Positions 1 to 64,000 of a DNA stretch of 64,000 bases are shown piece after piece (position 1 is the stretch's first letter; the number at the start of each line of letters is the position of its first letter). Where the stretch lies: assembly GCA_026390775.1 (NCBI GenBank), contig JAPLFF010000008.1, forward strand, positions 4,361-68,360. Direction: 5' to 3'. Origin of the DNA: Ignavibacteriales bacterium (GTDB lineage: Bacteria; Bacteroidota; Ignavibacteria; Ignavibacteriales; Melioribacteraceae). The translations under genes and the position numbers were made by a program. The notes under the pieces were generated by a model, which worked only from the letters and a program-made list of their open reading frames with translations, had not been told where the DNA came from and did not search any database.

Positions 1-353
1 ATTACTTTTGCAGGTGCTTTGATATTTGCCCCTACAAGCATTAAGTCAATTTCACAACTGCCCGGGTTTGAAGCGTAGTTTTTATCTTTGCTACGTATAT
101 TTCGTGTAATCTGGTCATACGATAATTTAAGTTTATATTTGCCTACGGGTAGATCACAGGAAAATTTACCATCCACATCCGTTGTTGCACGGGCAATAAT
201 GATGCTACCAGGGTCACCTTCCAAACCAATAGGAACGCCATTAATAGGTTCGCCAATTGTATTTTGTGCAAAAACTATATTTGCCGGGAATGCGCATACT
301 GTAAATAAAATCAGCAAAGGAAGCTTTATGAATATTTTTATTTTCGAATTCAT
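1..353 (-). CDS. Secreted protein with carboxypeptidase-regulatory-like domain (C-terminus cut by window edge)
   Basis: The minus strand reads open from an ATG at 353 to the window edge, giving about 117 residues without a stop. The N-terminus is a clear signal peptide: basic MNSKIKIF, then a hydrophobic stretch (LLILFTVCAF) and a likely cleavage after 'VFA'. From about residue 38 the pattern 'VPIGLEGDPGSII', 'TTDVDGKFSCDLPVGKYKLKLS' (split here for reading) is that of a CarboxypepD_reg-like / Cna-B beta-sandwich, used in exported proteins and TonB-dependent receptors. The rest of the protein lies outside the window, so its function cannot be given. The opposite-strand frame over the same bases lacks any protein-like pattern. 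Confidence 0.75.
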   Translation of the reverse strand, partial: MNSKIKIFIKLPLLILFTVCAFPANIVFAQNTIGEPINGVPIGLEGDPGSIIIARATTDVDGKFSCDLPVGKYKLKLSYDQITRNIRSKDKNYASNPGSCEIDLMLVGANIKAPAKV

Positions 354-612
354 ATAATTAGTCTCCAATTATTAATTTCTATTTAATGTCTGTTACAATT
401 CCATAGGATAATTCTTATTCTAATGGAAGTAATACTTGAGAACTTAGACAGGGAACGAAGGATTTATTTATTTGCTAATTATATCTCCTTATATAAATAG
501 TATTCAATTTGTTTTACCAGAATTTTGTTCGAATTTATATATGATAGCCAGCCGTTACAATAGCAAACAAGCGTACGGTATGTATTGGTAAGTGAACGGT
601 ATGAATAAAGAA

Positions 613-3600
613 TTAATCGGTAAGTGAAGAAAGAGAACCTGACTCTGGAATAGAAATTTTATAAAGTGGCGGTGGGAGAGAAATAATTACTTCTGTTCCG
701 TGTGCATTGTTATCGCGGTTACCTAAATCTTCAAACATGATCGGTTTAGGAAGCTGCATTTTTGTGCTTAGCAATCTGAGACGTTCTTCAATAATTTGTA
801 TCCCTTTTGAAATGTGATCTTCTCTTTTATTCTTCTTTGCTTCTTTAATTCCTATTCCATTATCGGTAACTTTAATTATTAATGATCTGCAGATTATTGA
901 ATCAATATCTACATTTTCAAATGAAAATGAAATTGTTACTAGTCCTCTACTACCGGAATTAATTATTCCATGCCAAAGAGTATTTTCCACAAACGGTTGG
1001 ATGATCATATTCGGTATCATTATAGAATTGGTTTTAACATCTGTTCCGGTAATAATCTCATAAGAAAAACTTTCCTGAAATCTTAGCTTTTCAAGATCGA
1101 GATAAAGTTTAAGCCGGTTAATTTCTTCTGATAAAAGAATAAATCCGCTTCCTGCTGTATCAAGATTTTTTCTGATTAGCTTAGCCATCATCGCTATATA
1201 ATCATTTGCCTCTTCATTTCTCTGGCAGTTGATGAGGTACTGTACTGAGTTGAGTGAGTTAAAAATAAAATGCGGGTTCATCATTGCAGATAAAGCCTGA
1301 TGTTTTAGATCATTTATTCTTTCTGTAAGTATTAACTCTTCACCAATCTTTTTATTATTCAGCTTCAAGCGCCAAACTATTATAAAGACAGATAGACATA
1401 CCAATATTGATATAATCAAAAGGTCAAACCAGATCGTTTCAATGAATCGGGGCAATACACGGAAGGAAAGAAAATATGGTTTACTCCAATCAGCATTCTG
1501 AGTTTTAGCCATAATTTGCAGCTCATATTTCCCATTCGCAAGAGAAATGAAATCCAGGAAATCATGATCAGTTTCCTTCCACTCACCATTTAAATTATAT
1601 TTATATCTTACTGAACTCGGCGAAGAAAAGCTTAACGCTTTAAAGTCTATGTAAACATCACGTTGATCCGGTTTAAAAACTAAATTGTTATAGTTTGTAT
1701 AAACCGAATCACCTGCTTTTATGCTGATTATTTTTACATTGAGTGAAGGAGAAATATAGCTGTCAAATAAATTTATGTCTAGAAAAGAGATCCCGCTACT
1801 TGTGCCGATGTACAGATAGTTTTTTCCCTCATCATAAAAAAGAGAGTATACTTCATTCGATGGAAGACCTGTTTGCCTGTTAAGATGTTTGATTGAATTC
1901 CCGTCAAATAAATAAAGTCCCTTCATGTTTCCAATCCAAATCCTGTTCTTGTTATCAGATACAATAGAAGTAGAGGATGATAAGTCATACCCATTTATTT
2001 TTGTGTAAGTTTTAATCGAATCATTTTTGAGGTTATAGTGTGTAATCCCTTTTTCGCCGGCAAACCAGACATTATTTTTATTATCCTGAATGATTGAATT
2101 TATTCTTGAGTTCAGAACCGGATTAGAGGGGAAAAAAGATTTCTTCCATCCTGCCTTTCCCGATTTATCGGGAGGGTTGGATAATTTGCATAATCCAAGA
2201 CTTGTGCCTATCCAGATATTCTTTTGTGTATCCTCAAAAATTTCGTTAACACGGTTTAGACTAATGCTATCTCCAAAAATATAGAACTGGTAATGTTGAT
2301 CCTTCTTATTGTTAAGATATCTTTGAACTCTTATGGAATTTCCCCCTGTTCCGAACAAATAAAGTCCGTCGCCAGTCTTACTAAAAGATGGCGAATTGAA
2401 CATATAAAATTTTATTCCCTTGTAAGAAATATTCTTTATTAGATTTCCGCCAAACGCACCGCAGATATAAAAATCATTATTAACATTTTTAATATTGTAG
2501 ATATATTCCGTTAACGTTTTTCCCGAATTGTTCTTGATTTGGTTGAATCTTCCGTTATCTAAAATATTAATACCATTAAAAGTACCAATCAATAATTTAC
2601 CAGATTTTTCTTTAACAACTGAATAAACATTATTATTACTCAATCCGTCTTTTTCATTGTAGCTTCTTAGATAAAGATTATTTATACAATAAACGCCTTT
2701 GCCGTATGTGCTTATCCAAATATTCCCTTCATTATCTTCAAGGTAATTATTTACAAGCGTATTCTGCAGATCCATTTTTCTTCCGATATCAATAATTTTA
2801 TCTGAACCGTTCGGAATTAAAAAGAAACCTCTGTTCATAATCGAAAACCAAATATTATTACTTTTGTCTCTTAGGATGGAAATAACATCATTATTGCCGG
2901 CATAGAGATCTATTCTATATATTTTAATTACAATGTTGTTTTTTACCTTATAGATAATCCCTTTAGTGCCAATAAAGTAACTGCCTTCATCACCGTCAGT
3001 AAGACAATAAACAGCCGTATCAGGTAAGCCGGTAATTCTCAATTTGGTTAATTTGTTGTTTTTGAAATTGAATAACCCGGTTGTGGTTAAAGCAATTACT
3101 TCAGAACTTAATAATTTTTCTAATTTAATTATTTGAACGGGATAGGGGTTAATAATGTAATTAGAAAAGCCGGAAGGTATTTTTTCGTTGATAACATTTA
3201 TTCCTTCATAACTACGATAGGCGTATAATTTTTTCTGGTAATTACCTGAAGGGATAAGTAACAAATATGATATAGCAAAACTTTTCCCGTCAATTTCACT
3301 GCAATAGTTTTCGATCCGGCCGTTTCTTAAAACATTAATCCCTTTTTCATAATTACCGATATACAATTCGCCATTTTTCCCTTCCACAAGAGATATGATC
3401 GAATTGGAATTAAGACCGTCATTTGTTCTGAACGTAGTAAAGCGTTTTCCGTCAAATTTGCTCATTCCGTTTAATGTAGCGAACCAGATAAAACCATTTC
3501 TATCCTGAATGATATTAAAAACAGTTGAAGAAGCAAGCCCGTCGGAGGAAGTGTAATGATAAAAAGAAGGTGTCTGTGAATAAAGTTGGGTATACTGAAG

Positions 3601-3639
3601 AAAACTGAATACGATAAGTATTAAAAATTTTTTTAACAT
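613..3639 (-). CDS. Two-component sensor histidine kinase, reg_prop beta-propeller + LytS-type kinase
   Basis: A large membrane sensor of about 1008 residues. It begins with a signal peptide/anchor (MLKKFLILIVFSF). About 650 residues of repeated reg_prop blades follow ('NGFIWFATLNGMSKFDG', 'NIWISTYGKGVY', 'NRIWIGNMKGLY') that form a periplasmic two-propeller sensor. Next come a Y_Y_Y domain ('VRYKYNLNGEWKETD'), one transmembrane segment near residue 745 and a His_kinase domain with the phospho-acceptor His near residue 790 in 'MNPHFIFNSLN'. An HATPase domain with 'NTLWHGI' and 'DNGIGI' closes the protein. The ATG at 3639 lies two bases after the stop of the LytTR regulator; a TTG two codons upstream would overlap that stop and is less likely. 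The gene pair forms an operon. The ligand is unknown. Confidence 0.9.
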   Translation of the reverse strand: MLKKFLILIVFSFLQYTQLYSQTPSFYHYTSSDGLASSTVFNIIQDRNGFIWFATLNGMSKFDGKRFTTFRTNDGLNSNSIISLVEGKNGELYIGNYEKGINVLRNGRIENYCSEIDGKSFAISYLLLIPSGNYQKKLYAYRSYEGINVINEKIPSGFSNYIINPYPVQIIKLEKLLSSEVIALTTTGLFNFKNNKLTKLRITGLPDTAVYCLTDGDEGSYFIGTKGIIYKVKNNIVIKIYRIDLYAGNNDVISILRDKSNNIWFSIMNRGFFLIPNGSDKIIDIGRKMDLQNTLVNNYLEDNEGNIWISTYGKGVYCINNLYLRSYNEKDGLSNNNVYSVVKEKSGKLLIGTFNGINILDNGRFNQIKNNSGKTLTEYIYNIKNVNNDFYICGAFGGNLIKNISYKGIKFYMFNSPSFSKTGDGLYLFGTGGNSIRVQRYLNNKKDQHYQFYIFGDSISLNRVNEIFEDTQKNIWIGTSLGLCKLSNPPDKSGKAGWKKSFFPSNPVLNSRINSIIQDNKNNVWFAGEKGITHYNLKNDSIKTYTKINGYDLSSSTSIVSDNKNRIWIGNMKGLYLFDGNSIKHLNRQTGLPSNEVYSLFYDEGKNYLYIGTSSGISFLDINLFDSYISPSLNVKIISIKAGDSVYTNYNNLVFKPDQRDVYIDFKALSFSSPSSVRYKYNLNGEWKETDHDFLDFISLANGKYELQIMAKTQNADWSKPYFLSFRVLPRFIETIWFDLLIISILVCLSVFIIVWRLKLNNKKIGEELILTERINDLKHQALSAMMNPHFIFNSLNSVQYLINCQRNEEANDYIAMMAKLIRKNLDTAGSGFILLSEEINRLKLYLDLEKLRFQESFSYEIITGTDVKTNSIMIPNMIIQPFVENTLWHGIINSGSRGLVTISFSFENVDIDSIICRSLIIKVTDNGIGIKEAKKNKREDHISKGIQIIEERLRLLSTKMQLPKPIMFEDLGNRDNNAHGTEVIISLPPPLYKISIPESGSLSSLTD

Positions 3640-3641
3640 AT

Positions 3642-4394
3642 TCAAACAGCATTTAGCACTGCTTTTATTTTTTGAATAAATTCCGGAACTCTGCGGCGCG
3701 ATATCTCAATCTTGCTTCCGTCTGTCATCGTAATAAAGCTTCCGCTGATGTTTGAATAATCTTTAATATACTTAAGATTGATAATATGCGATTTGTGAAT
3801 TCTGAAAAATTTTTCTTTTGGTATGGTATCTTCAAAATCTTTTAATGTACGGGAAACGATTGTATTCTTTCCATCCTTAAAAATTACTTTTGTATAACAT
3901 CCTTCAGCTTCGAGACGGATTATATCATCAATTTCCAATACATTAAATCCATGAGATGCAGGAAGAACTAATTTATCTGTTTCATGAACATTCTCGGCTT
4001 TTATCTTTTTATTCTTAATCAATAAAAGTTTTTTAACTGTCTGTTTAAGCTCCTTGATATTTACCGGTTTAAGTAGATAATCTGCGGCTCCAGCTTTAAC
4101 GGCATTGATTCCAAATTCCTCATGAGCACTGACGAATACAACCATAAAGTTCAGTTCATCGTATTCATCAAGAAAATCAAATCCGTCGAGTACTGGCATA
4201 TTAATATCGAGAAACACTACATCGGGCTTATGAACATTTACGAGATCCTTTGCACTAACCACGGAATCCGCACATCCTAGGATTTCAATTTCATGACAAT
4301 AATTTTCAATAATCTTTTTAAGGTTCTCCCGCCCATGAAGTTCATCATCAACTATTATTGCTGTTAGCTTATTAAATACATTTTGTGGATTCAT
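3642..4394 (-). CDS. LytTR-family response regulator
   Basis: A 250-residue LytR/AlgR-type response regulator. The receiver domain (about residues 10-125) has the acidic pair D16/D17 in 'IIVDDE', the phospho-acceptor D63 in 'VFLDINMP', S89 and the conserved K109 in 'LLKPVN'. The LytTR DNA-binding domain (about 147-247) has 'IIRLEAEGCYTKVIFKDG' and 'FFRIHKSHIINLKYI'. It is the first gene of the pair with the adjacent LytS-type kinase, which is its natural phosphodonor by position. About 90 bases separate it from frr, so it probably has its own promoter there. The target genes are unknown. Confidence 0.92.
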   Translation of the reverse strand: MNPQNVFNKLTAIIVDDELHGRENLKKIIENYCHEIEILGCADSVVSAKDLVNVHKPDVVFLDINMPVLDGFDFLDEYDELNFMVVFVSAHEEFGINAVKAGAADYLLKPVNIKELKQTVKKLLLIKNKKIKAENVHETDKLVLPASHGFNVLEIDDIIRLEAEGCYTKVIFKDGKNTIVSRTLKDFEDTIPKEKFFRIHKSHIINLKYIKDYSNISGSFITMTDGSKIEISRRRVPEFIQKIKAVLNAV

Positions 4395-4485
4395 GACTCA
4401 CTACTTTAATTTACTATGTAACCTGAAATTGTTCAGGCACAATTAACTTTCGTTAAATAGATAAGTCGTTAATATTTGGGTGATA

Positions 4486-5046
4486 TTACACTTCCATAAT
4501 TTCTTTTTCTTTATGCTTTATAATCTCATCAACCATTGTAATATGTTCATCCGTAAGCTTCTGCGTTTCTTTTTCAGCTTCTTTTAATTCATCTTCGGTC
4601 ATCTTTTTTTCTTTTTCCATTTTTTTAAGATGATCATTTGCATCGCGGCGTACATTTCTTAAAGCGACTTTTGCTTCTTCACCAAATTTCTTAACCAATT
4701 TTACAAGATCTTTTCTTCGTTCTTCGGTTAACAGTGGTATGGGGATCTTAAGATTAGTTCCATCACTTATTGGATTTAATCCAAGGTCTGATGCAATAAT
4801 AGCTTTATCAATCGCCTGCACCATTGATTTATCCCATGGAGTAATTGAAATTGTGTGTGCATCAAGTACAGAGACATTACCGACTTGATTGAGAGGACTC
4901 ATTGTTCCGTAATAATCTACTTTTATACCGTCGAGTAATGCAGTTGTAGCTTTGCCTGTTCTAATTTTTGCAATTTCAGCTCTGAATGCTTCAACACTTT
5001 TATCCATCCGATGGCGAGCATCTTTTATTTGTGGATGGTTTAACAT
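4486..5046 (-). CDS. frr: Ribosome recycling factor
   Basis: A 186-residue RRF of normal length. It splits the post-termination ribosome together with EF-G. Family patterns are visible: 'FRAEIAKIRTGKATTALLDGI' near residues 22-42 (the long helix then hinge), 'NPISDGTNLKIPIPLLTEERR' and the C-terminal charged helix 'KDLVKLVKKFGEEAKVALRN' (each quoted only as far as the motif). It is 30 bases downstream of pyrH in the same direction, the usual pyrH-frr order. A GAGG-type Shine-Dalgarno sequence lies just before the ATG. Confidence 0.97.
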   Translation of the reverse strand: MLNHPQIKDARHRMDKSVEAFRAEIAKIRTGKATTALLDGIKVDYYGTMSPLNQVGNVSVLDAHTISITPWDKSMVQAIDKAIIASDLGLNPISDGTNLKIPIPLLTEERRKDLVKLVKKFGEEAKVALRNVRRDANDHLKKMEKEKKMTEDELKEAEKETQKLTDEHITMVDEIIKHKEKEIMEV

Positions 5047-5076
5047 AGGACCTCACAAATTTTAGTTCTTAATAGT

Positions 5077-5802
5077 TTACGCCAAATTTCTAACCGATGT
5101 TCCAATATTTTCTCCCGTAACAACTTTTAAAAGATTACCGGGTTTATCCATATTAAATATTATTATCGGTAAATTATTTTCTTTACATAAACTGATTGCC
5201 GTTAAATCCATAACACGAAGATTTTTTTGGAGAACATCAATGTAAGAGATTTCTTCAAAGCGAAATGCATCCGGATTTTTTTCCGGATCAGAATCGAATA
5301 CACCATCAACACGCGTTCCTTTCAATATTGCATCGGCTTCAATCTCAACAGCTCTTAATGAAGCGGCTGTATCAGTACTGAAATATGGATGACCAGTTCC
5401 TGCTCCAAGGATTACCACTCTTCCCTTTTCAAGATGTCTTATAGCTCTGCGCCTGATATAAGGTTCTGCAATAGCTTCCATATTAATTGCGGTCATCAAA
5501 CGAGTGTACATTCCTTTATTCTCACAAGCATTTTGCAAAGCAAGTGAATTGATCATCGTTGCCAGCATTCCCATATGATCACCTGTTACACGGTCAATAC
5601 CTTGACCGTTGGCATTTAATCCGCGATATATATTTCCGCCTCCGATTACAATCCCTACTTGAACTCCGAGTGAATGAATTGTTTTTATTTCATCAGAAAA
5701 GAAATCCAAGATTTTGGGTTCGATTCCAAATTCGTTCTCGCCAGCCAGAGATTCTCCGCTGAGCTTTAGTAATATTCTTTTGTATTTAAGTTTAGTAGTC
5801 AT
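5077..5802 (-). CDS. pyrH: UMP kinase
   Basis: A 241-residue amino-acid-kinase-fold enzyme that phosphorylates UMP to UDP in pyrimidine nucleotide synthesis. Visible hallmarks are '[13 protein letters not shown]' near the N-terminus (phosphate binding), '[13 protein letters not shown]', '[15 protein letters not shown]' and '[13 protein letters not shown]' in the nucleotide-binding region. The length is typical for bacterial PyrH. It is separated from tsf by a strong intrinsic terminator, so it may be transcribed by read-through or from a promoter inside the gap. It is followed closely by frr. Confidence 0.97.
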
Positions 5803-5822
5803 AAATCGTTTCCAATATAAAA

Positions 5823-5854
5823 AAAAAGGTCTTATTTAGAAATAAGACCTTTTT
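5823..5854 (-). terminator. Intrinsic terminator between tsf and pyrH
   Basis: A perfect stem pairs 5823-5837 with 5840-5854 (core AGGTCTTATTT / AAATAAGACCT) around a two-base centre. On the minus strand the stem runs into a row of T residues. It lies six bases after the tsf stop codon, so it ends or attenuates the rpsB-tsf transcript before pyrH. Confidence 0.85.
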
Positions 5855-5859
5855 CCGAA

Positions 5860-6729
5860 TTACTTTTTCTCATCGCTGAGGTGAAATCTTCTGAATTTAA
5901 TCAGTTTCACTTGCGCTGAGTTTGTTTTATTAAACTCTTCAATTAATCCGCCGATCTTTTTCGTATTATCTTTTACAAACGCTTGTTCAAAAAGACAATT
6001 CTCTTCGTAGAATTTATTTAGTTTACCAAGAGCAATTTTTTCTAGAATCTGTTCTGGTTTACCTTCTTTACGCGCAAGCTCTTTGTAAATCTCAACTTCT
6101 TTTTCAATTAGAGTTTTATCAACTTCATCACGATATATTGATAATGGTCGCATAGCGGCAACTTGCATTGCAATGTCTTTTAAGACCGGTTCGAATACAT
6201 TTGTTTTATCAGAAGGAACATTCTCTGCCTCAATAAGAACACCAAGTTTTGAACCTGCATGAACATAATCTACAATTTCACCATTAGCAGTGCTATCAAT
6301 TGCAAAACGTGATATTTCAATTTTCTCTCCGATTCTACCAATGATCGCATTTAATTCATCAGCAGCTTTCTTACCATCTTTCGACATTTCCGTCAGAGAT
6401 GATACACTTGCAGGTTTATTATTAACAACAATATCCATAACAAAGTTTGTAAAATTCACAAAGTCATCACTTTTAGCAACGAAATCTGTTTCGCAATTCA
6501 CTTCTAAGATCGCACCGGTTTTTCCATTATTGAAAACACGTGTTAAAACTATTCCTTCATTTGCAGTTCTTTCAGCTCGTTTTGCTGCAACAGATGCACC
6601 TTTTTTTCTTAATAGTTCAACTGCTTTTTCGAAGTCACCGTCAGCCTCTTCAAGAGCTTTCTTGCAATCCATCATCCCTGCACCGGTTTTTTCTCTTAAT
6701 TCTTTTACCTGATTTGCACTTACTGCCAT
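5860..6729 (-). CDS. tsf: Elongation factor Ts
   Basis: A 289-residue EF-Ts, the GDP/GTP exchange factor of EF-Tu. The N-terminal UBA-like domain has 'KELREKTGAGMMDCKKAL' (residues 9-26) and 'KAVELLRKKG'. The core carries the signature 'GAILEVNCETDFVAKSDDF' near residues 72-90. The ATG at 6729 follows a short spacer after rpsB, giving the standard rpsB-tsf operon, and the terminator at 5823-5854 closes it. The length is within the usual range. Confidence 0.97.
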   Translation of the reverse strand: MAVSANQVKELREKTGAGMMDCKKALEEADGDFEKAVELLRKKGASVAAKRAERTANEGIVLTRVFNNGKTGAILEVNCETDFVAKSDDFVNFTNFVMDIVVNNKPASVSSLTEMSKDGKKAADELNAIIGRIGEKIEISRFAIDSTANGEIVDYVHAGSKLGVLIEAENVPSDKTNVFEPVLKDIAMQVAAMRPLSIYRDEVDKTLIEKEVEIYKELARKEGKPEQILEKIALGKLNKFYEENCLFEQAFVKDNTKKIGGLIEEFNKTNSAQVKLIKFRRFHLSDEKK

Positions 6730-6772
6730 AATTTATTTACCTCAATAATTTTCTAAAAAACTTCATTAACAT

Positions 6773-7732
6773 TTATTCTGTTTTTGTTTCGATGCTATCT
6801 TCTTTTTTCTCAACAGGTTTTACTTCCGGTTTATCTTCTTTCTTTTCAACATGTCTATCATCTCTTCTTGGAGCCGGTCTATTCGGTCTGTTGTCTCTCC
6901 TATCTCTGTGTTGCGGTCTCTTATCACCTTTTTCATCAATTTTTACTCTTCTTACTTTACCTTTTGCGTCTTTCTTTTCTACTTCTTGTTCTTCTTTATT
7001 TTCTTTTTTACTTTCTCTTTCAGCTGCTTCATGTGCTCTTAATTCTTTTGATTTTGCATTTCCTTCAATAACTGCGTCGGCAATTAATCGTGTAATTACT
7101 TCAACTGCACGTGATGCATCGTCATTAGCAGGAATGATATAATCAATAGGAGCAGGATCGCAGTTTGTATCTACGATTGCAAAAAGTGGAATGTTCAATC
7201 GTAACGCTTCATTAACTGCAATTGATTCTTTTTTAATATCAACTATGAATAAAGCTCCAGGCATTTTTGCAAGTGTTTCAACACCATCAAGAACTTTTCT
7301 TAGCTTATCTTTTTCTCTTGTTAGAACGAGGCGTTCCTTCTTTGTGATTTTTTCAAAAGTACCGTCGCTCTCCATCTTTTCAATATTTTGTAATCGTTTA
7401 ATACTTTTACGAATTGTCTGAAAATTGGTTAGCATTCCGCCAAGCCATCTTTCGCTTACCCAGTTACTGTCTGAACGTTTTGCTTCTGCTGCAACTGTTC
7501 CTTTAGCTTGTTTTTTTGTGCCTACAAAAAGAACGCGTTTACCCTGAGATACAATCTCTGTCATAGCTTGAGCAGCTACTTCGATTGCCTCTTGTGTTTT
7601 CTTTAAATCAATTATATGAATACCATTCTTTTCCATAAAGATGTATGGTTTCATTTTAGGATTCCAGCGACGTGTTAAGTGACCGAAGTGTGCGCCTGAT
7701 TCGATGAGTTCTGTGAGTTGGACTCTAGACAT
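6773..7732 (-). CDS. rpsB: 30S ribosomal protein S2 with long charged C-terminal tail
   Basis: Small-subunit protein S2, about 319 residues from the ATG at 7732. I chose this start because 'AGGAGA' lies five to six bases upstream and the family begins at 'MSRVQLTELIESGAHFGH'; a frame extension of 15 residues upstream is not family-like. The core has 'RWNPKMKPYIFMEKNGIHII', 'FVGTKKQA' and 'SERWLGGMLTNFQTI'. After about residue 225 there is an extra roughly 90-residue tail rich in Lys, Arg, Glu and Asp ('RRDNRPNRPAPRRDD', 'VEKKEDKPEVKP'), which looks disordered. S2 in most bacteria stops near 230-260 residues. Confidence 0.96.
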   Translation of the reverse strand: MSRVQLTELIESGAHFGHLTRRWNPKMKPYIFMEKNGIHIIDLKKTQEAIEVAAQAMTEIVSQGKRVLFVGTKKQAKGTVAAEAKRSDSNWVSERWLGGMLTNFQTIRKSIKRLQNIEKMESDGTFEKITKKERLVLTREKDKLRKVLDGVETLAKMPGALFIVDIKKESIAVNEALRLNIPLFAIVDTNCDPAPIDYIIPANDDASRAVEVITRLIADAVIEGNAKSKELRAHEAAERESKKENKEEQEVEKKDAKGKVRRVKIDEKGDKRPQHRDRRDNRPNRPAPRRDDRHVEKKEDKPEVKPVEKKEDSIETKTE

Positions 7733-7838
7733 GATTTCTCCTGTTTTTCTTCTACCCTCTTCATCTTTGCCTTCCATCTCTTTTTAACGTGAGACACAGG
7801 GGGCAAATCCGAGAGTATGAATAATGTTAATTAAATAA

Positions 7839-8225
7839 TTATCTCTTAGAGAATTGGAATCTTTTACGCGCTTTCTTTTGACCGTATTTTTTACGTTCAA
7901 CCATTCTTGGATCTCTTTTCAAAAGACCTTCTGCTTTTAACGGAACTCTAAAATCTCCATTAATTTCTTCAAGCGCTCTTGAAATTCCAAGACGAATTGA
8001 ATCTGATTGACCGGAAATACCGCCGCCGTTCACATTTGCAAAGACATCATATTTACCGAGGGTTTCTGTTGCAACAAAAGGAAGCATTAAATTATCTTGA
8101 TGATCTTTACGCGAAAAAAACTTTTCAAATTCTTTGTCATTAACGGTTATCTTGCCGGAACCACTTCTTAAATAAACTCTGGCTACAGCATTTTTTCTTC
8201 TTCCAACAAAAATTTTATCTGTCAT
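7839..8225 (-). CDS. rpsI: 30S ribosomal protein S9
   Basis: S9 of 128 residues from the ATG at 8225, which has 'GGAGAG' upstream; the TTG one codon earlier is less suitable. The protein shows '[13 protein letters not shown]', '[19 protein letters not shown]' and the basic C-terminal tail '[16 protein letters not shown]' that reaches the P-site tRNA. It lies 12 bases downstream of rplM, giving the universal rplM-rpsI pair. Confidence 0.97.
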
Positions 8226-8237
8226 CAACTCTCTCCA

Positions 8238-8678
8238 TTAAAGACTTATAACTTCTGGTTTTTGAGCGCTATGCGGATGTACATCACCTGCATACACTTT
8301 TAACTTCTTAATTAATTTTCTTCCTAGTTTTGTTTTGGGCAGCATACCTTTAACTGCATTTTCAAAAGCGAATTCCGGTTTCTTTTCCATCACTTCTGAA
8401 AAACTTCTAAATCTTGTACCACCCGGATACGTTGAGTGTGAAAAATAAGTTTTTTGAGTTTCTCTCTTACCGGTCATTCTAATTTTATCGGCATTAATAA
8501 CGACTACAAAATCGCCTGTATCCATATTAGGTGTAAACTCTGGTTTATTTTTACCGCGAATTACTCTGGCTACTTTGGCTGCTAAACGACCTAAAATTTG
8601 ATCTTTTGCATCAACCAAATACCATTTTTGATTGGCGTCTTCCGGTTTTATAAATCTTGTAATTCTTTCCTGCTTCAA
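8238..8678 (-). CDS. rplM: 50S ribosomal protein L13 (TTG start)
   Basis: L13, an early-assembly large-subunit protein. Family patterns are 'KWYLVDAKDQILGRLAAKVA', 'GDFVVVINADKI', 'GKRETQKTYFSHS' and 'AVKGMLPKTKLGR'. The best start is TTG at 8678: a perfect GGAGG (8684-8688) sits five bases upstream and the resulting 146 residues match the family length. An ATG at 8711 in the same frame would add 11 residues and place the GGAGG inside the gene. rplM begins the operon with rpsI; the gap to the divergent gene at 8886 must hold its promoter. Confidence 0.95.
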   Translation of the reverse strand: MKQERITRFIKPEDANQKWYLVDAKDQILGRLAAKVARVIRGKNKPEFTPNMDTGDFVVVINADKIRMTGKRETQKTYFSHSTYPGGTRFRSFSEVMEKKPEFAFENAVKGMLPKTKLGRKLIKKLKVYAGDVHPHSAQKPEVISL

Positions 8679-8885
8679 AACTGCCTCCAAAAGCAAAATT
8701 CTATTTTTCAAAGGGTGTAAATATATTTCTATGAGGTTAGAATGTCAAGAAAAGGCGATTTTAAAATTCTCATCATTTTATGAACCAAACGACTTTATTA
8801 ATACAAAAAGATAAATCTATTGTTAATAGTTTTATGTAAAAGCACCTCTTTTAATTAGATTTAATCGTAAAATTATGAGTTATTC

Positions 8886-9923
8886 ATGAAAATTCTTGTT
8901 ACTGGCGGCGCGGGATTCCTTGGTATTAACCTAATTCGCTTTCTGCTTCAAAAAAATTATGAAATAGTTTCTCTTGATATATCAGATTTCGATTATCCTG
9001 ATGTGAAAAACAAAATCAAAATTATCAAAGGTGATATCCGTAATAAGGTAACAGTGGAATCAGCATTACAAAATGTGGATATAGTTATTCATACTGCAGC
9101 TGCGCTACCGCTTTACTCTCCAGAAGAAATTTATACAACCGATGTCCAAGGAACCCACACACTTCTTCATGAAGCATTCATGAAAAATGTTAAACGATTT
9201 ATTCACGTTTCCTCTACCGCTGTTTACGGAATACCTAATCATCATCCGCTTTATGAAAACGATAAGCTCGATGGCGTTGGTCCGTACGGTAAAGCAAAAA
9301 TTGAAGCGGAAAATCTTTGTCTAGAATTCAGAAAGAAAAATATGTGTGTGCCTATCCTTCGTCCAAAATCTTTTATCGGTCCTGAACGGCTTGGTGTCTT
9401 TGCGCTTTTTTATGATTGGGCAAAAGACAGAAAGAATTTTCCTATGATCGGAAATGGAAATAACCGTTATCAATTGCTTGATGTAGAAGATCTCTGCGAA
9501 GCAATTTATAATTGCATAACTCTACCGGAAAAAATTGTAAACGATACTTTCAACATTGGCGCAAAAGAATTCACAACTATGAAGGAAGATTATCAAACTG
9601 TTTTAGACTTTGCAGGATTCGGGAAAAAAATTATTGGACTTCCAGAAAAACCAATCATACTAACATTAAAATTATTCGAAGTACTAAAAATTTCGCCACT
9701 TTACAAATGGGTTTACGAAACTGCATCCAAGGATTCATTTGTTTCAATAGAAAAAGCAGAAAAGATTTTAGGATTCGCACCAAAATATTCAAATAAAGAT
9801 GCGCTCATAAGAAATTATAAATGGTATCTGGAAAATTTGAATTCCTTTAAAGACCAATCCGGTATTAGCCACCGTGTTCCTTGGAAGCAAGGAATACTTT
9901 CTATAGCAAAAAAATTCTTCTAG
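8886..9923 (+). CDS. NAD-dependent epimerase/dehydratase (extended SDR)
   Basis: A 345-residue extended short-chain dehydrogenase. The Rossmann NAD(P)-binding motif is 'GGAGFLG' at residues 7-13 and the catalytic pair is the Tyr-Lys in 'YGKAK' near residue 138, with the Ser in 'HVSSTAVYG'. The rest ('ILRPKSFIGPERLGVF', 'YQLLDVEDLCEAI', 'FNIGAKEFTTM') is typical of sugar-nucleotide or steroid-type epimerases. It is followed in the same direction, 87 bases on, by the deoxyhypusine-synthase homologue. The exact substrate cannot be read from the sequence. Confidence 0.85.
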   Translation: MKILVTGGAGFLGINLIRFLLQKNYEIVSLDISDFDYPDVKNKIKIIKGDIRNKVTVESALQNVDIVIHTAAALPLYSPEEIYTTDVQGTHTLLHEAFMKNVKRFIHVSSTAVYGIPNHHPLYENDKLDGVGPYGKAKIEAENLCLEFRKKNMCVPILRPKSFIGPERLGVFALFYDWAKDRKNFPMIGNGNNRYQLLDVEDLCEAIYNCITLPEKIVNDTFNIGAKEFTTMKEDYQTVLDFAGFGKKIIGLPEKPIILTLKLFEVLKISPLYKWVYETASKDSFVSIEKAEKILGFAPKYSNKDALIRNYKWYLENLNSFKDQSGISHRVPWKQGILSIAKKFF

Positions 9924-10010
9924 TTTCTGCAAACTATGTACCGTAAACTATGATTAATGTTCAGATAATTTTATATTTGCACCGAAAAATAAATTAACAA
10001 AGGAAAGACA

Positions 10011-11051
10011 ATGCCGACAAAGAAGGATTTCTTAAAAGAAACTATTCAACACTTCGATATAAAAGAACACAACGTTATTAAGTTGGTTGATTCGATGGAG
10101 AAGATGGCTTTTAGCGCACGCGACCTTAATCGTGCGGCTCAAATCTATGATAAGATGCTTCGTGATAAAGATTGCGCTGTTATTTTAACTCTTGCAGGAA
10201 GTTTATTCAGTGCAGGATTAAAAAGAGTTGTTTACGATCTGATTACAAACAACATGATTGATGCAATTGTATCAACCGGTGCAATAATGGTTGATCAAGA
10301 TTTTTTTGAAGCGCTCGGATTCAAACATTACATCGGTACACCTTTCGTTGATGATAATGTTATGCGCGATCTTCACATTGATAGAATTTATGATACGTTT
10401 ATTGACGAAGATGAACTCCGCATTTGTGATGACACCACAGCAAAGATTTTTGATTCACTTGAGCCGAGACCATATTCTTCAAGAGAACTTCTCTGGAATT
10501 TTGGTAAATACCTTGATGAAAGCGGCGGACCAAAAGTTGATGACAGTGTTATCTACGCTGCATACAAACATAATGTCCCGATCTTTGTTCCCGCATTCTC
10601 TGATTGCTCGGCAGGATTTGGAATAATTGTTCACCAAACAAAAAATCCGGAGAAACATCTTTCATTCGATTCCGGAAAAGATTTTCTTGAACTCACTCAA
10701 ATAAAATTAAACAGTAAAGAATCCGGAATCTTTATGATTGGCGGCGGTGTTCCCAAAAACTTTACACAAGATATTGTTGTTGCTGCAGAAATACTTCAAG
10801 AGAATGCACCAATGCATAAATATGCTGTTCAAATTACAGTTGCAGATGTTCGTGACGGCGCTCTTTCATCATCTACACTTAAAGAAGCAAGTTCATGGGG
10901 AAAAGTTGAAACTACTTATGAACAGATGGTTTATTCGGAAGCGACAATTGCAATGCCTTTAATTGCCGGTTATGCTTATCATAAAGGTGCATGGAAGAAT
11001 AGAGCTAAAAAAGAATTTCAAAAATTATTTACTAAAAAAGTTAATGTTTAA
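10011..11051 (+). CDS. Deoxyhypusine synthase family protein
   Basis: A 346-residue homologue of deoxyhypusine synthase, which uses NAD and spermidine to build the aminobutyl side chain of eIF5A in eukaryotes and archaea. NAD-fold patterns such as 'LAGSLFSAGLKRVV' and 'VSTGAIMVDQDFF' are present. So are 'VPIFVPAFSDCSAGFGI', 'MIGGGVPKNF' and the catalytic-lysine segment 'EASSWGKVE' with Lys298 aligned to the imine-forming lysine. Bacteria have no eIF5A; family members in bacteria are linked to polyamine (homospermidine-type) synthesis, so this is probably a polyamine enzyme. A start with an 'AAAGGAAAG' leader is seen at 9998-10007. A strong terminator follows at 11130. Confidence 0.88.
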   Translation: MPTKKDFLKETIQHFDIKEHNVIKLVDSMEKMAFSARDLNRAAQIYDKMLRDKDCAVILTLAGSLFSAGLKRVVYDLITNNMIDAIVSTGAIMVDQDFFEALGFKHYIGTPFVDDNVMRDLHIDRIYDTFIDEDELRICDDTTAKIFDSLEPRPYSSRELLWNFGKYLDESGGPKVDDSVIYAAYKHNVPIFVPAFSDCSAGFGIIVHQTKNPEKHLSFDSGKDFLELTQIKLNSKESGIFMIGGGVPKNFTQDIVVAAEILQENAPMHKYAVQITVADVRDGALSSSTLKEASSWGKVETTYEQMVYSEATIAMPLIAGYAYHKGAWKNRAKKEFQKLFTKKVNV

Positions 11052-11065
11052 CCTTCACTAAAATT

Positions 11066-11129
11066 CCCTCTCCTTAGTAAGGAGAGGGACTAAGGCTTGC
11101 CCGCCGTTTTTTAAGGCGGGGTGGAGGTC
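11066..11129. repeat. Intergenic hairpin repeat, 'CTCCTTAGTAAGGAG' family, copy 1
   Basis: Two stems in a row: a 10-base perfect stem 11066-11075 / 11079-11088 (CCCTCTCCTT...AAGGAGAGGG) and a 6-base stem 11100-11105 / 11115-11120 (CCCGCC...GGCGGG), ending in 'GGGGTGGAGGTC'. Related elements lie at 16303-16360 and, more distantly, 22235-22270. It sits between two convergent genes. Confidence 0.7.
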
Positions 11130-11163
11130 AAAAAAAACCCGATTGCTTAGATCGGGTTTTTTT
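11130..11163. terminator. Bidirectional terminator
   Basis: The stem AAAAACCCGAT (left) pairs with ATCGGGTTTTT (right) around 'TGCTTAG', with A and T tracts on the two outer sides. It lies between the end of the plus-strand deoxyhypusine-synthase homologue and the end of the minus-strand T9SS protein, so it can serve both. Confidence 0.88.
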
Positions 11164-11188
11164 ATTTACGGAAATCTGATACTGCAAA

Positions 11189-14038
11189 TTATTTCATCAA
11201 TATCATTTTTTTAGATTCGTTATAATTTCCGGTAGTTAATTTATAAATATAAACTCCGCTTGCTAACATCGAAGCATTGAAATCAACTTTATGATTGCCT
11301 GCTTCAACCTTTCCATTAACCAAAGTAGCAACTAACTTTCCAAGTACATCATAAACTTGGAGCTTAACATTGCTAACAGCTGAAAGCTGATAACTGATAA
11401 CTGTTGTTGGATTAAAAGGATTTGGGTAATTCTGTTCAAGCTGAAAACTTGTAGGAAGATTATTTTCATTTTCAATTCCAGTTTGAATATAATTTGTTCC
11501 AACAAATGCACCGCGTCCGTGCGTTGCCGCAACAACAGTTCCATCAGATTTTCTTGATGTAATATATTCCACCACAACATTACCAATTACGTTTGATCCT
11601 TCTTGTGCCCACAACGTACTACTACCGTTCAATAGAGTTGTAGAATAAACTCCGGTACTCGTTCCTATTAAATAAACTTTGCCGGAAGTGGAACTAGTAG
11701 TTGGAAGAATTGTTGCTGAACGAACAGAGGGACCAGTCGGCCCGCTTAAATTTCCTTCTACATCAGACCAACTTGCACCGCCGTCATTTGTGTACCATAA
11801 ACTTTTAACATTGTAATTTGATAATACTACTAAAACTTCATTTGCATTATCGGAGTTGATTGCAATTCCATGAATATAAGAACCATTAGGAACACCCCCT
11901 GCTATATTTAGTGCAGGAAAATTTGATGGTGTAATTTCAGTTGCAGTGGTTGAAGTTTTAGAATTACTCATCTTATAAATTTTAGGTTGACTAGATGTTG
12001 ATGAAGCCGCTAAATAAAGAATGTTTTGTGTTCTTGAAACTGCTAAAGTAGAAAAGGAATATCCTGCACCAATTTGTAGATCAATAGATTTCCAACCTTG
12101 TGAAGTTTTATTCTGATAAAGTGGGATTGTTGACAAAGAACTATCCCTCCATAAAATGTTTCCTGCAATGTAATACATGAAATTTTCATCGCTTGGATCA
12201 ACAGCAAACGGATTAACAAATTTCATTCCTGTTGCCGCCACAGGAGTTATTTCCGACCAATTACTTGTGTTAATATCACCAGTATAGTAGGTTCCGAATC
12301 GGTAAACTGAGCCGTTTTGTGTAGAGCCATAAGAATAAGAATAATAGTTAAAAACTTGAGAACCTATATATGAATAAGAACCGTCGCCCGTAGTCACATC
12401 AATTGAGCTGCTTGCGGTAGTTCCGTCCCATCTAAAAAATGGTGAACCGTTATCCTGTGTTCCACCGAAGATACGTGTATCACCGAAAGTTGCTGAAATT
12501 GCCATTGTATAATATTGTGTAACATTATAATGATTATCCATATTAACCCAAGGAAAGAATGTTGGATAGTTTGTTGTTGTTGCATCAGAGTAATAACTAA
12601 TTCCTCCATCATGACCCACCCAAATTTGGTTTGGATTATTCTGATCAAATACTATAGTATGTATATCGGGATGTAAACCCGGATAGAAAAAGCTTGATAT
12701 ATAACCATAGCCTCCAATCCAATTTATTTTTGGATCGTTTGTCGGGGAGATTAGTTTTGTAGCAAAACCATCAAGTGATCTGAATAAATTAGTACCTCCA
12801 ATAAAAACAATATTTTCATTTTGCGGATGAACAGCTATTGCCATGTTGTAATCGCCTTGTGTGTCAAAATATCCTTTGCTATTAGTAGATGTAAAATCGG
12901 GAAGATTAGCTGACAAATCAGTAGAGACACCTGTAGAAATATTTATTTTAAATAACCGAACATCGTCTTTACTTGGTGAGCCAATTGGAATACCTGTGTT
13001 TGTTAAACTAAAAAACAAATTTGGATTTGATGTGCTGAATGACATTACAGATCTGGAAAAAGATGTCGGAAAATCAACCGGAGTTATACTTGACCAATTT
13101 AATCCATCATCTGTTGATTTAAATAATCCCGGTACTGTTAGATTAGTTCCTGAAGAATTTAGTTGCGATAAATAACTAACCATCACACCATTTTTATTAA
13201 TTATCAAATCTGTATAATAGTGATCATTCAATTGTCCCCGATTAATCGTCCAAGTAGATCCTCCATCAGTTGATTTGAGAATAGCACCAGCATTTGAACA
13301 TACAAATACATTTCCAGTCGGACTAACAACTACTTTTGAAGCATAAGAGAAATAACTATTCCAGCTTGTACTGCTTGGGTTATAAAGAGAATTAGCATAT
13401 TGTATTAAATTCCATGTCTCTCCGTTATCTGTTGATTTATAAAATCCGCCGCCGTAAAAACTAGCATTGCCACCCCGAGATCTTGCACTGTTTCCGTCAA
13501 ACTCTCCGCCGACAGCATACCAATAAGTTTGAAAACTCGGTCTTGGATCTTGAGCAATTGATGTTACACTTAAGATACCAGTCTTACTGCTTTTAGAATA
13601 CCATGTCGCTCCTTTGTCTGTAGATTTCCAAATTCCTCCGGAAACACCAGCAGCGATAACATTATTACTACTTGCTATATCTATAGCAATGGTGCGTGTT
13701 CTTCCGCCAACATCGAAAGGACCGGCTTCTTTCCAATTAAATGCCAGAGCATTTAATCCTTTCATTAATCTCTCTTCCGATTTGGGTATTTTAGAAGCAA
13801 ATGCAATTTCCTTTTCACGAATATTTTCCGGAATTGAATTTGTTCTTGGATCTCTGAGAAGCATAAAGAAGTATTCGTTTCTCTCTATTGCAGTTTGTTT
13901 TTTCTTTTCCAGAGACTCTTCATTTTCTCCTTCGCTTCTTATAAAGGAGGAATTAGATTCATAGTTATATGATTTAAATATCAGTAGGGAAATTCCAAAT
14001 GATATAACTAAAACAAAAAGAGAAATTCTTTTCAACAT
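11189..14038 (-). CDS. T9SS-exported BNR/VPS10-like repeat protein with C-terminal sorting domain
   Basis: A 949-residue exported protein. The N-terminus has a hydrophobic signal (ISLFVLVISFGISLLIF). Residues from about 105 on carry many BNR/sortilin-like blades with the 'KSTDNGETW', 'KSTDGGSTW' and 'WYTNDGGASWSDV' Asp-box pattern, forming a beta-propeller of the 'glycosyl hydrolase BNR-like' type; no catalytic residues can be assigned. The last 85 residues form a type IX secretion sorting domain with 'QNYPNPFNPTT', 'LQVYDVLGKLVATLV' and 'LASGVYIYKL'. It is probably outer-surface or secreted. The sorting domain contains a copy of a dispersed repeat ('SYQLSAVS', see 11372). It appears monocistronic or at the end of its unit, with a terminator at 11130. 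Confidence 0.92.
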   Translation of the reverse strand: MLKRISLFVLVISFGISLLIFKSYNYESNSSFIRSEGENEESLEKKKQTAIERNEYFFMLLRDPRTNSIPENIREKEIAFASKIPKSEERLMKGLNALAFNWKEAGPFDVGGRTRTIAIDIASSNNVIAAGVSGGIWKSTDKGATWYSKSSKTGILSVTSIAQDPRPSFQTYWYAVGGEFDGNSARSRGGNASFYGGGFYKSTDNGETWNLIQYANSLYNPSSTSWNSYFSYASKVVVSPTGNVFVCSNAGAILKSTDGGSTWTINRGQLNDHYYTDLIINKNGVMVSYLSQLNSSGTNLTVPGLFKSTDDGLNWSSITPVDFPTSFSRSVMSFSTSNPNLFFSLTNTGIPIGSPSKDDVRLFKINISTGVSTDLSANLPDFTSTNSKGYFDTQGDYNMAIAVHPQNENIVFIGGTNLFRSLDGFATKLISPTNDPKINWIGGYGYISSFFYPGLHPDIHTIVFDQNNPNQIWVGHDGGISYYSDATTTNYPTFFPWVNMDNHYNVTQYYTMAISATFGDTRIFGGTQDNGSPFFRWDGTTASSSIDVTTGDGSYSYIGSQVFNYYSYSYGSTQNGSVYRFGTYYTGDINTSNWSEITPVAATGMKFVNPFAVDPSDENFMYYIAGNILWRDSSLSTIPLYQNKTSQGWKSIDLQIGAGYSFSTLAVSRTQNILYLAASSTSSQPKIYKMSNSKTSTTATEITPSNFPALNIAGGVPNGSYIHGIAINSDNANEVLVVLSNYNVKSLWYTNDGGASWSDVEGNLSGPTGPSVRSATILPTTSSTSGKVYLIGTSTGVYSTTLLNGSSTLWAQEGSNVIGNVVVEYITSRKSDGTVVAATHGRGAFVGTNYIQTGIENENNLPTSFQLEQNYPNPFNPTTVISYQLSAVSNVKLQVYDVLGKLVATLVNGKVEAGNHKVDFNASMLASGVYIYKLTTGNYNESKKMILMK
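11372..11404. repeat. Dispersed 'AGCTGAAAGCTGATAACTG' repeat inside a coding region
   Basis: Within the T9SS sorting-domain codons for 'ISYQLSAVS' the DNA consists of tandem-like units (CTGAAAGCTGATAACTGATA). It is nearly the reverse complement of the intergenic copy at 19813-19838 (CAGCAATCAGCTTTCAG) and resembles 60295-60327. Confidence 0.55.
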
Positions 14039-14087
14039 AATTTATTTCCTTGTTTTATTATTTCGAGATCTCTAAATTATTTTGAAA

Positions 14088-14170
14088 CTGTCACTCTGAA
14101 CGAAGTGAAGAGTCTCTTTACGTTCCAAAATTGAGATGTTTCTCCCGATGAATCGGGATCAACATGACAA
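14088..14170. repeat. Intergenic 'TGTCAYTCTGAA' repeat, copy A
   Basis: An element with imperfect inverted ends (TGTCACTCTGA ... TCAACATGACA) and an inner palindrome CCCGATGAATCGGG at 14144-14157. 'GAACGAAGTGAAGAGTCTC' follows the left end. The same architecture recurs at 15901-15973, and a shorter form lies at 36685-36728. It fills the gap between two minus-strand genes. Confidence 0.75.
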
Positions 14171-14190
14171 TTGTTAATTTCTCAGAGGTC

Positions 14191-14586
14191 TCATTTCATT
14201 AATTGAGAAACGGTCCAAACAGAATTTTGTTCACTTTCCATTTTCATTTTAGGTTGTTTTATTTCAACTTGAAATTCGGTCCCTTTCTTAAGAGATTTTA
14301 ATTCGATCAACCGTTTAGCCATTTGCAATTTCATACCGGCATTAGGTGCAATTTCTTCAGTTGCAGAACCATAGCCAAGAACTGATTTTACATTTACATC
14401 TATTAAATAGACATCACCGCTTTCTGCAAAACTATTCATTGTACACACAACTATTGCAGAACCGGGAGGAATATCTTCACCAATAGGTTTTCTTATTTGT
14501 GCGGATTGCTCTGATGATGAACATTTATAAAAAAGGAAAGAAGAAACGATTAGAACAATGAAAATAAACGGAGTGAACTTTTTCAT
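14191..14586 (-). CDS. Small exported protein, possible lipoprotein
   Basis: I do not recognise a family. It has 131 residues with an N-terminal signal (MKKFTPFIFIVLIVSSFLFY) followed by Cys22 and a Ser-rich stretch; 'LFYKC' is a poor lipobox because the -1 residue is Lys, so lipidation is possible but not certain. The mature part is polar, with 'GSATEEIAPNAGMKLQ' and 'GTEFQVEIKQPKMKME', and is likely a small beta-rich periplasmic protein. It lies upstream of the T9SS protein in the same direction, separated by a repeat element. No regulatory signal is visible. Confidence 0.7.
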   Translation of the reverse strand: MKKFTPFIFIVLIVSSFLFYKCSSSEQSAQIRKPIGEDIPPGSAIVVCTMNSFAESGDVYLIDVNVKSVLGYGSATEEIAPNAGMKLQMAKRLIELKSLKKGTEFQVEIKQPKMKMESEQNSVWTVSQLMK

Positions 14587-14750
14587 GATCCGCCCTTATT
14601 TAAATTTTTTATTTAGGAATGAATAAATCACTAAACGCTTTCTTTGTTTTCTCAGACTAATAGTAAGATAAAAAAATAATTTTACAAATAAACCTTATTT
14701 CAAAATTTTTATTATTTTAAAATGGAAGAGGTTGTCTTAAAAAATCAGAT

Positions 14751-14800
14751 TGGCCGTCATTGCGAGAAATGAAAAGACGAAGCAATCTAGATTTAATCGT
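14751..14800. repeat. Intergenic 'CGTCATTGCGAG...GAAGCAATCT' repeat
   Basis: The sequence 'CCGTCATTGCGAGAAATG' followed by 'AAGACGAAGCAATCTAGA' is a well-known type of dispersed intergenic element in this group of bacteria. Only one copy was found in the window. The remainder of the 14587-14880 gap is AT-rich with no coding pattern. Confidence 0.55.
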
Positions 14801-14880
14801 AAAGACTTAACTTTCGTTAGCTTCACTCACAAAGACAAATTTTAGAATTTTTCAGAAGTTTCTAATCACATTATAGATGA

Positions 14881-15336
14881 TTAATTACTTCTGCTGTTGG
14901 AAAACTCAAATAGAAATTTCTCGTTTCCCATTAAATCTTTCAACGTCATTTTATCCACCACGGAATCAACAGAGTCCTGGATTAATTTCCATAATGAACG
15001 GACAGAACAATCAATTGAGTTAGTGCAAATATCCATTGCGCCGGTATGTGTATTGCAAAACTCATCATCAAACAATCTTCCGCCCAATACTTTAAGAATA
15101 TTACCAACAGATATCTGTTCCGGCGGACGGGTTAAAGTGTAACCACCAATTTGTCCTCGTGAACTTTCCAATAATCCGCCAATACGAAGTACGCGTAAAA
15201 TTTTGCCGGCGTTGTGTTCTGTTATTCCTTCTGCTCTGCTTATCTCCGGAATAGTAAAAGATTTTTCCACAGTATAAAATTTTGCTATACGGAGTAAACA
15301 TCTTAAACCATATTCTTCTTGAGAAGTGAATTTCAT
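14881..15336 (-). CDS. Rrf2/IscR-type Fe-S regulator
   Basis: A 151-residue Rrf2 family transcription factor. The winged-helix N-terminus reads 'KFTSQEEYGLRCLLRIAKF' and 'ISRAEGITEHNAGKILRVLR', then the wing 'SSRGQIGGYTL'. The cluster-binding loop has Cys94, Cys104 and Cys110 (C-x9-C-x5-C), which could hold a [2Fe-2S] cluster as in IscR (C-x5-C-x5-C), with an enlarged first spacing. It is the last gene of the suf gene string, directly after the bacilliredoxin, so it is the obvious candidate for feedback control of suf. The binding site was not identified. Confidence 0.9.
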   Translation of the reverse strand: MKFTSQEEYGLRCLLRIAKFYTVEKSFTIPEISRAEGITEHNAGKILRVLRIGGLLESSRGQIGGYTLTRPPEQISVGNILKVLGGRLFDDEFCNTHTGAMDICTNSIDCSVRSLWKLIQDSVDSVVDKMTLKDLMGNEKFLFEFSNSRSN

Positions 15337-15337
15337 T

Positions 15338-15874
15338 TTAGTTCTCGTTCAATGGAATTTTGCTTCCGCACGTTTTTGCATGAATTAATTTATCGTACAT
15401 CTCTTTAGAAATTGAAGGACCTTGCGCAGAACAATATTGTTGAAATACTTTTTGAAGTTCTTCTGCAATCTCTTCAGAATATCTTCCTTCAATTTGATGA
15501 CGTTGCATTGTGTAAACTAATTCACCATTCTTATAAAGCGCCATAAACGGTGATGACGGCGGTAAACTTTTTAAATAATTATTCCGGAAATGATCAACTG
15601 CATCGCGATCCTGTCCTGCAAACACAGTAATAATTTTATCCGGTATAATATTATTCTGTAAAGCTAAAGCTGCACCGGGACGGGCGCTTCCTGCAGCGCA
15701 ACCGCAAACAGAATTGATCATTACAAATACTGTTTTATCATTTTGTTGTTTAAGATAGCTGTCAACTTTTTCGGGAGTTGTTGCTTCTTCAAAACCTACG
15801 TAAAGCAATTCATCTCTCATTGGCTGAACTGCTTCCGAATCATAAATTGGTGCTTTCTGATTTATGGTGAACAT
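15338..15874 (-). CDS. BrxA/BrxB-family bacilliredoxin (YphP/YqiW)
   Basis: A 178-residue thioredoxin-fold protein of the DUF1094 family. The active motif is C-G-C in 'INSVCGCAAGSARPG' near residue 57; further family patterns are 'TVFAGQDRDAVDHFR' and 'SPFMALYKNGELVY'. The family removes bacillithiol from mixed disulfides on proteins. It lies one base from the Rrf2 regulator and downstream of sufT, so it is linked to Fe-S assembly by position. The C-terminal extension after 'EELQKVFQQYC' (about 25 residues with two further Cys) is longer than in the Bacillus proteins. bshA at 35556 makes the presence of bacillithiol likely. Confidence 0.92.
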   Translation of the reverse strand: MFTINQKAPIYDSEAVQPMRDELLYVGFEEATTPEKVDSYLKQQNDKTVFVMINSVCGCAAGSARPGAALALQNNIIPDKIITVFAGQDRDAVDHFRNNYLKSLPPSSPFMALYKNGELVYTMQRHQIEGRYSEEIAEELQKVFQQYCSAQGPSISKEMYDKLIHAKTCGSKIPLNEN

Positions 15875-15900
15875 ATTTGTTTCCTTTCTATTGTTTTCAT

Positions 15901-15973
15901 TGTCATTCTGAATGAGTGAAACGAATGAAGAATCTCAGACTCTTCTCCCGACAAGTCGGGATCAGAGTGACAA
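15901..15973. repeat. Intergenic 'TGTCAYTCTGAA' repeat, copy B
   Basis: The ends are inverted (TGTCATTCTGA at 15901 and TCAGAGTGACA at 15963-15973) and an inner palindrome CCCGACAAGTCGGG lies at 15947-15960. Between them is 'GAATGAAGAATCTCAGA'. It occupies the gap between sufT and the bacilliredoxin gene. It is the best preserved copy of the family seen also at 14088 and 36685. Confidence 0.8.
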
Positions 15974-15981
15974 ATAAATTT

Positions 15982-16296
15982 TTATAAAAAACCTAATTGC
16001 AATTTTGCTTCTTCAGTCATTTTTTCCATACTCCAAGCCGGTTCCCAAACCAAATCAACATAAACATCTTTAACGCCTTTAACACTTTTCACTTTTTCTT
16101 TTACTTCACCGAGTAAACTTCCTGCAACAGGACAAGCTGGAGAAGTCAAAGTCATTTTAATATATGTATTCCCTTCGTCATCAATCTTGATTCCGTATAT
16201 CAATCCTAATTCCCAAATATCAACCGGAATTTCCGGATCGAAACAAGTTCTGAGAGCATCAACTACAGCTTGTTCTAATTTTACTTTATCTACCAT
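15982..16296 (-). CDS. sufT: SufT/MIP18-family Fe-S assembly protein (DUF59)
   Basis: A 104-residue DUF59 protein that helps deliver iron-sulfur clusters to client enzymes. The hallmark is 'RTCFDPEIPVDIWELGLIYG' followed by 'LTSPACPVAG' with its conserved Cys, and 'VDLVWEPAWS'. The ATG at 16296 follows 'GAGGACTAAC', whose GAGG serves as Shine-Dalgarno. It lies downstream of sufS, with a hairpin repeat at 16303-16360 between them. The usual SUF order in many bacteria, ending in sufT, is kept. Confidence 0.93.
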   Translation of the reverse strand: MVDKVKLEQAVVDALRTCFDPEIPVDIWELGLIYGIKIDDEGNTYIKMTLTSPACPVAGSLLGEVKEKVKSVKGVKDVYVDLVWEPAWSMEKMTEEAKLQLGFL

Positions 16297-16302
16297 GTTA
16301 GT

Positions 16303-16360
16303 CCTCGACCACCCCCTTTAATTCCCCCTCCTTAACTAAGGAGGGGGACACAGGGGGAGG
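16303..16360. repeat. Intergenic hairpin repeat, 'CTCCTTAGTTAAGGAG' family, copy 2
   Basis: A perfect 10-base stem pairs 16324-16333 with 16338-16347 (CCCCCTCCTT...AAGGAGGGGG), with 'GGGGGTGGTCGAGGAC' next to it on the minus strand. It lies just upstream of the sufT ribosome-binding site and closely resembles 11066-11129. Confidence 0.72.
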
Positions 16361-16362
16361 TA

Positions 16363-17604
16363 TCACGCAAACATTTTTTTTACTTTTTGAATTCCAAGTA
16401 AAAGTTTATCTATTTCTTCTTTAGTATTATAAAATGCAAATGAAGCTCTTGCTGTTGCCGGCACATTAAATCTTGCCATCAGCGGTTGAGTGCAATGATG
16501 TCCTGTACGTATTGCAATACCGTCTGTATCTATAATAGTTCCGATATCATAAGGATGTATTCCGTCTATCACGAATGAAACAACTGATGCTTTCTCTTTT
16601 GCAGTTCCGATTATTCGTAACCCTTCCACTTGAGAAAGTTTTTCTGTCGCATAATCCAATAATAAATTTTCATGCGTTACTAAATCATTTCTATCAAATT
16701 GATTTATATAATCAATGGCAGCACCGAGACCAATTCCGCCGGCAATATTGGGAGTTCCTGCTTCAAACTTTCGCGGTAGATCATCGAATGTAGTTTTTTC
16801 AAATGTTACTGTTCTAATCATATCACCGCCGCCTTGATATGGAGGCATCATTTCCAGCCATTCCGTTTTACCGTAAAGTACGCCAATGCCGGTCGGTCCA
16901 AAAATTTTATGTCCGGAGAATGCATAAAAATCTGCGTTAAGATCCTGAACATCAACTTTGAAATGCGGAACTGCCTGAGCGCCATCGAGAAGAACGGGAA
17001 CCCCGTGTGAGTGAGCAATCTCTATTACGGGATTGATTGTTCCCAATGAGTTTGATATGTGAACTACCGAAACAAGTTTTGTTTTTTCAGTGATCAGTTT
17101 CTCATAAGCTTCTAAATCGAGTTCACCAGAATCATTGATTGGAATGACTTTCAATTTAATTTTTTTTCTATCGCCCATTAATTGCCAGGGAACAATGTTC
17201 GCATGATGTTCCATGTGCGAAATAATTACTTCATCGCCATCCTTAAAATGTTTTGCTCTGCAAAGTGAAGACGCAACAAGATTAATTGCTTCGGTTGTTC
17301 CTCGAACAAAAATTATTTCCGAAGCACTTAATGCATTAATTAATTCTTTTACTTTAAGGCGTGCAGTTTCATATTGTTCGGTCGCTAATTCACTTAAGAA
17401 ATATAAACCGCGATGAATATTTGCATTATCAAAAGAATAGTATTGAGTAAGTGCATCAATAACTGATTGTGGTTTTTGTGATGTTGCTGCGTTATCGAGA
17501 TAGACCAATAATTTTCCGTTAACTAATCGTTTGAGAATTGGAAAATCATTTCGAATTTTTTCGATTTCAAATTTTCTCTTTATTTCCGTAATTGTGTTTA
17601 TCAT
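16363..17604 (-). CDS. sufS: Cysteine desulfurase SufS
   Basis: A 413-residue group II cysteine desulfurase that removes sulfur from cysteine for SufBCD. PLP lysine K233 is in '[12 protein letters not shown]', the catalytic Cys371 in '[10 protein letters not shown]', and '[11 protein letters not shown]' and '[11 protein letters not shown]' are family signatures. The ATG at 17604 is preferred to the TTG four codons upstream because there is no family residue before 'MINTITEIK'. It is 70 bases downstream of sufD. No sufE or sufU gene, the usual sulfur acceptor, is in the window. Confidence 0.97.
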
Positions 17605-17674
17605 TTCTACTCTCAAAATAAATGGAACGCGGATAAAATCTGATTAAGCGGATTTCCGCTGATTAATCCTAATT

Positions 17675-19021
17675 CTATTGTTCGTTTCCGACTTCTACTC
17701 TATGCAAATGTTCAAATATCATATGATTTATTTGTTCTTTAAGCGGCTCAATCTTTACTGTATCAATTACATCATTGGCAAATGCCCGGATCAACATTGA
17801 TTTTGCCAATTCTTGCGGAACTCCGCGGGATCTAATATAAAATTCGGAAGTATCATCAAGATGCCCGACTGTTGCACCGTGAGAACATTTTACATCATCG
17901 GCAAAAATTTCAAGCTGAGGTTTTGTATCTATTGTTGCCGTTTTAGAAAGTAAAATTGTTTTATTCTGCTGATATGCATTCGTCTTCTGAGCATCTCGTC
18001 TAACAATTATTTTTCCGTTAAATACACCACGCGAATTGTCGTCAAGAATTCCTTTGTAAAGTTCGTTGCTCATACAATTCGGTTTTGCATGATCTACAAA
18101 AGTATGATTATCAACGTGCTGTTTACCATGCGCCAGATATAATCCATAATAATGTGTTTCGATGTTTTGATCATCGTGCAAAGTATTTATATCGTTGCGT
18201 ACAATCGCTCCGCCGAAATTTATATTATAATGATTGAAGACACTGTTCTTCTTTTGAATTGCCTGCACTTTCTCAATATGATATGATTCATCGTTTTCGT
18301 TTTGAATCTTATAAAAATCTACAATTGCATTTTCTTCAACATAAACTTCTGTAATGATATTGCTGAAATAAGTTTTGTTGCTGTAACCATTATAATTTGT
18401 AATTACACTTACTTGCGAATTCTTTCCGGCTACAATTAAATTTCTTGGTGTTGAAAGTACAAGATCATCCTTGCTTGAATTCAAATAGAGAACTTGAATT
18501 GGTTTTTCTAAGATCATTCCATCCGGAAGAATAACAACAAGTCCATCATACGAGTAAGCTGTATTCAAAGCATTAAATGCATTATCAATCTTCGAAAGTT
18601 TATTTATGTACTTACTAATCGAGTCGGGATTATTTTTTGTGATTCTATTCAATCCATCAACAACAACACCTTTTGGTAAATTACCAATCTCACTAAGTTC
18701 TTCCGCAAATAATCCATTTACAAAAACTATTAAGTGATAGTCAAAATCCTTAAAGAGCAATGGTTTGATTTCTTCCTTTCTGAATTTATGAAGAGTTGAA
18801 ATTAATGCCGGAATAAAATTCTGTTTAAGAATCGGTGTTACGTTTGTGTATTTCCATTCTTCATTTCGGTTTGTTGGAAAACTAAGTTCAGCCAAACTTA
18901 TTAGTGCGTTCTTGCGTATATCATGCAAAAAGGATTTTGATTGACCGTTCAATTTATCTTCAAATGATTTAAACTTTGATACGTACCACTCGTTAGCACT
19001 TTTATGTTCTATATTATTCAT
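17675..19021 (-). CDS. sufD: Fe-S scaffold subunit SufD
   Basis: A 448-residue SufD, partner of SufB and SufC in the SufBC2D scaffold. The N-terminal helical part ('FEDKLNGQSKSFLHDIRKNA', 'NRNEEWKYTNVTPIL') leads into the right-handed beta-helix core. The conserved C-terminal motif 'DVKCSHGATVGHLDDTSEFY' (near residues 395-414) and 'YIRSRGVPQELAKSMLIRAF' follow. The ATG at 19021 was chosen; a GTG at 19036 overlapping the sufC stop by four bases (GTGA) is a real alternative that adds five residues. Confidence 0.96.
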   Translation of the reverse strand: MNNIEHKSANEWYVSKFKSFEDKLNGQSKSFLHDIRKNALISLAELSFPTNRNEEWKYTNVTPILKQNFIPALISTLHKFRKEEIKPLLFKDFDYHLIVFVNGLFAEELSEIGNLPKGVVVDGLNRITKNNPDSISKYINKLSKIDNAFNALNTAYSYDGLVVILPDGMILEKPIQVLYLNSSKDDLVLSTPRNLIVAGKNSQVSVITNYNGYSNKTYFSNIITEVYVEENAIVDFYKIQNENDESYHIEKVQAIQKKNSVFNHYNINFGGAIVRNDINTLHDDQNIETHYYGLYLAHGKQHVDNHTFVDHAKPNCMSNELYKGILDDNSRGVFNGKIIVRRDAQKTNAYQQNKTILLSKTATIDTKPQLEIFADDVKCSHGATVGHLDDTSEFYIRSRGVPQELAKSMLIRAFANDVIDTVKIEPLKEQINHMIFEHLHRVEVGNEQ

Positions 19022-19032
19022 TTGTTTTCCGA

Positions 19033-19797
19033 TCACGCGTTTTCAGTTTCTAATTCTTCCGTCTTGATCCAATCATAACCTTTTTCTTCCAGTTCAAGAG
19101 CTAATTCTTTCCCGCCGGATTTAATAATTCTTCCTTTGGAAAGTACGTGGACAAAATCCGGTTGGATATAATTAAGTAATCTTTGATAATGAGTTACAAC
19201 CAAGAAAGCATTGTTTGGATTTCTATAAATGTTTACACCGTTTGATACAATCCGCAATGCATCAATATCAAGTCCGGAATCGGTTTCATCAAGAAGAACA
19301 AACTTCGGTTCAAGCATCAGCATTTGAAAAATTTCATTTCGTTTCTTTTCACCGCCGGAAAATCCAACATTAACAGCACGACTGATAAGTGTATCATCTA
19401 AACCCAAAACTTTTGCTTTGTCTTTAATACGGTCAAGAAATTCTTTAGGTGTCAGCTCGGTAAGATTATTATATTTTCTGATTTCATTCAAAGCTGTTTT
19501 CAAAAATGTTGCATTACTGATTCCGGGTATTTCAATTGGATACTGAAACGCTAAGAACATGCCTTCGCGTGCACGTGTTTCTGGATCCATATCCAATAAA
19601 TTTTTTCCTTCAAACAAAATAGTTCCTTTAGTTACTTCATAACTTTTATTTCCGGTTAAAACATTTGCAAGTGTACTTTTTCCCGAACCGTTCGGACCCA
19701 TAATCGCATGTACTTCGCCGGTCTTTATTTCAAGATTAATTCCTTTAAGAATTTCTTTTCCATCAACATTTGCATGCAGATTTTTTATTGATAACAT
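19033..19797 (-). CDS. sufC: Fe-S assembly ATPase SufC
   Basis: A 254-residue ABC-type ATPase that drives the SufBD scaffold. Walker A is 'GPNGSGKST' (34-42). The SufC-specific stretch 'MFLAFQYPIEIPGISN' follows, then the ABC signature 'FSGGEKKRNEI' and Walker B 'FVLLDETDSGLD'. It lies between sufB and sufD. A 108-base gap with repeat sequence separates it from sufB. Confidence 0.98.
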   Translation of the reverse strand: MLSIKNLHANVDGKEILKGINLEIKTGEVHAIMGPNGSGKSTLANVLTGNKSYEVTKGTILFEGKNLLDMDPETRAREGMFLAFQYPIEIPGISNATFLKTALNEIRKYNNLTELTPKEFLDRIKDKAKVLGLDDTLISRAVNVGFSGGEKKRNEIFQMLMLEPKFVLLDETDSGLDIDALRIVSNGVNIYRNPNNAFLVVTHYQRLLNYIQPDFVHVLSKGRIIKSGGKELALELEEKGYDWIKTEELETENA

Positions 19798-19812
19798 TCT
19801 TTCTCCCTAGTT

Positions 19813-19890
19813 CTCAGCTGTCAGCAATCAGCTTTCAGTTCTAATTAAATTCTCAATTCGCAACCTGCCTGCCGGCAGGCGAGGTTCTAA
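19813..19890. repeat. Intergenic mixed repeat between sufB and sufC
   Basis: The left part is 'CAGCTGTCAGCAATCAGC' followed by 'TTTCAG'. The right part contains 'CAACCTGCCTGCCGGCAGGC' with the palindrome GCCTGCCGGCAGGC at 19866-19879. Similar units occur inside genes at 11372, 60295, 62382 and 63649. Confidence 0.6.
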
Positions 19891-19905
19891 ATTCTCAATT
19901 GCTTT

Positions 19906-21393
19906 TTATCCTACCGATCCTTCTAAACTAATCGCTAGAAGCTTTTGCGCTTCAACTGCAAATTCCATCGGTAATTCCTTAAAGACTTCTTTACAAAAAC
20001 CGTTTACGATCATGTTAACCGCATCTTCGGTTGATATTCCGCGTTGATTTAAATAAAAGATTTGGTCCTCTCCAATTTTGGAAGTAGTTGCTTCGTGCTC
20101 AACTTTTGATGATTCATTTTCAACTTCTATGTAAGGAAATGTGTGAGCGCCGCATTTATCACTCATCAGCATTGAATCGCATTGAGTATAGTTGCGTGCA
20201 CCTTCAGCATTCTTGCCAATCTTAATCAATCCACGGTAAGAATTATTGCTGTGTCCGGCAGAAATACCTTTTGAAACAACTGTGCTCTTTGTGTTTTTGC
20301 CGAGATGAATCATTTTTGTGCCGGTATCGGCTTGCTGATAATTATTTGTAACCGCTACGGAATAAAATTCTCCAATCGAGTTATCACCTTGCAGAATACA
20401 GCTCGGATATTTCCATGTAATTGCAGAACCAGTTTCAACTTGCGTCCAAGATATTTTTGAATTTTTCCCTCTGCAAGCTCCGCGCTTAGTAACAAAATTG
20501 TAGATTCCTCCTTTACCTTCTTTATCGCCAGGATACCAATTTTGTACGGTCGAATATTTTATTTCAGCATTATCCATTGTAACCAATTCTACAACAGCGG
20601 CATGTAATTGATTGTTATCGCGTATTGGCGCGGTGCATCCTTCAAGATAACTTACATAAGCTCCTTCTTCAGCAACTATTAGTGTACGTTCAAACTGTCC
20701 TGTGTCTTGTGAATTGATTCTAAAGTATGTTGATAGTTCCATCGGGCATCGAACACCTTTTGGAATCCAAACAAAAGAACCATCGCTAAATACTGCGGCG
20801 TTTAATGATGCATAATAATTATCTGTGTATGGAACGACAGAACCTAAATATTTTTTTATCAGTTCTGGATGTTCTTTAACAGCTTCCGAGATCGAACAAA
20901 AAATAATTCCCTTCTCTTTCAAAGATTCTCTAAATGTTGTAGCAACAGATACAGAATCGAAAACTGCGTCAACAGCAACACCTGATAAAAGTTTTTGCTC
21001 TTCCAGAGGAATACCAAGTTTTTCAAATGTCTTTAGTAATTCAGGATCAACTTCATCCAGCGAATTTAATTTTGGTTTTTGTTTTGGTGCAGAATAATAA
21101 CTGATATCCTGAAAATTAATTTTAGGATAATGAACATTTGGCCATGTTGGTTCTTCCATCTTCAGCCAATAACGAAATGCTTTCAAACGCCATTCAGTCA
21201 TCCATTCCGGTTCGTTCTTTTTTTTAGAGATCATCCTAACAACATCTTCGTTCAATCCTTTGGCAGCTGTTTCTGATTCAATATCTGTAACAAAACCCCA
21301 TTTATATTCCGAGCTGGTCAGATCGTCCAAAACTTTCATATCATCACTACTTGTTTCACTAGAAATAGTCTTTTTCTCACTTATTTCATTCAT
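19906..21393 (-). CDS. sufB: Fe-S scaffold subunit SufB
   Basis: A 495-residue SufB, the central scaffold on which the cluster is built. Family patterns: '[20 protein letters not shown]', '[16 protein letters not shown]', '[18 protein letters not shown]', '[18 protein letters not shown]' with the cluster-related Cys, and '[20 protein letters not shown]' near the C-terminus. It is first in the suf gene string, so the promoter should lie in 21394-21499. I see no clear Rrf2-type operator there by eye. The length is typical. Confidence 0.98.
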
Positions 21394-21499
21394 ATAACAT
21401 CTTTCTTTTAATTACTGATTCAAACCTATTCTATCTGGAAAATAAAGTCAAGATTAAAAATAAAACTATTATAGTGGCTAAATCGTTCCAAATCAAAAA

Positions 21500-22234
21500 T
21501 TAAACTAAAGTTCTTTGGCGGTCTATTTCAAAGAGTAAAACACCTGTGGAAACTGATACATTGAGGGAATCAATCTTTCCTTTCATTGGGATCTTAATGA
21601 GGAAGTCGCAATTCTCCGCAACAAGTTTACGAATTCCTTTTTCTTCGTTTCCGACAATCAGTGCTAAAGGAATTTTATAATCCGGTTCTGTGTAATTTTT
21701 TGAATCAGCAGTCAGATGAGAACCCGCAATCCAGAATCCTTCTTTCTTCAATTTTTCAATTGCGTGAACAAGATTATTTACTTTGCAGATTTTAAGATGT
21801 GAGACAGCCCCGGCAGAAATTTTTTCTACCGTTTCATTTATTGGTGCGCTTTGGTTTGTAGTAACTATAATACCATCAACTCCGGCGCATTCTGCAGTTC
21901 GTAAAATTGCGCCTAAGTTGTGCGGATCTTGAATCGAATCAAGTAATAATAAAAAAGGAAATTTTGATTTTTTGGATTCGGATATAATCTCATCAATCTC
22001 AAAATATTTTTGAGAACTTTTTAGTGCTATAACACCTTGAGAATTTTCACTGTCAGAAAGTGAATTGAATTTTGGTGTGGATAGTTGTGTAATTTTAATT
22101 CCGCGTTTCTTTGCTGCAGAAAAAATTTGGTTTATAACTTCTCCATGCTGACCAAAAGAAATATAAACTACTTCAAGTTCAACTTCCGATTTAAGTGCTT
22201 CGAGTACAGGCTTACGTCCATAAATTTTTTGCAT
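21500..22234 (-). CDS. rlmB: TrmH/RlmB-family RNA 2'-O-methyltransferase
   Basis: A 244-residue SpoU-type methyltransferase, most like RlmB, which methylates G2251 of 23S rRNA in E. coli. The N-terminal substrate domain starts 'MQKIYGRKPVLEAL'. The catalytic trefoil-knot fold shows motif 1 'LLLLDSIQDPHNLGAILRTA', motif 2 'PLALIVGNEEKGIR' and motif 3 'IPMKGKIDSLNVSVSTGVLL'. The ATG at 22234 has 'GGGGGAGG' upstream; that ribosome-binding site is the right arm of a hairpin repeat (22235-22270). The upstream seven residues in frame are not family-like. Confidence 0.93.
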   Translation of the reverse strand: MQKIYGRKPVLEALKSEVELEVVYISFGQHGEVINQIFSAAKKRGIKITQLSTPKFNSLSDSENSQGVIALKSSQKYFEIDEIISESKKSKFPFLLLLDSIQDPHNLGAILRTAECAGVDGIIVTTNQSAPINETVEKISAGAVSHLKICKVNNLVHAIEKLKKEGFWIAGSHLTADSKNYTEPDYKIPLALIVGNEEKGIRKLVAENCDFLIKIPMKGKIDSLNVSVSTGVLLFEIDRQRTLV

Positions 22235-22270
22235 AATACCTCCCCCGCCCTTCAAGATGAAGGGAGAAGG
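22235..22270. repeat. Hairpin containing the rlmB ribosome-binding site
   Basis: On the minus strand CCCTTCA (near 22260) pairs with TGAAGGG, followed at once by CGGGGGAGG, which is the Shine-Dalgarno sequence of the rlmB-like gene. It resembles the purine-rich hairpin family at 11066 and 16303 less strongly than those two resemble each other. Confidence 0.55.
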
Positions 22271-22279
22271 TTTAATTTA

Positions 22280-22789
22280 TTATAGAAAGGAAAATTCTTT
22301 TTCTGATACTTCAAATTTGCAAAAGAGACGATTGTTTTTCTTATTCGCTTTATACTGTTTTGTTAATAAAATTTCTTTTTTATAAATGTTGAAATGAAAT
22401 TCGCCGGTGTTAATTGCGCCATCCTGCTTAACAACATTAACCTTATAATCACCAATCAAATCTTCAAAGAGTAATTCTGTTTTTGCCGGCTGCACAAGAG
22501 GAACAACATTTGCTTTTGCTTTTAATCCCATTAAAATAAAATTTAAAACATTTTTCTCTTTCACTGACTCAATGGATACTTCGTAAGAAAAACTTGTAAA
22601 CTCAACTATTGTTTCAATTGCAAAAACACAATACTGTTTTTTAACCGATTCATCATACTTATAGAATGCTTTGCAGAGATATTCTATCTTATCGGGTTTT
22701 TTTAATGGGATAGCGGCAATTGCAGTATGAGCTTTCTTTTTTCTTGTCTTAGGAATTTTTGGCGTCACTTTGGGTTTTCGAAGAGACAA
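22280..22789 (-). CDS. Hypothetical protein translationally coupled to hisS (TTG start)
   Basis: I do not recognise a family. It has 169 residues. The TTG at 22789 immediately follows the hisS stop codon and is preceded by 'AGGAGA' five bases away, so coupling to hisS is very likely. The N-terminus is strongly basic ('RKPKVTPKIPKTRKKKAH') and might be disordered or bind nucleic acid. The rest reads as a mixed alpha/beta domain ('FAIETIVEFTSFSYEV', 'LLFEDLIGDYKVNVV', 'KKNNRLFCKFEVSEKEF'). There is no signal peptide, membrane segment or cofactor motif. The rlmB-like gene follows within 46 bases, so hisS, this gene and rlmB form one unit. Confidence 0.75.
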   Translation of the reverse strand: MSLRKPKVTPKIPKTRKKKAHTAIAAIPLKKPDKIEYLCKAFYKYDESVKKQYCVFAIETIVEFTSFSYEVSIESVKEKNVLNFILMGLKAKANVVPLVQPAKTELLFEDLIGDYKVNVVKQDGAINTGEFHFNIYKKEILLTKQYKANKKNNRLFCKFEVSEKEFSFL

Positions 22790-24052
22790 TCATTTCTCCT
22801 TGATGCTCGTATAAATTTTATCAAGATCATTTTTAGAAAAATTTTTCTGTTCGCTGCTGCTCATATTTTTCAAAACGATTTCGTCTTTACTAAATTCTTC
22901 CCCGCCGATAAACAAAACATACTTTGCGTTCAATCTGTTAGCTTCTCGCATTTGTGCTTTAACACTTCTGCTTAAATAATCCAGATCAACAACAATTCCT
23001 TTTCTTCTAAAATCCACAGCGGTTTGATAAGCAAATTTTTCAAATCCTTTTTCTATTGTAACTATGAACAAGTCTATTTTTTCATCATCAAGAGAAAATG
23101 ATTTTTCGTTTTCGCAAGCGAGTAGAATTCTTTCCATACCTGCAGCAAAACCAACCCCCGGAGTTTCGTTTCCACCGAGTTCTTTAACCAGCAAATTATA
23201 TCTTCCGCCGCCGCACAATGCGCTTTGTGAACCAACACTTCCACTTACAACTTCAAATGTTGTGTGTGTATAATAATCAAGTCCGCGGACAAGTTTTGTA
23301 TCAACCTCAAAAGGAATTTTTATTGATAGCAATGTTTGTTTTACTTTTTCGAAGTGCTGAAGACTTTCATCATCAAGAAATTCCATAAGCAGCGGAGCGT
23401 TCTCCATTATTTTCTGATCATTCTCTTCTTTACTATCAAAGATTCGCATGATGTTCGTATCAAATCGCTTTCTGCTATCCGATGAAAGTTTGTTAAGGTG
23501 AGGTTCAATATATTTGCGCAAAACTTTTTTATAATTTTCCCGCGATTCCGGAACTCCCAACGAATTAATTTTTACAATTAAATTTTTCAAACCGAGAAGT
23601 TTAAAAATATCGTAAGCCATAATTATTATTTCGGCATCAAGAAGCGGATCATTACTTCCCATTGCTTCGGCGCCGAATTGATGAAACTGCCTAAATCTTC
23701 CTGCCTGAGGTCGTTCTTGCCTGAACATTGGTCCGGCATAGAACAGTTTATTAAGGTTTTGTTTTTTATCCAAAGAATGTTCAATGAATGCGCGTACAAC
23801 TCCTGCGGTCATTTCAGGTCTTAGTGTAATACTATCGCCGCTTCGATCAAGAAAAGTGTACATCTCTTTACTAACAATATCAGTAGCTTCACCAATTCCC
23901 CGCGCAAAGAGGGATGTTTCTTCAAAAATTGGAGTGCGGATTTCTTTGTAGTTGAATTTAGAAAAGACGGATTCAACAATGGATAAAAGAAAATTCCATT
24001 TAGGAATATCATTCGGAAGTATATCGCGGGTACCGGTTACAGCTTTAATCAT
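22790..24052 (-). CDS. hisS: Histidine-tRNA ligase
   Basis: A 420-residue class II aminoacyl-tRNA synthetase. Motif 1 region 'FNYKEIRTPIFEETSLFARG', motif 2 'FYAGPMFRQERPQAGRFRQF' and the histidine-specific 'LVRGLDYYTHTTFEVV' and 'CGGGRYNLL' are present. The C-terminal anticodon-binding domain begins near residue 325. The ATG is at 24052, nine bases after the PtsN-like gene, and the gene is followed directly by the TTG-started hypothetical. Length and order are normal. Confidence 0.98.
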   Translation of the reverse strand: MIKAVTGTRDILPNDIPKWNFLLSIVESVFSKFNYKEIRTPIFEETSLFARGIGEATDIVSKEMYTFLDRSGDSITLRPEMTAGVVRAFIEHSLDKKQNLNKLFYAGPMFRQERPQAGRFRQFHQFGAEAMGSNDPLLDAEIIIMAYDIFKLLGLKNLIVKINSLGVPESRENYKKVLRKYIEPHLNKLSSDSRKRFDTNIMRIFDSKEENDQKIMENAPLLMEFLDDESLQHFEKVKQTLLSIKIPFEVDTKLVRGLDYYTHTTFEVVSGSVGSQSALCGGGRYNLLVKELGGNETPGVGFAAGMERILLACENEKSFSLDDEKIDLFIVTIEKGFEKFAYQTAVDFRRKGIVVDLDYLSRSVKAQMREANRLNAKYVLFIGGEEFSKDEIVLKNMSSSEQKNFSKNDLDKIYTSIKEK

Positions 24053-24061
24053 GTAATAATA

Positions 24062-24535
24062 TTATGCTGTTTCAAAATATTGTTTTTCTTCATTCTCGAA
24101 GAGTAAATAAATCTCTACGGCAGTTTTAGCTTTTGAAAGACTTTCTCTGAATTCATCTTTGTTCATCATTCGAGAGATCCGGCTAAGTAATTTTATATGC
24201 GGACCAACTAAATTTTCTTTTCCTACTAAAAGAAAAACTAAGTTAACAGGTTGTTCGTCAAGAGCTTGGAAATCAATTGGTTCATCAAGTTTACCAAAGG
24301 CAGCTACAATTTCATTAACACTGTTTGTTTTTGCGTGAGGTATTGCAAAACCTTTTCCCACACCGGTTGACATAATTTTTTCTCTTTCATGAACTGCGTT
24401 ACGCATTTCATCTAAATCCTTTACACGTTCGTCATTCTTAAATAAATCAACAAGTTCATTAACAACATCTGTTTTCTCTTTTCCTTGTAAAGAAGGAATA
24501 ATCTTGCCTACCTGTAGAATTTCGCAGATTTTCAT
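24062..24535 (-). CDS. PTS EIIA-type regulator (PtsN-like)
   Basis: A 157-residue fructose/mannitol-type EIIA domain. The phospho-acceptor His67 lies in 'GKGFAIPHAKT', preceded by 'EREKIMSTGVG'; 'LDEQPVNLVFLLVGKENLVG' and 'HIKLLSRISRMM' complete the fold. In organisms without sugar-transporting EIIB/EIIC genes such proteins act as PTS-Ntr regulators. None of ptsP, ptsH or rpoN is in the window. It sits nine bases upstream of hisS in the same operon. Confidence 0.9.
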   Translation of the reverse strand: MKICEILQVGKIIPSLQGKEKTDVVNELVDLFKNDERVKDLDEMRNAVHEREKIMSTGVGKGFAIPHAKTNSVNEIVAAFGKLDEPIDFQALDEQPVNLVFLLVGKENLVGPHIKLLSRISRMMNKDEFRESLSKAKTAVEIYLLFENEEKQYFETA

Positions 24536-24785
24536 TTAATTTTACCACATATATTATTTTTAGGTTCTTGACAAAAATACGTAAGGAGTTATCCTTAATC
24601 AAAGAAAAGTTGGAAAGAATAAAATCTATTTTTCATCAGCAGTTCAAGAATAATTAAGCTCTTTTAATTCAATAACAGGATAAACTTTTAAATTCCGCTG
24701 GAGAATCAACTATACGACCTTAACAAATCTTTTTTTGAAAATAGTTTATTTCTTCAAGTTCTTAGAAAAAGTATTGAATTCTTTT

Positions 24786-26030
24786 TTACAATAACTCTTT
24801 CAAAGCCTCTGCAATTATTTTAACTCCTTTTTCAATTTCATCTTCGGGTGTATGAGAGAATGCTAATCTTAGACAATTATTTTTAACACCCATAGGATCG
24901 AAGGTCTTACCTATTACAAAAATTGCACCACGGCTCATAGATTCTCTTAATATTTCAAGTGCATCAATGTGTTGCGGCAGGGAAATCCAAATATAAAACC
25001 CGCCTTTAGGAACAACCCATTTGGCTTCCGATGGCATATTTTTCTGCAAACAATCATTCATTATTTTCATTCTTCTTGCGTAAGTAATTCTTAATCGTTC
25101 AACATAAGGTTCCAGTTTTCCTTTTCTTAAAAATTGATCGGCAAGAACCTGGGTAAAAGTTGAAGAGCAAGCATCCATAGATTGTTTCGCTAATTGAGCT
25201 TTATTAATTATTTCCGGCGAAGCAAGCAACCAGCCAAGACGCAATCCAGGTCCAAGAATTTTTGAGAATGAACCAACATAACATATAGGTACAGGTTCGG
25301 GTTGAATTGTTTTCATCGGTATAGTTAATTCTTTGTAATCATCTTCAAAATAAAGTTCGCCGTAAGGATCATCTTCAATAAGAATTATTTCTTTACCATA
25401 AAGATATTTTAATAACTCTTCTTTTCTTTTTTTGCTGTAAACAATTCCGGCCGGATTATGAAAATATGGAGATAGGTATATAAGCTTGGCTTTCTTAGCC
25501 TCGTCTTCCATAGCTCTTTTTAGTTCACTTATAACGATTCCATCCGAATCCAGAGGTATACTAACAATGTTAGCCTGATAAGATTTAAATGCAGAAGTGC
25601 CGCCTATAAAGCAGGGGTTCTCAGTGATTACAGTATCTCCGGGATTAACAAAAAGTTTTGTTATAATATTAATTGCTTGAAGAGATCCTGAGGTTATAAT
25701 TATTTCATTCGTATCAACCGGTAAATTTTTACTTCTCAAATATTTTTTTAGAGATTCAATTAAAGGTGGATAACCGGAAGTAGGTCCATATTGAAAGCCA
25801 ATTTTTTTCGTTTTGTCATCAAGTCCGTTGTAGATATCATCAATCTCTTTAACAGGAAACAGATCATTATTCGGCATACCACCGGCGAAAGTAATAATAT
25901 CCGGTCTCATTGCTATACTCATTAAATCACGTATCTCTGATGTTCTCATTGAGTCAACGCACTGAGAAAATTTTATCATATTAGCTCCATTTTCAAGCGG
26001 TTTCCAAAACTGAGAAACACCGCGTTTCAT
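24786..26030 (-). CDS. PLP-dependent aminotransferase, class I/II (2-aminoadipate type)
   Basis: A 414-residue fold-type I aminotransferase resembling LysN / 2-aminoadipate aminotransferases and the catalytic half of MocR proteins. Signatures are 'ITFAGGMPNNDLFPV', 'QYGPTSGYPPLIESL', 'ITSGSLQAINIITKLF', 'IEDDPYGELYF' and the PLP lysine in 'GSFSKILGPGLRLGW'. The Arg near 'CLRLAFSH' would bind the carboxylate. The true start could be the internal Met at 'MIKFSQC', since the first 17 residues are not conserved in the family. It stands alone between long AT-rich gaps. Confidence 0.9.
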   Translation of the reverse strand: MKRGVSQFWKPLENGANMIKFSQCVDSMRTSEIRDLMSIAMRPDIITFAGGMPNNDLFPVKEIDDIYNGLDDKTKKIGFQYGPTSGYPPLIESLKKYLRSKNLPVDTNEIIITSGSLQAINIITKLFVNPGDTVITENPCFIGGTSAFKSYQANIVSIPLDSDGIVISELKRAMEDEAKKAKLIYLSPYFHNPAGIVYSKKRKEELLKYLYGKEIILIEDDPYGELYFEDDYKELTIPMKTIQPEPVPICYVGSFSKILGPGLRLGWLLASPEIINKAQLAKQSMDACSSTFTQVLADQFLRKGKLEPYVERLRITYARRMKIMNDCLQKNMPSEAKWVVPKGGFYIWISLPQHIDALEILRESMSRGAIFVIGKTFDPMGVKNNCLRLAFSHTPEDEIEKGVKIIAEALKELL

Positions 26031-26314
26031 TATATAGTAAATAAGTTAAAATTTTTTGTACATGAAATATGATAAAAATTGTTGGGAAAAAATATGTGAT
26101 TGTTGTTATATGAAATGACTAAATCGGACAAGAGATTATGTGAGAATTAATTTGTTATTTGCATGAAAAACTTTTCTTCCCTGTTGAAAACATTTTTAGT
26201 TTTTCTTTACATGTATAATTCTTGTTTCTTTTCGTTTACTTGTATGATCTAAAGGAAATATTTTTTTGTGTGCGAATGTAAAAGTCGGACGGCTTTTTGA
26301 CAGAGTTGAAAAAT

Positions 26315-26734
26315 CTATAAATAAAAGTTTGCTGCGCGAGATCTTGATTCCTTTACTTCATCATTCACGATAGTATATCGTTTGCCATTACCGTTTGTTT
26401 TATCCAAATGCCTTTCTTCTATTCGGATCCCTTTTTGTGAATCTCTTTTAGATACGGTTAGTTTACGAATAATTTTTACTTCTTTAAGTTTTAAATCATC
26501 TATAGGAAAAATTTGAGGCGGGATAGCTGATATTTTTTCCCGAAATAACTCCTGTTCATAATTAATTTTACTTTGTAGTAATAATGATTTTTGATTTAAA
26601 CTACTGTCCGCAGAATTATAAGAAACTTCTTCTCCAATTCTTGATTTCGACATTAGATATGAGATGATGATAACACATACTAATAATGTCCCTACAAACA
26701 GAAGGATATTGTAGATGATCTGTACTAATTCCAT
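26315..26734 (-). CDS. Small single-pass membrane protein
   Basis: I do not recognise a family. It has 139 residues with one N-terminal transmembrane segment (residues 5-27, 'QIIYNILLFVGTLLVCVIII'). A charged cytoplasmic part follows, with 'KINYEQELFREKIS' and 'KGIRIEERHLDKTN'. The gene has no cofactor motif. It is isolated by 250-280 bases of AT-rich sequence on each side; the gaps 26031-26314 and 26735-26990 show no coding pattern by eye. The coding assignment rests on an intact frame, start and plausible membrane topology only. Confidence 0.6.
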   Translation of the reverse strand: MELVQIIYNILLFVGTLLVCVIIISYLMSKSRIGEEVSYNSADSSLNQKSLLLQSKINYEQELFREKISAIPPQIFPIDDLKLKEVKIIRKLTVSKRDSQKGIRIEERHLDKTNGNGKRYTIVNDEVKESRSRAANFYL

Positions 26735-26990
26735 TAATTTTTCCGTATTAAGGCACTATAAGTATGGCAAGTAAAATGCCATTTCTTATTTGCTTTTTGA
26801 ATTCTTATCGAAGATGAGCAAAGGAAAACTCGTTCCATTGTGAGACTATAAAATATTTTAAGACATATTTTGTCTTTGGAATCTTCTTTCTTTTCTGTTT
26901 CTTGATCCAACTTTGTAATCAGATTTTATTTTTCATTTCTAAAAATGAGAAACTCAAACAAACATAATTATGAATTAGAACAACTTCTTA

Positions 26991-27881
26991 TTAACGTAAA
27001 AAAATAATTGCTACTCCGCTAACAGCAATAAACGCACCCGCTATTGAAATCCAAGAAAGTTTTTCTTTGTAGTAAAAATGCACTAAGGGTAACATAAGAA
27101 TTGGTACGGTTGCCATGATGGTTGATGCAATTCCAACTTTGGTGTGTGAAATAGATATAAGACTAAATGTAATTCCAAGATATGGACCAAATACAGCGCC
27201 TATAAGAGTGAACAAAAATCCTTTTTTATCTTTCATGTAAACTTTTACAGGCTCTCTAAATCTTTTTGTAACGATCACGATCGGATAAATTATTATCACG
27301 GCAGAAGCAATTCTAACAAAACTTGCAAGAAAACCATTTATCTCGCTTTCATTAAAAGCATATTTTGCAAAAATTAATCCGACTGCTTGACCAACAGCCC
27401 CGATCACAGCATAGAATATTCCGCTGTAATCAATTTTATAATTTGATGTAGGTCTTTCTTCTCTTTTGAAAATAACTAATGCTATTCCGAAAACTGTAAC
27501 TGAAATACCAAGTACACCAAGAATGGACAATCTCTCACCCAAAAAGAAAAATGCAAGTAAAGCTGATATAGGAGGAACTAGCGCCATGACTAACATACTT
27601 ATCCTAGCGCCAATATTTCTGAATGCTTTAAATAAAAATGTATCTCCAATTACTAATCCGGCAAATCCGCTTATAGTAAGATTCCAAATTTGATTAGAGG
27701 AGAGGTCAATTTTTACATTTAAAAATATTAACGTAACCGATAAAAATATTAATGCGAGAAACATCCGTGTTACATTTACATACATCGGTCCAACACGTAT
27801 TGATGCTTCAGTAAATGCTATTGAAGACATTGACCAGAAACAGGCCGTCATTAATGCAGTAATTTCACCAAGCAGGGGCAT
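26991..27881 (-). CDS. EamA/DMT-superfamily transporter (1)
   Basis: A 296-residue inner-membrane protein with two EamA repeats of five helices each; the family marks 'ALMTACFWSMSSIAF', 'LVPPISALLAFFFLGERL' and 'MATVPILMLPLVHFYYKEKL' are visible. The last helix, 'ISIAGAFIAVSGVAIIFL', ends the second repeat. Members export metabolites such as amino acids. The substrate is unknown. It is downstream of a glycosyltransferase gene with about 100 bases between. Confidence 0.9.
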   Translation of the reverse strand: MPLLGEITALMTACFWSMSSIAFTEASIRVGPMYVNVTRMFLALIFLSVTLIFLNVKIDLSSNQIWNLTISGFAGLVIGDTFLFKAFRNIGARISMLVMALVPPISALLAFFFLGERLSILGVLGISVTVFGIALVIFKREERPTSNYKIDYSGIFYAVIGAVGQAVGLIFAKYAFNESEINGFLASFVRIASAVIIIYPIVIVTKRFREPVKVYMKDKKGFLFTLIGAVFGPYLGITFSLISISHTKVGIASTIMATVPILMLPLVHFYYKEKLSWISIAGAFIAVSGVAIIFLR

Positions 27882-27983
27882 AATAAATTAGTTATGATTT
27901 ATCAATTATTAGTTATGAATGTTAGAAAATTTTTAATTCAACTCAAGTAGTCTTGGAAATCAACAGTGAATAATTTTGATACT

Positions 27984-28826
27984 CTATTGATGAGACAAAT
28001 CTTTTATTATTCCATAACGTGTGAATACACGTCCATCAGCTTTAATTTTTTCAAATAAGTCTAAATTCTTTTGCGGTCTTGGTTGAAGTAAATGATAAAG
28101 ATGATATTGGATTGCCATGTGATTCAAGGATTTTGTTTTAACATCATTTAATTCAAGACGGAATTGAATATCGCTGTCCTCACCAACAGAAGGAGCTTCA
28201 TATCGTTCGTCGAAACCATTAATTGCAAGAATATCATTTTTATGAATTGAAAAGTTAGAGCCAAGGAGTCCACGATACTTTTTGTTAAAAATTTTTCTGA
28301 GAAAGTGATTCTTAAAATAAAATCCTTTTTCAACATCAGTAGAATAGCCGAATATACTATCGAGCATAAGCTTAAAATATTTTCCTTCTAAATAACCAGA
28401 CTTAATTTTTTCTTCATCCAATGTATCTGTTATTTTTTGCGACATATTTATTCTTCGACCTGTCAAACATGTTTTTTCTTTTCTGTTTTGGAAATGCTCT
28501 TTTACAAATTCAGAATGAGGTATACAGTCTCCATCAATGATGATCAAATAATCGGTATTTGCAGCTTGAATAGCCCGGTTTAGAATTCGATTTTTTCTAA
28601 AACCAATGTCTTCATGCCAAACATAATAAACCGGAAAACTAATTTTACTAATTAGACTTTTAATTTCCTTAACAGCATTTTCGTTTGAGCCATCATCTGC
28701 CAGAATAATTTCAAAGTTAGTAAAAGATTGATTTTCGAAACCGGCTAAAACTAATTTCAAATAATCAATTCGGTTATAAATAGAAATAATAACAGAAACT
28801 AGAATATTATTGGGCATCTCTTTCAT
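27984..28826 (-). CDS. Glycosyltransferase family 2 (chondroitin-polymerase-like)
   Basis: A 280-residue GT-A enzyme. The N-terminus has 'VSVIISIYNRIDYLKLVL', the nucleotide-binding 'ILADDGSNE' and the DXD-like 'IIIDGDCIPHSEF'. The second half has 'YRGLLGSNFSIHKNDILA' and 'GFDERYEAPSVGEDSDI', as in the galactosyltransferase-like C-terminal part of polysaccharide synthases. The start could also be the Met at residue 4. The glnA stop lies upstream by about 27 bases. The acceptor is not known. Confidence 0.9.
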   Translation of the reverse strand: MKEMPNNILVSVIISIYNRIDYLKLVLAGFENQSFTNFEIILADDGSNENAVKEIKSLISKISFPVYYVWHEDIGFRKNRILNRAIQAANTDYLIIIDGDCIPHSEFVKEHFQNRKEKTCLTGRRINMSQKITDTLDEEKIKSGYLEGKYFKLMLDSIFGYSTDVEKGFYFKNHFLRKIFNKKYRGLLGSNFSIHKNDILAINGFDERYEAPSVGEDSDIQFRLELNDVKTKSLNHMAIQYHLYHLLQPRPQKNLDLFEKIKADGRVFTRYGIIKDLSHQ

Positions 28827-28853
28827 TTGCTTTTAAATAAACCACTTTCTAAA

Positions 28854-30233
28854 CTATAATGTAAAATACATTTTGTACTCAAACGGATGCGGCATTGTAC
28901 CAATAGCATGAATCTCTTCACTTTTAACCTTTACCCATTGTTCTAAAAGTTCATCATTAAAAATATTTCCGCGTTTCAAGAAATCATTATCAGCTTCCAA
29001 AGCATCTATTGCTTCGGTAAGATTACGCGGAAGCATTTTCACTTTGTGGAGATCTTCTTCTAAAAAGTTTTTATCATATGGACCGAAACCTTCTTTCACA
29101 GGATCAATTTTATTTACAACACCATCCATACCGGCAAGAAGCATTGCGGTTAAGCACAGATACGGATTCATCGTTGCATCAGGCGGGCGGTATTCAAATC
29201 GTGTCTCATCCGGATTGTTAACATATTGAGGAATTCGAATTGCAGATGCGCGGTTGCCTTGTCCGTAAGTCATTGCAACCGGAGCTTCAAAACCCGGGAC
29301 TAGACGTTTGTAGGAATTTGTACTTGGATTTGTAAAAGCTGAAAGAGCCGGGCCATGTTTCAACATTCCGCCCATAAAAAATCTTCCAAGTTCGTTCATG
29401 TTTCCGTATTCACCTTTTTTGTAGAACGCATTCTTTCCTTTCTTTGTCAGAAACAAATGTAAATGCAATCCGTTGCCGGGTTGTTGATACATCGGCTTCG
29501 GCATAAATGTGATGAATAAATTTTTCTGTCTTGCAAAATTAAACAGTACATATTTTGCAGTGATTATATTATCGCCGGTTGTAAGAAGATCATTAAAATA
29601 AGTTTCTATTTCCTGCTGTCCTCGCTCTCCGGTTTCGTGATGATGGTATTTAACTTTTATACCATATTTCTGCAATAACTTGGATGCTTCATCGCGAAAG
29701 TCGTCATAAAGATCGAAAGGATTTGCGGCATGGTATGCGCGTTTATAAAATTCTTCGTTATGTTCAACACGGTAATAAGAAGTTGCTGTGCGCGTATCGT
29801 AATCAACATTTGAAAAAATATAAAACTCAAATTCAGGTCCCCACCAAGATTTATCAGCACCCGTGACTTTTTTCAACAATAGCTCGGCTTGCATAGCAAT
29901 ATATCTGCCGTCTTGAGAAAAGCGTGATCTTTTCAAATCTGTTAACATAATGTTTGAATAGAAACTGAGCGTCGGTGCATCACGGAAAAGATCAATCACA
30001 GCAGTTTCTAAATCCGGAATTAAAATCATGTCGCTGTTTTCAACTTTTCTAAATCCAAAACTTGAGCCATCGAATCCAACACCTTCGGAAATTAATTTGT
30101 TCATAATGTTTTCATGTACAGGAAGAGAAATGTGATGTAGTCTTCCGGAAAGATCAATACACTTTAAATCAATTACTTCAATTTTATTTTTCTTAATGAT
30201 ATTGTTGATTGATTGAATTGATTGCTTAGACAT
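28854..30233 (-). CDS. glnA: Glutamine synthetase type I
   Basis: A 459-residue GSI that condenses ammonia and glutamate. The N-terminal beta-grasp has 'GFDGSSFGFRKVENSDMIL'. The catalytic domain has 'WWGPEFEFYIF' (metal ligands), 'NGLHLHLFLTKKG' with the His, 'NPSTNSYKRLVPGFEAPVA' and 'IRIPQYVNNPDETRFEYRPP'. The adenylylation loop region reads 'DLHKVKMLPRNLTEAI', with no Tyr, so it looks like the non-adenylylated alpha subtype; this is an inference. It follows an enolase terminator and is probably transcribed from the short gap 30234-30313. Confidence 0.95.
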   Translation of the reverse strand: MSKQSIQSINNIIKKNKIEVIDLKCIDLSGRLHHISLPVHENIMNKLISEGVGFDGSSFGFRKVENSDMILIPDLETAVIDLFRDAPTLSFYSNIMLTDLKRSRFSQDGRYIAMQAELLLKKVTGADKSWWGPEFEFYIFSNVDYDTRTATSYYRVEHNEEFYKRAYHAANPFDLYDDFRDEASKLLQKYGIKVKYHHHETGERGQQEIETYFNDLLTTGDNIITAKYVLFNFARQKNLFITFMPKPMYQQPGNGLHLHLFLTKKGKNAFYKKGEYGNMNELGRFFMGGMLKHGPALSAFTNPSTNSYKRLVPGFEAPVAMTYGQGNRASAIRIPQYVNNPDETRFEYRPPDATMNPYLCLTAMLLAGMDGVVNKIDPVKEGFGPYDKNFLEEDLHKVKMLPRNLTEAIDALEADNDFLKRGNIFNDELLEQWVKVKSEEIHAIGTMPHPFEYKMYFTL

Positions 30234-30272
30234 TATAACCTCAAAAAAATATTTAGAATTATAGAGACAAAA

Positions 30273-30296
30273 AAGCCCCCGATCATTCGGAGGCTT
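30273..30296 (-). terminator. Terminator of eno
   Basis: The stem AAGCCCCCGA (30273-30282) pairs with TCGGAGGCTT (30287-30296), one mismatch, around a four-base loop; on the minus strand a T tract follows. It lies 18 bases after the eno stop codon. Confidence 0.78.
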
Positions 30297-30313
30297 ATCA
30301 ATAAATCTATTAA

Positions 30314-31693
<1,380 letters not shown>

Positions 31694-31825
31694 TTACACA
31701 TTTGCTTAAATCTAAGTTTTGATTGATTATATGAATGGTTATATTTCTTATTAGAATTCATATGTTGATAGAAAAAGAAAATCTTCGGCATAGAATCAAA
31801 GAGATTCTCTTTCCACAAAGGATTT

Positions 31826-31898
31826 ACCCCGGTAGCTCAGTGGATAGAGCAAGAGTTTCCTAAACTCTGGGTCGGAGGTTCGATTCCTCTCCGGGGTA
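31826..31898 (+). tRNA. tRNA-Arg (anticodon CCT)
   Basis: The cloverleaf reads: acceptor ACCCCGG (31826-31832) with CCGGGGT (31891-31897), D-arm GCTC-AGTGGATA-GAGC and anticodon arm AGAGT-TTCCTAA-ACTCT with anticodon CCT (reads AGG). The T-arm is GGAGG-TTCGATT-CCTCT with one G-T pair, and A73 is the discriminator. CCA is not encoded. No intron or odd loop is seen. Confidence 0.95.
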
Positions 31899-31933
31899 CA
31901 AAAATTAGTCATTTATTTTGAAAAGGAGCTATC

Positions 31934-32212
31934 ATGAGAAGAATACTGGAAATTATTGTCTCCGCGTTAGTAGATGTTGTTTGTTTCTTGCAAGGAAGTA
32001 TCATTGTTGCCTATGCCCTTCTTCACTTTAGCTATAAGGTTGAAGTTGTTAGAGGTGAAGGAATAAATCCTGTAGAGACGCAAAATGTTCCTATTGCGAT
32101 TGGCGGATACTACTTTTTTTCTGATCAGTACATAAAAGTTGCTTTGATTGGATTAGCTCTTATTATTATAGGCTTCTTAATGCGGAGCTGGAGAAAAAGT
32201 TACAATAACTAA
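31934..32212 (+). CDS. Small two-helix membrane protein
   Basis: A 92-residue protein that I cannot assign to a named family. It has two membrane helices: about residues 8-32 ('IVSALVDVVCFLQGSIIVAYAL') and 67-85 ('IKVALIGLALIIIGFLM'), the second followed by a basic end ('RSWRKSYNN'). 'AAAGGAGC' lies seven bases before the ATG. It begins 36 bases after the tRNA-Arg with no terminator seen between, so it may share the tRNA transcript. Only this small gene follows before convergent genes. Confidence 0.75.
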   Translation: MRRILEIIVSALVDVVCFLQGSIIVAYALLHFSYKVEVVRGEGINPVETQNVPIAIGGYYFFSDQYIKVALIGLALIIIGFLMRSWRKSYNN

Positions 32213-32342
32213 TTCTTTTAATCTAATTTAAAGATTAGTGTTTTACATAATTGAAAGGAAAGATTTTTTTCCAATTGATTAAAGAAATGGCTTAATGGGC
32301 AAAAATAACAGTCAACTTATTTTACGGCGATTCAAAACGAAA

Positions 32343-32708
32343 TTATTTTTTAACCGCTGTCCAATTACCTCTTGCATAACTCGCATCCCATTTACCAGAA
32401 CCATTTTGATATGTAAGTGTTCCTTCTACGATACCCATTTTTTGATCCAATGCGATTAAGTCCGCCTGTAAAACTCCTTCTTTCGTAACGTTACCTTTAA
32501 TAGTAACTCCGTAAACATTTCCTTGAAAGTAAACATCTTTAGAGAAAGAAAAATCATTGTTTGCGGAAATATCAAATTCAAAAACCTCTTGAAGATCACC
32601 GTTAAGTTTTAATTCCCATTTCCCTTCAAATGATTCTTTTTGAAATAAACTGCATGATGATAATAAAGCTATGCAGATTAAGTTGATAAAAATAATTTTG
32701 ACTTTCAC
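32343..32708 (-). CDS. Putative lipoprotein (GTG start)
   Basis: A 121-residue exported protein, family not recognised. The signal 'KIIFINLICIALLSSC' has the lipobox L-S-S-C with Cys19, so it should be lipidated and membrane-anchored. The mature part looks like a small beta-barrel ('GKWELKLNGDLQEVFEFDI', 'GVTIKGNVTKEGVLQADLI', 'GTLTYQNGSGKWDASYARG'). GTG at 32708 with GAGG five bases upstream is the only workable start. It starts eight bases after the stop of the helical protein at 32717 in the same operon. Confidence 0.8.
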   Translation of the reverse strand: MKVKIIFINLICIALLSSCSLFQKESFEGKWELKLNGDLQEVFEFDISANNDFSFSKDVYFQGNVYGVTIKGNVTKEGVLQADLIALDQKMGIVEGTLTYQNGSGKWDASYARGNWTAVKK

Positions 32709-32716
32709 ATTAACCT

Positions 32717-33427
32717 CTATTTTATTATTTCAGGATCCAGTCCATGTTCTTCAAATAAATTTTTATACTGCTTTAATACAACCTGCTTAAATTCTTCAAT
32801 AATAGAAATGAATTGAACAAGCGACACATCACCGCCAAATTTGAAATAATACTCTATCAATTGTTCAAGATAAATGTTTGTAAGTTTTGAGATGGTTGCA
32901 AAAGAATCCGTGGTAACATGATCAAGTTTATAAAGATTATCTAATTCTTCGGGCCGAATCAAATCTTCTTCATCAAGAATGGAAAAATCTTCTATTGTAT
33001 TTTCAATAGCACTTCTTTGAGACCAAACACGTGCTAATTGTAATAAAACAGAAATTATTTCTCTTAATTTTTGCTCACGCGATAATTTTAGATCGTCTAA
33101 TGTTTTATCGTTTAGCGAATCCTTAATAGACATAATTTGATATTTATCTAATATGTTTGATAATTTTTCAGACGGTTCAGAACCTAAAACAATTTCTCTA
33201 AATTTTTGTTGAATGTTTTCAGTAAAAGCTATTTGAGTATCGCTGATTACATTATTTCTTGTCAACAAATCAATAATTTCATCTTTGTGTTCAGGATACT
33301 TACGAAGTAAAAATTCCTCCGTGTATTCGAAGTTATTTGAAGAGTTTGCTGGATCATCCATTAAACTTACAAGATATGATTTAAGTTTTAGCAAAATAAT
33401 AAAGAGATCGAATTGTTCTGAACCCAT
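32717..33427 (-). CDS. Hypothetical helical cytoplasmic protein
   Basis: A 236-residue protein, family not recognised. It is rich in Leu, Ile, Glu and Lys and appears all-helical ('DLFIILLKLKSYLVSLM', 'FLLRKYPEHKDEIIDLL', 'LVQFISIIEEFKQVVLKQY'), without Cys motifs, signal or membrane segments. It has 'FFSSMGSEQ'-type features only at low level and no catalytic motif. It begins the two-gene unit with the lipoprotein at 32343. The gap 33428-33688 upstream carries no recognisable gene. Confidence 0.7.
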   Translation of the reverse strand: MGSEQFDLFIILLKLKSYLVSLMDDPANSSNNFEYTEEFLLRKYPEHKDEIIDLLTRNNVISDTQIAFTENIQQKFREIVLGSEPSEKLSNILDKYQIMSIKDSLNDKTLDDLKLSREQKLREIISVLLQLARVWSQRSAIENTIEDFSILDEEDLIRPEELDNLYKLDHVTTDSFATISKLTNIYLEQLIEYYFKFGGDVSLVQFISIIEEFKQVVLKQYKNLFEEHGLDPEIIK

Positions 33428-33688
33428 TAAAGCCTCATTCTAAAATTATTCTTATATCAAAAATATAATATTTTTCTTTTATAATAGAATTAGTAAAGCA
33501 ACCGAGAAGTCAATTATTAATCGTGCTACCTCAACTAGTGTTGCAGCAAAAGGTGATGAAGAAACGGCCGGAATAGTTTAATTAATATTCCGAAGAGAAG
33601 TTTGATTTCGAAAAAAATAAATGACCGATGGAATCAAATATTATAACGAACTTGTTTTGATAATTACTCTTAATTTAAAATTTTGCTT

Positions 33689-34594
33689 TCACTCTATTTT
33701 CATCAAAGAAAACGTCTCTTCGATTGTATGAGCCTTAAAACCGATCTCAGTTTCTGCTTTTATAGTAATTAATCCGGACTTTAATGGTCGGGCTGCAGGT
33801 TGATTTAATTCTTTCGTCAGAATTGGAATTATCAATTTCTCATCAAGACCAAAATATTTTGCAATTCTTAAAGTAAAATCATAACGGGAGATCATCTCGC
33901 GTCCGCCAATATTAAAAATTCCTTCTTTCTTGAATTCAATGATTTTATTCACTGCATTAACAAGATCATCAATATAAGTTGGGTTACCAATTTGATCTGT
34001 TACGATGCGAATTTTCTCTCCTTTTTGTAATGAGTTAATCACCCACTTTACAAAATCCGGACGGCCGTATTTACTCGGTCCGTATAAAATATTTGTTCTA
34101 ACGATTGTATATCTCGTTCCGCTAACGCGAATTGAATTTTCGGAAGCAAGTTTTGTTCTGCCATAATAACCAATCGGATTCGGTTTATCCTCTTCCGCAT
34201 AAGGCCCGTTTTTCCCATCAAAAATATAATCGGTTGAAAAATGAATTAGATGTGCATCTACAGTCCAAGAATAGAATGAAATGTTTTCAACACCGCCAAC
34301 ATTTATTTTCCATACAGTTTCTTTTTCGGTTTCGGATTTATCAACATTAGTAAAAGCTGCCGTGTTAATAATTATATCCGGAAAGAAATCTAAAATTATT
34401 TGTCGTACTTGATTTTTTTGTGAGATATCTAATTGTTTGTATTCAACTTTAGGAATGAACGAGTTCTCTTCTGCAGAAGCACACATTAATTCAACTTGAG
34501 TAGAATTATTAAAAAATTCAGTGAGGCGCTGACCGAGCAAGCCATTAGAACCGATAACTAAAATTCTTTTTTTTATTAGATCACTATCAATCAT
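33689..34594 (-). CDS. RmlD-like SDR (dTDP-4-dehydrorhamnose reductase family)
   Basis: A 301-residue reductase. The NAD(P) motif is 'IGSNGLLGQRL', the active Tyr-Lys is in 'PIGYYGRTKLASEN' and the Ser/Thr in 'HFSTDYIFDGKNGPYAE'; 'QIGNPTYIDDL' and 'FNIGGREMISRYDFTL' are also family features. It fits the last step of dTDP-rhamnose synthesis, and rfbC is present at 38073, but rfbA and rfbB are not in the window; the plain call is the family. It overlaps the PfkB-like gene by eight bases, so the two are co-translated. Confidence 0.85.
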   Translation of the reverse strand: MIDSDLIKKRILVIGSNGLLGQRLTEFFNNSTQVELMCASAEENSFIPKVEYKQLDISQKNQVRQIILDFFPDIIINTAAFTNVDKSETEKETVWKINVGGVENISFYSWTVDAHLIHFSTDYIFDGKNGPYAEEDKPNPIGYYGRTKLASENSIRVSGTRYTIVRTNILYGPSKYGRPDFVKWVINSLQKGEKIRIVTDQIGNPTYIDDLVNAVNKIIEFKKEGIFNIGGREMISRYDFTLRIAKYFGLDEKLIIPILTKELNQPAARPLKSGLITIKAETEIGFKAHTIEETFSLMKIE

Positions 34595-35462
34595 TTAATT
34601 CGATTTCCGGATGACTTGTTAAATCATTTCTCGATGCTGCAACTGCACCGGCTTTGTTAGCTCTGTTTAATGAAATATAAATATCATTTGTTGAAATATA
34701 TGTATAAAAGAAGACCGCCCCAAAGATATCCCCGCAGCCGATTTTATTTACTGAATTAACTTCTATTGCATTAACAAAAAGATTTTTTACTTCCCCTTTA
34801 AACTGACAATAAACTTGAGCTCCACGCTCGCCTTTGGTTATGATTAAAATATTTGGTCCGGATGATAAAATTTTTTCTGCGCTGTTAATTTCATTTTGAT
34901 ATTGAACTATAGTTTCAAGTTCGTTTTCATTGCATTGTAAAATATTAATACAGGAGAGCCATTCATTAACACTGGGGATTAGCCTGAACTCTCTTTTCAT
35001 TTTGTTATCTACTCCGCGCGAAAGCGTATGAACATCAAAATAAATTATACCTTTGAAATTATTACGTATATATTTTATTTGCTCTAATGAAATATCAGCA
35101 CCTGTTATCATATTAATTAAAATTCCATCAAAAATATTCCAATTCGAAACACTTTTAATTGAAAGATTTTCCGTCATATTCTTATAAGTTTCTTCCCGTT
35201 CAGATTCGCTGGATATTTTAAGATATACTTCCGGTATATTTATCAATTTGTTTGTCCGGTCTAATTCTACTTTTGAATAAAGATCTTGGAATAGATGGAA
35301 TGATTTTCTATTCCATCCGGAAAGAAGATAAATTTGATCCGTCGATTTTTTTATGGAATTAATTCCGATGGTTGAATAAAACACCCCACCGGGTTTAGAT
35401 ATTTTTTCTTCCGTGCCTTCAAAATGATCTATAATTGAGTGCCCAATTAGTATGATTTTCAT
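34587..35462 (-). CDS. PfkB-family carbohydrate kinase-like protein
   Basis: A 291-residue ribokinase-like protein. The C-terminal signature is degenerate: 'VNKIGCGDIFGAVFFY' keeps the catalytic Asp in 'CGD' where the classical motif has 'DTTGAGDAF', and 'NILIITKGERGAQVY' is the second motif. The N-terminal lid region 'KPGGVFYSTIGINSI' is shorter than usual. Substrate unknown; partner of the RmlD-like reductase by an 8-base overlap. bshA begins 93 bases away in the other direction. Confidence 0.75.
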   Translation of the reverse strand: MKIILIGHSIIDHFEGTEEKISKPGGVFYSTIGINSIKKSTDQIYLLSGWNRKSFHLFQDLYSKVELDRTNKLINIPEVYLKISSESEREETYKNMTENLSIKSVSNWNIFDGILINMITGADISLEQIKYIRNNFKGIIYFDVHTLSRGVDNKMKREFRLIPSVNEWLSCINILQCNENELETIVQYQNEINSAEKILSSGPNILIITKGERGAQVYCQFKGEVKNLFVNAIEVNSVNKIGCGDIFGAVFFYTYISTNDIYISLNRANKAGAVAASRNDLTSHPEIELND

Positions 35463-35555
35463 TGATAAAAAATTAGCTTATTTTGAACTGTGTGTTATAC
35501 TTTAATTGTTACTAAAATAAACAAGACTAATCTTAAAAAGTAATAGAGAAAATTC

Positions 35556-36683
35556 ATGAAGATCGGAATTACATGCTACCCTACATACGGCGGCAGCGGT
35601 GTTGTTGCAACTGAACTTGGTCTGGCATTAGCTTCTCTTGGGCATCAAGTCCATTTTATCAGTTATGCAATCCCGCATCGGCTTAACAAATTTTTTGAGA
35701 ATGTTTTTTTTCATGAAGTAGAATTAAGTACTTATCCGTTGTTTGAGCATTCACTTTATGATCTTGCTCTTACCAGTAAAATGCTTGAAGTAATAGAGTT
35801 TGAGAGTTTAGATTTGATGCATGTTCATTATGCAATTCCGCATGCTGTGAGTGCATATCTTGCAAGACAAGTTCTCCGCAGATCTAAAAAAGATTTAAAA
35901 TTTATCACAACTCTTCACGGTACGGATATAACTCTAGTTGGATTAGAACCATCATTTATGCCGTTGGTAAAATTTAGTATTGAAGAAAGCGATGGGGTTA
36001 CGGCTGTTTCCAGATTCCTTAAAGAAAAAACACTTACCAATTATAATATTGAAAAAGATATTGAAGTGATCTATAATTTTATTGATATAGAAAAGTATAA
36101 ACCAAAAGAGAGTGAATTGTTTAGAAAGCATATTGCGCCATGCGGTGAAAAGGTTTTAGTTCACACATCTAACTTTCGCCTCGTAAAAAGAGTTGCAGAT
36201 ACAATTCGAGTTCTTGATAAAGTGAGAAAAGAAGTTCCGACAAAGTTAGTTTTAGTCGGAGATGGTCCTGACCGTTCGGACTGCGAACGACTTACACGTG
36301 AACTTGATTTACAAAAAGATGTTATTTTCCTCGGTAAACAAGACGGCTTAACAGAAATCTTAAATGCTGCCGATTTATTTTTGATGCCTTCTCAATCGGA
36401 AAGCTTTGGTTTATCCGCATTAGAAGCAATGGCGTGCGGTGTTCCTGTTGTAAGTACATCCGTTGGTGGTTTGCCAGAACTCAATATTCATAATGAAACC
36501 GGATACATTGCTGAGATTGGCGATATTGATAGAATGGCTAAGTATGCTGTTGAACTTTTGACTAATGAGAAAAGATATAAATCATTTTCAAAAAATTCCC
36601 GTGAGCGTGCAGTAAAGAATTTTGATAAAAATTTAATTGTTCCAAAATATGTTGATTACTACGAGAAAGTTCTTAATTCATAA
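35556..36683 (+). CDS. bshA: N-acetyl-alpha-D-glucosaminyl L-malate synthase BshA
   Basis: A 375-residue GT4 glycosyltransferase that joins UDP-GlcNAc to L-malate, the first step of bacillithiol synthesis. The N-terminus 'KIGITCYPTYGGSGVVATEL' is the family's most characteristic stretch, followed by 'LTTLHGTDITLVG'-like residues ('TTLHGTDITLVGLEPS'), 'SNFRLVKRV', 'LVLVGDGPDRS' and the retaining motif 'SESFGLSALEAMACGVPVVS'. Monocistronic, plus strand, diverging from the sugar-kinase gene. BshB and BshC are not in the window. A bacilliredoxin at 15338 supports bacillithiol use. Confidence 0.94.
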   Translation: MKIGITCYPTYGGSGVVATELGLALASLGHQVHFISYAIPHRLNKFFENVFFHEVELSTYPLFEHSLYDLALTSKMLEVIEFESLDLMHVHYAIPHAVSAYLARQVLRRSKKDLKFITTLHGTDITLVGLEPSFMPLVKFSIEESDGVTAVSRFLKEKTLTNYNIEKDIEVIYNFIDIEKYKPKESELFRKHIAPCGEKVLVHTSNFRLVKRVADTIRVLDKVRKEVPTKLVLVGDGPDRSDCERLTRELDLQKDVIFLGKQDGLTEILNAADLFLMPSQSESFGLSALEAMACGVPVVSTSVGGLPELNIHNETGYIAEIGDIDRMAKYAVELLTNEKRYKSFSKNSRERAVKNFDKNLIVPKYVDYYEKVLNS

Positions 36684-36684
36684 T

Positions 36685-36728
36685 TGTCATTCTGAGATCA
36701 CGCTTTAGCGTGAACGAAGAATCTCAGG
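36685..36728. repeat. Intergenic 'TGTCAYTCTGA' repeat, short copy
   Basis: The sequence runs 'TGTCATTCTGAGATCACGC' then 'GAACGAAGAATCTCAG'. It has the inner palindrome TCACGCTTTAGCGTGA and a stem GAGAT...ATCTC, and no right-hand terminal repeat. It fills the gap between bshA and the convergent ugd. Confidence 0.72.
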
Positions 36729-36729
36729 A

Positions 36730-38058
36730 TTATTGCCCAACAGTTTTTCTTCCTATACTGTAATAAGTAAAACCTAATTTTTCCATTTTCTTTATTTCAA
36801 AAACATTCCGTCCATCAAAAATGATTGGCGATTTTAAATCAGTTTTTATGCGATTAAAATCCGGATTCCTGAACTCATTCCACTCTGTTAAAATTAACAA
36901 TGCATCGGCATCTTTCAACATACTATACTGATCTTGTGAGTATTCAAGAATATCATCTAAATAAAATTTTGCGTTTTCCATAGCTGCGGGATCGTATGCT
37001 GAAACTTTAGCTCCAAGTCGAATTAACTCTTTAATAATATAGATTGACGGTGCTTCGCGAATATCATCTGTGTTAGGTTTAAATGCTAATCCCCAAACAG
37101 CAAATTTTTTCCCTTTAATATTTCGATCGAAATGTTTTAAGATTTTCTTTACAAGAATAAGTTTTTGAAGTTTGTTCGCTTCATCAACAACTTTAAGAAG
37201 TCTGATCGGTGAATTATTGTCTTCGCTGGTTTTAATAAGCGCATTTACATCTTTAGGAAAACAAGAACCGCCATAACCGATTCCTGGAAATAAAAATCTT
37301 TTACCAATCCTTGTATCCGAACCCATTCCTTTACGTACCATTTCAACATCCGCCCCAACTGCTTCACAAAAATTTGCAAGTTCGTTCATATAAGTTATAC
37401 GCATAGCTAAGTAAGAGTTTGCTGCATACTTAGTTACTTCTGAGCTTTCGGGATTCATTTCAAAGATGGGATTACCTTGACGAACAAATGGTTCATAAAG
37501 AGTACGCATTCTTTCAAAGACTTTTTGAGAGCATGCACCTACAATAATTCGATCCGGTTTCATAAAATCATCAACGGCAAATCCTTCGCGTAAAAATTCC
37601 GGGTTAGATACAACTTCAAAATTAGTTACACCATACTTTTCAATTATTTTTGTTACTGCTTTCGATGTTCCTACAGTAACAGTACTTTTATTAACTATAA
37701 TTTTGAAATCCTTTGTGTCAGCATCTTTTAATATCTTCCCAATCTCATTAGCTACTTCAAATACATGTTTTAAATCAGCAGAACCGTCTTCGCCCTGTGG
37801 AGTAGGAAGACAAAGTATAATAATTTCAGATTCAAGAACAGTTTTTTTTAGATCGTCTGTAAATGTTAATCTTTTCTTCTCGATGTTACGATGAAATAAA
37901 ATTTCCAATCCCGGTTCGTAAATAGGCACGATCCCTTTCTTCAATTTTTTCAGTTTATCTTGGTTATTATCTACACAAATAACATTATTTCCCATTTCAG
38001 CGAAACAAGTTCCACTTACGAGTCCAACATAACCGGTCCCAATAACAGAAAGATTCAT
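36730..38058 (-). CDS. ugd: UDP-glucose 6-dehydrogenase
   Basis: A 442-residue dehydrogenase making UDP-glucuronate from UDP-glucose. The NAD motif is 'GTGYVGLVSGTCFAEMG', the catalytic Cys is in 'GIGYGGSCFPKDV' and the UDP-binding C-terminal domain has 'FAVWGLAFKPNTDDIREAPS'. The start is ATG 38058, 14 bases after rfbC. The three genes galE, rfbC and ugd form a nucleotide-sugar operon for surface polysaccharide. Confidence 0.97.
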   Translation of the reverse strand: MNLSVIGTGYVGLVSGTCFAEMGNNVICVDNNQDKLKKLKKGIVPIYEPGLEILFHRNIEKKRLTFTDDLKKTVLESEIIILCLPTPQGEDGSADLKHVFEVANEIGKILKDADTKDFKIIVNKSTVTVGTSKAVTKIIEKYGVTNFEVVSNPEFLREGFAVDDFMKPDRIIVGACSQKVFERMRTLYEPFVRQGNPIFEMNPESSEVTKYAANSYLAMRITYMNELANFCEAVGADVEMVRKGMGSDTRIGKRFLFPGIGYGGSCFPKDVNALIKTSEDNNSPIRLLKVVDEANKLQKLILVKKILKHFDRNIKGKKFAVWGLAFKPNTDDIREAPSIYIIKELIRLGAKVSAYDPAAMENAKFYLDDILEYSQDQYSMLKDADALLILTEWNEFRNPDFNRIKTDLKSPIIFDGRNVFEIKKMEKLGFTYYSIGRKTVGQ

Positions 38059-38072
38059 CTCAACTCCTTAAT

Positions 38073-38621
38073 TCAAAATTTAAAATCTTTTTCGATATTC
38101 TTAAATCGTTTTGCAGTTAAATCTTTTGCAGATATAATCGAGTCTGTAACTTTCCAGTCAATATTCAGATCAGAATCATTAAAAAGTATTGCTCGTTCAC
38201 TTTCCTTATTATACAACGCAGTGCATTTGTAACTAAAAATAGTAAAGTCAGAAAGGACTGAAAAACCATGTGCAAATCCTGGTGGGATCCAAAGTTGATT
38301 TTTATTTTCTTCACTCAACTCAACCGCAAAATATTTTCCGAAAGTCAGTGAACCGAAACGGATATCAACCGCAACATCTAAAACTTTTCCCACTACAACA
38401 CTGCATAATTTACCTTGTGCATATTCTCCAACCTGATAATGCAATCCTCGTACTGTTCCTTTAACTGATTTTGAAATATTATCCTGTACGAAAGAAAGAT
38501 TAATTCCGCAATCGGAAAATTTTTTCTTATTAAATGATTCAAAAAAATAACCGCGGTCATCGGGATAGACATCGGGTTTAACTAAAATTAATCCTTCAAT
38601 AAACGTTTTTTCGAATTCCAA
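38073..38621 (-). CDS. rfbC: dTDP-4-dehydrorhamnose 3,5-epimerase (TTG start)
   Basis: A 182-residue cupin-fold epimerase. Signatures: 'LVKPDVYPDDRGYFFESF', 'KGTVRGLHYQVGEYAQGKL' with the catalytic His, and 'LWIPPGFAHGFSVLS'. I place the start at TTG 38621, because a GAGG box six bases upstream overlaps the galE stop and the product then begins as in the family ('LEFEKTFIEGL'); the earlier TTG at 38633 is out of register with that box. It is co-transcribed with galE and ugd. Confidence 0.93.
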   Translation of the reverse strand: MEFEKTFIEGLILVKPDVYPDDRGYFFESFNKKKFSDCGINLSFVQDNISKSVKGTVRGLHYQVGEYAQGKLCSVVVGKVLDVAVDIRFGSLTFGKYFAVELSEENKNQLWIPPGFAHGFSVLSDFTIFSYKCTALYNKESERAILFNDSDLNIDWKVTDSIISAKDLTAKRFKNIEKDFKF

Positions 38622-38629
38622 TCTTAACC

Positions 38630-39604
38630 TCAAAATTTAGGATTTGAATGCCACTTCCAAGCCGTTTCTAAAATTTCTTCGATTGAATATTTTGGAGACC
38701 ATCCTAATAAATCTTTAGCTTTTTTATTATCCGCTATAAGTATTGCCGGATCTCCCGCTCTTCTTAAAACAACTTCAAATGGAATTTCTTTTTTTGTGAT
38801 GGCTTTCGCTTTTTCAATAATCTCAAGTACAGAATTTCCTTTACCGGTTCCTAAATTAATAACATTTGATTTACCGCCGTTAATCAAATACTCCAATGAT
38901 TTCAAATGTGCATCAGCTAAATCATTTACATGAATATAATCTCGAATACAAGTTCCATCATTAGTATTATAATCGTTTCCATAAACAAAAACTTTATTTC
39001 TTTTTGCAAGAGCAGTTTGTAATACAATTGGAATAAGATGTGGTTCCGGATTATGACTTTCACCGATTAGACCTGATGGATCAGCTCCAGCTGCGTTGAA
39101 ATAGCGTAGTGAAATACTTTTGAGACCTGATGAAACTTCAAAATCTTTTAGCAATGTTTCGATCATTAATTTTGTATTTGCGTAGGGATTAATCGTCTGT
39201 GATGGCTGATCTTCCGAGATTGGCACTTTAGACGGATTCCCGTAAATAGAACATGTTGATGAAAAAACAAAATTCTTTACCCCATTTTCTGCACAAAGTT
39301 TTATCAAGTTAAAACTTCCAACAACATTGTTTTGATAATATCTGTCGGGATGTTCAACTGATTCGCCGACATAAGCAAATGCGGCAAAATGTACTACAGC
39401 ACTCGGCATTTGTGTTTGAATAAAATAAGAAAGTGATCCGGCATCAAGAAGATCAATATCTTCAAAATGAATATTCTTTGGCACCGCTTCTCTATGCCCT
39501 CTTGATAAGTTATCAAGAACAACCGGTTGGTATCCCTTCTCTGAAAGAAGTTTTACAAAATGTGAACCGATATATCCCGCACCACCCGTGACGAGAATTT
39601 TCAA
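38630..39604 (-). CDS. galE: UDP-glucose 4-epimerase (TTG start)
   Basis: A 324-residue epimerase of the extended SDR class interconverting UDP-glucose and UDP-galactose. Signatures are 'LVTGGAGYIGSHFVKLL', 'FSSTCSIYGNP', the catalytic Tyr-Lys in 'PYANTKLMIE' and 'RYFNAAGADPSG'. The start is TTG 39604 with GAGG five bases before; the residues just upstream in frame are not family-like. A GTG at 39652 could add 16 residues and is less likely. First gene of the nucleotide-sugar operon. Confidence 0.94.
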   Translation of the reverse strand: MKILVTGGAGYIGSHFVKLLSEKGYQPVVLDNLSRGHREAVPKNIHFEDIDLLDAGSLSYFIQTQMPSAVVHFAAFAYVGESVEHPDRYYQNNVVGSFNLIKLCAENGVKNFVFSSTCSIYGNPSKVPISEDQPSQTINPYANTKLMIETLLKDFEVSSGLKSISLRYFNAAGADPSGLIGESHNPEPHLIPIVLQTALAKRNKVFVYGNDYNTNDGTCIRDYIHVNDLADAHLKSLEYLINGGKSNVINLGTGKGNSVLEIIEKAKAITKKEIPFEVVLRRAGDPAILIADNKKAKDLLGWSPKYSIEEILETAWKWHSNPKF

Positions 39605-39757
39605 TATTCCCTCATTAGATTTACTGGATTTAAAAATACAAAAATTATTCACGTTTGAGAATTATTGATTTTGTTTGCTTTCATTATAGTACGAATTGTA
39701 TCAAAATTAAATTTCGATTAATTTGAATAATAAAAGAACTCAAAACAGTGTGTATTA

Positions 39758-40228
39758 ATGAAAAAACTTTTTATTCTCACCGGACCGGTGCACACAGGAA
39801 AGACTTCCAGACTAATGCATTGGGCTACCCAGAAAAAAAATATTGACGGGATTTTCCAACCAGTTATAGATGACAAAAGATTTATCTATCATATAGCATC
39901 ACGAACATTAAGACAGCTTGAAACAGATGAGACGAGAGATGTAACAATGATCGGCAAATTCAAGTTTAGCAATCAAACATTCGACTGGGCAAAAAATATT
40001 TTAGGCGATTGCATTAATAAAGAATTGGAATGGCTGGTCATTGATGAAATTGGTCCTCTCGAATTAGAAGGAAAAGGATTAGAGCCGACCATTTCAAAGC
40101 TCTTTAGTGAAATTGAAAAATTTAATGGAAATATTTTATGTGTGGTTCGTGATTCAATACTTGAAAAATTTGTAGAACATTATAGACTTGAAAGTAAATA
40201 TGATTTGATAAATTTAGATCAAGATTAG
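39758..40228 (+). CDS. THEP1-family nucleoside-triphosphatase
   Basis: A 156-residue P-loop NTPase. Walker A is 'GPVHTGKTS' (residues 9-17) and Walker B 'LVIDEIGPLELEG' near residue 93; the family is known from Aquifex and archaea as a nucleotide triphosphatase, and its biological role in bacteria is unclear. It stands alone on the plus strand, ends at a palindromic terminator and has no recognised regulatory partner. Confidence 0.85.
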   Translation: MKKLFILTGPVHTGKTSRLMHWATQKKNIDGIFQPVIDDKRFIYHIASRTLRQLETDETRDVTMIGKFKFSNQTFDWAKNILGDCINKELEWLVIDEIGPLELEGKGLEPTISKLFSEIEKFNGNILCVVRDSILEKFVEHYRLESKYDLINLDQD

Positions 40229-40256
40229 AAAAAGGACATCAATTGATGTCCTTTTT
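40229..40256. terminator. Palindromic bidirectional terminator
   Basis: AAAAAGGACATC (40229-40240) pairs with GATGTCCTTTTT (40245-40256) around AATT, with A/T flanks for both strands. It separates the plus-strand NTPase from the minus-strand membrane protein. Confidence 0.87.
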
Positions 40257-40275
40257 GAAAAAATCTTACAATTTA

Positions 40276-40704
40276 TTAAGCCGATTTTGCCACTGCCGGG
40301 TTATAAATAAATGCTGTAACAACTCCGAGCAACACCATTTGGATTGATCCATAAATAAACCATTGCAAAGCTAATGTATATGGAATCGGATAAACTACAT
40401 TTTGAGCCACAGCGGACATGAAGTTCATGAACAATGCAATATAAACTCCGTAACGTACTCCTTCCATGAGTCCCTTGTTTTGATATCCCTTTGTAAAAAT
40501 AAAAACGAAGAAGAATGACCAGACGAAATCAGCAAACCACATTCTCCACATTTTTGCTTCCATCTCTGCCATCGGGCGGAATGCTTTGGAAACTGTTTCC
40601 TGCATATATGTAGAGGCAAGAATTACACTGTGAATAAGGTAATTAGAAACTTCCAGTATAATAAAAACAGCAAGAACTGCGATAATTAGTTTTTTTGTGT
40701 TCAT
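40276..40704 (-). CDS. Small integral membrane protein
   Basis: Unrecognised 142-residue protein with about four hydrophobic helices ('IIAVLAVFIILEVSNYLIH', 'FADFVWSFFFVFIF', 'YGVYIALFMNFMSAVAQ', 'LQWFIYGSIQMVLLGVVTAF'). Start ATG 40704 has GAGG six bases upstream; the upstream in-frame TTG is less likely. The pattern 'VSNYLIHSVILASTYMQ' with short loops suggests an inner-membrane protein of unknown role. Nothing is known of its partner. Confidence 0.75.
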   Translation of the reverse strand: MNTKKLIIAVLAVFIILEVSNYLIHSVILASTYMQETVSKAFRPMAEMEAKMWRMWFADFVWSFFFVFIFTKGYQNKGLMEGVRYGVYIALFMNFMSAVAQNVVYPIPYTLALQWFIYGSIQMVLLGVVTAFIYNPAVAKSA

Positions 40705-40768
40705 ATAGAACCTCAATTAAATTAATGGTGCTATTATTTAATCTGTGTTGGAGGAATTATTTTAACAA

Positions 40769-41455
40769 TTAAATATTTAAATACCGATTCCAAATTTTAA
40801 ATAATTCATAAGTTGCTTTAACATCTTCGCCGCAGTAAATAGCAATATCTTTAATCCTTCCGGCTTTATAAAGTTCTTTAACTTCCATTCCAGTAATACC
40901 TTTTGATTTAGGAGATTCGATGCCGAAAGCATAACAGTAAAAATCAAGATTAAATTTTTTTGTTAATCCATAAAAGGTTAATTGTTCTAATAGATCAATA
41001 TGATGGGAAGAGTTATACCTATATTTCATAAGGTTTACGGTAGGTTTTATTTTTTTTAGAGCAGATCGAATCATAATAAACGGTAAATCAAAATATCTTC
41101 CGTTAAATGAAATTACTTTATCGGGCTTTGAAACATATTTCCAAAAATATTTTAGCATTTCTTCTTCATTAAGAGGTTTGTACTTAATTGATTTTTCGGC
41201 AACGCTCCATTCTTCATCTTTTTCGCCCTCATATAATACTAATGATTTTTCCGTTTCAGTATTCAACAAACCGATAGCAACAATCTTTGCCGTATAAGGA
41301 TATAAACTGATATATCTTTTAGCTTCATCAATAAGTTCTTCTTTTTTAATCGGATCTTTCTCCAATTCTGTATACCGAAGTAGGAACTCTCTTTGTGAAT
41401 CGGTAAGAGTTTCGAATTCAACACCGACAGTTTCAATATCATAAATAAGGTTCAT
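40769..41455 (-). CDS. DnaQ/PolB-like 3'-5' exonuclease domain protein
   Basis: A 228-residue RNase H-like exonuclease. The acid residues are in 'NLIYDIETVG' (Exo I), 'ISFNGRYFDLPFIMIRS' (Exo II) and 'YCGEDVKATYEL' (Exo III), as in predicted PolB-associated exonucleases (DNA_pol_B_exo2). It is a single-domain protein, so it is likely a nuclease of nucleic-acid maintenance rather than a polymerase. Monocistronic. Confidence 0.85.
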   Translation of the reverse strand: MNLIYDIETVGVEFETLTDSQREFLLRYTELEKDPIKKEELIDEAKRYISLYPYTAKIVAIGLLNTETEKSLVLYEGEKDEEWSVAEKSIKYKPLNEEEMLKYFWKYVSKPDKVISFNGRYFDLPFIMIRSALKKIKPTVNLMKYRYNSSHHIDLLEQLTFYGLTKKFNLDFYCYAFGIESPKSKGITGMEVKELYKAGRIKDIAIYCGEDVKATYELFKIWNRYLNI

Positions 41456-41600
41456 AACCCCCCTACTTTATTCTTGTTGTTGGTAGAAACTAATGAAAAA
41501 TTAATTGATTTAATAGAATTAAAAATTGTTTGCCTGCATCTTTAGTCTTCATAAATTAAGATTATTGATTATTTTGCGATTATTCAATAAAGAGGGATGA

Positions 41601-42731
41601 ATGAAATTAAAAAACCGTGCTTTGTTTATTGATATGCTCAAAGGTCTTGCACTTATTGTTATGATCGAAGTGCATGTTGTTAATTCGATGCTTTTGCCTG
41701 CTCTTAGAGAATCTTGGTGGTTCTCATCATTAAATTTTATAAATGGTTTAGTTGCGCCCTCTTTTAGTTTCGCATCGGGAATGGTTTTTGTACTATCATT
41801 GCAAAAAGGTGTTGATCAGTTACGGACTTTCGGGAAAGAGTTTTGGCGTAAGTTATCCAGAGTTGGATTGATATTTTTTATCGGATACTCCCTTCATCTT
41901 CCGTATTACTCATTAACAAAAATACTTAACAATCAAACTCAGGAAAATCTTAACAGTTTATTTACAGTAGATATTCTTCAAATAATTTCTACCGGGCTAA
42001 TTGTTTTATTGTTTGCACGAATATTTATCAAATCCGAAAAACGCTTTTATAATTTTCTATTAATATTAACAGCAATTATTTTAATTGTTAGTCCGTTGAT
42101 GTGGAGAATAGATTTTGCGAATTATGTACCGCTATTCTTTGCTAACTATTTCAATAAAATGCATGGCTCGCTCTTTCCGGTTTTTCCATGGTGGGCATTT
42201 ATTTTTAGCGGTGCTTATGTGGCTAAATTTTACCTTGAAGCCAAACAAAATAATTCAGAAAAATCTTTTGCAAGAAAAATGATAATTACAGGCTCACTCT
42301 TTTATTTAGTAAGTGTTGTGATTATGTATGTTTTGTTCCCTCAAGAATTAGCTAAGATAATTCCAAATCCTTTTTTCTTTTTAGAAAGATTTGGATTAAT
42401 TCTTTTATTCTTAGGAATATTTTGGTTCTATCTTAACAACAAAGAAAATTACAGTTCAATGATCTTAGATGTAAGCCGTGAATCACTCTTAATTTATTGG
42501 GTGCATCTGCAATTAATTTATAGAGAATTATTTTGGGGAAAGAGTCTTATTGATATTTCAGAAAGGAATTACAATGCCTTCCAATGTTTGATGGTAACTG
42601 CAATTCTTATTGTATTAATGTTAATTTTAGCAAAAGTGTGGAGCAAACTGAAAAGTAAATATCCTGCTTATTGCAGATGGCTAACGGCAGCAGTTCTAAT
42701 TATTGGTACGGTAATATTTATTATTCGTTAG
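41601..42731 (+). CDS. HGSNAT/DUF1624-like membrane acyltransferase
   Basis: A 376-residue integral membrane protein. The first segment 'RALFIDMLKGLALIVMIEVH' holds the Arg/Asp/His features of the acyltransferase-3 / heparan-alpha-glucosaminide N-acetyltransferase superfamily. Ten or so hydrophobic helices follow, including 'VGLIFFIGYSLHLP', 'LFPVFPWWAFIFSGAYVAKF' and 'SRESLLIYWVHLQLIY'. These enzymes move acyl groups across the membrane. 'AGAGGGATGA' precedes the ATG. Substrate unknown, single gene. Confidence 0.8.
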   Translation: MKLKNRALFIDMLKGLALIVMIEVHVVNSMLLPALRESWWFSSLNFINGLVAPSFSFASGMVFVLSLQKGVDQLRTFGKEFWRKLSRVGLIFFIGYSLHLPYYSLTKILNNQTQENLNSLFTVDILQIISTGLIVLLFARIFIKSEKRFYNFLLILTAIILIVSPLMWRIDFANYVPLFFANYFNKMHGSLFPVFPWWAFIFSGAYVAKFYLEAKQNNSEKSFARKMIITGSLFYLVSVVIMYVLFPQELAKIIPNPFFFLERFGLILLFLGIFWFYLNNKENYSSMILDVSRESLLIYWVHLQLIYRELFWGKSLIDISERNYNAFQCLMVTAILIVLMLILAKVWSKLKSKYPAYCRWLTAAVLIIGTVIFIIR

Positions 42732-42827
42732 CTGATTTTTGAATTACAACTTCTCGCTCAAACCTCTGAACCGCATTGTAAAATTCTTGCGCATATGTAA
42801 ATATTAATATTACAAGTAAGAGTAATA

Positions 42828-43859
42828 TCAAGAAATTATCTTTTCTATAATCCTTACTGCTTTTTCAATCTCTTGGAATGAAACGTCCATGTGGGTTACA
42901 GCTCTTATCACACCAATTTTTCCTGTGCCGAGATATAAACCATTCTCTCTACATTTAGTTAAGAAATCTTCTACTGATATTTTTTTAGGAGTAAGCATAA
43001 TAATATTTGTCTGAACACATTTAGTATCAACAAAAAGATTTGGTAATTGTGAAAGTTTATCTGAAAACAATTGCGCTTTATCGTGATCTTCTTTCAATCG
43101 TGAAATATTATTTTTAAGAGCATACAATCCTGCCGCAGCAAGAATTCCTACTTGACGCATTCCTCCGCCCCATCCTTTACGTACACGGTAAGCTTGTTTA
43201 ATAAAATCTTTCGTTCCAGCTATTAATGAACCAATAGGAGCGCCAAGACCTTTAGAAAGACAGCATGATACCGAATCAAAATGTTTTGCATATTCGGCAG
43301 GAGAAATTCCGGTTACAACAGAAGCATTCCAAATTCTTGCGCCATCAAGATGAAAATAGAGATTATTTTTTTTTGCTAATAAACTTAGTGCTTTAATATT
43401 TTCAATCGGATTAATAGTTCCGCCGGCACGATTGTGTGTGTTTTCAACTTCAATAACTTTTGTTCGAGCCATATAATATGCACTCTCAGGACGGATCAAC
43501 GGTTCAACTTGTTCAGGTGTAAACACACCGCGAACGCCATCCACTAAACTTAACTGCAATCCGCTCAATGCAGCCGGAGAACCTGACTCATATTGAAAAA
43601 TGTGAGCATCTTTTTCGCAGATAACTTCATCGCCGGGCTGAGTTAAAACATTTAAGCAAATTTGATTTCCCATTACACCGCTTGGAACATAAAGCGCGGC
43701 TTCCTTGCCTAATAACTCTGCAGCATATTTTTCAAGTTCATTTGCAGTCGGATCTTCTTTGTAAACATCGTCACCGACTTCGGCATTATACATTGCTTTG
43801 CGCATTGCTTCAGATGGTTTTGTAACCGTATCGCTTCTTAGATCAATAATTTTTTTCAT
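42828..43859 (-). CDS. ltaE: Low-specificity L-threonine aldolase
   Basis: A 343-residue PLP enzyme splitting threonine to glycine and acetaldehyde. Signatures: 'DLRSDTVTKPSEAMRKAM', 'VGDDVYKEDPTANELE', 'YFHLDGARIWNASV' and the PLP lysine in 'CCLSKGLGAPIGSLIAG'. It overlaps lnt by four bases (ATGA) and is the last gene of the era operon. Confidence 0.95.
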   Translation of the reverse strand: MKKIIDLRSDTVTKPSEAMRKAMYNAEVGDDVYKEDPTANELEKYAAELLGKEAALYVPSGVMGNQICLNVLTQPGDEVICEKDAHIFQYESGSPAALSGLQLSLVDGVRGVFTPEQVEPLIRPESAYYMARTKVIEVENTHNRAGGTINPIENIKALSLLAKKNNLYFHLDGARIWNASVVTGISPAEYAKHFDSVSCCLSKGLGAPIGSLIAGTKDFIKQAYRVRKGWGGGMRQVGILAAAGLYALKNNISRLKEDHDKAQLFSDKLSQLPNLFVDTKCVQTNIIMLTPKKISVEDFLTKCRENGLYLGTGKIGVIRAVTHMDVSFQEIEKAVRIIEKIIS

Positions 43860-45511
43860 GATTGTTTCTTTTTTCTTGTTAATATTTTTTTAAATATGAA
43901 AATCATAATCGTAGCGATAGAAATATAAGAAGAGATCAAAGGAAAAATCCAAGGAAAGCGGGAATAAAAAGTTTGTCCTTCGTTAATTATCACATCGCCA
44001 ACAAGAATGTCTCGAGTAAAAAGTTTTGTTGATGCTATTGTATTACCAAACGGATCAATAATACAACTAATTCCACCATTGGCAGCACGGATAACAGATT
44101 TTCTATTCTCAACGGCACGCAATACGGAAATTTCTTTGTGCTGAAATGGTCCGCTCGAATATCCATACCAACTGTCATTCGTAACAACAGTAATTAAGTT
44201 AGCTCCTTTTTGAATAAATCCGGCAACAAATTCAGGATAAATAGATTCAATGCAGATTAGTCCAGCCGGTTTGACAATAGAATTATTCGCTTCACTAAGA
44301 TCAAACACAACCTGATCTTTACCAACATTCCAACTGGAAATGCCGACTTCCCATTTTATAAAATCACCGAGAAACGGTAACTGTTCAACAAATGGGACAT
44401 GCTCTCCAAACGGAACGAGTTTTATTTTTCCATACTTTTCAACTTTAAGTGAGAATGGAGTGAACAATAAAATTGAATTGTAAGATGTATATGAGATTCC
44501 GCTCTTAGTTTTTTTAGCATCTTTCGGCGCTTCATTTTTATTGAAATAAAAGTTTGCATCCGGCATTCCGGTCATCAAAAAAATATTGTTTGAAGTAACG
44601 AACTGATGAATTCTACTAACTTCATAATCATAATTACCAGAAAGCAGATAAACCGGTAATGCAGACTCAGGCCAAACAATTAGTTTTGCTCCTTTATTAA
44701 TTGCTTGTTCCGACAGCTTAATATAAACATCAAGTTGTGATTCTAAACTTCCCGCTTGCCATTTAGACCATGGATTTAAATTAGGTTGGATTAAACCAAC
44801 TTTTATTTTTTTGTTGGATTCGTTGAAACTGTTAATTCTTATTAATCCGTAAGTAATTACAAATAAAAAAATTATTAGTGCAGAAGACAAATATTTAAAA
44901 TTTAATTTCTTCTTTGATTTGAATTCTTTTATTGAGAGATAAAGAAAAACATTTATGAATAAAATTATAAGTGAAAGTCCATAGACTCCGACAATATCAG
45001 AAATCTGAATAAAGAGTTGAAAGTACGGCGTGCTGTTACCAAGAGTAAGCCAAGGAAAGCGAAGATCAGTCAAACTGTATAAGAATTCAAAAGAGACCCA
45101 ATAAAACGGAAAAAGGAAAAGAGCAATATTTTTTCCAAATGATTTTTTTGAAAAATAATAAAGTGTTGTAATGATCAGATAAAAAAACGGATTAAAAAAT
45201 AAAAGTGCTGCACCAGATATTTTAAGAAAAGTATCTGCTTCTTTTGTCCAGCTTCCTACCCAATACAATGTTATTAAATTGAAGAAGAATAATGTGTAAT
45301 AAGTAAAGCGGTTTATTGAAAACAAGGATTCTCTTTTTTCTACTACAAATAAAAATGGAATAAAAGAAATAAAACTTAAAAACGGTAAGGGTATGGGCGG
45401 GTAAGATAAACCAAGCAAGATTCCGCTTAACAATCCGAGTAATAAATCTTTGTTGCGTTCTTTTTTCTGATCAGGTGTTAGAGGCACTATGTACTTCTTG
45501 AAGAAATTCAT
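43856..45511 (-). CDS. lnt: Apolipoprotein N-acyltransferase
   Basis: A 551-residue inner-membrane enzyme that adds the third acyl chain to lipoproteins. Several membrane helices at the N-terminus lead to the periplasmic nitrilase-like domain with Glu in 'LIVWPESALPVYL', Lys in 'KIKLVPFGEHVPF' and the nucleophile Cys in 'AGLICIESIYPEFV'. A last helix follows. It overlaps both neighbours by four bases (dedA and ltaE). Confidence 0.97.
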   Translation of the reverse strand: MNFFKKYIVPLTPDQKKERNKDLLLGLLSGILLGLSYPPIPLPFLSFISFIPFLFVVEKRESLFSINRFTYYTLFFFNLITLYWVGSWTKEADTFLKISGAALLFFNPFFYLIITTLYYFSKKSFGKNIALFLFPFYWVSFEFLYSLTDLRFPWLTLGNSTPYFQLFIQISDIVGVYGLSLIILFINVFLYLSIKEFKSKKKLNFKYLSSALIIFLFVITYGLIRINSFNESNKKIKVGLIQPNLNPWSKWQAGSLESQLDVYIKLSEQAINKGAKLIVWPESALPVYLLSGNYDYEVSRIHQFVTSNNIFLMTGMPDANFYFNKNEAPKDAKKTKSGISYTSYNSILLFTPFSLKVEKYGKIKLVPFGEHVPFVEQLPFLGDFIKWEVGISSWNVGKDQVVFDLSEANNSIVKPAGLICIESIYPEFVAGFIQKGANLITVVTNDSWYGYSSGPFQHKEISVLRAVENRKSVIRAANGGISCIIDPFGNTIASTKLFTRDILVGDVIINEGQTFYSRFPWIFPLISSYISIATIMIFIFKKILTRKKKQS

Positions 45512-46116
45512 TTACTCTTTTTCTTTTTCATCCAAAATCTAACCAAAACAAAAATTATAATTACAGCTGTAATTGCAAATATGATCTGAGAATATTCAGA
45601 AAGATATTTGTCAACCAATTCAAGATTGTTGCCGAGTTGAATCCCAAGAAAGATCAAAATTGCATTCCAAACAAATGAGCTGACACCGGCATAAATAAAT
45701 GTACGCATTGGTTTTAATCTGTGAACACCCGAGAAGAAACTAACAACAGCACGCGTACCGGGTAGAAAACGATTAATAAGAATAATATTATACCCATATT
45801 TATGAAAAAAACGATCGGCTTTATCGAGTGATTCTTGTTTAATAAATTTAAATTTTCCGGATCGTAAAAGTTTTTCACCAAGGAATTCACCGACAAAATA
45901 CATTACAATAAAACCGAGTGCACTTCCAACACTTGTAAGCAAAAGAATAGGAATAATTCCTAAAGTTGATTTAGATATTAGTGTTGCACCGACAATAACG
46001 ACAAAATCGCTTGGCGATGGTGGAAAAATATTTTCTATAAATGCAAAAAAGAAAAGCACGACATAAATTAGTGCGGGATCTAAAGTGCTTATATAAGAGA
46101 TGATTTGCTGAAGCAT
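45508..46116 (-). CDS. DedA/SNARE-associated family membrane protein
   Basis: A 202-residue VTT-domain protein. The family marks are 'FFFAFIENIFPPSPSD', 'LGFIVMYFVGEFLG', 'INRFLPGTRAVVSFFSGVHR' and 'SSFVWNAILIFLG'. DedA proteins help lipid and undecaprenyl-phosphate recycling. It starts one base inside the ispF stop (TAATG) and overlaps lnt, within the era operon. Confidence 0.93.
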   Translation of the reverse strand: MLQQIISYISTLDPALIYVVLFFFAFIENIFPPSPSDFVVIVGATLISKSTLGIIPILLLTSVGSALGFIVMYFVGEFLGEKLLRSGKFKFIKQESLDKADRFFHKYGYNIILINRFLPGTRAVVSFFSGVHRLKPMRTFIYAGVSSFVWNAILIFLGIQLGNNLELVDKYLSEYSQIIFAITAVIIIFVLVRFWMKKKKSK

Positions 46117-46607
46117 TATTTATCTTGTTTGATGAGTAGAACAACAGCTTGTGCAGCGCAACCTTCTTCATGACCGACAAAACCCAATCCTTCGGTTGTT
46201 GTAGCTTTCACAGAAATTTGATCTATGGTAATATTCAATATGTTAGCAATTATTTTTCTCATCTCTGGAATGTATGGTGCAAGTTTTGGTTTTTCCAGAA
46301 GAATTGTAGAATCAACATTTCCAATTTCGTAATGAAAATCTTTCATAAGATAATAAACATGATTCAGCAATTCTTTGCTGTCTGCATTTTTATATTTTGA
46401 ATCTGTATTAGGAAAATGAATACCTATATCTCCGAGAGCAAGAGCACCAAGTATTGCATCGCAAATAGCGTGAAGTAGAACATCCGCATCGGAATGCCCG
46501 AGTAATCCTTTTCTGTATGGTATTTCAATACCGCCTAAAATTAATTTCCGTCCATCAGCAAACTTATGAACGTCATATCCGAATCCGATCTTATGTTGTA
46601 AGTTCAA
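46116..46607 (-). CDS. ispF: 2-C-methyl-D-erythritol 2,4-cyclodiphosphate synthase (TTG start)
   Basis: A 163-residue enzyme of the non-mevalonate isoprenoid pathway. The metal site is in 'GFGYDVHKF', followed by '[20 protein letters not shown]', '[19 protein letters not shown]' and '[18 protein letters not shown]'. The only usable start is TTG at 46607, overlapping the acylphosphatase stop by four bases (TTGA). Length is typical. Confidence 0.96.
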
Positions 46608-46882
46608 TATCTTATCTCAAATTTTGTGAATTCATTTTTTGGTTCACTCCATCTGATCGAAGCGTTTTTAATATCTGCATGTCTTGGCCCAATTTTCATT
46701 TTCTTATACAACTCTTCTATCATTGCAAGTTCACCTTCTACTACAGTGTAAACTTCCCCGCTAAATAAATTCTGAGTAAAACCTTTTAATAAAAGTTGTT
46801 CGGCATTCCGTGCAACAAAATATCTAAACCCAACACCCTGAACAAATCCGTTAACTAATATTTCAGCCCTCTGAATTGCCAT
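46604..46882 (-). CDS. acyP: Acylphosphatase
   Basis: A 92-residue acylphosphatase with the family loop '[20 protein letters not shown]' containing the catalytic Arg. The tail '[15 protein letters not shown]' matches too. The ATG at 46882 is chosen by length and lies 20 bases inside the end of the upstream EamA gene; a TTG at 46906 would add eight residues. It overlaps ispF by four bases. Confidence 0.92.
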
Positions 46883-47813
46883 ATTTCTTTTCAAAGAATG
46901 AATCAATTACTTCAGATGAAACCAGCCCAAGAAAAATCAATATGCTGCCGACTAAACCAAAGTTAGTGATTTTCTCGTTGAGTAAAAAGAATGCAAAAAT
47001 CGCTGCAAAGATCGGTTCAAATGAATAGATGATTCCGGCTTTTGTAGGACTAACAACTTTTTGAAATTTAGTCTGTAAACCAATCGTAATAAGCGTTGCA
47101 CAAATTGCTGTGTATAAAATTCCGAATATTAAATACGAAGAAAAATTAATGTGAAGCGGTTCAATTGAAAATCCAGCCAATAAGAATGATGTTGCCAATG
47201 AGAGAACTGCAACTGTTACAATCTGAGTTGTTAGCAGAATCCAATAATCATGCTTAGAAGAAATGATATCAATATAAACTACATGCAAAGCATAAAAAAC
47301 CGCGCATGCAAGAGTCATTCCGTCGCCAAAATTAAAATTAGCACCAAGTTCACCAAGAAAATTATTTATTGATGAACCTCCGTTCGATAAAAATAATATT
47401 CCGATGAATACCAACACGGTCCCGATCTGTGCCCCTTTGGTAGGAAATTTTTTTTCGATTAATGTTTGGAACAGCGGGACCATAACTACTAAGGAACCAG
47501 TAATGAATCCGGATTTTGTTGCGCTCGTAAATTTAAGTCCGACCGTTTGAGCAAAAAATCCAAGGAATAAAAGTGTTCCGAGAAAAATTCCGGGTAAGAT
47601 AGATTCTTTTACAATTTTATGTTTCTTGAAAGATACAATCAGCAACAGAATTGAACCGGCAATACCAAAACGGATAGCAACAAAAAGCATTGTAGAAATA
47701 TCATTCAACGATTCTTTAACAATAACAAAAGTTGCGCCCCATAAAATCGTCATTAGAAGGAGTGCACCTTCCCCTAAAAATTTACTTTTAGTTCTTTGAG
47801 ATGGGTTATTCAT
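46863..47813 (-). CDS. EamA/DMT-superfamily transporter (2)
   Basis: A 316-residue membrane transporter with two EamA repeats ('LLMTILWGATFVIVKESL', 'VVMVPLFQTLIEKKFPT', 'SFEPIFAAIFAFFLLNEKI'). Start ATG 47813 overlaps the end of era by eight bases, and it overlaps acyP by 20 bases. It is a different paralogue from the one at 26991. Substrate unknown. Confidence 0.92.
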   Translation of the reverse strand: MNNPSQRTKSKFLGEGALLLMTILWGATFVIVKESLNDISTMLFVAIRFGIAGSILLLIVSFKKHKIVKESILPGIFLGTLLFLGFFAQTVGLKFTSATKSGFITGSLVVMVPLFQTLIEKKFPTKGAQIGTVLVFIGILFLSNGGSSINNFLGELGANFNFGDGMTLACAVFYALHVVYIDIISSKHDYWILLTTQIVTVAVLSLATSFLLAGFSIEPLHINFSSYLIFGILYTAICATLITIGLQTKFQKVVSPTKAGIIYSFEPIFAAIFAFFLLNEKITNFGLVGSILIFLGLVSSEVIDSFFEKKYGNSEG

Positions 47814-48714
47814 TCTCAGTATTATAGCCGAAGTTTTTTAACATGTTGGGATTAGAACGCCATTTTTCACGGACTTTAACACGTAGTGCTAGGTAAACTT
47901 CGCGCTGTAGAAATTTTTCTATTTCCTTACGTGCCGCTTCTCCAAGTTTCTTTATTGATTCGCCTTTAGCGCCAAGTATGATAGGCTTCTGGCTTTCTTT
48001 TTCCACAACGATTACCGCGCTTACATAATCTTTTGCATTTTCCCGTTCAATAAATTCTTCTATGAGAATTTCAGTACTGTAAGGAATTTCTTCCCGGTAT
48101 CTTTCAAAAACTTTTTCACGTATAATTTCTGTAACAAAGAAGCGTTCGTTTTCATCTGTGATCTGGTCTTCAGGAAAATATTTGGGATGTTCCGGCAGCA
48201 GTTCTACAATTGCACCAATTACATTTTCAAGATTGAATCCTTCTTTGGCTGAAATGGGAATTACTTTTTCAAAATTACTCTTTTCAGAATATTGATTAAT
48301 TAACTTTTCAATATCCGGTTGATTAGATAGATCAATTTTGTTCAACAGTAATATCTTTTTTGTATTGCTTTCTTTAAGTACTGCCTTAACTCGCTCATCC
48401 GAAAAAGTTTTCAACCCGCCGGGATCTGAATCCACATCAATAATAACAAGAATTACATCTGAATCTTTTACGGATTGAAAAACATATTCAAGCATTCTTT
48501 CTTGAAGCAGATATTCGGGATTAAGAATTCCTGGTGTATCAAGAAAAATAATCTGGTAGTCAGTTGCATTTAGGATCCCAAGAATCCGTTTGCGTGTGGT
48601 TTGAGGTTTGTTCGTAATAATAGAAAGTCGCTCTCCAATCAAAGCATTCATCAGCGTTGATTTACCAACATTTGGTTTCCCAATTATCGAAACAAATCCC
48701 GATTTAATAGACAT
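47806..48714 (-). CDS. era: GTPase Era
   Basis: A 302-residue GTPase for 30S maturation. G1 'GKPNVGKST' (12-20), G3 'FLDTPGI', G4 'LNKIDLS' and the C-terminal KH domain 'GAKGESIKKLGEAARKEIEK' are present. It begins the seven-gene operon that runs to ltaE. The 95-base gap to the anti-sigma gene end presumably holds its promoter. Confidence 0.97.
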   Translation of the reverse strand: MSIKSGFVSIIGKPNVGKSTLMNALIGERLSIITNKPQTTRKRILGILNATDYQIIFLDTPGILNPEYLLQERMLEYVFQSVKDSDVILVIIDVDSDPGGLKTFSDERVKAVLKESNTKKILLLNKIDLSNQPDIEKLINQYSEKSNFEKVIPISAKEGFNLENVIGAIVELLPEHPKYFPEDQITDENERFFVTEIIREKVFERYREEIPYSTEILIEEFIERENAKDYVSAVIVVEKESQKPIILGAKGESIKKLGEAARKEIEKFLQREVYLALRVKVREKWRSNPNMLKNFGYNTENE

Positions 48715-48809
48715 AATTATTTATTTTTATTGTGGATGTGAAAATATCGAAAGAAATATAGATACGCCAATAACTGAGATTAACAATTCCGTTTGAGTTT
48801 TGGGGATAA

Positions 48810-49340
48810 TTAACGGGAATAACTATTTAATTTATTCTTAAAATTTTTATGCGACTCAAATGTTAAATATACCGTAATAAGTAGAATTAAAGTTAATATC
48901 GAAACGACCAACAATACATTTTGATTTGAAAAGAAAGTGTGGAATGCTGTTAAATTTTTTCCGATTACTTCTTTTGCTTTATCCATATACGGAGACATTG
49001 TTGATGGACCATTTCCATCATCTATAGACTTAAATGCAGCAACAATAACTCCTAAAACTGCTACAGAGAAAAGCGTAATAATTGTTACAAAGAAATAACT
49101 AATCTTGGGCTTAACTGCTTTAGAAGCATTGAAGATTGCCTTCATTACTTTTTCTGAAAAGTTAACAGGTGCGTATTCAATTTCCATTTGCTTCAATGAA
49201 TTATCAACAAGACGTAATGCTTTTAATCTTGCAAGAACTTCATCATTCTTTTCGATTTCATTTTTTACTTCAGCAAGTTCAAATGATTCTAATTCGCCGT
49301 CAATATATTTATTCAAAATTTCATCTGTTAACTTGTTCAT
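48810..49340 (-). CDS. Anti-sigma factor-like membrane protein
   Basis: A 176-residue protein. The N-terminus 'MNKLTDEILNKYIDGELESF' matches the start of anti-sigma domains, but no Cys/His zinc pair is seen. Two membrane helices follow: about residues 80-103 ('ISYFFVTIITLFSVAVLGVI') and 142-163. It overlaps the ECF sigma gene by four bases (ATGA), so the pair is co-translated; the anti-sigma function follows from this context. Confidence 0.82.
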   Translation of the reverse strand: MNKLTDEILNKYIDGELESFELAEVKNEIEKNDEVLARLKALRLVDNSLKQMEIEYAPVNFSEKVMKAIFNASKAVKPKISYFFVTIITLFSVAVLGVIVAAFKSIDDGNGPSTMSPYMDKAKEVIGKNLTAFHTFFSNQNVLLVVSILTLILLITVYLTFESHKNFKNKLNSYSR

Positions 49341-49903
49341 AACATTTCCTCCTGATAGTTATGCTTGAGGAGTAAATCCTTCAAAGCATTACGTGAACGA
49401 TGTAATAAAACTTTTGTATTTACTAATGAAGTCCCCATCACTTGACTAATTTCATTTAGCGAAAGTCCGTCCATATAAAACAATATTACAACAAGAGCCC
49501 CTCGAACGGGAAGTTTATCTACCATTTTAAGAATATACTGCCGTACATTGTCTGTAGCACCGTAGATTTCATTATCATAATTGCCAAGATTAAATTCTTC
49601 GTCAATCGAACTCATTTCTTGTTCTATCTTTCTTTTCTTAGATGATAAAACTGTTAAACCGGTATTGAAAACTATTTTATAAAGCCATGTTGAAAATTGT
49701 GCATCTTTTCTAAAATCTTTTAGACCATTAAATACTTTTAAGAAACTATCTTGAAGAGCTTCTTCTGCATCCAGTTCGTTTTTCAAAATTCTCCGTAATA
49801 AAGAAAATGCCCTGTCTTTATATCTATTTACAAGAAGAGAGAAATCAGATACGTTTCCTCTTTTAATAGACTCGATAATTTCGATATCACTTAAGTGTCT
49901 CAT
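49337..49903 (-). CDS. ECF RNA polymerase sigma factor
   Basis: A 188-residue sigma-70 family ECF factor. Region 2 shows 'FSLLVNRYKDRAFSLLRRIL' and 'AEEALQDSFLKVFNGL' with 'FSTWLYKIVFNTGL'. Region 4 shows 'GALVVILFYMDGLSLNEISQ' and 'TSLVNTKVLLHRSRNALKDL'. It is co-translated with the anti-sigma gene. A TGTAACC-16-AGTC motif lies just upstream (49914-49940), as if it reads its own promoter. Confidence 0.95.
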   Translation of the reverse strand: MRHLSDIEIIESIKRGNVSDFSLLVNRYKDRAFSLLRRILKNELDAEEALQDSFLKVFNGLKDFRKDAQFSTWLYKIVFNTGLTVLSSKKRKIEQEMSSIDEEFNLGNYDNEIYGATDNVRQYILKMVDKLPVRGALVVILFYMDGLSLNEISQVMGTSLVNTKVLLHRSRNALKDLLLKHNYQEEML

Positions 49904-49913
49904 TACTGCATTA

Positions 49914-49940
49914 GACTAATAACTTTCTTCCAAGGTTACA
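49914..49940 (-). promoter_or_regulatory. Candidate ECF promoter of the sigma operon
   Basis: On the minus strand TGTAACC (49940-49934), 16 bases, then AGTC (49917-49914), followed by an A/T start region and the sigma-factor ATG. The layout (AAC core at -35, GTC at -10) fits ECF promoters. Confidence 0.6.
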
Positions 49941-49958
49941 ATTAAATTGAAAATAATA

Positions 49959-49985
49959 TGTAACCTTTAATGTTTGGACCATGTC
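49959..49985 (+). promoter_or_regulatory. Candidate ECF promoter, distal
   Basis: TGTAACC (49959-49965), 16 bases, then TGTC (49982-49985), pointing toward the DUF6249 gene about 125 bases on. Same pattern as the other two copies. Confidence 0.5.
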
Positions 49986-50054
49986 AAAAGAAGTGAGATA
50001 AATAATTCTCTGTTTAAGATAAGTGAATCATTACATAAGAAAAATAAAATTAGT

Positions 50055-50080
50055 TGTAACCTTTTAGAAATATTTTAGTC
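50055..50080 (+). promoter_or_regulatory. Candidate ECF promoter, proximal to DUF6249 gene
   Basis: TGTAACC (50055-50061), 15 bases, then AGTC (50077-50080), 30 bases before the ATG at 50111. It is preceded by an AT-rich run. Confidence 0.6.
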
Positions 50081-50110
50081 ATAATTAATAAATAACCAAG
50101 GAGGTATAAA

Positions 50111-50455
50111 ATGCATGGCGGAGACGTAGTAGGAATGGTTTTTTTCTTAGTAACAGGTATTGTAATCGTTACTTTCATTTATTTCCGTTCAAGAGAAAAA
50201 CAAATGATGATCGAAAAAGGTCTTTCTTACGAGCAGATGGTTGAGCTCTTAAGAACAAAACGCGATCCTTATCTTTTATTAAAGTTGGGAGTGCTAACAT
50301 TATTCGTCGGACTCGGTTTAGGCGCTGGTTTTCTTTTCAGTAATTGGACCGGTTATGAAGAATGGATTCCATTTAGTATCGTAACAATGACGGGCCTGGG
50401 ATTCGTTGGAGCTTTTCTTTTAACAAGAAAATTGAAAAACGGAAACGGAAATTGA
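50111..50455 (+). CDS. DUF6249-type membrane protein
   Basis: A 114-residue membrane protein with three hydrophobic segments ('VVGMVFFLVTGIVIVTFIYF', 'LLLKLGVLTLFVGLGLGAGF', 'IPFSIVTMTGLGFVGAFLLT') and a charged loop 'KQMMIEKGLSYEQMVELL'. This arrangement is common beside ECF sigma and anti-sigma genes in Bacteroidota and is named DUF6249. 'AAGGAGG' lies upstream. Function unknown; it diverges from the sigma operon. Confidence 0.85.
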   Translation: MHGGDVVGMVFFLVTGIVIVTFIYFRSREKQMMIEKGLSYEQMVELLRTKRDPYLLLKLGVLTLFVGLGLGAGFLFSNWTGYEEWIPFSIVTMTGLGFVGAFLLTRKLKNGNGN

Positions 50456-50492
50456 TTTTGTAACGACGGATGGCTTTGCATCTAATAAAAAA

Positions 50493-50514
50493 GAGGCGCT
50501 CAACAGAGCGTCTC
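50493..50514 (-). terminator. Terminator of trxB
   Basis: GAGGCGCTC (50493-50501) pairs with GAGCGTCTC (50506-50514), one G-T pair, with AACA loop; on the minus strand a run of T follows. It lies 11 bases after the trxB stop. Confidence 0.8.
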
Positions 50515-50525
50515 TAAGTTTTAAA

Positions 50526-51476
50526 TTAAGCTAACTCTTGTTCTTCAAGCCAATGTTGTGCATCAATTGCAGCCATACAACCGCTACCTGCAGCAGTAAC
50601 AGCTTGTCTGTAAGTTTTATCTGCAACATCGCCGGCAGCAAAAACTCCCTCAATGTTTGTCTTAGTCGTTCCTGGTTTTACAATTAAATAACCGGTTTCA
50701 TCCATATCCAAAATCCCATTGAAGAGTGAAGTGTTAGGGTGATGACCAATTGCCATAAAAATTCCGTCTGCCGGAATTTGCCATGTAGAACCGTCTTTTG
50801 TGTTTTTAAGAAGCGCACCAATTACAAATTTTTTATTGTCTTCTTCTTTACCAAGCACTTCTTTAATAACTGCATTAGTTATGAATTTAATTTTTGGATT
50901 TTTCTTCGTACGGTCATACATAATTTTTGAGGCACGAAATTCATTGCGGCGGTGAATAATTGAAACTTCCGATGCAAATTTTGTCAGATAATTTGCTTCT
51001 TCCATCGCGGTGTCACCCCCGCCGACAACCAAAACTTTCAAACCTTTGAAAAAGAAACCATCACAAGTTGCACATGCAGAAACTCCGTAGCCCATATATT
51101 TCTTTTCACTTTCAATGTTCAGTAATTTTGCTGATGCACCGGTTGAAATAATTACAGAATCCGCCGTGAATGTTTCGTTTTCCGATTTTACTACCAAAGG
51201 GCGATTGGAAAAATCAACTTCAGTTACATTCTTAAAAAAACATTGCGCACCAAACCGTTGAACCTGTTTACGCATAACATCCATTAATTCCGGACCCTGG
51301 ATTCCATGTTCAAAACCGGGAAAGTTTTCAACTTCTGTTGTAATTGTTAATTGTCCACCGGGCTGCATGCCTTCAAAGACAACCGGATTTAGATTTGCAC
51401 GTGATGTATAAAGCGCGGCTGTTAACCCTGCCGGACCTGAACCAATTATTATAACTTTATGATGATTATTTGACAT
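50526..51476 (-). CDS. trxB: Thioredoxin reductase
   Basis: A 316-residue NADPH-dependent flavoenzyme reducing thioredoxin. FAD motif 'IIGSGPAGLTAALYTSRA', redox pair C135/C138 in 'VSACATCDGFFF', NADPH motif 'VVGGGDTAMEEANYL' with 'HRRNEFRASK', and C-terminal 'GVFAAGDVADKTYRQAV'. Monocistronic with a downstream terminator. Length is typical. Confidence 0.96.
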   Translation of the reverse strand: MSNNHHKVIIIGSGPAGLTAALYTSRANLNPVVFEGMQPGGQLTITTEVENFPGFEHGIQGPELMDVMRKQVQRFGAQCFFKNVTEVDFSNRPLVVKSENETFTADSVIISTGASAKLLNIESEKKYMGYGVSACATCDGFFFKGLKVLVVGGGDTAMEEANYLTKFASEVSIIHRRNEFRASKIMYDRTKKNPKIKFITNAVIKEVLGKEEDNKKFVIGALLKNTKDGSTWQIPADGIFMAIGHHPNTSLFNGILDMDETGYLIVKPGTTKTNIEGVFAAGDVADKTYRQAVTAAGSGCMAAIDAQHWLEEQELA

Positions 51477-51581
51477 TAGTTAATCTCCAAATTTTACTAA
51501 ACAAAATTACCTAAAATGTGATCAATTTTTATAATTATTAGATGGAATTATTTTGAATCGGATTCTAATTAATGAAGTGAA

Positions 51582-52508
51582 TCAACGGTTTTTCATTATG
51601 AACTCAGCATTACGTTTAATGCCGTTTAACTTAGCACGTTTGATAGGGCTTATTTCAAATCGCTTTTTGAAATCTTCAGAATCCATCTCAATAATTTCTC
51701 GAAGAGGAATTTCTTTATTCTCATTCGGTTCAAATTTTCTTTCGCGTGTTTGAGTCGGAAATTTTTTATTCCACGGACAAACATCCTGGCAAATATCACA
51801 GCCGAAAAGCCAGTCATCAAATTGGTTTTTGAATTCACCGGATATTTCTCCTTTGTTTTCAATGGTTAAGAAGGAAATACATTTATTTGCATCAACAACA
51901 TATTCATCAACAATAGCATTAGTAGGACAAGCATTAAGGCAAGCTCTGCATGAGCCGCAAAAATCTTCTATTGGTTCATCATAATTAAATTCTTGATTGC
52001 AAATAATTGTCGCCAAAAATATCCAGCTTCCCATTTCTCTTGTAATAACATTTGTATGCTTTCCCAACCAACCAATTCCGGATCGAACTGCCCAAGCTTT
52101 ATCCATTACCGGACCGGTATCAACGTAAGTTAGACAATTAAAAGAAGGATCAATCTCTTTAAGTTGTTCTTCAAGAATTTCTAACTTCTCCCAAATAACT
52201 AAGTGATAATCTTTTCCCCAGGCATAGCGGGATACTTTTCCGAAACCTTTTTCATTAGTGTATTTGTGATCGGTATAATAATTTATCGCAAGTGAAATAA
52301 CACTTTTAGCATTTGGTAAAATATTATTTAAGTTGAATCGTTTTTCAAAGTTGCGTTCCATATAATCCATGGAAGCATGAAATCCTTTACTCAACCATTC
52401 TTTTAATTTTTCTGTTTCGTTTTGAAGTAGATCAGCTTTTGCAAATCCGATTAGATCGAATCCTATTTCTTTTGCTTTTTCGATTATTATTTGGTTAGTG
52501 AGTTTCAT
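51582..52508 (-). CDS. queG: Epoxyqueuosine reductase
   Basis: A 308-residue cobalamin and 2[4Fe-4S] enzyme that finishes queuosine in tRNA. The N-terminal part has 'IGFDLIGFAKADLL' and 'YAWGKDYHLVIWEKLE', and the two ferredoxin motifs are 'CGSCRACLNACPTNAI' and 'CDICQDVCPWNKKFP'. It ends with 'SPIKRAKLNGIKRNAEFI' as usual. It lacks the C-terminal HEAT extension of E. coli QueG. A repeat lies upstream (52518). Confidence 0.95.
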   Translation of the reverse strand: MKLTNQIIIEKAKEIGFDLIGFAKADLLQNETEKLKEWLSKGFHASMDYMERNFEKRFNLNNILPNAKSVISLAINYYTDHKYTNEKGFGKVSRYAWGKDYHLVIWEKLEILEEQLKEIDPSFNCLTYVDTGPVMDKAWAVRSGIGWLGKHTNVITREMGSWIFLATIICNQEFNYDEPIEDFCGSCRACLNACPTNAIVDEYVVDANKCISFLTIENKGEISGEFKNQFDDWLFGCDICQDVCPWNKKFPTQTRERKFEPNENKEIPLREIIEMDSEDFKKRFEISPIKRAKLNGIKRNAEFIMKNR

Positions 52509-52517
52509 TTTAGAAGT

Positions 52518-52565
52518 GACTGAGTTTCTGAGTGCCTAAATAACTGAGTTTCTAAGCGCCTTAGA
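52518..52565. repeat. Intergenic 'ACTGAGTTTCTGAGTGCC' repeat, copy 1
   Basis: Two near-copies of a unit with 'ACTGAGTTTCT(G/A)AG(T/C)GCC' run in tandem. Related units lie at 60865 and 62119. Confidence 0.65.
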
Positions 52566-52609
52566 ATTATTATTTTTTTCCTTTCCGTCTGTTCCTCATT
52601 CTATTTCTT

Positions 52610-52945
52610 TTACCATCTCAGTTCTCTTTTAAAAACTTTTACAAAAATATCATCGCCAATAACTTTTACTTCATATGAATCTAGACCTTTAATTCCATGA
52701 GGAACTTTTCCTGTTTTCAAATTAAACTGCCAGCCATGAGAAGGGCAAGTAACTTTTCCATCTTCAATAAATCCATCATAAATTATCGCCGCTTTTTGAT
52801 GGATGCAAACATTGCTCAAAGCATAAATTTGTCCTTCAACTTTAAATAAAGCAACATCAACATCATCAACAAAGAACCGTCTCCCGATTTTTTCTTTAAG
52901 TTCTGAGTTTTTACAAACTTTAATAAAGCCGTCATTATGTTTCAT
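52610..52945 (-). CDS. Rieske-type [2Fe-2S] protein
   Basis: A 111-residue soluble Rieske ferredoxin. Ligands Cys47 and His49 are in 'NVCIHQKAA', Cys67 and His70 in 'VTCPSHGWQF'. It resembles NirD and dioxygenase ferredoxins. It overlaps the end of the MBL-fold gene by one base (TAATG), so they are co-translated. Confidence 0.92.
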   Translation of the reverse strand: MKHNDGFIKVCKNSELKEKIGRRFFVDDVDVALFKVEGQIYALSNVCIHQKAAIIYDGFIEDGKVTCPSHGWQFNLKTGKVPHGIKGLDSYEVKVIGDDIFVKVFKRELRW

Positions 52946-53793
52946 TAAATCATCTCGGTAAAAACTTGGTCAATCGAAAATCCTCTTTGTGATTCAGCAA
53001 CAGTTGCCATAATCACTTCGGGATCGTGTTCGAAAAATAATTTCCAATTCTGCTCGATTGCGATAGGAAGAATTTTTTTCTTTTCTTGTACAGTAACAAG
53101 CGGCTGTAGATCATAACCCATTACGTATGGAATCGGGATATGAGAAGTGAATGGAAAAAGATCGCCGCAAAACAAAACCGTATTGGATGAATCATGAACT
53201 TTTATCATTTGCTGAAAAGATGTGTGTCCGTTAATTGTAAGAAATTCAATCTCATCATCAAATTGAACTTCTCCATCAATAAAGTTTAATAATGCTTCAT
53301 TGTGTAAAGGCATAAATCTATTTTGAATAAAACTCCCACGGTCACGATCTGTAGGATTTATTGCCCACTCAAAATGTTTCTTCTGAACATAGTATTTTGC
53401 ATTTGGAAAAGTTGGAATCCAATTACCGTCTTTTAAGTAAGTTGAACCGCCGGTATGATCGAAATGAAGATGAGTTAAAAGAACATCCGTTATTTCATCG
53501 GGTTTAATACCAAGTTTATTGAGTGAGTGGGACATAGTGTTTTCAGTTTGGTCCAGCCTGTAGTTTCGTATAAACTTTTCATCCCAGTCAGAACCAATAC
53601 CTGTGTCAATTAAAATTTTGCGCGAGTCACTTAACAAAAGCAAGTTGCGTGCGTGCAATGTAACTCTGTTCTGCTCATCGGCAGGGTTAAATTTACTCCA
53701 GAGCGGTTTAGGAATTATTCCGAACATTGCACCGCCGTCTAATCCGAATACACCGGTTTCTATTACCTTCAATTCATATTTACCAATTTTCAT
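52945..53793 (-). CDS. MBL-fold metallohydrolase
   Basis: A 282-residue metallo-beta-lactamase-fold enzyme. Metal motif H108-x-H110-x-D112-H113 in 'LLTHLHFDHTGG' and later 'NGHTSFQQMI' and 'FCGDLFPF'. Likely a hydrolase of the lactonase/glyoxalase-like kind. Co-translated with the Rieske protein. Substrate unknown. Confidence 0.9.
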   Translation of the reverse strand: MKIGKYELKVIETGVFGLDGGAMFGIIPKPLWSKFNPADEQNRVTLHARNLLLLSDSRKILIDTGIGSDWDEKFIRNYRLDQTENTMSHSLNKLGIKPDEITDVLLTHLHFDHTGGSTYLKDGNWIPTFPNAKYYVQKKHFEWAINPTDRDRGSFIQNRFMPLHNEALLNFIDGEVQFDDEIEFLTINGHTSFQQMIKVHDSSNTVLFCGDLFPFTSHIPIPYVMGYDLQPLVTVQEKKKILPIAIEQNWKLFFEHDPEVIMATVAESQRGFSIDQVFTEMI

Positions 53794-53863
53794 TTTTAGT
53801 CTTTATTTTTATTTTGTTGTTGATATCTTTAAGTTAAAGTTACAAATATCTAAGGAAATTTTT

Positions 53864-54754
53864 ATGCTTAACAATATGATAAGAAAATTCATTCATAGTT
53901 CAGCGGAATATTTGATTAAGCTTCTATTTATTGCTCTATTGTTGAATGGTTCTATTGCAACAATAATCTATTCTCAACAAAAACAATACAATGAATTAAA
54001 GGTAATGACTTTCAATATTCGTTACGGAACAGCAAATGATGGTGAGAACAATTGGGAGTATCGAAAAAATAATGTTGTTGAAACAATTAAGAATTTTAAT
54101 CCGGATTTGTTTGGATTACAGGAAGCTCTTCAACTTCAGATAGATGAGCTTCTTAAACAGATGCCCAATTATTCCTATGTAGGAGTTGGACGTGATGATG
54201 GCAAAAGCGCGGGAGAGCATTCTTGTATCTTTTACTTAAAAGATCGTTTCTCTGTAGATTCGAGCAGTACATTTTGGTTTTCAGAAACGCCGGATGTTAT
54301 TGCATCTAAAAGCTGGGGCAACAATATCACCCGTATTTGCACGTGGGCTTTATTTCGAGATAAACTTTCCGGCAAATCATTTTACATATTCAACTTACAT
54401 CTTGATCATGAATCACAACCATCAAGAGAAAAAAGCTCAGAACTTCTTGTTAGAAAGATTAGCCAAAAATCTTTGTCAGTAATTCTAACCGGAGATTTCA
54501 ACTGCGGGAATGATAATCATGCAATCAAAACAATTCTTTCTCATGGTTTGATTGATTCTTATAGAAAACTTCACAAAAAGAAACCGAATGAAGGAACATT
54601 TAATTCATTTAAAGGGGAAACAAACGGAGATAAAATTGATTTTATTTTTGTTACAAAAGAATTTGAAGTAAAAAGATCAGAGATTGTTCGAACTAGTTAT
54701 AATGGCAAGTATCCTTCAGATCATTTTCCGGTGACTGCAGAAATTAAGTATTAA
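53864..54754 (+). CDS. Exported endonuclease/exonuclease/phosphatase-family protein
   Basis: A 296-residue EEP-fold hydrolase (similar to exported phosphodiesterases/nucleases). N-terminal signal ('LIKLLFIALLLNGSIATIIY'). The core has 'LKVMTFNIRYGTANDG', 'DLFGLQEALQLQIDELL', 'SVILTGDFNCGND' and 'SDHFPVTAEIKY'. ATG 53864 with 'AAGGA' upstream is chosen; an upstream in-frame extension overlaps the divergent gene and lacks family features. The terminator at 54759 follows. Confidence 0.9.
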   Translation: MLNNMIRKFIHSSAEYLIKLLFIALLLNGSIATIIYSQQKQYNELKVMTFNIRYGTANDGENNWEYRKNNVVETIKNFNPDLFGLQEALQLQIDELLKQMPNYSYVGVGRDDGKSAGEHSCIFYLKDRFSVDSSSTFWFSETPDVIASKSWGNNITRICTWALFRDKLSGKSFYIFNLHLDHESQPSREKSSELLVRKISQKSLSVILTGDFNCGNDNHAIKTILSHGLIDSYRKLHKKKPNEGTFNSFKGETNGDKIDFIFVTKEFEVKRSEIVRTSYNGKYPSDHFPVTAEIKY

Positions 54755-54758
54755 AAAA

Positions 54759-54780
54759 AGGGCGACTCGCGGGTCGCCCT
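54759..54780. terminator. Terminator between convergent genes
   Basis: AGGGCGACTC pairs with GGGTCGCCCT around GC; on the minus strand a T run follows. It serves the ferredoxin transcript and probably also the plus-strand gene. Confidence 0.8.
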
Positions 54781-54809
54781 AATAAAATCTTAAAGTTAAA
54801 TTCTAAATG

Positions 54810-55142
54810 TTATCTTCCTAATCCATCCAAATATTCTTTTCTTTTCAACAGTGTGTCTTTATCCTCCACATGTTTAGGATCCGGAACGCAGCAATCAACG
54901 GGACAAACAGCCGCACACTGTGGTTCATCATGGAATCCGACACACTCGGTACATTTATCGGGAACGATATAGAAAAAATCTTTTGAGAAAAATCCATCGG
55001 CACCGGAAGGAGCTGCTTTACCTTCTCCGTAATTGTTGCCGGCAAGTTTCCATTCAGCACCGCCTTCATAAATTGCTGTATTTGGGCATTCCGGTTCACA
55101 TGCGCCGCAATTGATGCATTCATCAGTTATCATGATTGCCAT
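54810..55142 (-). CDS. 2[4Fe-4S] ferredoxin
   Basis: A 110-residue YfhL/Chlorobium-type ferredoxin. Cluster 1 ligands C9, C12, C15 and C19 ('[12 protein letters not shown]'); cluster 2 ligands C64, C67, C76 and C80 in '[17 protein letters not shown]' with the eight-residue spacer typical of this type. The middle has a longer insert. Strong 'AGGAGG' before the ATG. It could serve low-potential electron transfer; partners not visible. Confidence 0.93.
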
Positions 55143-55360
55143 AATTGGCCTCCTTATTTATTAAAAAATTTAATCGTTGAGTTTAATCTTAGGAATTTTG
55201 TTCTAAAACATTTGCAGGTCTCGTTCAGAAAAAAAATCATTTAACTCTTAGATTATGGGTTCAATAATTTCAAATCTATAGAAATTACTATCAATACGGT
55301 TGAAATAATACTAAAACAAGGTTAGAACTTCAAGACAAATTGGGCTTTTGAATTAATATT

Positions 55361-56095
55361 TTACCAGCTTCCGCTTGCTCCGCCGCCGCCAAAACCACCG
55401 CCACCCCCCGAAAATCCGCCAAAACCGCCGCCACCACCAGATCCCCATCCACCGCTACTACGACTGCCTCCCATTGAACCTAATATTATCCAAGGTAAAA
55501 TTCCACCACCTCCACCTTTCCCTCCTTTTCTAAAAATGGAAGAGATGATTATGAAAAGGATTATTACAAAGATGAAAGGAAATCCTGTACCGGTACCCTT
55601 TCCTCTTTTACCTCCATCTCCTTGATATTCACCGCGCGTTGCTAATGATATTGCATTTATTCCGGCGGCAATCCCCGAATAATAATCACCCTGCTTAAAA
55701 TAGGGACGGACTTCATTTCTAAGAATCGAGTTGGTAAGTGCATCCGGTAAAGTTCCTTCCAATCCGTAACCGACTTCAATTCTCATCTTGCGGTCATCCT
55801 TGGCAATAAAAAAAAGAACCCCATTATTATTTTTCTTTGAACCGATCTGATTTTTTGTTGCTGTTTGATATGTAAAATCTTCTAATGAAGCTCCATTAAG
55901 AGCAGAGATCATAAGAAATACAATTTGGTTGGAAGTTGAATCGTCAAATTTTTTAAGTGCTGTATTAAAAGTGTAGAGCTCGGAGCTTGATAATGTATTA
56001 GTAAAATCATTTGCATAATTTTTTAATACCGGAAACTCTATCTGAGCTTTCAGAAATAAAATAGGTAAGAATAAAAAGAAAATTATTTTTTTCAT
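55361..56095 (-). CDS. TPM-domain membrane protein (YgcG-type) with Gly-rich tail
   Basis: A 244-residue protein: signal peptide (KKIIFFLFLPILFLKA), TPM domain ('VLKNYANDFTNTLSS', 'QIVFLMISALNGASLEDF', 'MRIEVGYGLEGTLPDAL'), a single membrane helix ('FPFIFVIILFIIISSIF') and a Gly/Ser tail. It is typically paired with LemA, as here with about 40 bases between. Role unknown. Confidence 0.92.
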   Translation of the reverse strand: MKKIIFFLFLPILFLKAQIEFPVLKNYANDFTNTLSSSELYTFNTALKKFDDSTSNQIVFLMISALNGASLEDFTYQTATKNQIGSKKNNNGVLFFIAKDDRKMRIEVGYGLEGTLPDALTNSILRNEVRPYFKQGDYYSGIAAGINAISLATRGEYQGDGGKRGKGTGTGFPFIFVIILFIIISSIFRKGGKGGGGGILPWIILGSMGGSRSSGGWGSGGGGGFGGFSGGGGGFGGGGASGSW

Positions 56096-56136
56096 CAATT
56101 GTCCACTCTGCGTTCTAAACTCTTCACTTTATTTTC

Positions 56137-56742
56137 TTAAAACTGTACTTTTGGTGCTTGTTCTGAACCGACTGCTGCTTTGAAATATTCTTTTTCCTTA
56201 AAGCCGCCGAAGTTTGCAATTATTACACCGGGAAATTTCTTTATTGCAGTATTAAATTCAGCTGCAATCTGATTATATTTTTGTCTTTCTACAGTAATCC
56301 GATTTTCAGTACCTTCAAGTTGTTGCTGTAGAGTTTGAAAATTCTCACTCGCTTTCAGTTGGGGATAATTTTCGGATACAACTAATAATCGCGATAACGC
56401 ACTTCCCAAACCATCTTGAGCAGCTTGGAATTTTTGAATCATTGCAGGGTCGCTAAGCTGATCGGATGTGAGTTTAATCTGTCCAACTTTTGCACGGGCC
56501 TCTGTTACTGCTGTATAGGTTTCTTTTTCGAAGTTAGCAACACCTTTAACTGTTGCAACTAAATTTGGAACGAGATCGGCTCTTCTTTGATAAACATTTT
56601 CCACCTGGCCCCAGGCAGATTTTACGTTTTCATTCATTCCAACAAAACCATTGTATTTTCGTGTGACATAAGAAACCGTAAGAATAATAAAAACGACTAG
56701 CACACCAAGAATCCCCAAACCGATCTTAAGACCTTTGCTCAT
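56137..56742 (-). CDS. lemA: LemA-family protein
   Basis: A 201-residue LemA protein with an N-terminal membrane segment ('LGILGVLVVFIILTVSYVT') and the coiled domain 'VKSAWGQVENVYQRRADLVP', 'EARAKVGQIKLTSDQLSDP'. 'AGGAGGACAA' precedes the ATG. It is followed by the TPM protein in one operon. Confidence 0.95.
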   Translation of the reverse strand: MSKGLKIGLGILGVLVVFIILTVSYVTRKYNGFVGMNENVKSAWGQVENVYQRRADLVPNLVATVKGVANFEKETYTAVTEARAKVGQIKLTSDQLSDPAMIQKFQAAQDGLGSALSRLLVVSENYPQLKASENFQTLQQQLEGTENRITVERQKYNQIAAEFNTAIKKFPGVIIANFGGFKEKEYFKAAVGSEQAPKVQF

Positions 56743-56784
56743 TTGTCCTCCTTTTATCTTGAAACTTTTTTCTGAATACTTATT

Positions 56785-58146
56785 TTAATTAGTAAGACTT
56801 CTCATCGGAGCGGGAATTCTTCCACCTCTACCGACAAATCCTGCACAGCTTATTGTTCTTACTTCCATGATTGGTGCTTTACCCAAGAGTCCGCCGTAAT
56901 CAACAAAGTCTCCGATCTTCTTTCCGTAGGCGGGAATAATTCTTACCGCCGTTGTTTTATCATTAATTATTCCAATGGCGGCTTCATCAGCAATTATTCC
57001 TGCAATAGTTGTAGCAGAAGTATCGCCAGGCACTGCAATCATATCAAGTCCAACTGAACAAACAGCCGTCATAGCTTCTAATTTTTCCAGTGAAAGATTT
57101 CCTGCCTGAACTGCGCGGATCATTCCCATATCTTCACTAACCGGAATAAACGCACCGCTCATTCCACCGACAGAAGAACTTGCCATCAAGCCGGCTTTCT
57201 TAACCGAATCATTCAACATAGCGAGAGCAGCAGTTGTTCCGGGCGCACCAACATCTTCAATGCCCATCGCTTTCAAAATATCTGCTATACTGTCACCTTC
57301 AGCAGGTGTAGGCGCTAAAGAAATATCTACGATTCCAAATGGAATTCTATTTTTCTCTGCGACTTTTCTTCCGATCAATTCTCCAGCACGTGTGATTTTA
57401 AAAATAGTTTTTTTGATCACTTCCGAAAGCTGCTGCAGATCAACATTTCCAGCTTCACGGATAGCTTCCAATACAACTCCGGGACCGCTGATACCAACAT
57501 TCAAAACAATTTCCGGTTCACTTACACCGTGGAATGCACCGGCAACAAACGGATTATCTTCAACTGCATTTGCAAAAACCACAAGTTTGGCACAACCGAT
57601 CGAATCGTTATCTTTTGTTTTTTCCGCAGTTAGTTTTATTGCCTCCGCCATCATCATCACTGCGTCCATATTAATGCCGGCTTTGGTAGAACCTATATTA
57701 ACGCTTGAGCAGACTCTTTTTGTTTGTGAAAGTGCAAATGGAATTGATTTTATTAGTTCCAGTTCACCGTTGGTCATTCCTTTTTGAACAAGTGCTGTGA
57801 ATCCGGCAATATAGTCTATACCGATTTCTTCGGCAACTTTATCAAGAGTCTTTGCAATTTCAATAAATTCTTCTGCGTTACAAGCATCGAATGGAATTGA
57901 AATTGGTGTTACAGATATACGCTTATTTGCAATTGAAATTCCGTATTGTGATTCCACTTCTTTAGCAAGTTTTACATGCTGTTTTCCGTATCGAAGAATC
58001 TTATCATATATTTTTTGTTTAGTCACTTCAATATTTCTATCATGGCAATCTCTCAAACTAATTCCCATCGTTACAGTTCTAATATCGAAATGCTCGATCT
58101 CAGTCATTCGGATAGTTTCAAGTATTTCTCCAAACTCATAAGGCAT
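56785..58146 (-). CDS. UPF0210/PFL-like (DUF711) protein
   Basis: A 453-residue protein of the DUF711 family, related to pyruvate formate-lyase fold. Family marks: '[13 protein letters not shown]', '[18 protein letters not shown]', '[19 protein letters not shown]' and 'MRSLTN' at the end. ATG 58146 is used; a TTG three codons upstream is possible. Its usual partner, an ACT protein, precedes it by about 100 bases. Function unknown. Confidence 0.9.
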
Positions 58147-58244
58147 GATTTGCAAATCCTATTTGTAATCGTGAAATTTAAGACGTGAAAAGTGAAACGT
58201 TAAAAGATTTATTCGTTTGACGTTTGACATTTCACTTTTGATAA

Positions 58245-58670
58245 TCATATTCTGTGCATAAAACGGAAAACATCCTCGTGCTGCAAATAAATTTTTATTT
58301 TCAGCAATTCAGCAATTTTATTCATCTCTTCTTGAATTTCTTTTAAATCTTTTTGCGAAGTGGAAATATCAATTACCATAATCATTGTAAAAAAATCGCC
58401 GAGAATTTTTTGACTAAGATCTTGAATATCACAATTTGCATCACCAAGTGCTTTAGTTACACCCGCCACTATGCCGGGATGATTCAAACCAAATGATGTT
58501 AAAATTACACGACCTGATGAGACATCACTTTTATCAAATTTGTAATCGCCGCCCATTGATTCAACTCGTCTACGTACCAATTCTTTTACTGCTTCCGGAG
58601 TAGCTTTATCTCCTAATTCACTAATTGCTTCAAATGTAATTTTTCTTACTTCTTCTTCTGAAAACTTCAC
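58245..58670 (-). CDS. ACT-domain protein (UPF0237 type) with N-terminal extension, GTG start
   Basis: A 141-residue protein: ACT domain in the C-terminal 90 residues ('ILTSFGLNHPGIVAGVTKAL', 'CDIQDLSQKILGDFFTMIM') and an extra N-terminal 50 residues ('ITFEAISELGDKATPEAVKE'). The GTG start overlaps the TPR protein stop by four bases (GTGA). It probably senses an amino acid and works with the UPF0210 protein. Confidence 0.88.
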   Translation of the reverse strand: MKFSEEEVRKITFEAISELGDKATPEAVKELVRRRVESMGGDYKFDKSDVSSGRVILTSFGLNHPGIVAGVTKALGDANCDIQDLSQKILGDFFTMIMVIDISTSQKDLKEIQEEMNKIAELLKIKIYLQHEDVFRFMHRI

Positions 58671-59503
58671 GGTTTGACACCCTTATATTCGTTCTGAAGA
58701 TAACGCAAAGATTTATTTGAGATTTCTAAATTTTTCTCGAGTGCAAATTCTTCCGCGTTTTGAATGGCTCCTCTATAGAAACGAAGCCAAACTAATTCTG
58801 CTACTACAACTCCGTCAAACACTCGATCTTCTATGAATGAACTGACCGTCCAATACCCGGAAAGTAAATTCCAACCTAATGACATTAATCCGGATAAGAA
58901 TTTGCCGCTATAAATTGCTCCCGCACCAGGCAAAATATATGAAATTACCTTTGCAAATGTTACAGAAACTTTAGCTTTGTCCGTTCGCTCAGCAAGTATT
59001 TTTAATTCATGGTTGGAATTAATTTTAGCAAAAGATTTGGCGGCAGCTTCCCAATTATCCGCAAAGATATAAGTCCATCCTCTCCAATAATTGATTTGAT
59101 CGCTCTTTTCACTAAATCGTTGATCTTTTTCAAGTTCATCACAAAGTTGCAGCGCTCGGTCGGTTGTTCTTCTTAAAATATTCGTTCGGATAATTTGTGT
59201 TTTTGAATCGCAATATTCATCATCGTTACGAGCACTGAGCTCTGCAAAAGAAAAATATTTTATCTCTTCATCATATTTAGCCCCGGCTTTGTAACATTCT
59301 CCAATTTTATAATTTGATTCGTAATTGAATGTTTTAGTTGAATCGAAAAATTGAAGACGTTTATACTCAGTAATTGCATCGTAGTATTGTTTGCTGTTAA
59401 ATAGATTATTAGCATAATCAAACTGAATTGACAAATGATCTTGTGCTTTTACTGTAAATAAAAATGTTGATAGAAAGAATATTATTGTAACCCGGATTTT
59501 CAT
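58667..59503 (-). CDS. Exported TPR protein with PGAG membrane motif (2)
   Basis: A 278-residue protein: signal peptide, about four TPR-like helices ('YANNLFNSKQYYDAITEYK', 'NYKIGECYKAGAKYDEEIK', 'YWRGWTYIFADNWEAAAK'). A membrane part at 180-240 follows with 'ISYILPGAGAIYSGKFLSG' (PGAG at 192-195), 'LMSLGWNLLSGYWTVSSFI' and 'FDGVVVAELVWLRFY'. The ATG at 59503 lies one base after the upstream stop. Same motif as the neighbour at 59505. The second half resembles DUF5683/TM2-like 'PGxGqIYnG' membrane domains. Role unknown. Confidence 0.8.
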   Translation of the reverse strand: MKIRVTIIFFLSTFLFTVKAQDHLSIQFDYANNLFNSKQYYDAITEYKRLQFFDSTKTFNYESNYKIGECYKAGAKYDEEIKYFSFAELSARNDDEYCDSKTQIIRTNILRRTTDRALQLCDELEKDQRFSEKSDQINYWRGWTYIFADNWEAAAKSFAKINSNHELKILAERTDKAKVSVTFAKVISYILPGAGAIYSGKFLSGLMSLGWNLLSGYWTVSSFIEDRVFDGVVVAELVWLRFYRGAIQNAEEFALEKNLEISNKSLRYLQNEYKGVKP

Positions 59504-59504
59504 A

Positions 59505-60389
59505 TTAGTAATCAACCTTGGGTAAAAAATAATTTCTTTGTTCGAAAAATAGTTTTACTTCCTTATCAAAATTGAATTGAATTCTTGCATTATAAATTTG
59601 CGCCGATGCAGCTGAGCCGTAAATATTCCCGGCATAGAAAAAAGCTGCCAGTCCGCTAAACAACCATCCTCTGAATTGATGATCAGCATTGAAATTTGCA
59701 ACTGCCAGATATGTTGTTAATGCAGTTACAATTAATGAAGTTACCCCATCACCAACTTCTCCGGTATATATTTTACCGGCTCCGGGTATTAACGCAGACA
59801 AAATTACAGCGGTTGTAGGGCTTTTGTGCTGTGGATATTTCTTCTGTTGATAAAAATTTATCAGTTGAGACTGAACCGAGTCGGGAAAATTTTTTAATAC
59901 AACATTTTCATCCGGCAGAATTGAAGTATCAAGAAAGTATGATGTGTATTTTAATCGCTCAATATCTTTTCCGTACTGTGAAGAATTAAAATTCTTTTCT
60001 TCCGCAAGCTCACGAAATAATTTATAATCCTTCTGAAAAAAGATAGTTTCATAAAATAACAATCGGGCTTCTTCAGATAATTGCGAACCGAAAAATAATC
60101 CCTTAAAATTATCTGCCGCTTCAGTATAACGTCCAATTTTAAAATAGCTATTGGCTAATCTGAATACTATTGTATCATTGTATACACTCTTCAAATAAAC
60201 TTTGAATTCATCTGCAGCTCGTAAATAATCTTTATCCTTATAAAGATAGTTTCCAAATTGCAGTCTATTGTGTGGAGAGAAAAAATTTCGATTGTTAGCT
60301 GACAATTGACAGTTGTGAGTAGTTAGTGGGACAATAAATAATAATACTGTAATTAAAAAACGATAGGCAATTTTAGTTCTCAATATCAC
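59505..60389 (-). CDS. Exported TPR protein with PGAG membrane motif (1), GTG start
   Basis: A 294-residue protein starting at GTG 60389, inside the YidD-like gene end (17-base overlap). A signal peptide (YRFLITVLLFIVPLT) is followed by TPR-like helices ('LYKDKDYLRAADEFKVYL', 'RLANSYFKIGRYTEAADNF') and a membrane part with 'ILSALIPGAGKIYTGEVGDG' (PGAG 202-205), 'TTYLAVANFNADHQFRGWLF'. The signal-peptide end, 'THNCQLSANN', is encoded by a dispersed repeat (60295-60327). Confidence 0.78.
   Translation of the reverse strand: MILRTKIAYRFLITVLLFIVPLTTHNCQLSANNRNFFSPHNRLQFGNYLYKDKDYLRAADEFKVYLKSVYNDTIVFRLANSYFKIGRYTEAADNFKGLFFGSQLSEEARLLFYETIFFQKDYKLFRELAEEKNFNSSQYGKDIERLKYTSYFLDTSILPDENVVLKNFPDSVQSQLINFYQQKKYPQHKSPTTAVILSALIPGAGKIYTGEVGDGVTSLIVTALTTYLAVANFNADHQFRGWLFSGLAAFFYAGNIYGSAASAQIYNARIQFNFDKEVKLFFEQRNYFLPKVDY
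60295..60327. repeat. Dispersed repeat in the signal-peptide region of the TPR gene
   Basis: 'GTTAGCTGACAATTGACAG' followed by 'TTGTGAGTAGTTAG' is related to the intergenic unit at 19813. It encodes 'TTHNCQLSAN'. Confidence 0.45.
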
Positions 60390-60846
60390 GGCCAGAATAG
60401 AATTTTATTTTTTTAGAATAAAGTGTATAGTTATAAGCAGGGTCAAAAAATTTATTAGATGAAAGCAACAGGTAATGATTCATTCCTTTAAAAAAATTTA
60501 AGTCCCGTGTAAAACGGTCTGCGAACATCAACGTTCCTTTAAAAATACTTGTTTCTTTAACTGACTGAAGAAAAAATGCTGAGCACGATGGTTCGAAAGG
60601 ACAATTATCGCCATCCAAATCAGATATAAAAAAGTAATATGTGTCTCGCATAACCGAAAGCAATGTCATTCCCAAACTAGATTTATCAACTGTATAATCA
60701 TGATGATGAGTGGCAAGAAGTTCGTAAAAAGTTTCTTTACCTTCCCACTTTACCCAATCAGTTTGTGCATTAAGATTATATGTAGAACTGAATAAGAATA
60801 AATAAATACAAATGCTTAATGCTTTTCCAACTTTGAATCTTTTCAC
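60373..60846 (-). CDS. Exported YidD-like protein (GTG start)
   Basis: A 157-residue protein: signal peptide (ALSICIYLFLFSSTYNLNA), a short unique part and a YidD-like core at about 69-117 ('YYFFISDLDGDNCPFEPSCS' with C82 and C88, then 'KGTLMFADRFTRDLNF'). YidD proteins are normally 70-85 residues, cytoplasmic face, beside yidC and rnpA; this one is exported and larger, in another context. GTG 60846 follows AGGA five bases upstream. It is first in the cassette. Confidence 0.82.
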   Translation of the reverse strand: MKRFKVGKALSICIYLFLFSSTYNLNAQTDWVKWEGKETFYELLATHHHDYTVDKSSLGMTLLSVMRDTYYFFISDLDGDNCPFEPSCSAFFLQSVKETSIFKGTLMFADRFTRDLNFFKGMNHYLLLSSNKFFDPAYNYTLYSKKIKFYSGRDIEN

Positions 60847-60864
60847 ATTATTCCTAAAAAATAA

Positions 60865-60884
60865 TCACTCAGGCACTTAGGCAC
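60865..60884. repeat. 'ACTCAGGCACTTAGGCACC' repeat, copy 2
   Basis: Two units 'CACTCAGG' and 'CACTTAGG' in tandem between the ACAD gene end and the YidD-like gene start. Shares units with 52518 and 62119. Confidence 0.55.
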
Positions 60885-60890
60885 CAATGA

Positions 60891-62033
60891 TCAATCTTTC
60901 AACAATTCTCTCGCAATTATAATTCTCTGAATCTCCGAAGTACCTTCGTAAATTTCCGTGATCTTCGCATCGCGTAAATATCTTTCAACTAAATATTCTC
61001 TAACGTAACCATAACCACCGTGGATTTGAATTGCTTCAAGTGCACATTCCACTGCAATTTTTGAGGAATACAATTTAGCCATTGCCGATTCTTTAACATA
61101 TTTCTTATCGGCATCTTTTAATGCTGCAGCTTGAAGAGTTAAAAGTTTTGCCGCTTCAACTTTCGTTGACATATCTGCAAGCTTAAATTGAATTGCCTGA
61201 TGGTTAGAAATTTCAGTTCCAAAAGCTTTGCGGGTTTTTGCATATTTAGTAGCGGCATCAAGACATCCTTCAGCAATTCCAACAGCTTGGGATGCAATTC
61301 CAATTCTTCCGCCGTTCAAAGTATTCATTGCAAAGTTAAATCCTTTGCCGACTTCCCAAATAATATTTTCTTCCGGAACTTTGCAGTTTTCAAAAGTTAA
61401 CGAACAAGTATCGCTGCTTCTAATACCAAGTTTATCTTCTTTAACTCCGTGCCCAAAACCCGGCGTTCCTTTTTCTACCAGAAATGTTGTAATTCCGTGA
61501 TGAGCTTTTTCTTTATCTGTTTGAGTAACAACTAAATAATAATCAGCGGAAGATCCATTGGTAATCCAATTCTTCATTCCGTTAATAACCCAATGATTAC
61601 CTTCCTTATGTGCATATGTGTTTTGCTTAGTTGCATCACTTCCGGCTTCAGGTTCTGATAATGCAAATGCCCCAAGTTTTTCTCCGCGTGCAAGTGGTTT
61701 TAAATATTTTTCTTTTATAAGATCGCTTCCCCACTTTTCCAATCCGTAACAAACTAATGAATTGTTTACGGACATTATTACTCCCAGACTTGCATCAACT
61801 TTTGAAATCTCAATCATTGCTAAAACATAACTAACGGTATCAAGTCCGGCACCATCATATTTTAGATCTACCATCATTCCCATAAATCCAAGTTCGCCAA
61901 GTTTCTTTACCAATTCAGCAGGGAATTTAGATTCTTTATCCCGCTCAACTGAAGTTGGAGCTATTTCAGATTCTGCAAACTCTCGAGCTGTCTGCTGGAT
62001 CATCAATTGTTCTTCTGTGAATTCGAAGTTCAT
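60891..62033 (-). CDS. Acyl-CoA dehydrogenase
   Basis: A 380-residue FAD enzyme. Signatures: 'FALSEPEAGSDATKQ', 'ITNGSSADYYLVVTQT', 'GRIGIASQAVGIAEG' and the catalytic Glu in 'EIYEGTSEIQRIIIAREL'. Shape is short/medium-chain (butyryl-CoA type), and the gene stands alone. A Shine-Dalgarno 'GAGGAAAGG' lies before the ATG. No etfAB gene is in the window. Confidence 0.94.
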   Translation of the reverse strand: MNFEFTEEQLMIQQTAREFAESEIAPTSVERDKESKFPAELVKKLGELGFMGMMVDLKYDGAGLDTVSYVLAMIEISKVDASLGVIMSVNNSLVCYGLEKWGSDLIKEKYLKPLARGEKLGAFALSEPEAGSDATKQNTYAHKEGNHWVINGMKNWITNGSSADYYLVVTQTDKEKAHHGITTFLVEKGTPGFGHGVKEDKLGIRSSDTCSLTFENCKVPEENIIWEVGKGFNFAMNTLNGGRIGIASQAVGIAEGCLDAATKYAKTRKAFGTEISNHQAIQFKLADMSTKVEAAKLLTLQAAALKDADKKYVKESAMAKLYSSKIAVECALEAIQIHGGYGYVREYLVERYLRDAKITEIYEGTSEIQRIIIARELLKD

Positions 62034-62118
62034 CCTTTCCTCTTATTAATCTAATTTTTATTAGTTGTTTACATTTTAAAACTACTGAAAGGATTTCAAA
62101 TATCAAATCCTCATTCTA

Positions 62119-62154
62119 ATACTAAGGCACTAAGGAACTGAGGCACTCAGTAAC
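62119..62154. repeat. 'ACTAAGGCACTAAGGAACTGAGGC' repeat, copy 3
   Basis: Several 'ACT(A/G)AGG' units in a row upstream of rlmN, like those at 52518 and 60865. Confidence 0.6.
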
Positions 62155-62198
62155 TTCTATCTTTGTCACTTTCCATCTTGATCTCTATATTTGTTTCA

Positions 62199-63263
62199 AT
62201 GAATATCAATAACAAGAAAATACAACTTAAAGGACTAACACTTCCGGAACTTGAAGAGTATTTCGTTTCAATCGGCGAACCAAAGTTCAGAGGCAAACAA
62301 GTCTTTAATTGGATGTATAATCATCTTGCTACTGATTTTTCCGAAATGGGGAATATTTCAAAAGAGCTTAGACAAAAACTTACTGCAACCTGCAAACTGC
62401 AAACTCTAAACTTAGTAACTACTCAAAATTCACCATCAACCGGAACAAAAAAATATTTGTTTGCAACACATGATGAACGGAAGATCGAATCGGTCGTAAT
62501 TCCAGAAAAAGAAAGAAATACACTTTGTATCTCCACTCAAGTCGGCTGCCCGCTTGATTGTAAATTTTGCGCAACAGGACTAATGGGTTATAAAAGAAAC
62601 CTTTCTGTTGGCGAAGTTGTGGATCAATATCTTCTAACAGCTAAAGAACATGGTAAAAAAAATATTACCAATATCGTTTATATGGGGATGGGTGAACCTC
62701 TTCTTAATTACGAAACAACATTAAAGTCGGTAGAAATTTTTACACACGAGCTTACAAAAGGATTGAGCAGATTGCGCATTACGATTTCGACTGCTGGCAT
62801 AGCACCAAGAATAAAAGATCTTGCCGATCGCAGTGTTCGTGTTAAACTTGCTCTCTCACTTCATTCCGGATTTGAAGATATTAGAAGTATGATAATGCCC
62901 ATAAATAAAAAATATTCTCTCAAAGAAAATCTTGAAGCTCTAAAATATTATGCAAAGAAAACAAAAACACGAATCACTTTTGAATACACAATGCTGAAAG
63001 ATATCAACGACCGTTACGAAGATATAAAAGCGCTTACTAAAATTTGCAGTTCTATTCCGTCAAAAATTAATATCATTCCTTTCAACAGTATAAAACATAT
63101 GGCCCCGGAAGGTATTTCTTCCAAACTTGAACCCACACCGTCAATAGAGATACATCAATTTGCAGATAGCCTCCGCAATAACAATATCACAGTTATGATC
63201 CGCGAAACACAGGGCGATGATATAGCGGCGGCATGCGGACAGTTGGCAGTTAAAATAAATTAG
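62199..63263 (+). CDS. rlmN: 23S rRNA/tRNA adenine-C2 methyltransferase RlmN
   Basis: A 354-residue radical-SAM enzyme methylating A2503 of 23S rRNA and A37 of some tRNAs. Cluster motif C117-x3-C121-x2-C124 in 'CPLDCKFCATG', 'YMGMGEPLLNY' and the methyl-carrying Cys346 near the end ('AACGQLAVK'). ATG 62199 is preferred over an earlier TTG. The variable linker 'TATCKLQTLNLV' is written by a dispersed repeat (62382-62413). The last 14 bases overlap the convergent MobA-like gene. Confidence 0.95.
   Translation: MNINNKKIQLKGLTLPELEEYFVSIGEPKFRGKQVFNWMYNHLATDFSEMGNISKELRQKLTATCKLQTLNLVTTQNSPSTGTKKYLFATHDERKIESVVIPEKERNTLCISTQVGCPLDCKFCATGLMGYKRNLSVGEVVDQYLLTAKEHGKKNITNIVYMGMGEPLLNYETTLKSVEIFTHELTKGLSRLRITISTAGIAPRIKDLADRSVRVKLALSLHSGFEDIRSMIMPINKKYSLKENLEALKYYAKKTKTRITFEYTMLKDINDRYEDIKALTKICSSIPSKINIIPFNSIKHMAPEGISSKLEPTPSIEIHQFADSLRNNNITVMIRETQGDDIAAACGQLAVKIN
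62382..62413. repeat. 'CTGCAAACTGCAAACT' repeat inside rlmN
   Basis: 'ACTGCAACCTGCAAACTGC' then 'AAACTCTAAACTT' encodes 'TATCKLQTLNL'. Almost the same unit occurs in the next gene at 63649. Confidence 0.6.
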
Positions 63264-63852
63264 GGAGGAAAAAATTTTGCATATCTTCGGGTGTATCAAA
63301 ATCTTTTAAAATTTGGGAGTAACCACACTCCCATTTTTTTGTCTTCGTATTTCCATCGTCTCTAATCAATCGAAGTGAAGAAGAAGAATCTGCTGTTAAA
63401 ATTTTTTCGAATATATTTTTCTTAAATAAAACCGGATGACCTTCTTTTCCGTTATAACATGGCTGTATCCAATCATAATTATCATCGATTTTGGAAATTA
63501 GTTCACAATAAAATTTTTCTTCATGAAACGGCTGATCTACAAAATGATATATGATCCAATCCGAATCTTTTAATTTCGCCAGTCCGGCTTGAAGTGAAGT
63601 GAGCATACCACACTCATAGTCAGGATTGAAAACACATTCAACTCTATCTGCAAACTGCAAACTGCAAACTGATTTGACTTCATCGCTCTTGAATCCCGTC
63701 ACAACAACAACTCTTTCGCAAACTGTTAAAAGTTTTTCAACTATTGTTACAACAAATGATTTATCCTTGTAAAGCATTAACGGTTTGAATTGTCCCATTC
63801 TTCCGGATAATCCGGCTGAGATTAGCAACCCGTTTATGATCGGCTTACTCAT
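63250..63852 (-). CDS. MobA-like NTP transferase (molybdenum cofactor cytidylyltransferase type)
   Basis: A 200-residue nucleotidyltransferase. N-terminal signature 'LLISAGLSGRMGQFKPLMLY', then 'GMLTSLQAGL' and 'HFVDQPFHEEKFY' for metal binding, and 'EGHPVLFKK'. This fits CTP:molybdopterin cytidylyltransferase or a related sugar-1-P transferase. It overlaps thrC by four bases (ATGA) at its start and rlmN by 14 bases at its end. The segment 'SVCSLQFADRVE' is encoded by a repeat. Confidence 0.88.
   Translation of the reverse strand: MSKPIINGLLISAGLSGRMGQFKPLMLYKDKSFVVTIVEKLLTVCERVVVVTGFKSDEVKSVCSLQFADRVECVFNPDYECGMLTSLQAGLAKLKDSDWIIYHFVDQPFHEEKFYCELISKIDDNYDWIQPCYNGKEGHPVLFKKNIFEKILTADSSSSLRLIRDDGNTKTKKWECGYSQILKDFDTPEDMQNFFLPNLF
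63649..63672. repeat. 'CTGCAAACTGCAAACTG' repeat inside the MobA-like gene
   Basis: Three tandem 7-base units (TGCAAAC) encode 'VCSLQFADR' on the minus strand. The same unit lies in rlmN (62382). Confidence 0.65.
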
Positions 63853-64000
63853 TTGTTTAATAATTTTTCTTTTAAATATTTTGGTGAGCTCGGTTCGATG
63901 TTAGAATTCCAACTCTTTAGAGCAGAAGTATCCTTCAATCCATTTCCGGTAAAAAGAAGCAGAGCAGTCTGATCATGCAGTTTATTTTGTGAGATGTATT
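63849..64000 (-). CDS. thrC: Threonine synthase, C-terminal end (start beyond window)
   Basis: An open minus-strand frame ends at a TGA (63849-63851) overlapping the MobA-like ATG. The readable part 'ALLLFTGNGLKDTSALKSWN' and 'NIEPSSPKYLKEKLLNK' matches the end of threonine synthase, where the family has 'LLTGHGLKD'. The PLP site lies outside the window. Confidence 0.75.
   Translation of the reverse strand, partial: YISQNKLHDQTALLLFTGNGLKDTSALKSWNSNIEPSSPKYLKEKLLNK

Follow-up and report, generated by a model that had tools for sequence, protein, structure and literature searches.

A conserved gene module of Ignavibacteriales combining a YidD-like protein, predicted to be exported, with two TPR-like paralogues

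The window, that is the whole stretch of 64,000 nucleotides analysed here, lies on contig C8 of an Ignavibacteriales genome that is nearly complete, and it contains three consecutive minus-strand genes, A, B and C, which encode a YidD-like protein with a predicted signal peptide and two mutually related proteins combining TPR-like and hydrophobic regions. The existence of this module is secure, and it is best read as an envelope module of long standing in Bacteroidota, of which A-B-C is the version seen in Ignavibacteriales. Regarding its function we tentatively propose, with a probability of roughly 0.4, that it acts at the periplasmic side of the membrane, where the relocated YidD would cooperate with two TPR scaffolds anchored in the membrane to handle hydrophobic or lipidated cargo. 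YidD itself is a small protein that normally assists inner-membrane assembly from within the cell; it occurs very widely among bacteria, its mode of action is still only vaguely understood, and it is thought of as working on the cytoplasmic side. A literature search returned nothing on YidD in combination with TPR and a signal peptide, nor on YidD in Ignavibacteria.

The gene cluster and its YidD-like protein

The three genes are flanked by an acyl-CoA dehydrogenase gene (60891–62033) on one side and by an ACT-domain gene on the other, and the following features were assigned:

60373–60846, minus strand: gene A, predicted exported YidD-like protein, 157 residues, GTG start (PF01809 and TIGR00278 matches; 54 of 57 relatives)
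60766–60846, minus strand: predicted signal peptide of A, residues 1–27, before QTDW (read by eye; near-invariant Q; hydrophobic segment)
60487–60657, minus strand: YidD core of A, residues 64–120 (Pfam match range)
60580–60603, minus strand: C-x5-C-S motif of A (CPFEPSCS), residues 82–89 (invariant columns C82, P86, C88 and S89)
59505–60389, minus strand: gene B, predicted exported TPR-like protein with a C-terminal PGAG hydrophobic (TM2/DUF5683-like) domain, 294 residues (profile searches, alignment)
60102–60278, minus strand: TPR-like region of B, residues 38–96 (PF12895, TPR_2 and TPR_16 matches, all below cut-off)
59604–59837, minus strand: PGAGKIYTGE...GNIYGS domain of B with predicted membrane helix or helices, residues 185–262 (invariant columns, sub-cut-off DUF5683/TM2 matches, hydropathy)
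58667–59503, minus strand: gene C, paralogue of B, 278 residues from the ATG at 59503 or 282 from the TTG at 59515 (hhalign with B, alignment)
58766–58969, minus strand: PGAGAIYSGK... hydrophobic domain of C, residues 183–250 of the 282-residue form (invariant P196, G197, G199, Y202 and G204)
58245–58670, minus strand: ACT-domain gene, sharing 4 nt with the end of C (ACT_6 and ACT Pfam matches)

The initial annotation had described three overlapping genes on one strand. These are indeed consecutive and all on the minus strand, but the overlap of 17 nt between A and B is specific to the window, since the window's A has a tyrosine codon where close relatives have a stop and thereby gains eight residues (YSGRDIEN; 60373–60405, minus strand); in the close relatives A and B lie about 7 nt apart. 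For C, the ATG at 59503, as in relatives, is a more likely start than the TTG at 59515, so that B and C would abut without overlapping. The exact 4-nt overlap between C and the ACT-domain gene recurs in all 42 loci of the window's type (type 1, A-B-C) in which ACT comes after C; this gene belongs to the same operon, probably with a function separate from that of the module. In 21 other type 1 loci a LemA gene directly follows C instead. In the window the ACT-domain gene is followed by a DUF711 gene (56785–58155, minus strand) and, further down the same strand, by a LemA gene and then a TPM-domain-like gene (55361–56742, minus strand).

Gene A had been read as a signal peptide followed by a YidD-like core, with a PF01809 search named among the checks, and this reading stands: A matches both PF01809 (38.8 bits, curated cut-off 27, E=7.9e-10) and TIGR00278 (45 bits, cut-off 40, E=7.4e-12). 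The predicted signal peptide, MKRFKVGKALSICIYLFLFSSTYNLNA, was delimited by eye and from the conservation of the glutamine that follows it; it ends in NLNA before QTDW, and this Q is near-invariant in an alignment of 28 relatives. In fact, the N-termini of A, B and C are all basic and then hydrophobic, and those of the relatives close with the usual pattern before a glutamine that never varies in C and hardly varies in A and B (26–28 relatives), the pattern in C being TVKA before QDH. The export call is thus a by-eye prediction for each of the three, reached likewise for some 30 diverged sequences per family, and on these grounds A is predicted to be exported together with B and C.

The remarks that A is about twice the usual YidD length and is not next to rnpA or yidC were likewise borne out. 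The genome contains exactly two YidD matches, A itself and a canonical YidD of 69 residues located directly beside rnpA on contig C7; A is 2.3 times as long as the latter and sits between the acyl-CoA dehydrogenase gene and B, adjoining neither rnpA nor yidC. Since the ordinary YidD is kept beside rnpA, A is an additional, relocated YidD and not a replacement. When mapped on YidD, the exported proteins retain the Y-x-x-x-[IV]-S and C-x5-C-S motifs and the arginine-bearing helix after them, the core motif C-x5-C-[ST] being present in exported and canonical rows alike. In type 1 A proteins the third cysteine and the GG-x-DPVP tail are replaced by a distinctive F-x-D-R-F-x-R-D and by DP, the window's A having RDLNFF and FFDPA in place of R-C-x-P and GG-x-DPVP; the A' proteins of a second type (see below) keep the RC and are without this tail.

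The structure model of A is modest (pLDDT 73, pTM 0.49), and a PDB structure search using it gave no useful match; a sequence search for a solved YidD structure found none. Searches of viral contigs gave no match, and plasmids yielded only what look like canonical YidDs. Three candidate fused or long YidD forms (L173, L223 and L225) were discarded, being over-long open frames around canonical YidD cores.

The paralogues B and C, conservation and related architectures

In a profile comparison B and C can be aligned across 232 columns, their PGAG.IY.G motifs falling at matching positions (hhalign 99.4%, E=1.9e-21), which agrees with the earlier suggestion that the two are related and share this motif at the same relative place; judged from their sequences, B and C are true paralogues. 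That both have signal peptides and TPR-like helices is consistent with the predictions, but in the window's own proteins the TPR matches, weak and consistent, fall just below cut-off (C, 24.0 versus 26.3). The B protein of the relative L174 does exceed the cut-off of a TPR model (45.6 versus 27), and the B/C family profile matches solved TPR proteins. The model searches advised in the initial annotation gave a similar picture, as TPR models match B and C weakly and DUF5683 and TM2 match B at 19.4 bits (cut-off 26.7) and 16.2 bits (cut-off 27.9), all below threshold; a further weak match of B is to NF047503 'LB_137 family' (14.6 bits versus a cut-off of 200). Residues P202, G203, G205, K206, Y208, G254 and G258 of B are invariant in the alignment, and both paralogues have an internal hydrophobic domain and are without a lipobox.

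Among 57 relatives A is found in 54 and B in 53. The order A-B-C on one strand is seen in 29 of the 30 loci read gene by gene and is intact in all 74 Ignavibacterial loci with a long enough contig, a set drawn from 80 named GTDB loci which shares some genomes with the former. In the exception among the 30 (L060) the next PGAG gene lies farther from B, separated from it by other open frames. The A-B distance is mostly −4 to +7 nt, and dN/dS against close relatives amounts to 0.17–0.32 for A, 0.15–0.17 for B and 0.14–0.18 for C. These counts and ratios indicate that the linkage is not due to chance, and the co-occurrence in related genomes, on which the initial annotation had staked its proposal, is found. 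Among 247 genomes sampled from the phylum, strong type 1 A proteins are confined to Ignavibacteriales.

Besides type 1, two further architectures were recognised: type 2, in which a LolA-like gene accompanies A', B' and C', and type 3, an A-B fusion. Type 2 is represented by 15 loci, some in the window's class (L179, L180, L186, L217, L218 and L219, the last ending after B' at the contig end) and the others in another class of Bacteroidota (L297–L299, L301–L305 and L307), found by a search around the most distant match, G233; in the order concerned, 17 of 148 genomes match at E≤1e-8, about 13 of these with exported forms. Genome G004, from the same genus as the window, has a type 2 module (L186, 2194–5008) in addition to a type 1 module (L011), which suggests that the two types are probably not interchangeable. 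In the window's class a gene for a small two-helix protein precedes the type 2 LolA-like gene, and this differs from a small gene seen in most loci of the second class, which encodes a signal peptide and a TM2 domain and is convergent to the operon end. Type 3, present in three genomes, is a single gene of about 400 codons in which the YidD part is followed by a helical region and then by the PGAG domain. The positions are:

L297 2022–2453, L299 2294–2731, L307 3447–3899 and others: signal-peptide and TM2-domain gene, convergent to type 2
L178 5099–6301, L220 4902–6098, L222 4000–5331: type 3 fusion

A PEGA-domain gene lies directly upstream of the fusion in L178 and L220, as identified with Pfam, and a similar sequence is found in L222; these upstream genes are lipoprotein genes. 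The fusion is a natural one and provides direct evidence for joint action of A and B. In L174 and L308 A and B are unfused and C is missing. An alignment mixing the fusions with unfused A and B rows was set aside, as it misaligned the TPRs of B onto YidD. A tree built from 52 rows (B, C and fusions) places every B protein of types 1 and 2 on one side and every C protein on the other (99/98, all bootstraps), and therefore the B/C duplication is older than both the split between types 1 and 2 and that between the classes, unless the modules were transferred whole.

The LolA-like partner and the possible function of the module

Taken singly, the LolA-like sequences of type 2 give weak matches to LolA models, several of them independent. 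Of the 15 sequences, eight match Pfam LolA_like and seven match TIGR00547 (lolA) weakly, with a best E of 1.3e-4, and one member scores 14.4 bits against the latter, under the lolA equivalog cut-off of 112 bits. As a family of 15, compared with 15 canonical LolA proteins from relatives of the window, they reach an hhalign probability of 96.1% (E=3.5e-9); with six sequences only, the similarity to LolA was weak (37.7%). The AlphaFold (AF2) model has a pLDDT of 87.5 and matches LolA structures with Foldseek E values down to 8.5e-13, the DALI-scale Z being about 12–16 to most LolA, LolA3 and LolB structures. As modelled, the partner is thus a LolA-fold protein, with a half-open beta-barrel. The sensors RseB and MucB and the enzyme VioE share this fold and appear lower in the same list of structural matches, and for this reason lipoprotein carriage does not follow from the fold. 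The LolA3 of P. gingivalis has a similar fold (Z 16.2) and no sequence match at E≤0.1, and it is not claimed here as a type 2 LolA. A link to the pigment flexirubin, suggested by LolA2, was dropped: no pigment genes were recognised beside the type 2 loci read.

The proposal that A-B-C is an envelope module reusing the YidD fold outside the cytoplasm is well supported in respect of its parts and their predicted location, and it is strengthened by the natural A-B fusions and by the conserved partners in the second Bacteroidota class. In the cargo-handling mechanism that we favour, A would be exported and use its amphipathic YidD core to sit on a membrane from the periplasmic side, while the PGAG domains of B and C would anchor these two proteins in the inner membrane and leave their TPRs exposed to the periplasm. 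B and C would bind A, the fusion having A and B in one chain, and together the three may form a periplasmic-side platform on which lipidated or hydrophobic cargo is taken up or oriented. In type 2 the dedicated LolA-superfamily protein could then take the cargo from the platform and ferry it across the periplasm, and in type 1 the carrier step might be performed by the ordinary LolA of the genome, or there may be no carrier. The YidD core would accordingly serve hydrophobic segments as an adaptor at membrane interfaces in general, with no obligatory link to ribosome or cytoplasm. The emphasis on lipid or lipoprotein handling, rather than on insertion of membrane proteins, comes from the LolA-superfamily protein being the only recurrent partner of known fold; given that the window's type 1 module has no LolA-like gene, this argument about the cargo derives from the relatives.

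Insertion from the other side of the membrane has nevertheless to be considered, with the exported YidD and its TPR partners contacting YidC/SecYEG or newly inserted proteins from outside and aiding periplasmic loops or late-folding helices. The YidD core motif kept in A and the TPRs and hydrophobic domain of B and C would suit such a helper, as would the inclusion of E. coli YidD among SecYEG interactors, where it figures as a putative insertion efficiency factor on evidence from cross-linking and transport assays in vitro (Yu et al. 2011, cited in PMC8082313). However, the exported-module loci read have no linkage to rnpA, yidC or sec genes, the analysis gave no connection of the module with YidC, Sec or BAM, its recurrent partner resembles LolA rather than a Sec component, and the same genome keeps its ordinary YidD, so that we consider this explanation rather unlikely. 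A similar setting at the outer membrane, with B and C as BamD-type scaffolds and A docked on the inner leaflet to help beta-barrel proteins or surface polymers, would agree with every part being predicted as exported and with weak matches of C to BamD (OM_YfiO) and YbgF and of B to YbgF. Yet these matches reflect generic TPR similarity, far below the cut-offs (12.9 versus 81.4; 19.4 versus 90.1), and the internal hydrophobic domain and missing lipobox of B and C also make such a role improbable.

The structural kinship of the LolA-like protein with RseB and MucB evokes an envelope stress or quality sensor, in which the LolA-like and TPR proteins would sense accumulating lipids or lipoproteins and A would be a membrane-surface partner; the ACT domain, a ligand-sensing one, encoded by the gene overlapping type 1 units in 42 loci points the same way. 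No sigma or anti-sigma gene was seen beside the modules read, though, and the ACT linkage is absent from types 2 and 3 and from the type 1 loci with LemA after C, which leaves the sensor with an equally small chance as the outer-membrane role. PF01809 was once named a haemolytic domain and A has an amphipathic segment (residues 99–118), and a secreted membrane-active, hemolysin-like protein with accessory proteins could be imagined on this account; a nearly universal presence within one order, purifying selection, constant partners that have hydrophobic anchors, and the lack of secretion or immunity genes render it highly improbable.

Returning to the cargo-handling platform, its furthest extension would be a path for lipids or lipoproteins across the Bacteroidota envelope that has not been described before and that operates beside the ordinary Lol system, with an exported YidD, a TPR paralogue pair and, in type 2, a private LolA-fold carrier, YidD being then a compartment-independent membrane-interface adaptor; this we regard as doubtful. 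Flavobacterium johnsoniae survives the loss of all five of its known LolA and LolB homologues, and its surface lipoproteins still reach their destination (PMC11885536), from which further routes are to be expected in Bacteroidota, and the module may add a second, dedicated one to outer-membrane biogenesis in this phylum. A conserved YidD with a predicted signal peptide and fixed partners, including a lipid-carrier fold in relatives, detaches the YidD core from ribosome and YidC alike, and it offers a system for a direct search of YidD partners and cargo.

Comparison with known systems

In common with YidD (PF01809, TIGR00278), A has the C-x5-C-S core, the amphipathic helix with a conserved arginine and a terminal DP. 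It differs in its predicted signal peptide and about 40–60 extra N-terminal residues, in the loss, in type 1, of the third cysteine (RC to RD) and of the GG-x-DPVP tail, and in being accompanied by B and C instead of lying beside rnpA/yidC. Relative to canonical YidDs of the same phylum the exported ones make up a separate clade, 33 exported sequences being split from 11 canonical ones (100/98) in a tree of uncertain root based on 85 YidD columns, which are few.

The resemblance to LolA and LolA-like carriers (PF03548, PF17131) concerns the type 2 partner only, which has the same fold and a remote sequence homology (hhalign 96%); unlike LolA it falls far below the lolA equivalog cut-off and is encoded in an exported-YidD operon, and the canonical LolA of the window's genome is a separate gene. 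A parallel in organisation is the LolA2-LolB2 pair of the flexirubin locus, where a LolA-type protein is likewise dedicated to one operon and has been proposed to carry the pigment or lipoproteins of the locus (PMC11885536). No pigment genes were recognised in the type 2 stretches read, and the study of Bacteroidota LolA1-3/LolB1-2 makes no mention of YidD (PMC11885536). Finally, B has in common with DUF5683 (PF18935) and TM2 (PF05154) the P-G-x-G-x-x-Y-x-G turn followed by hydrophobic helices, but lies below the cut-offs of both, and here the domain is joined to N-terminal TPRs and a signal peptide and is duplicated as B and C.
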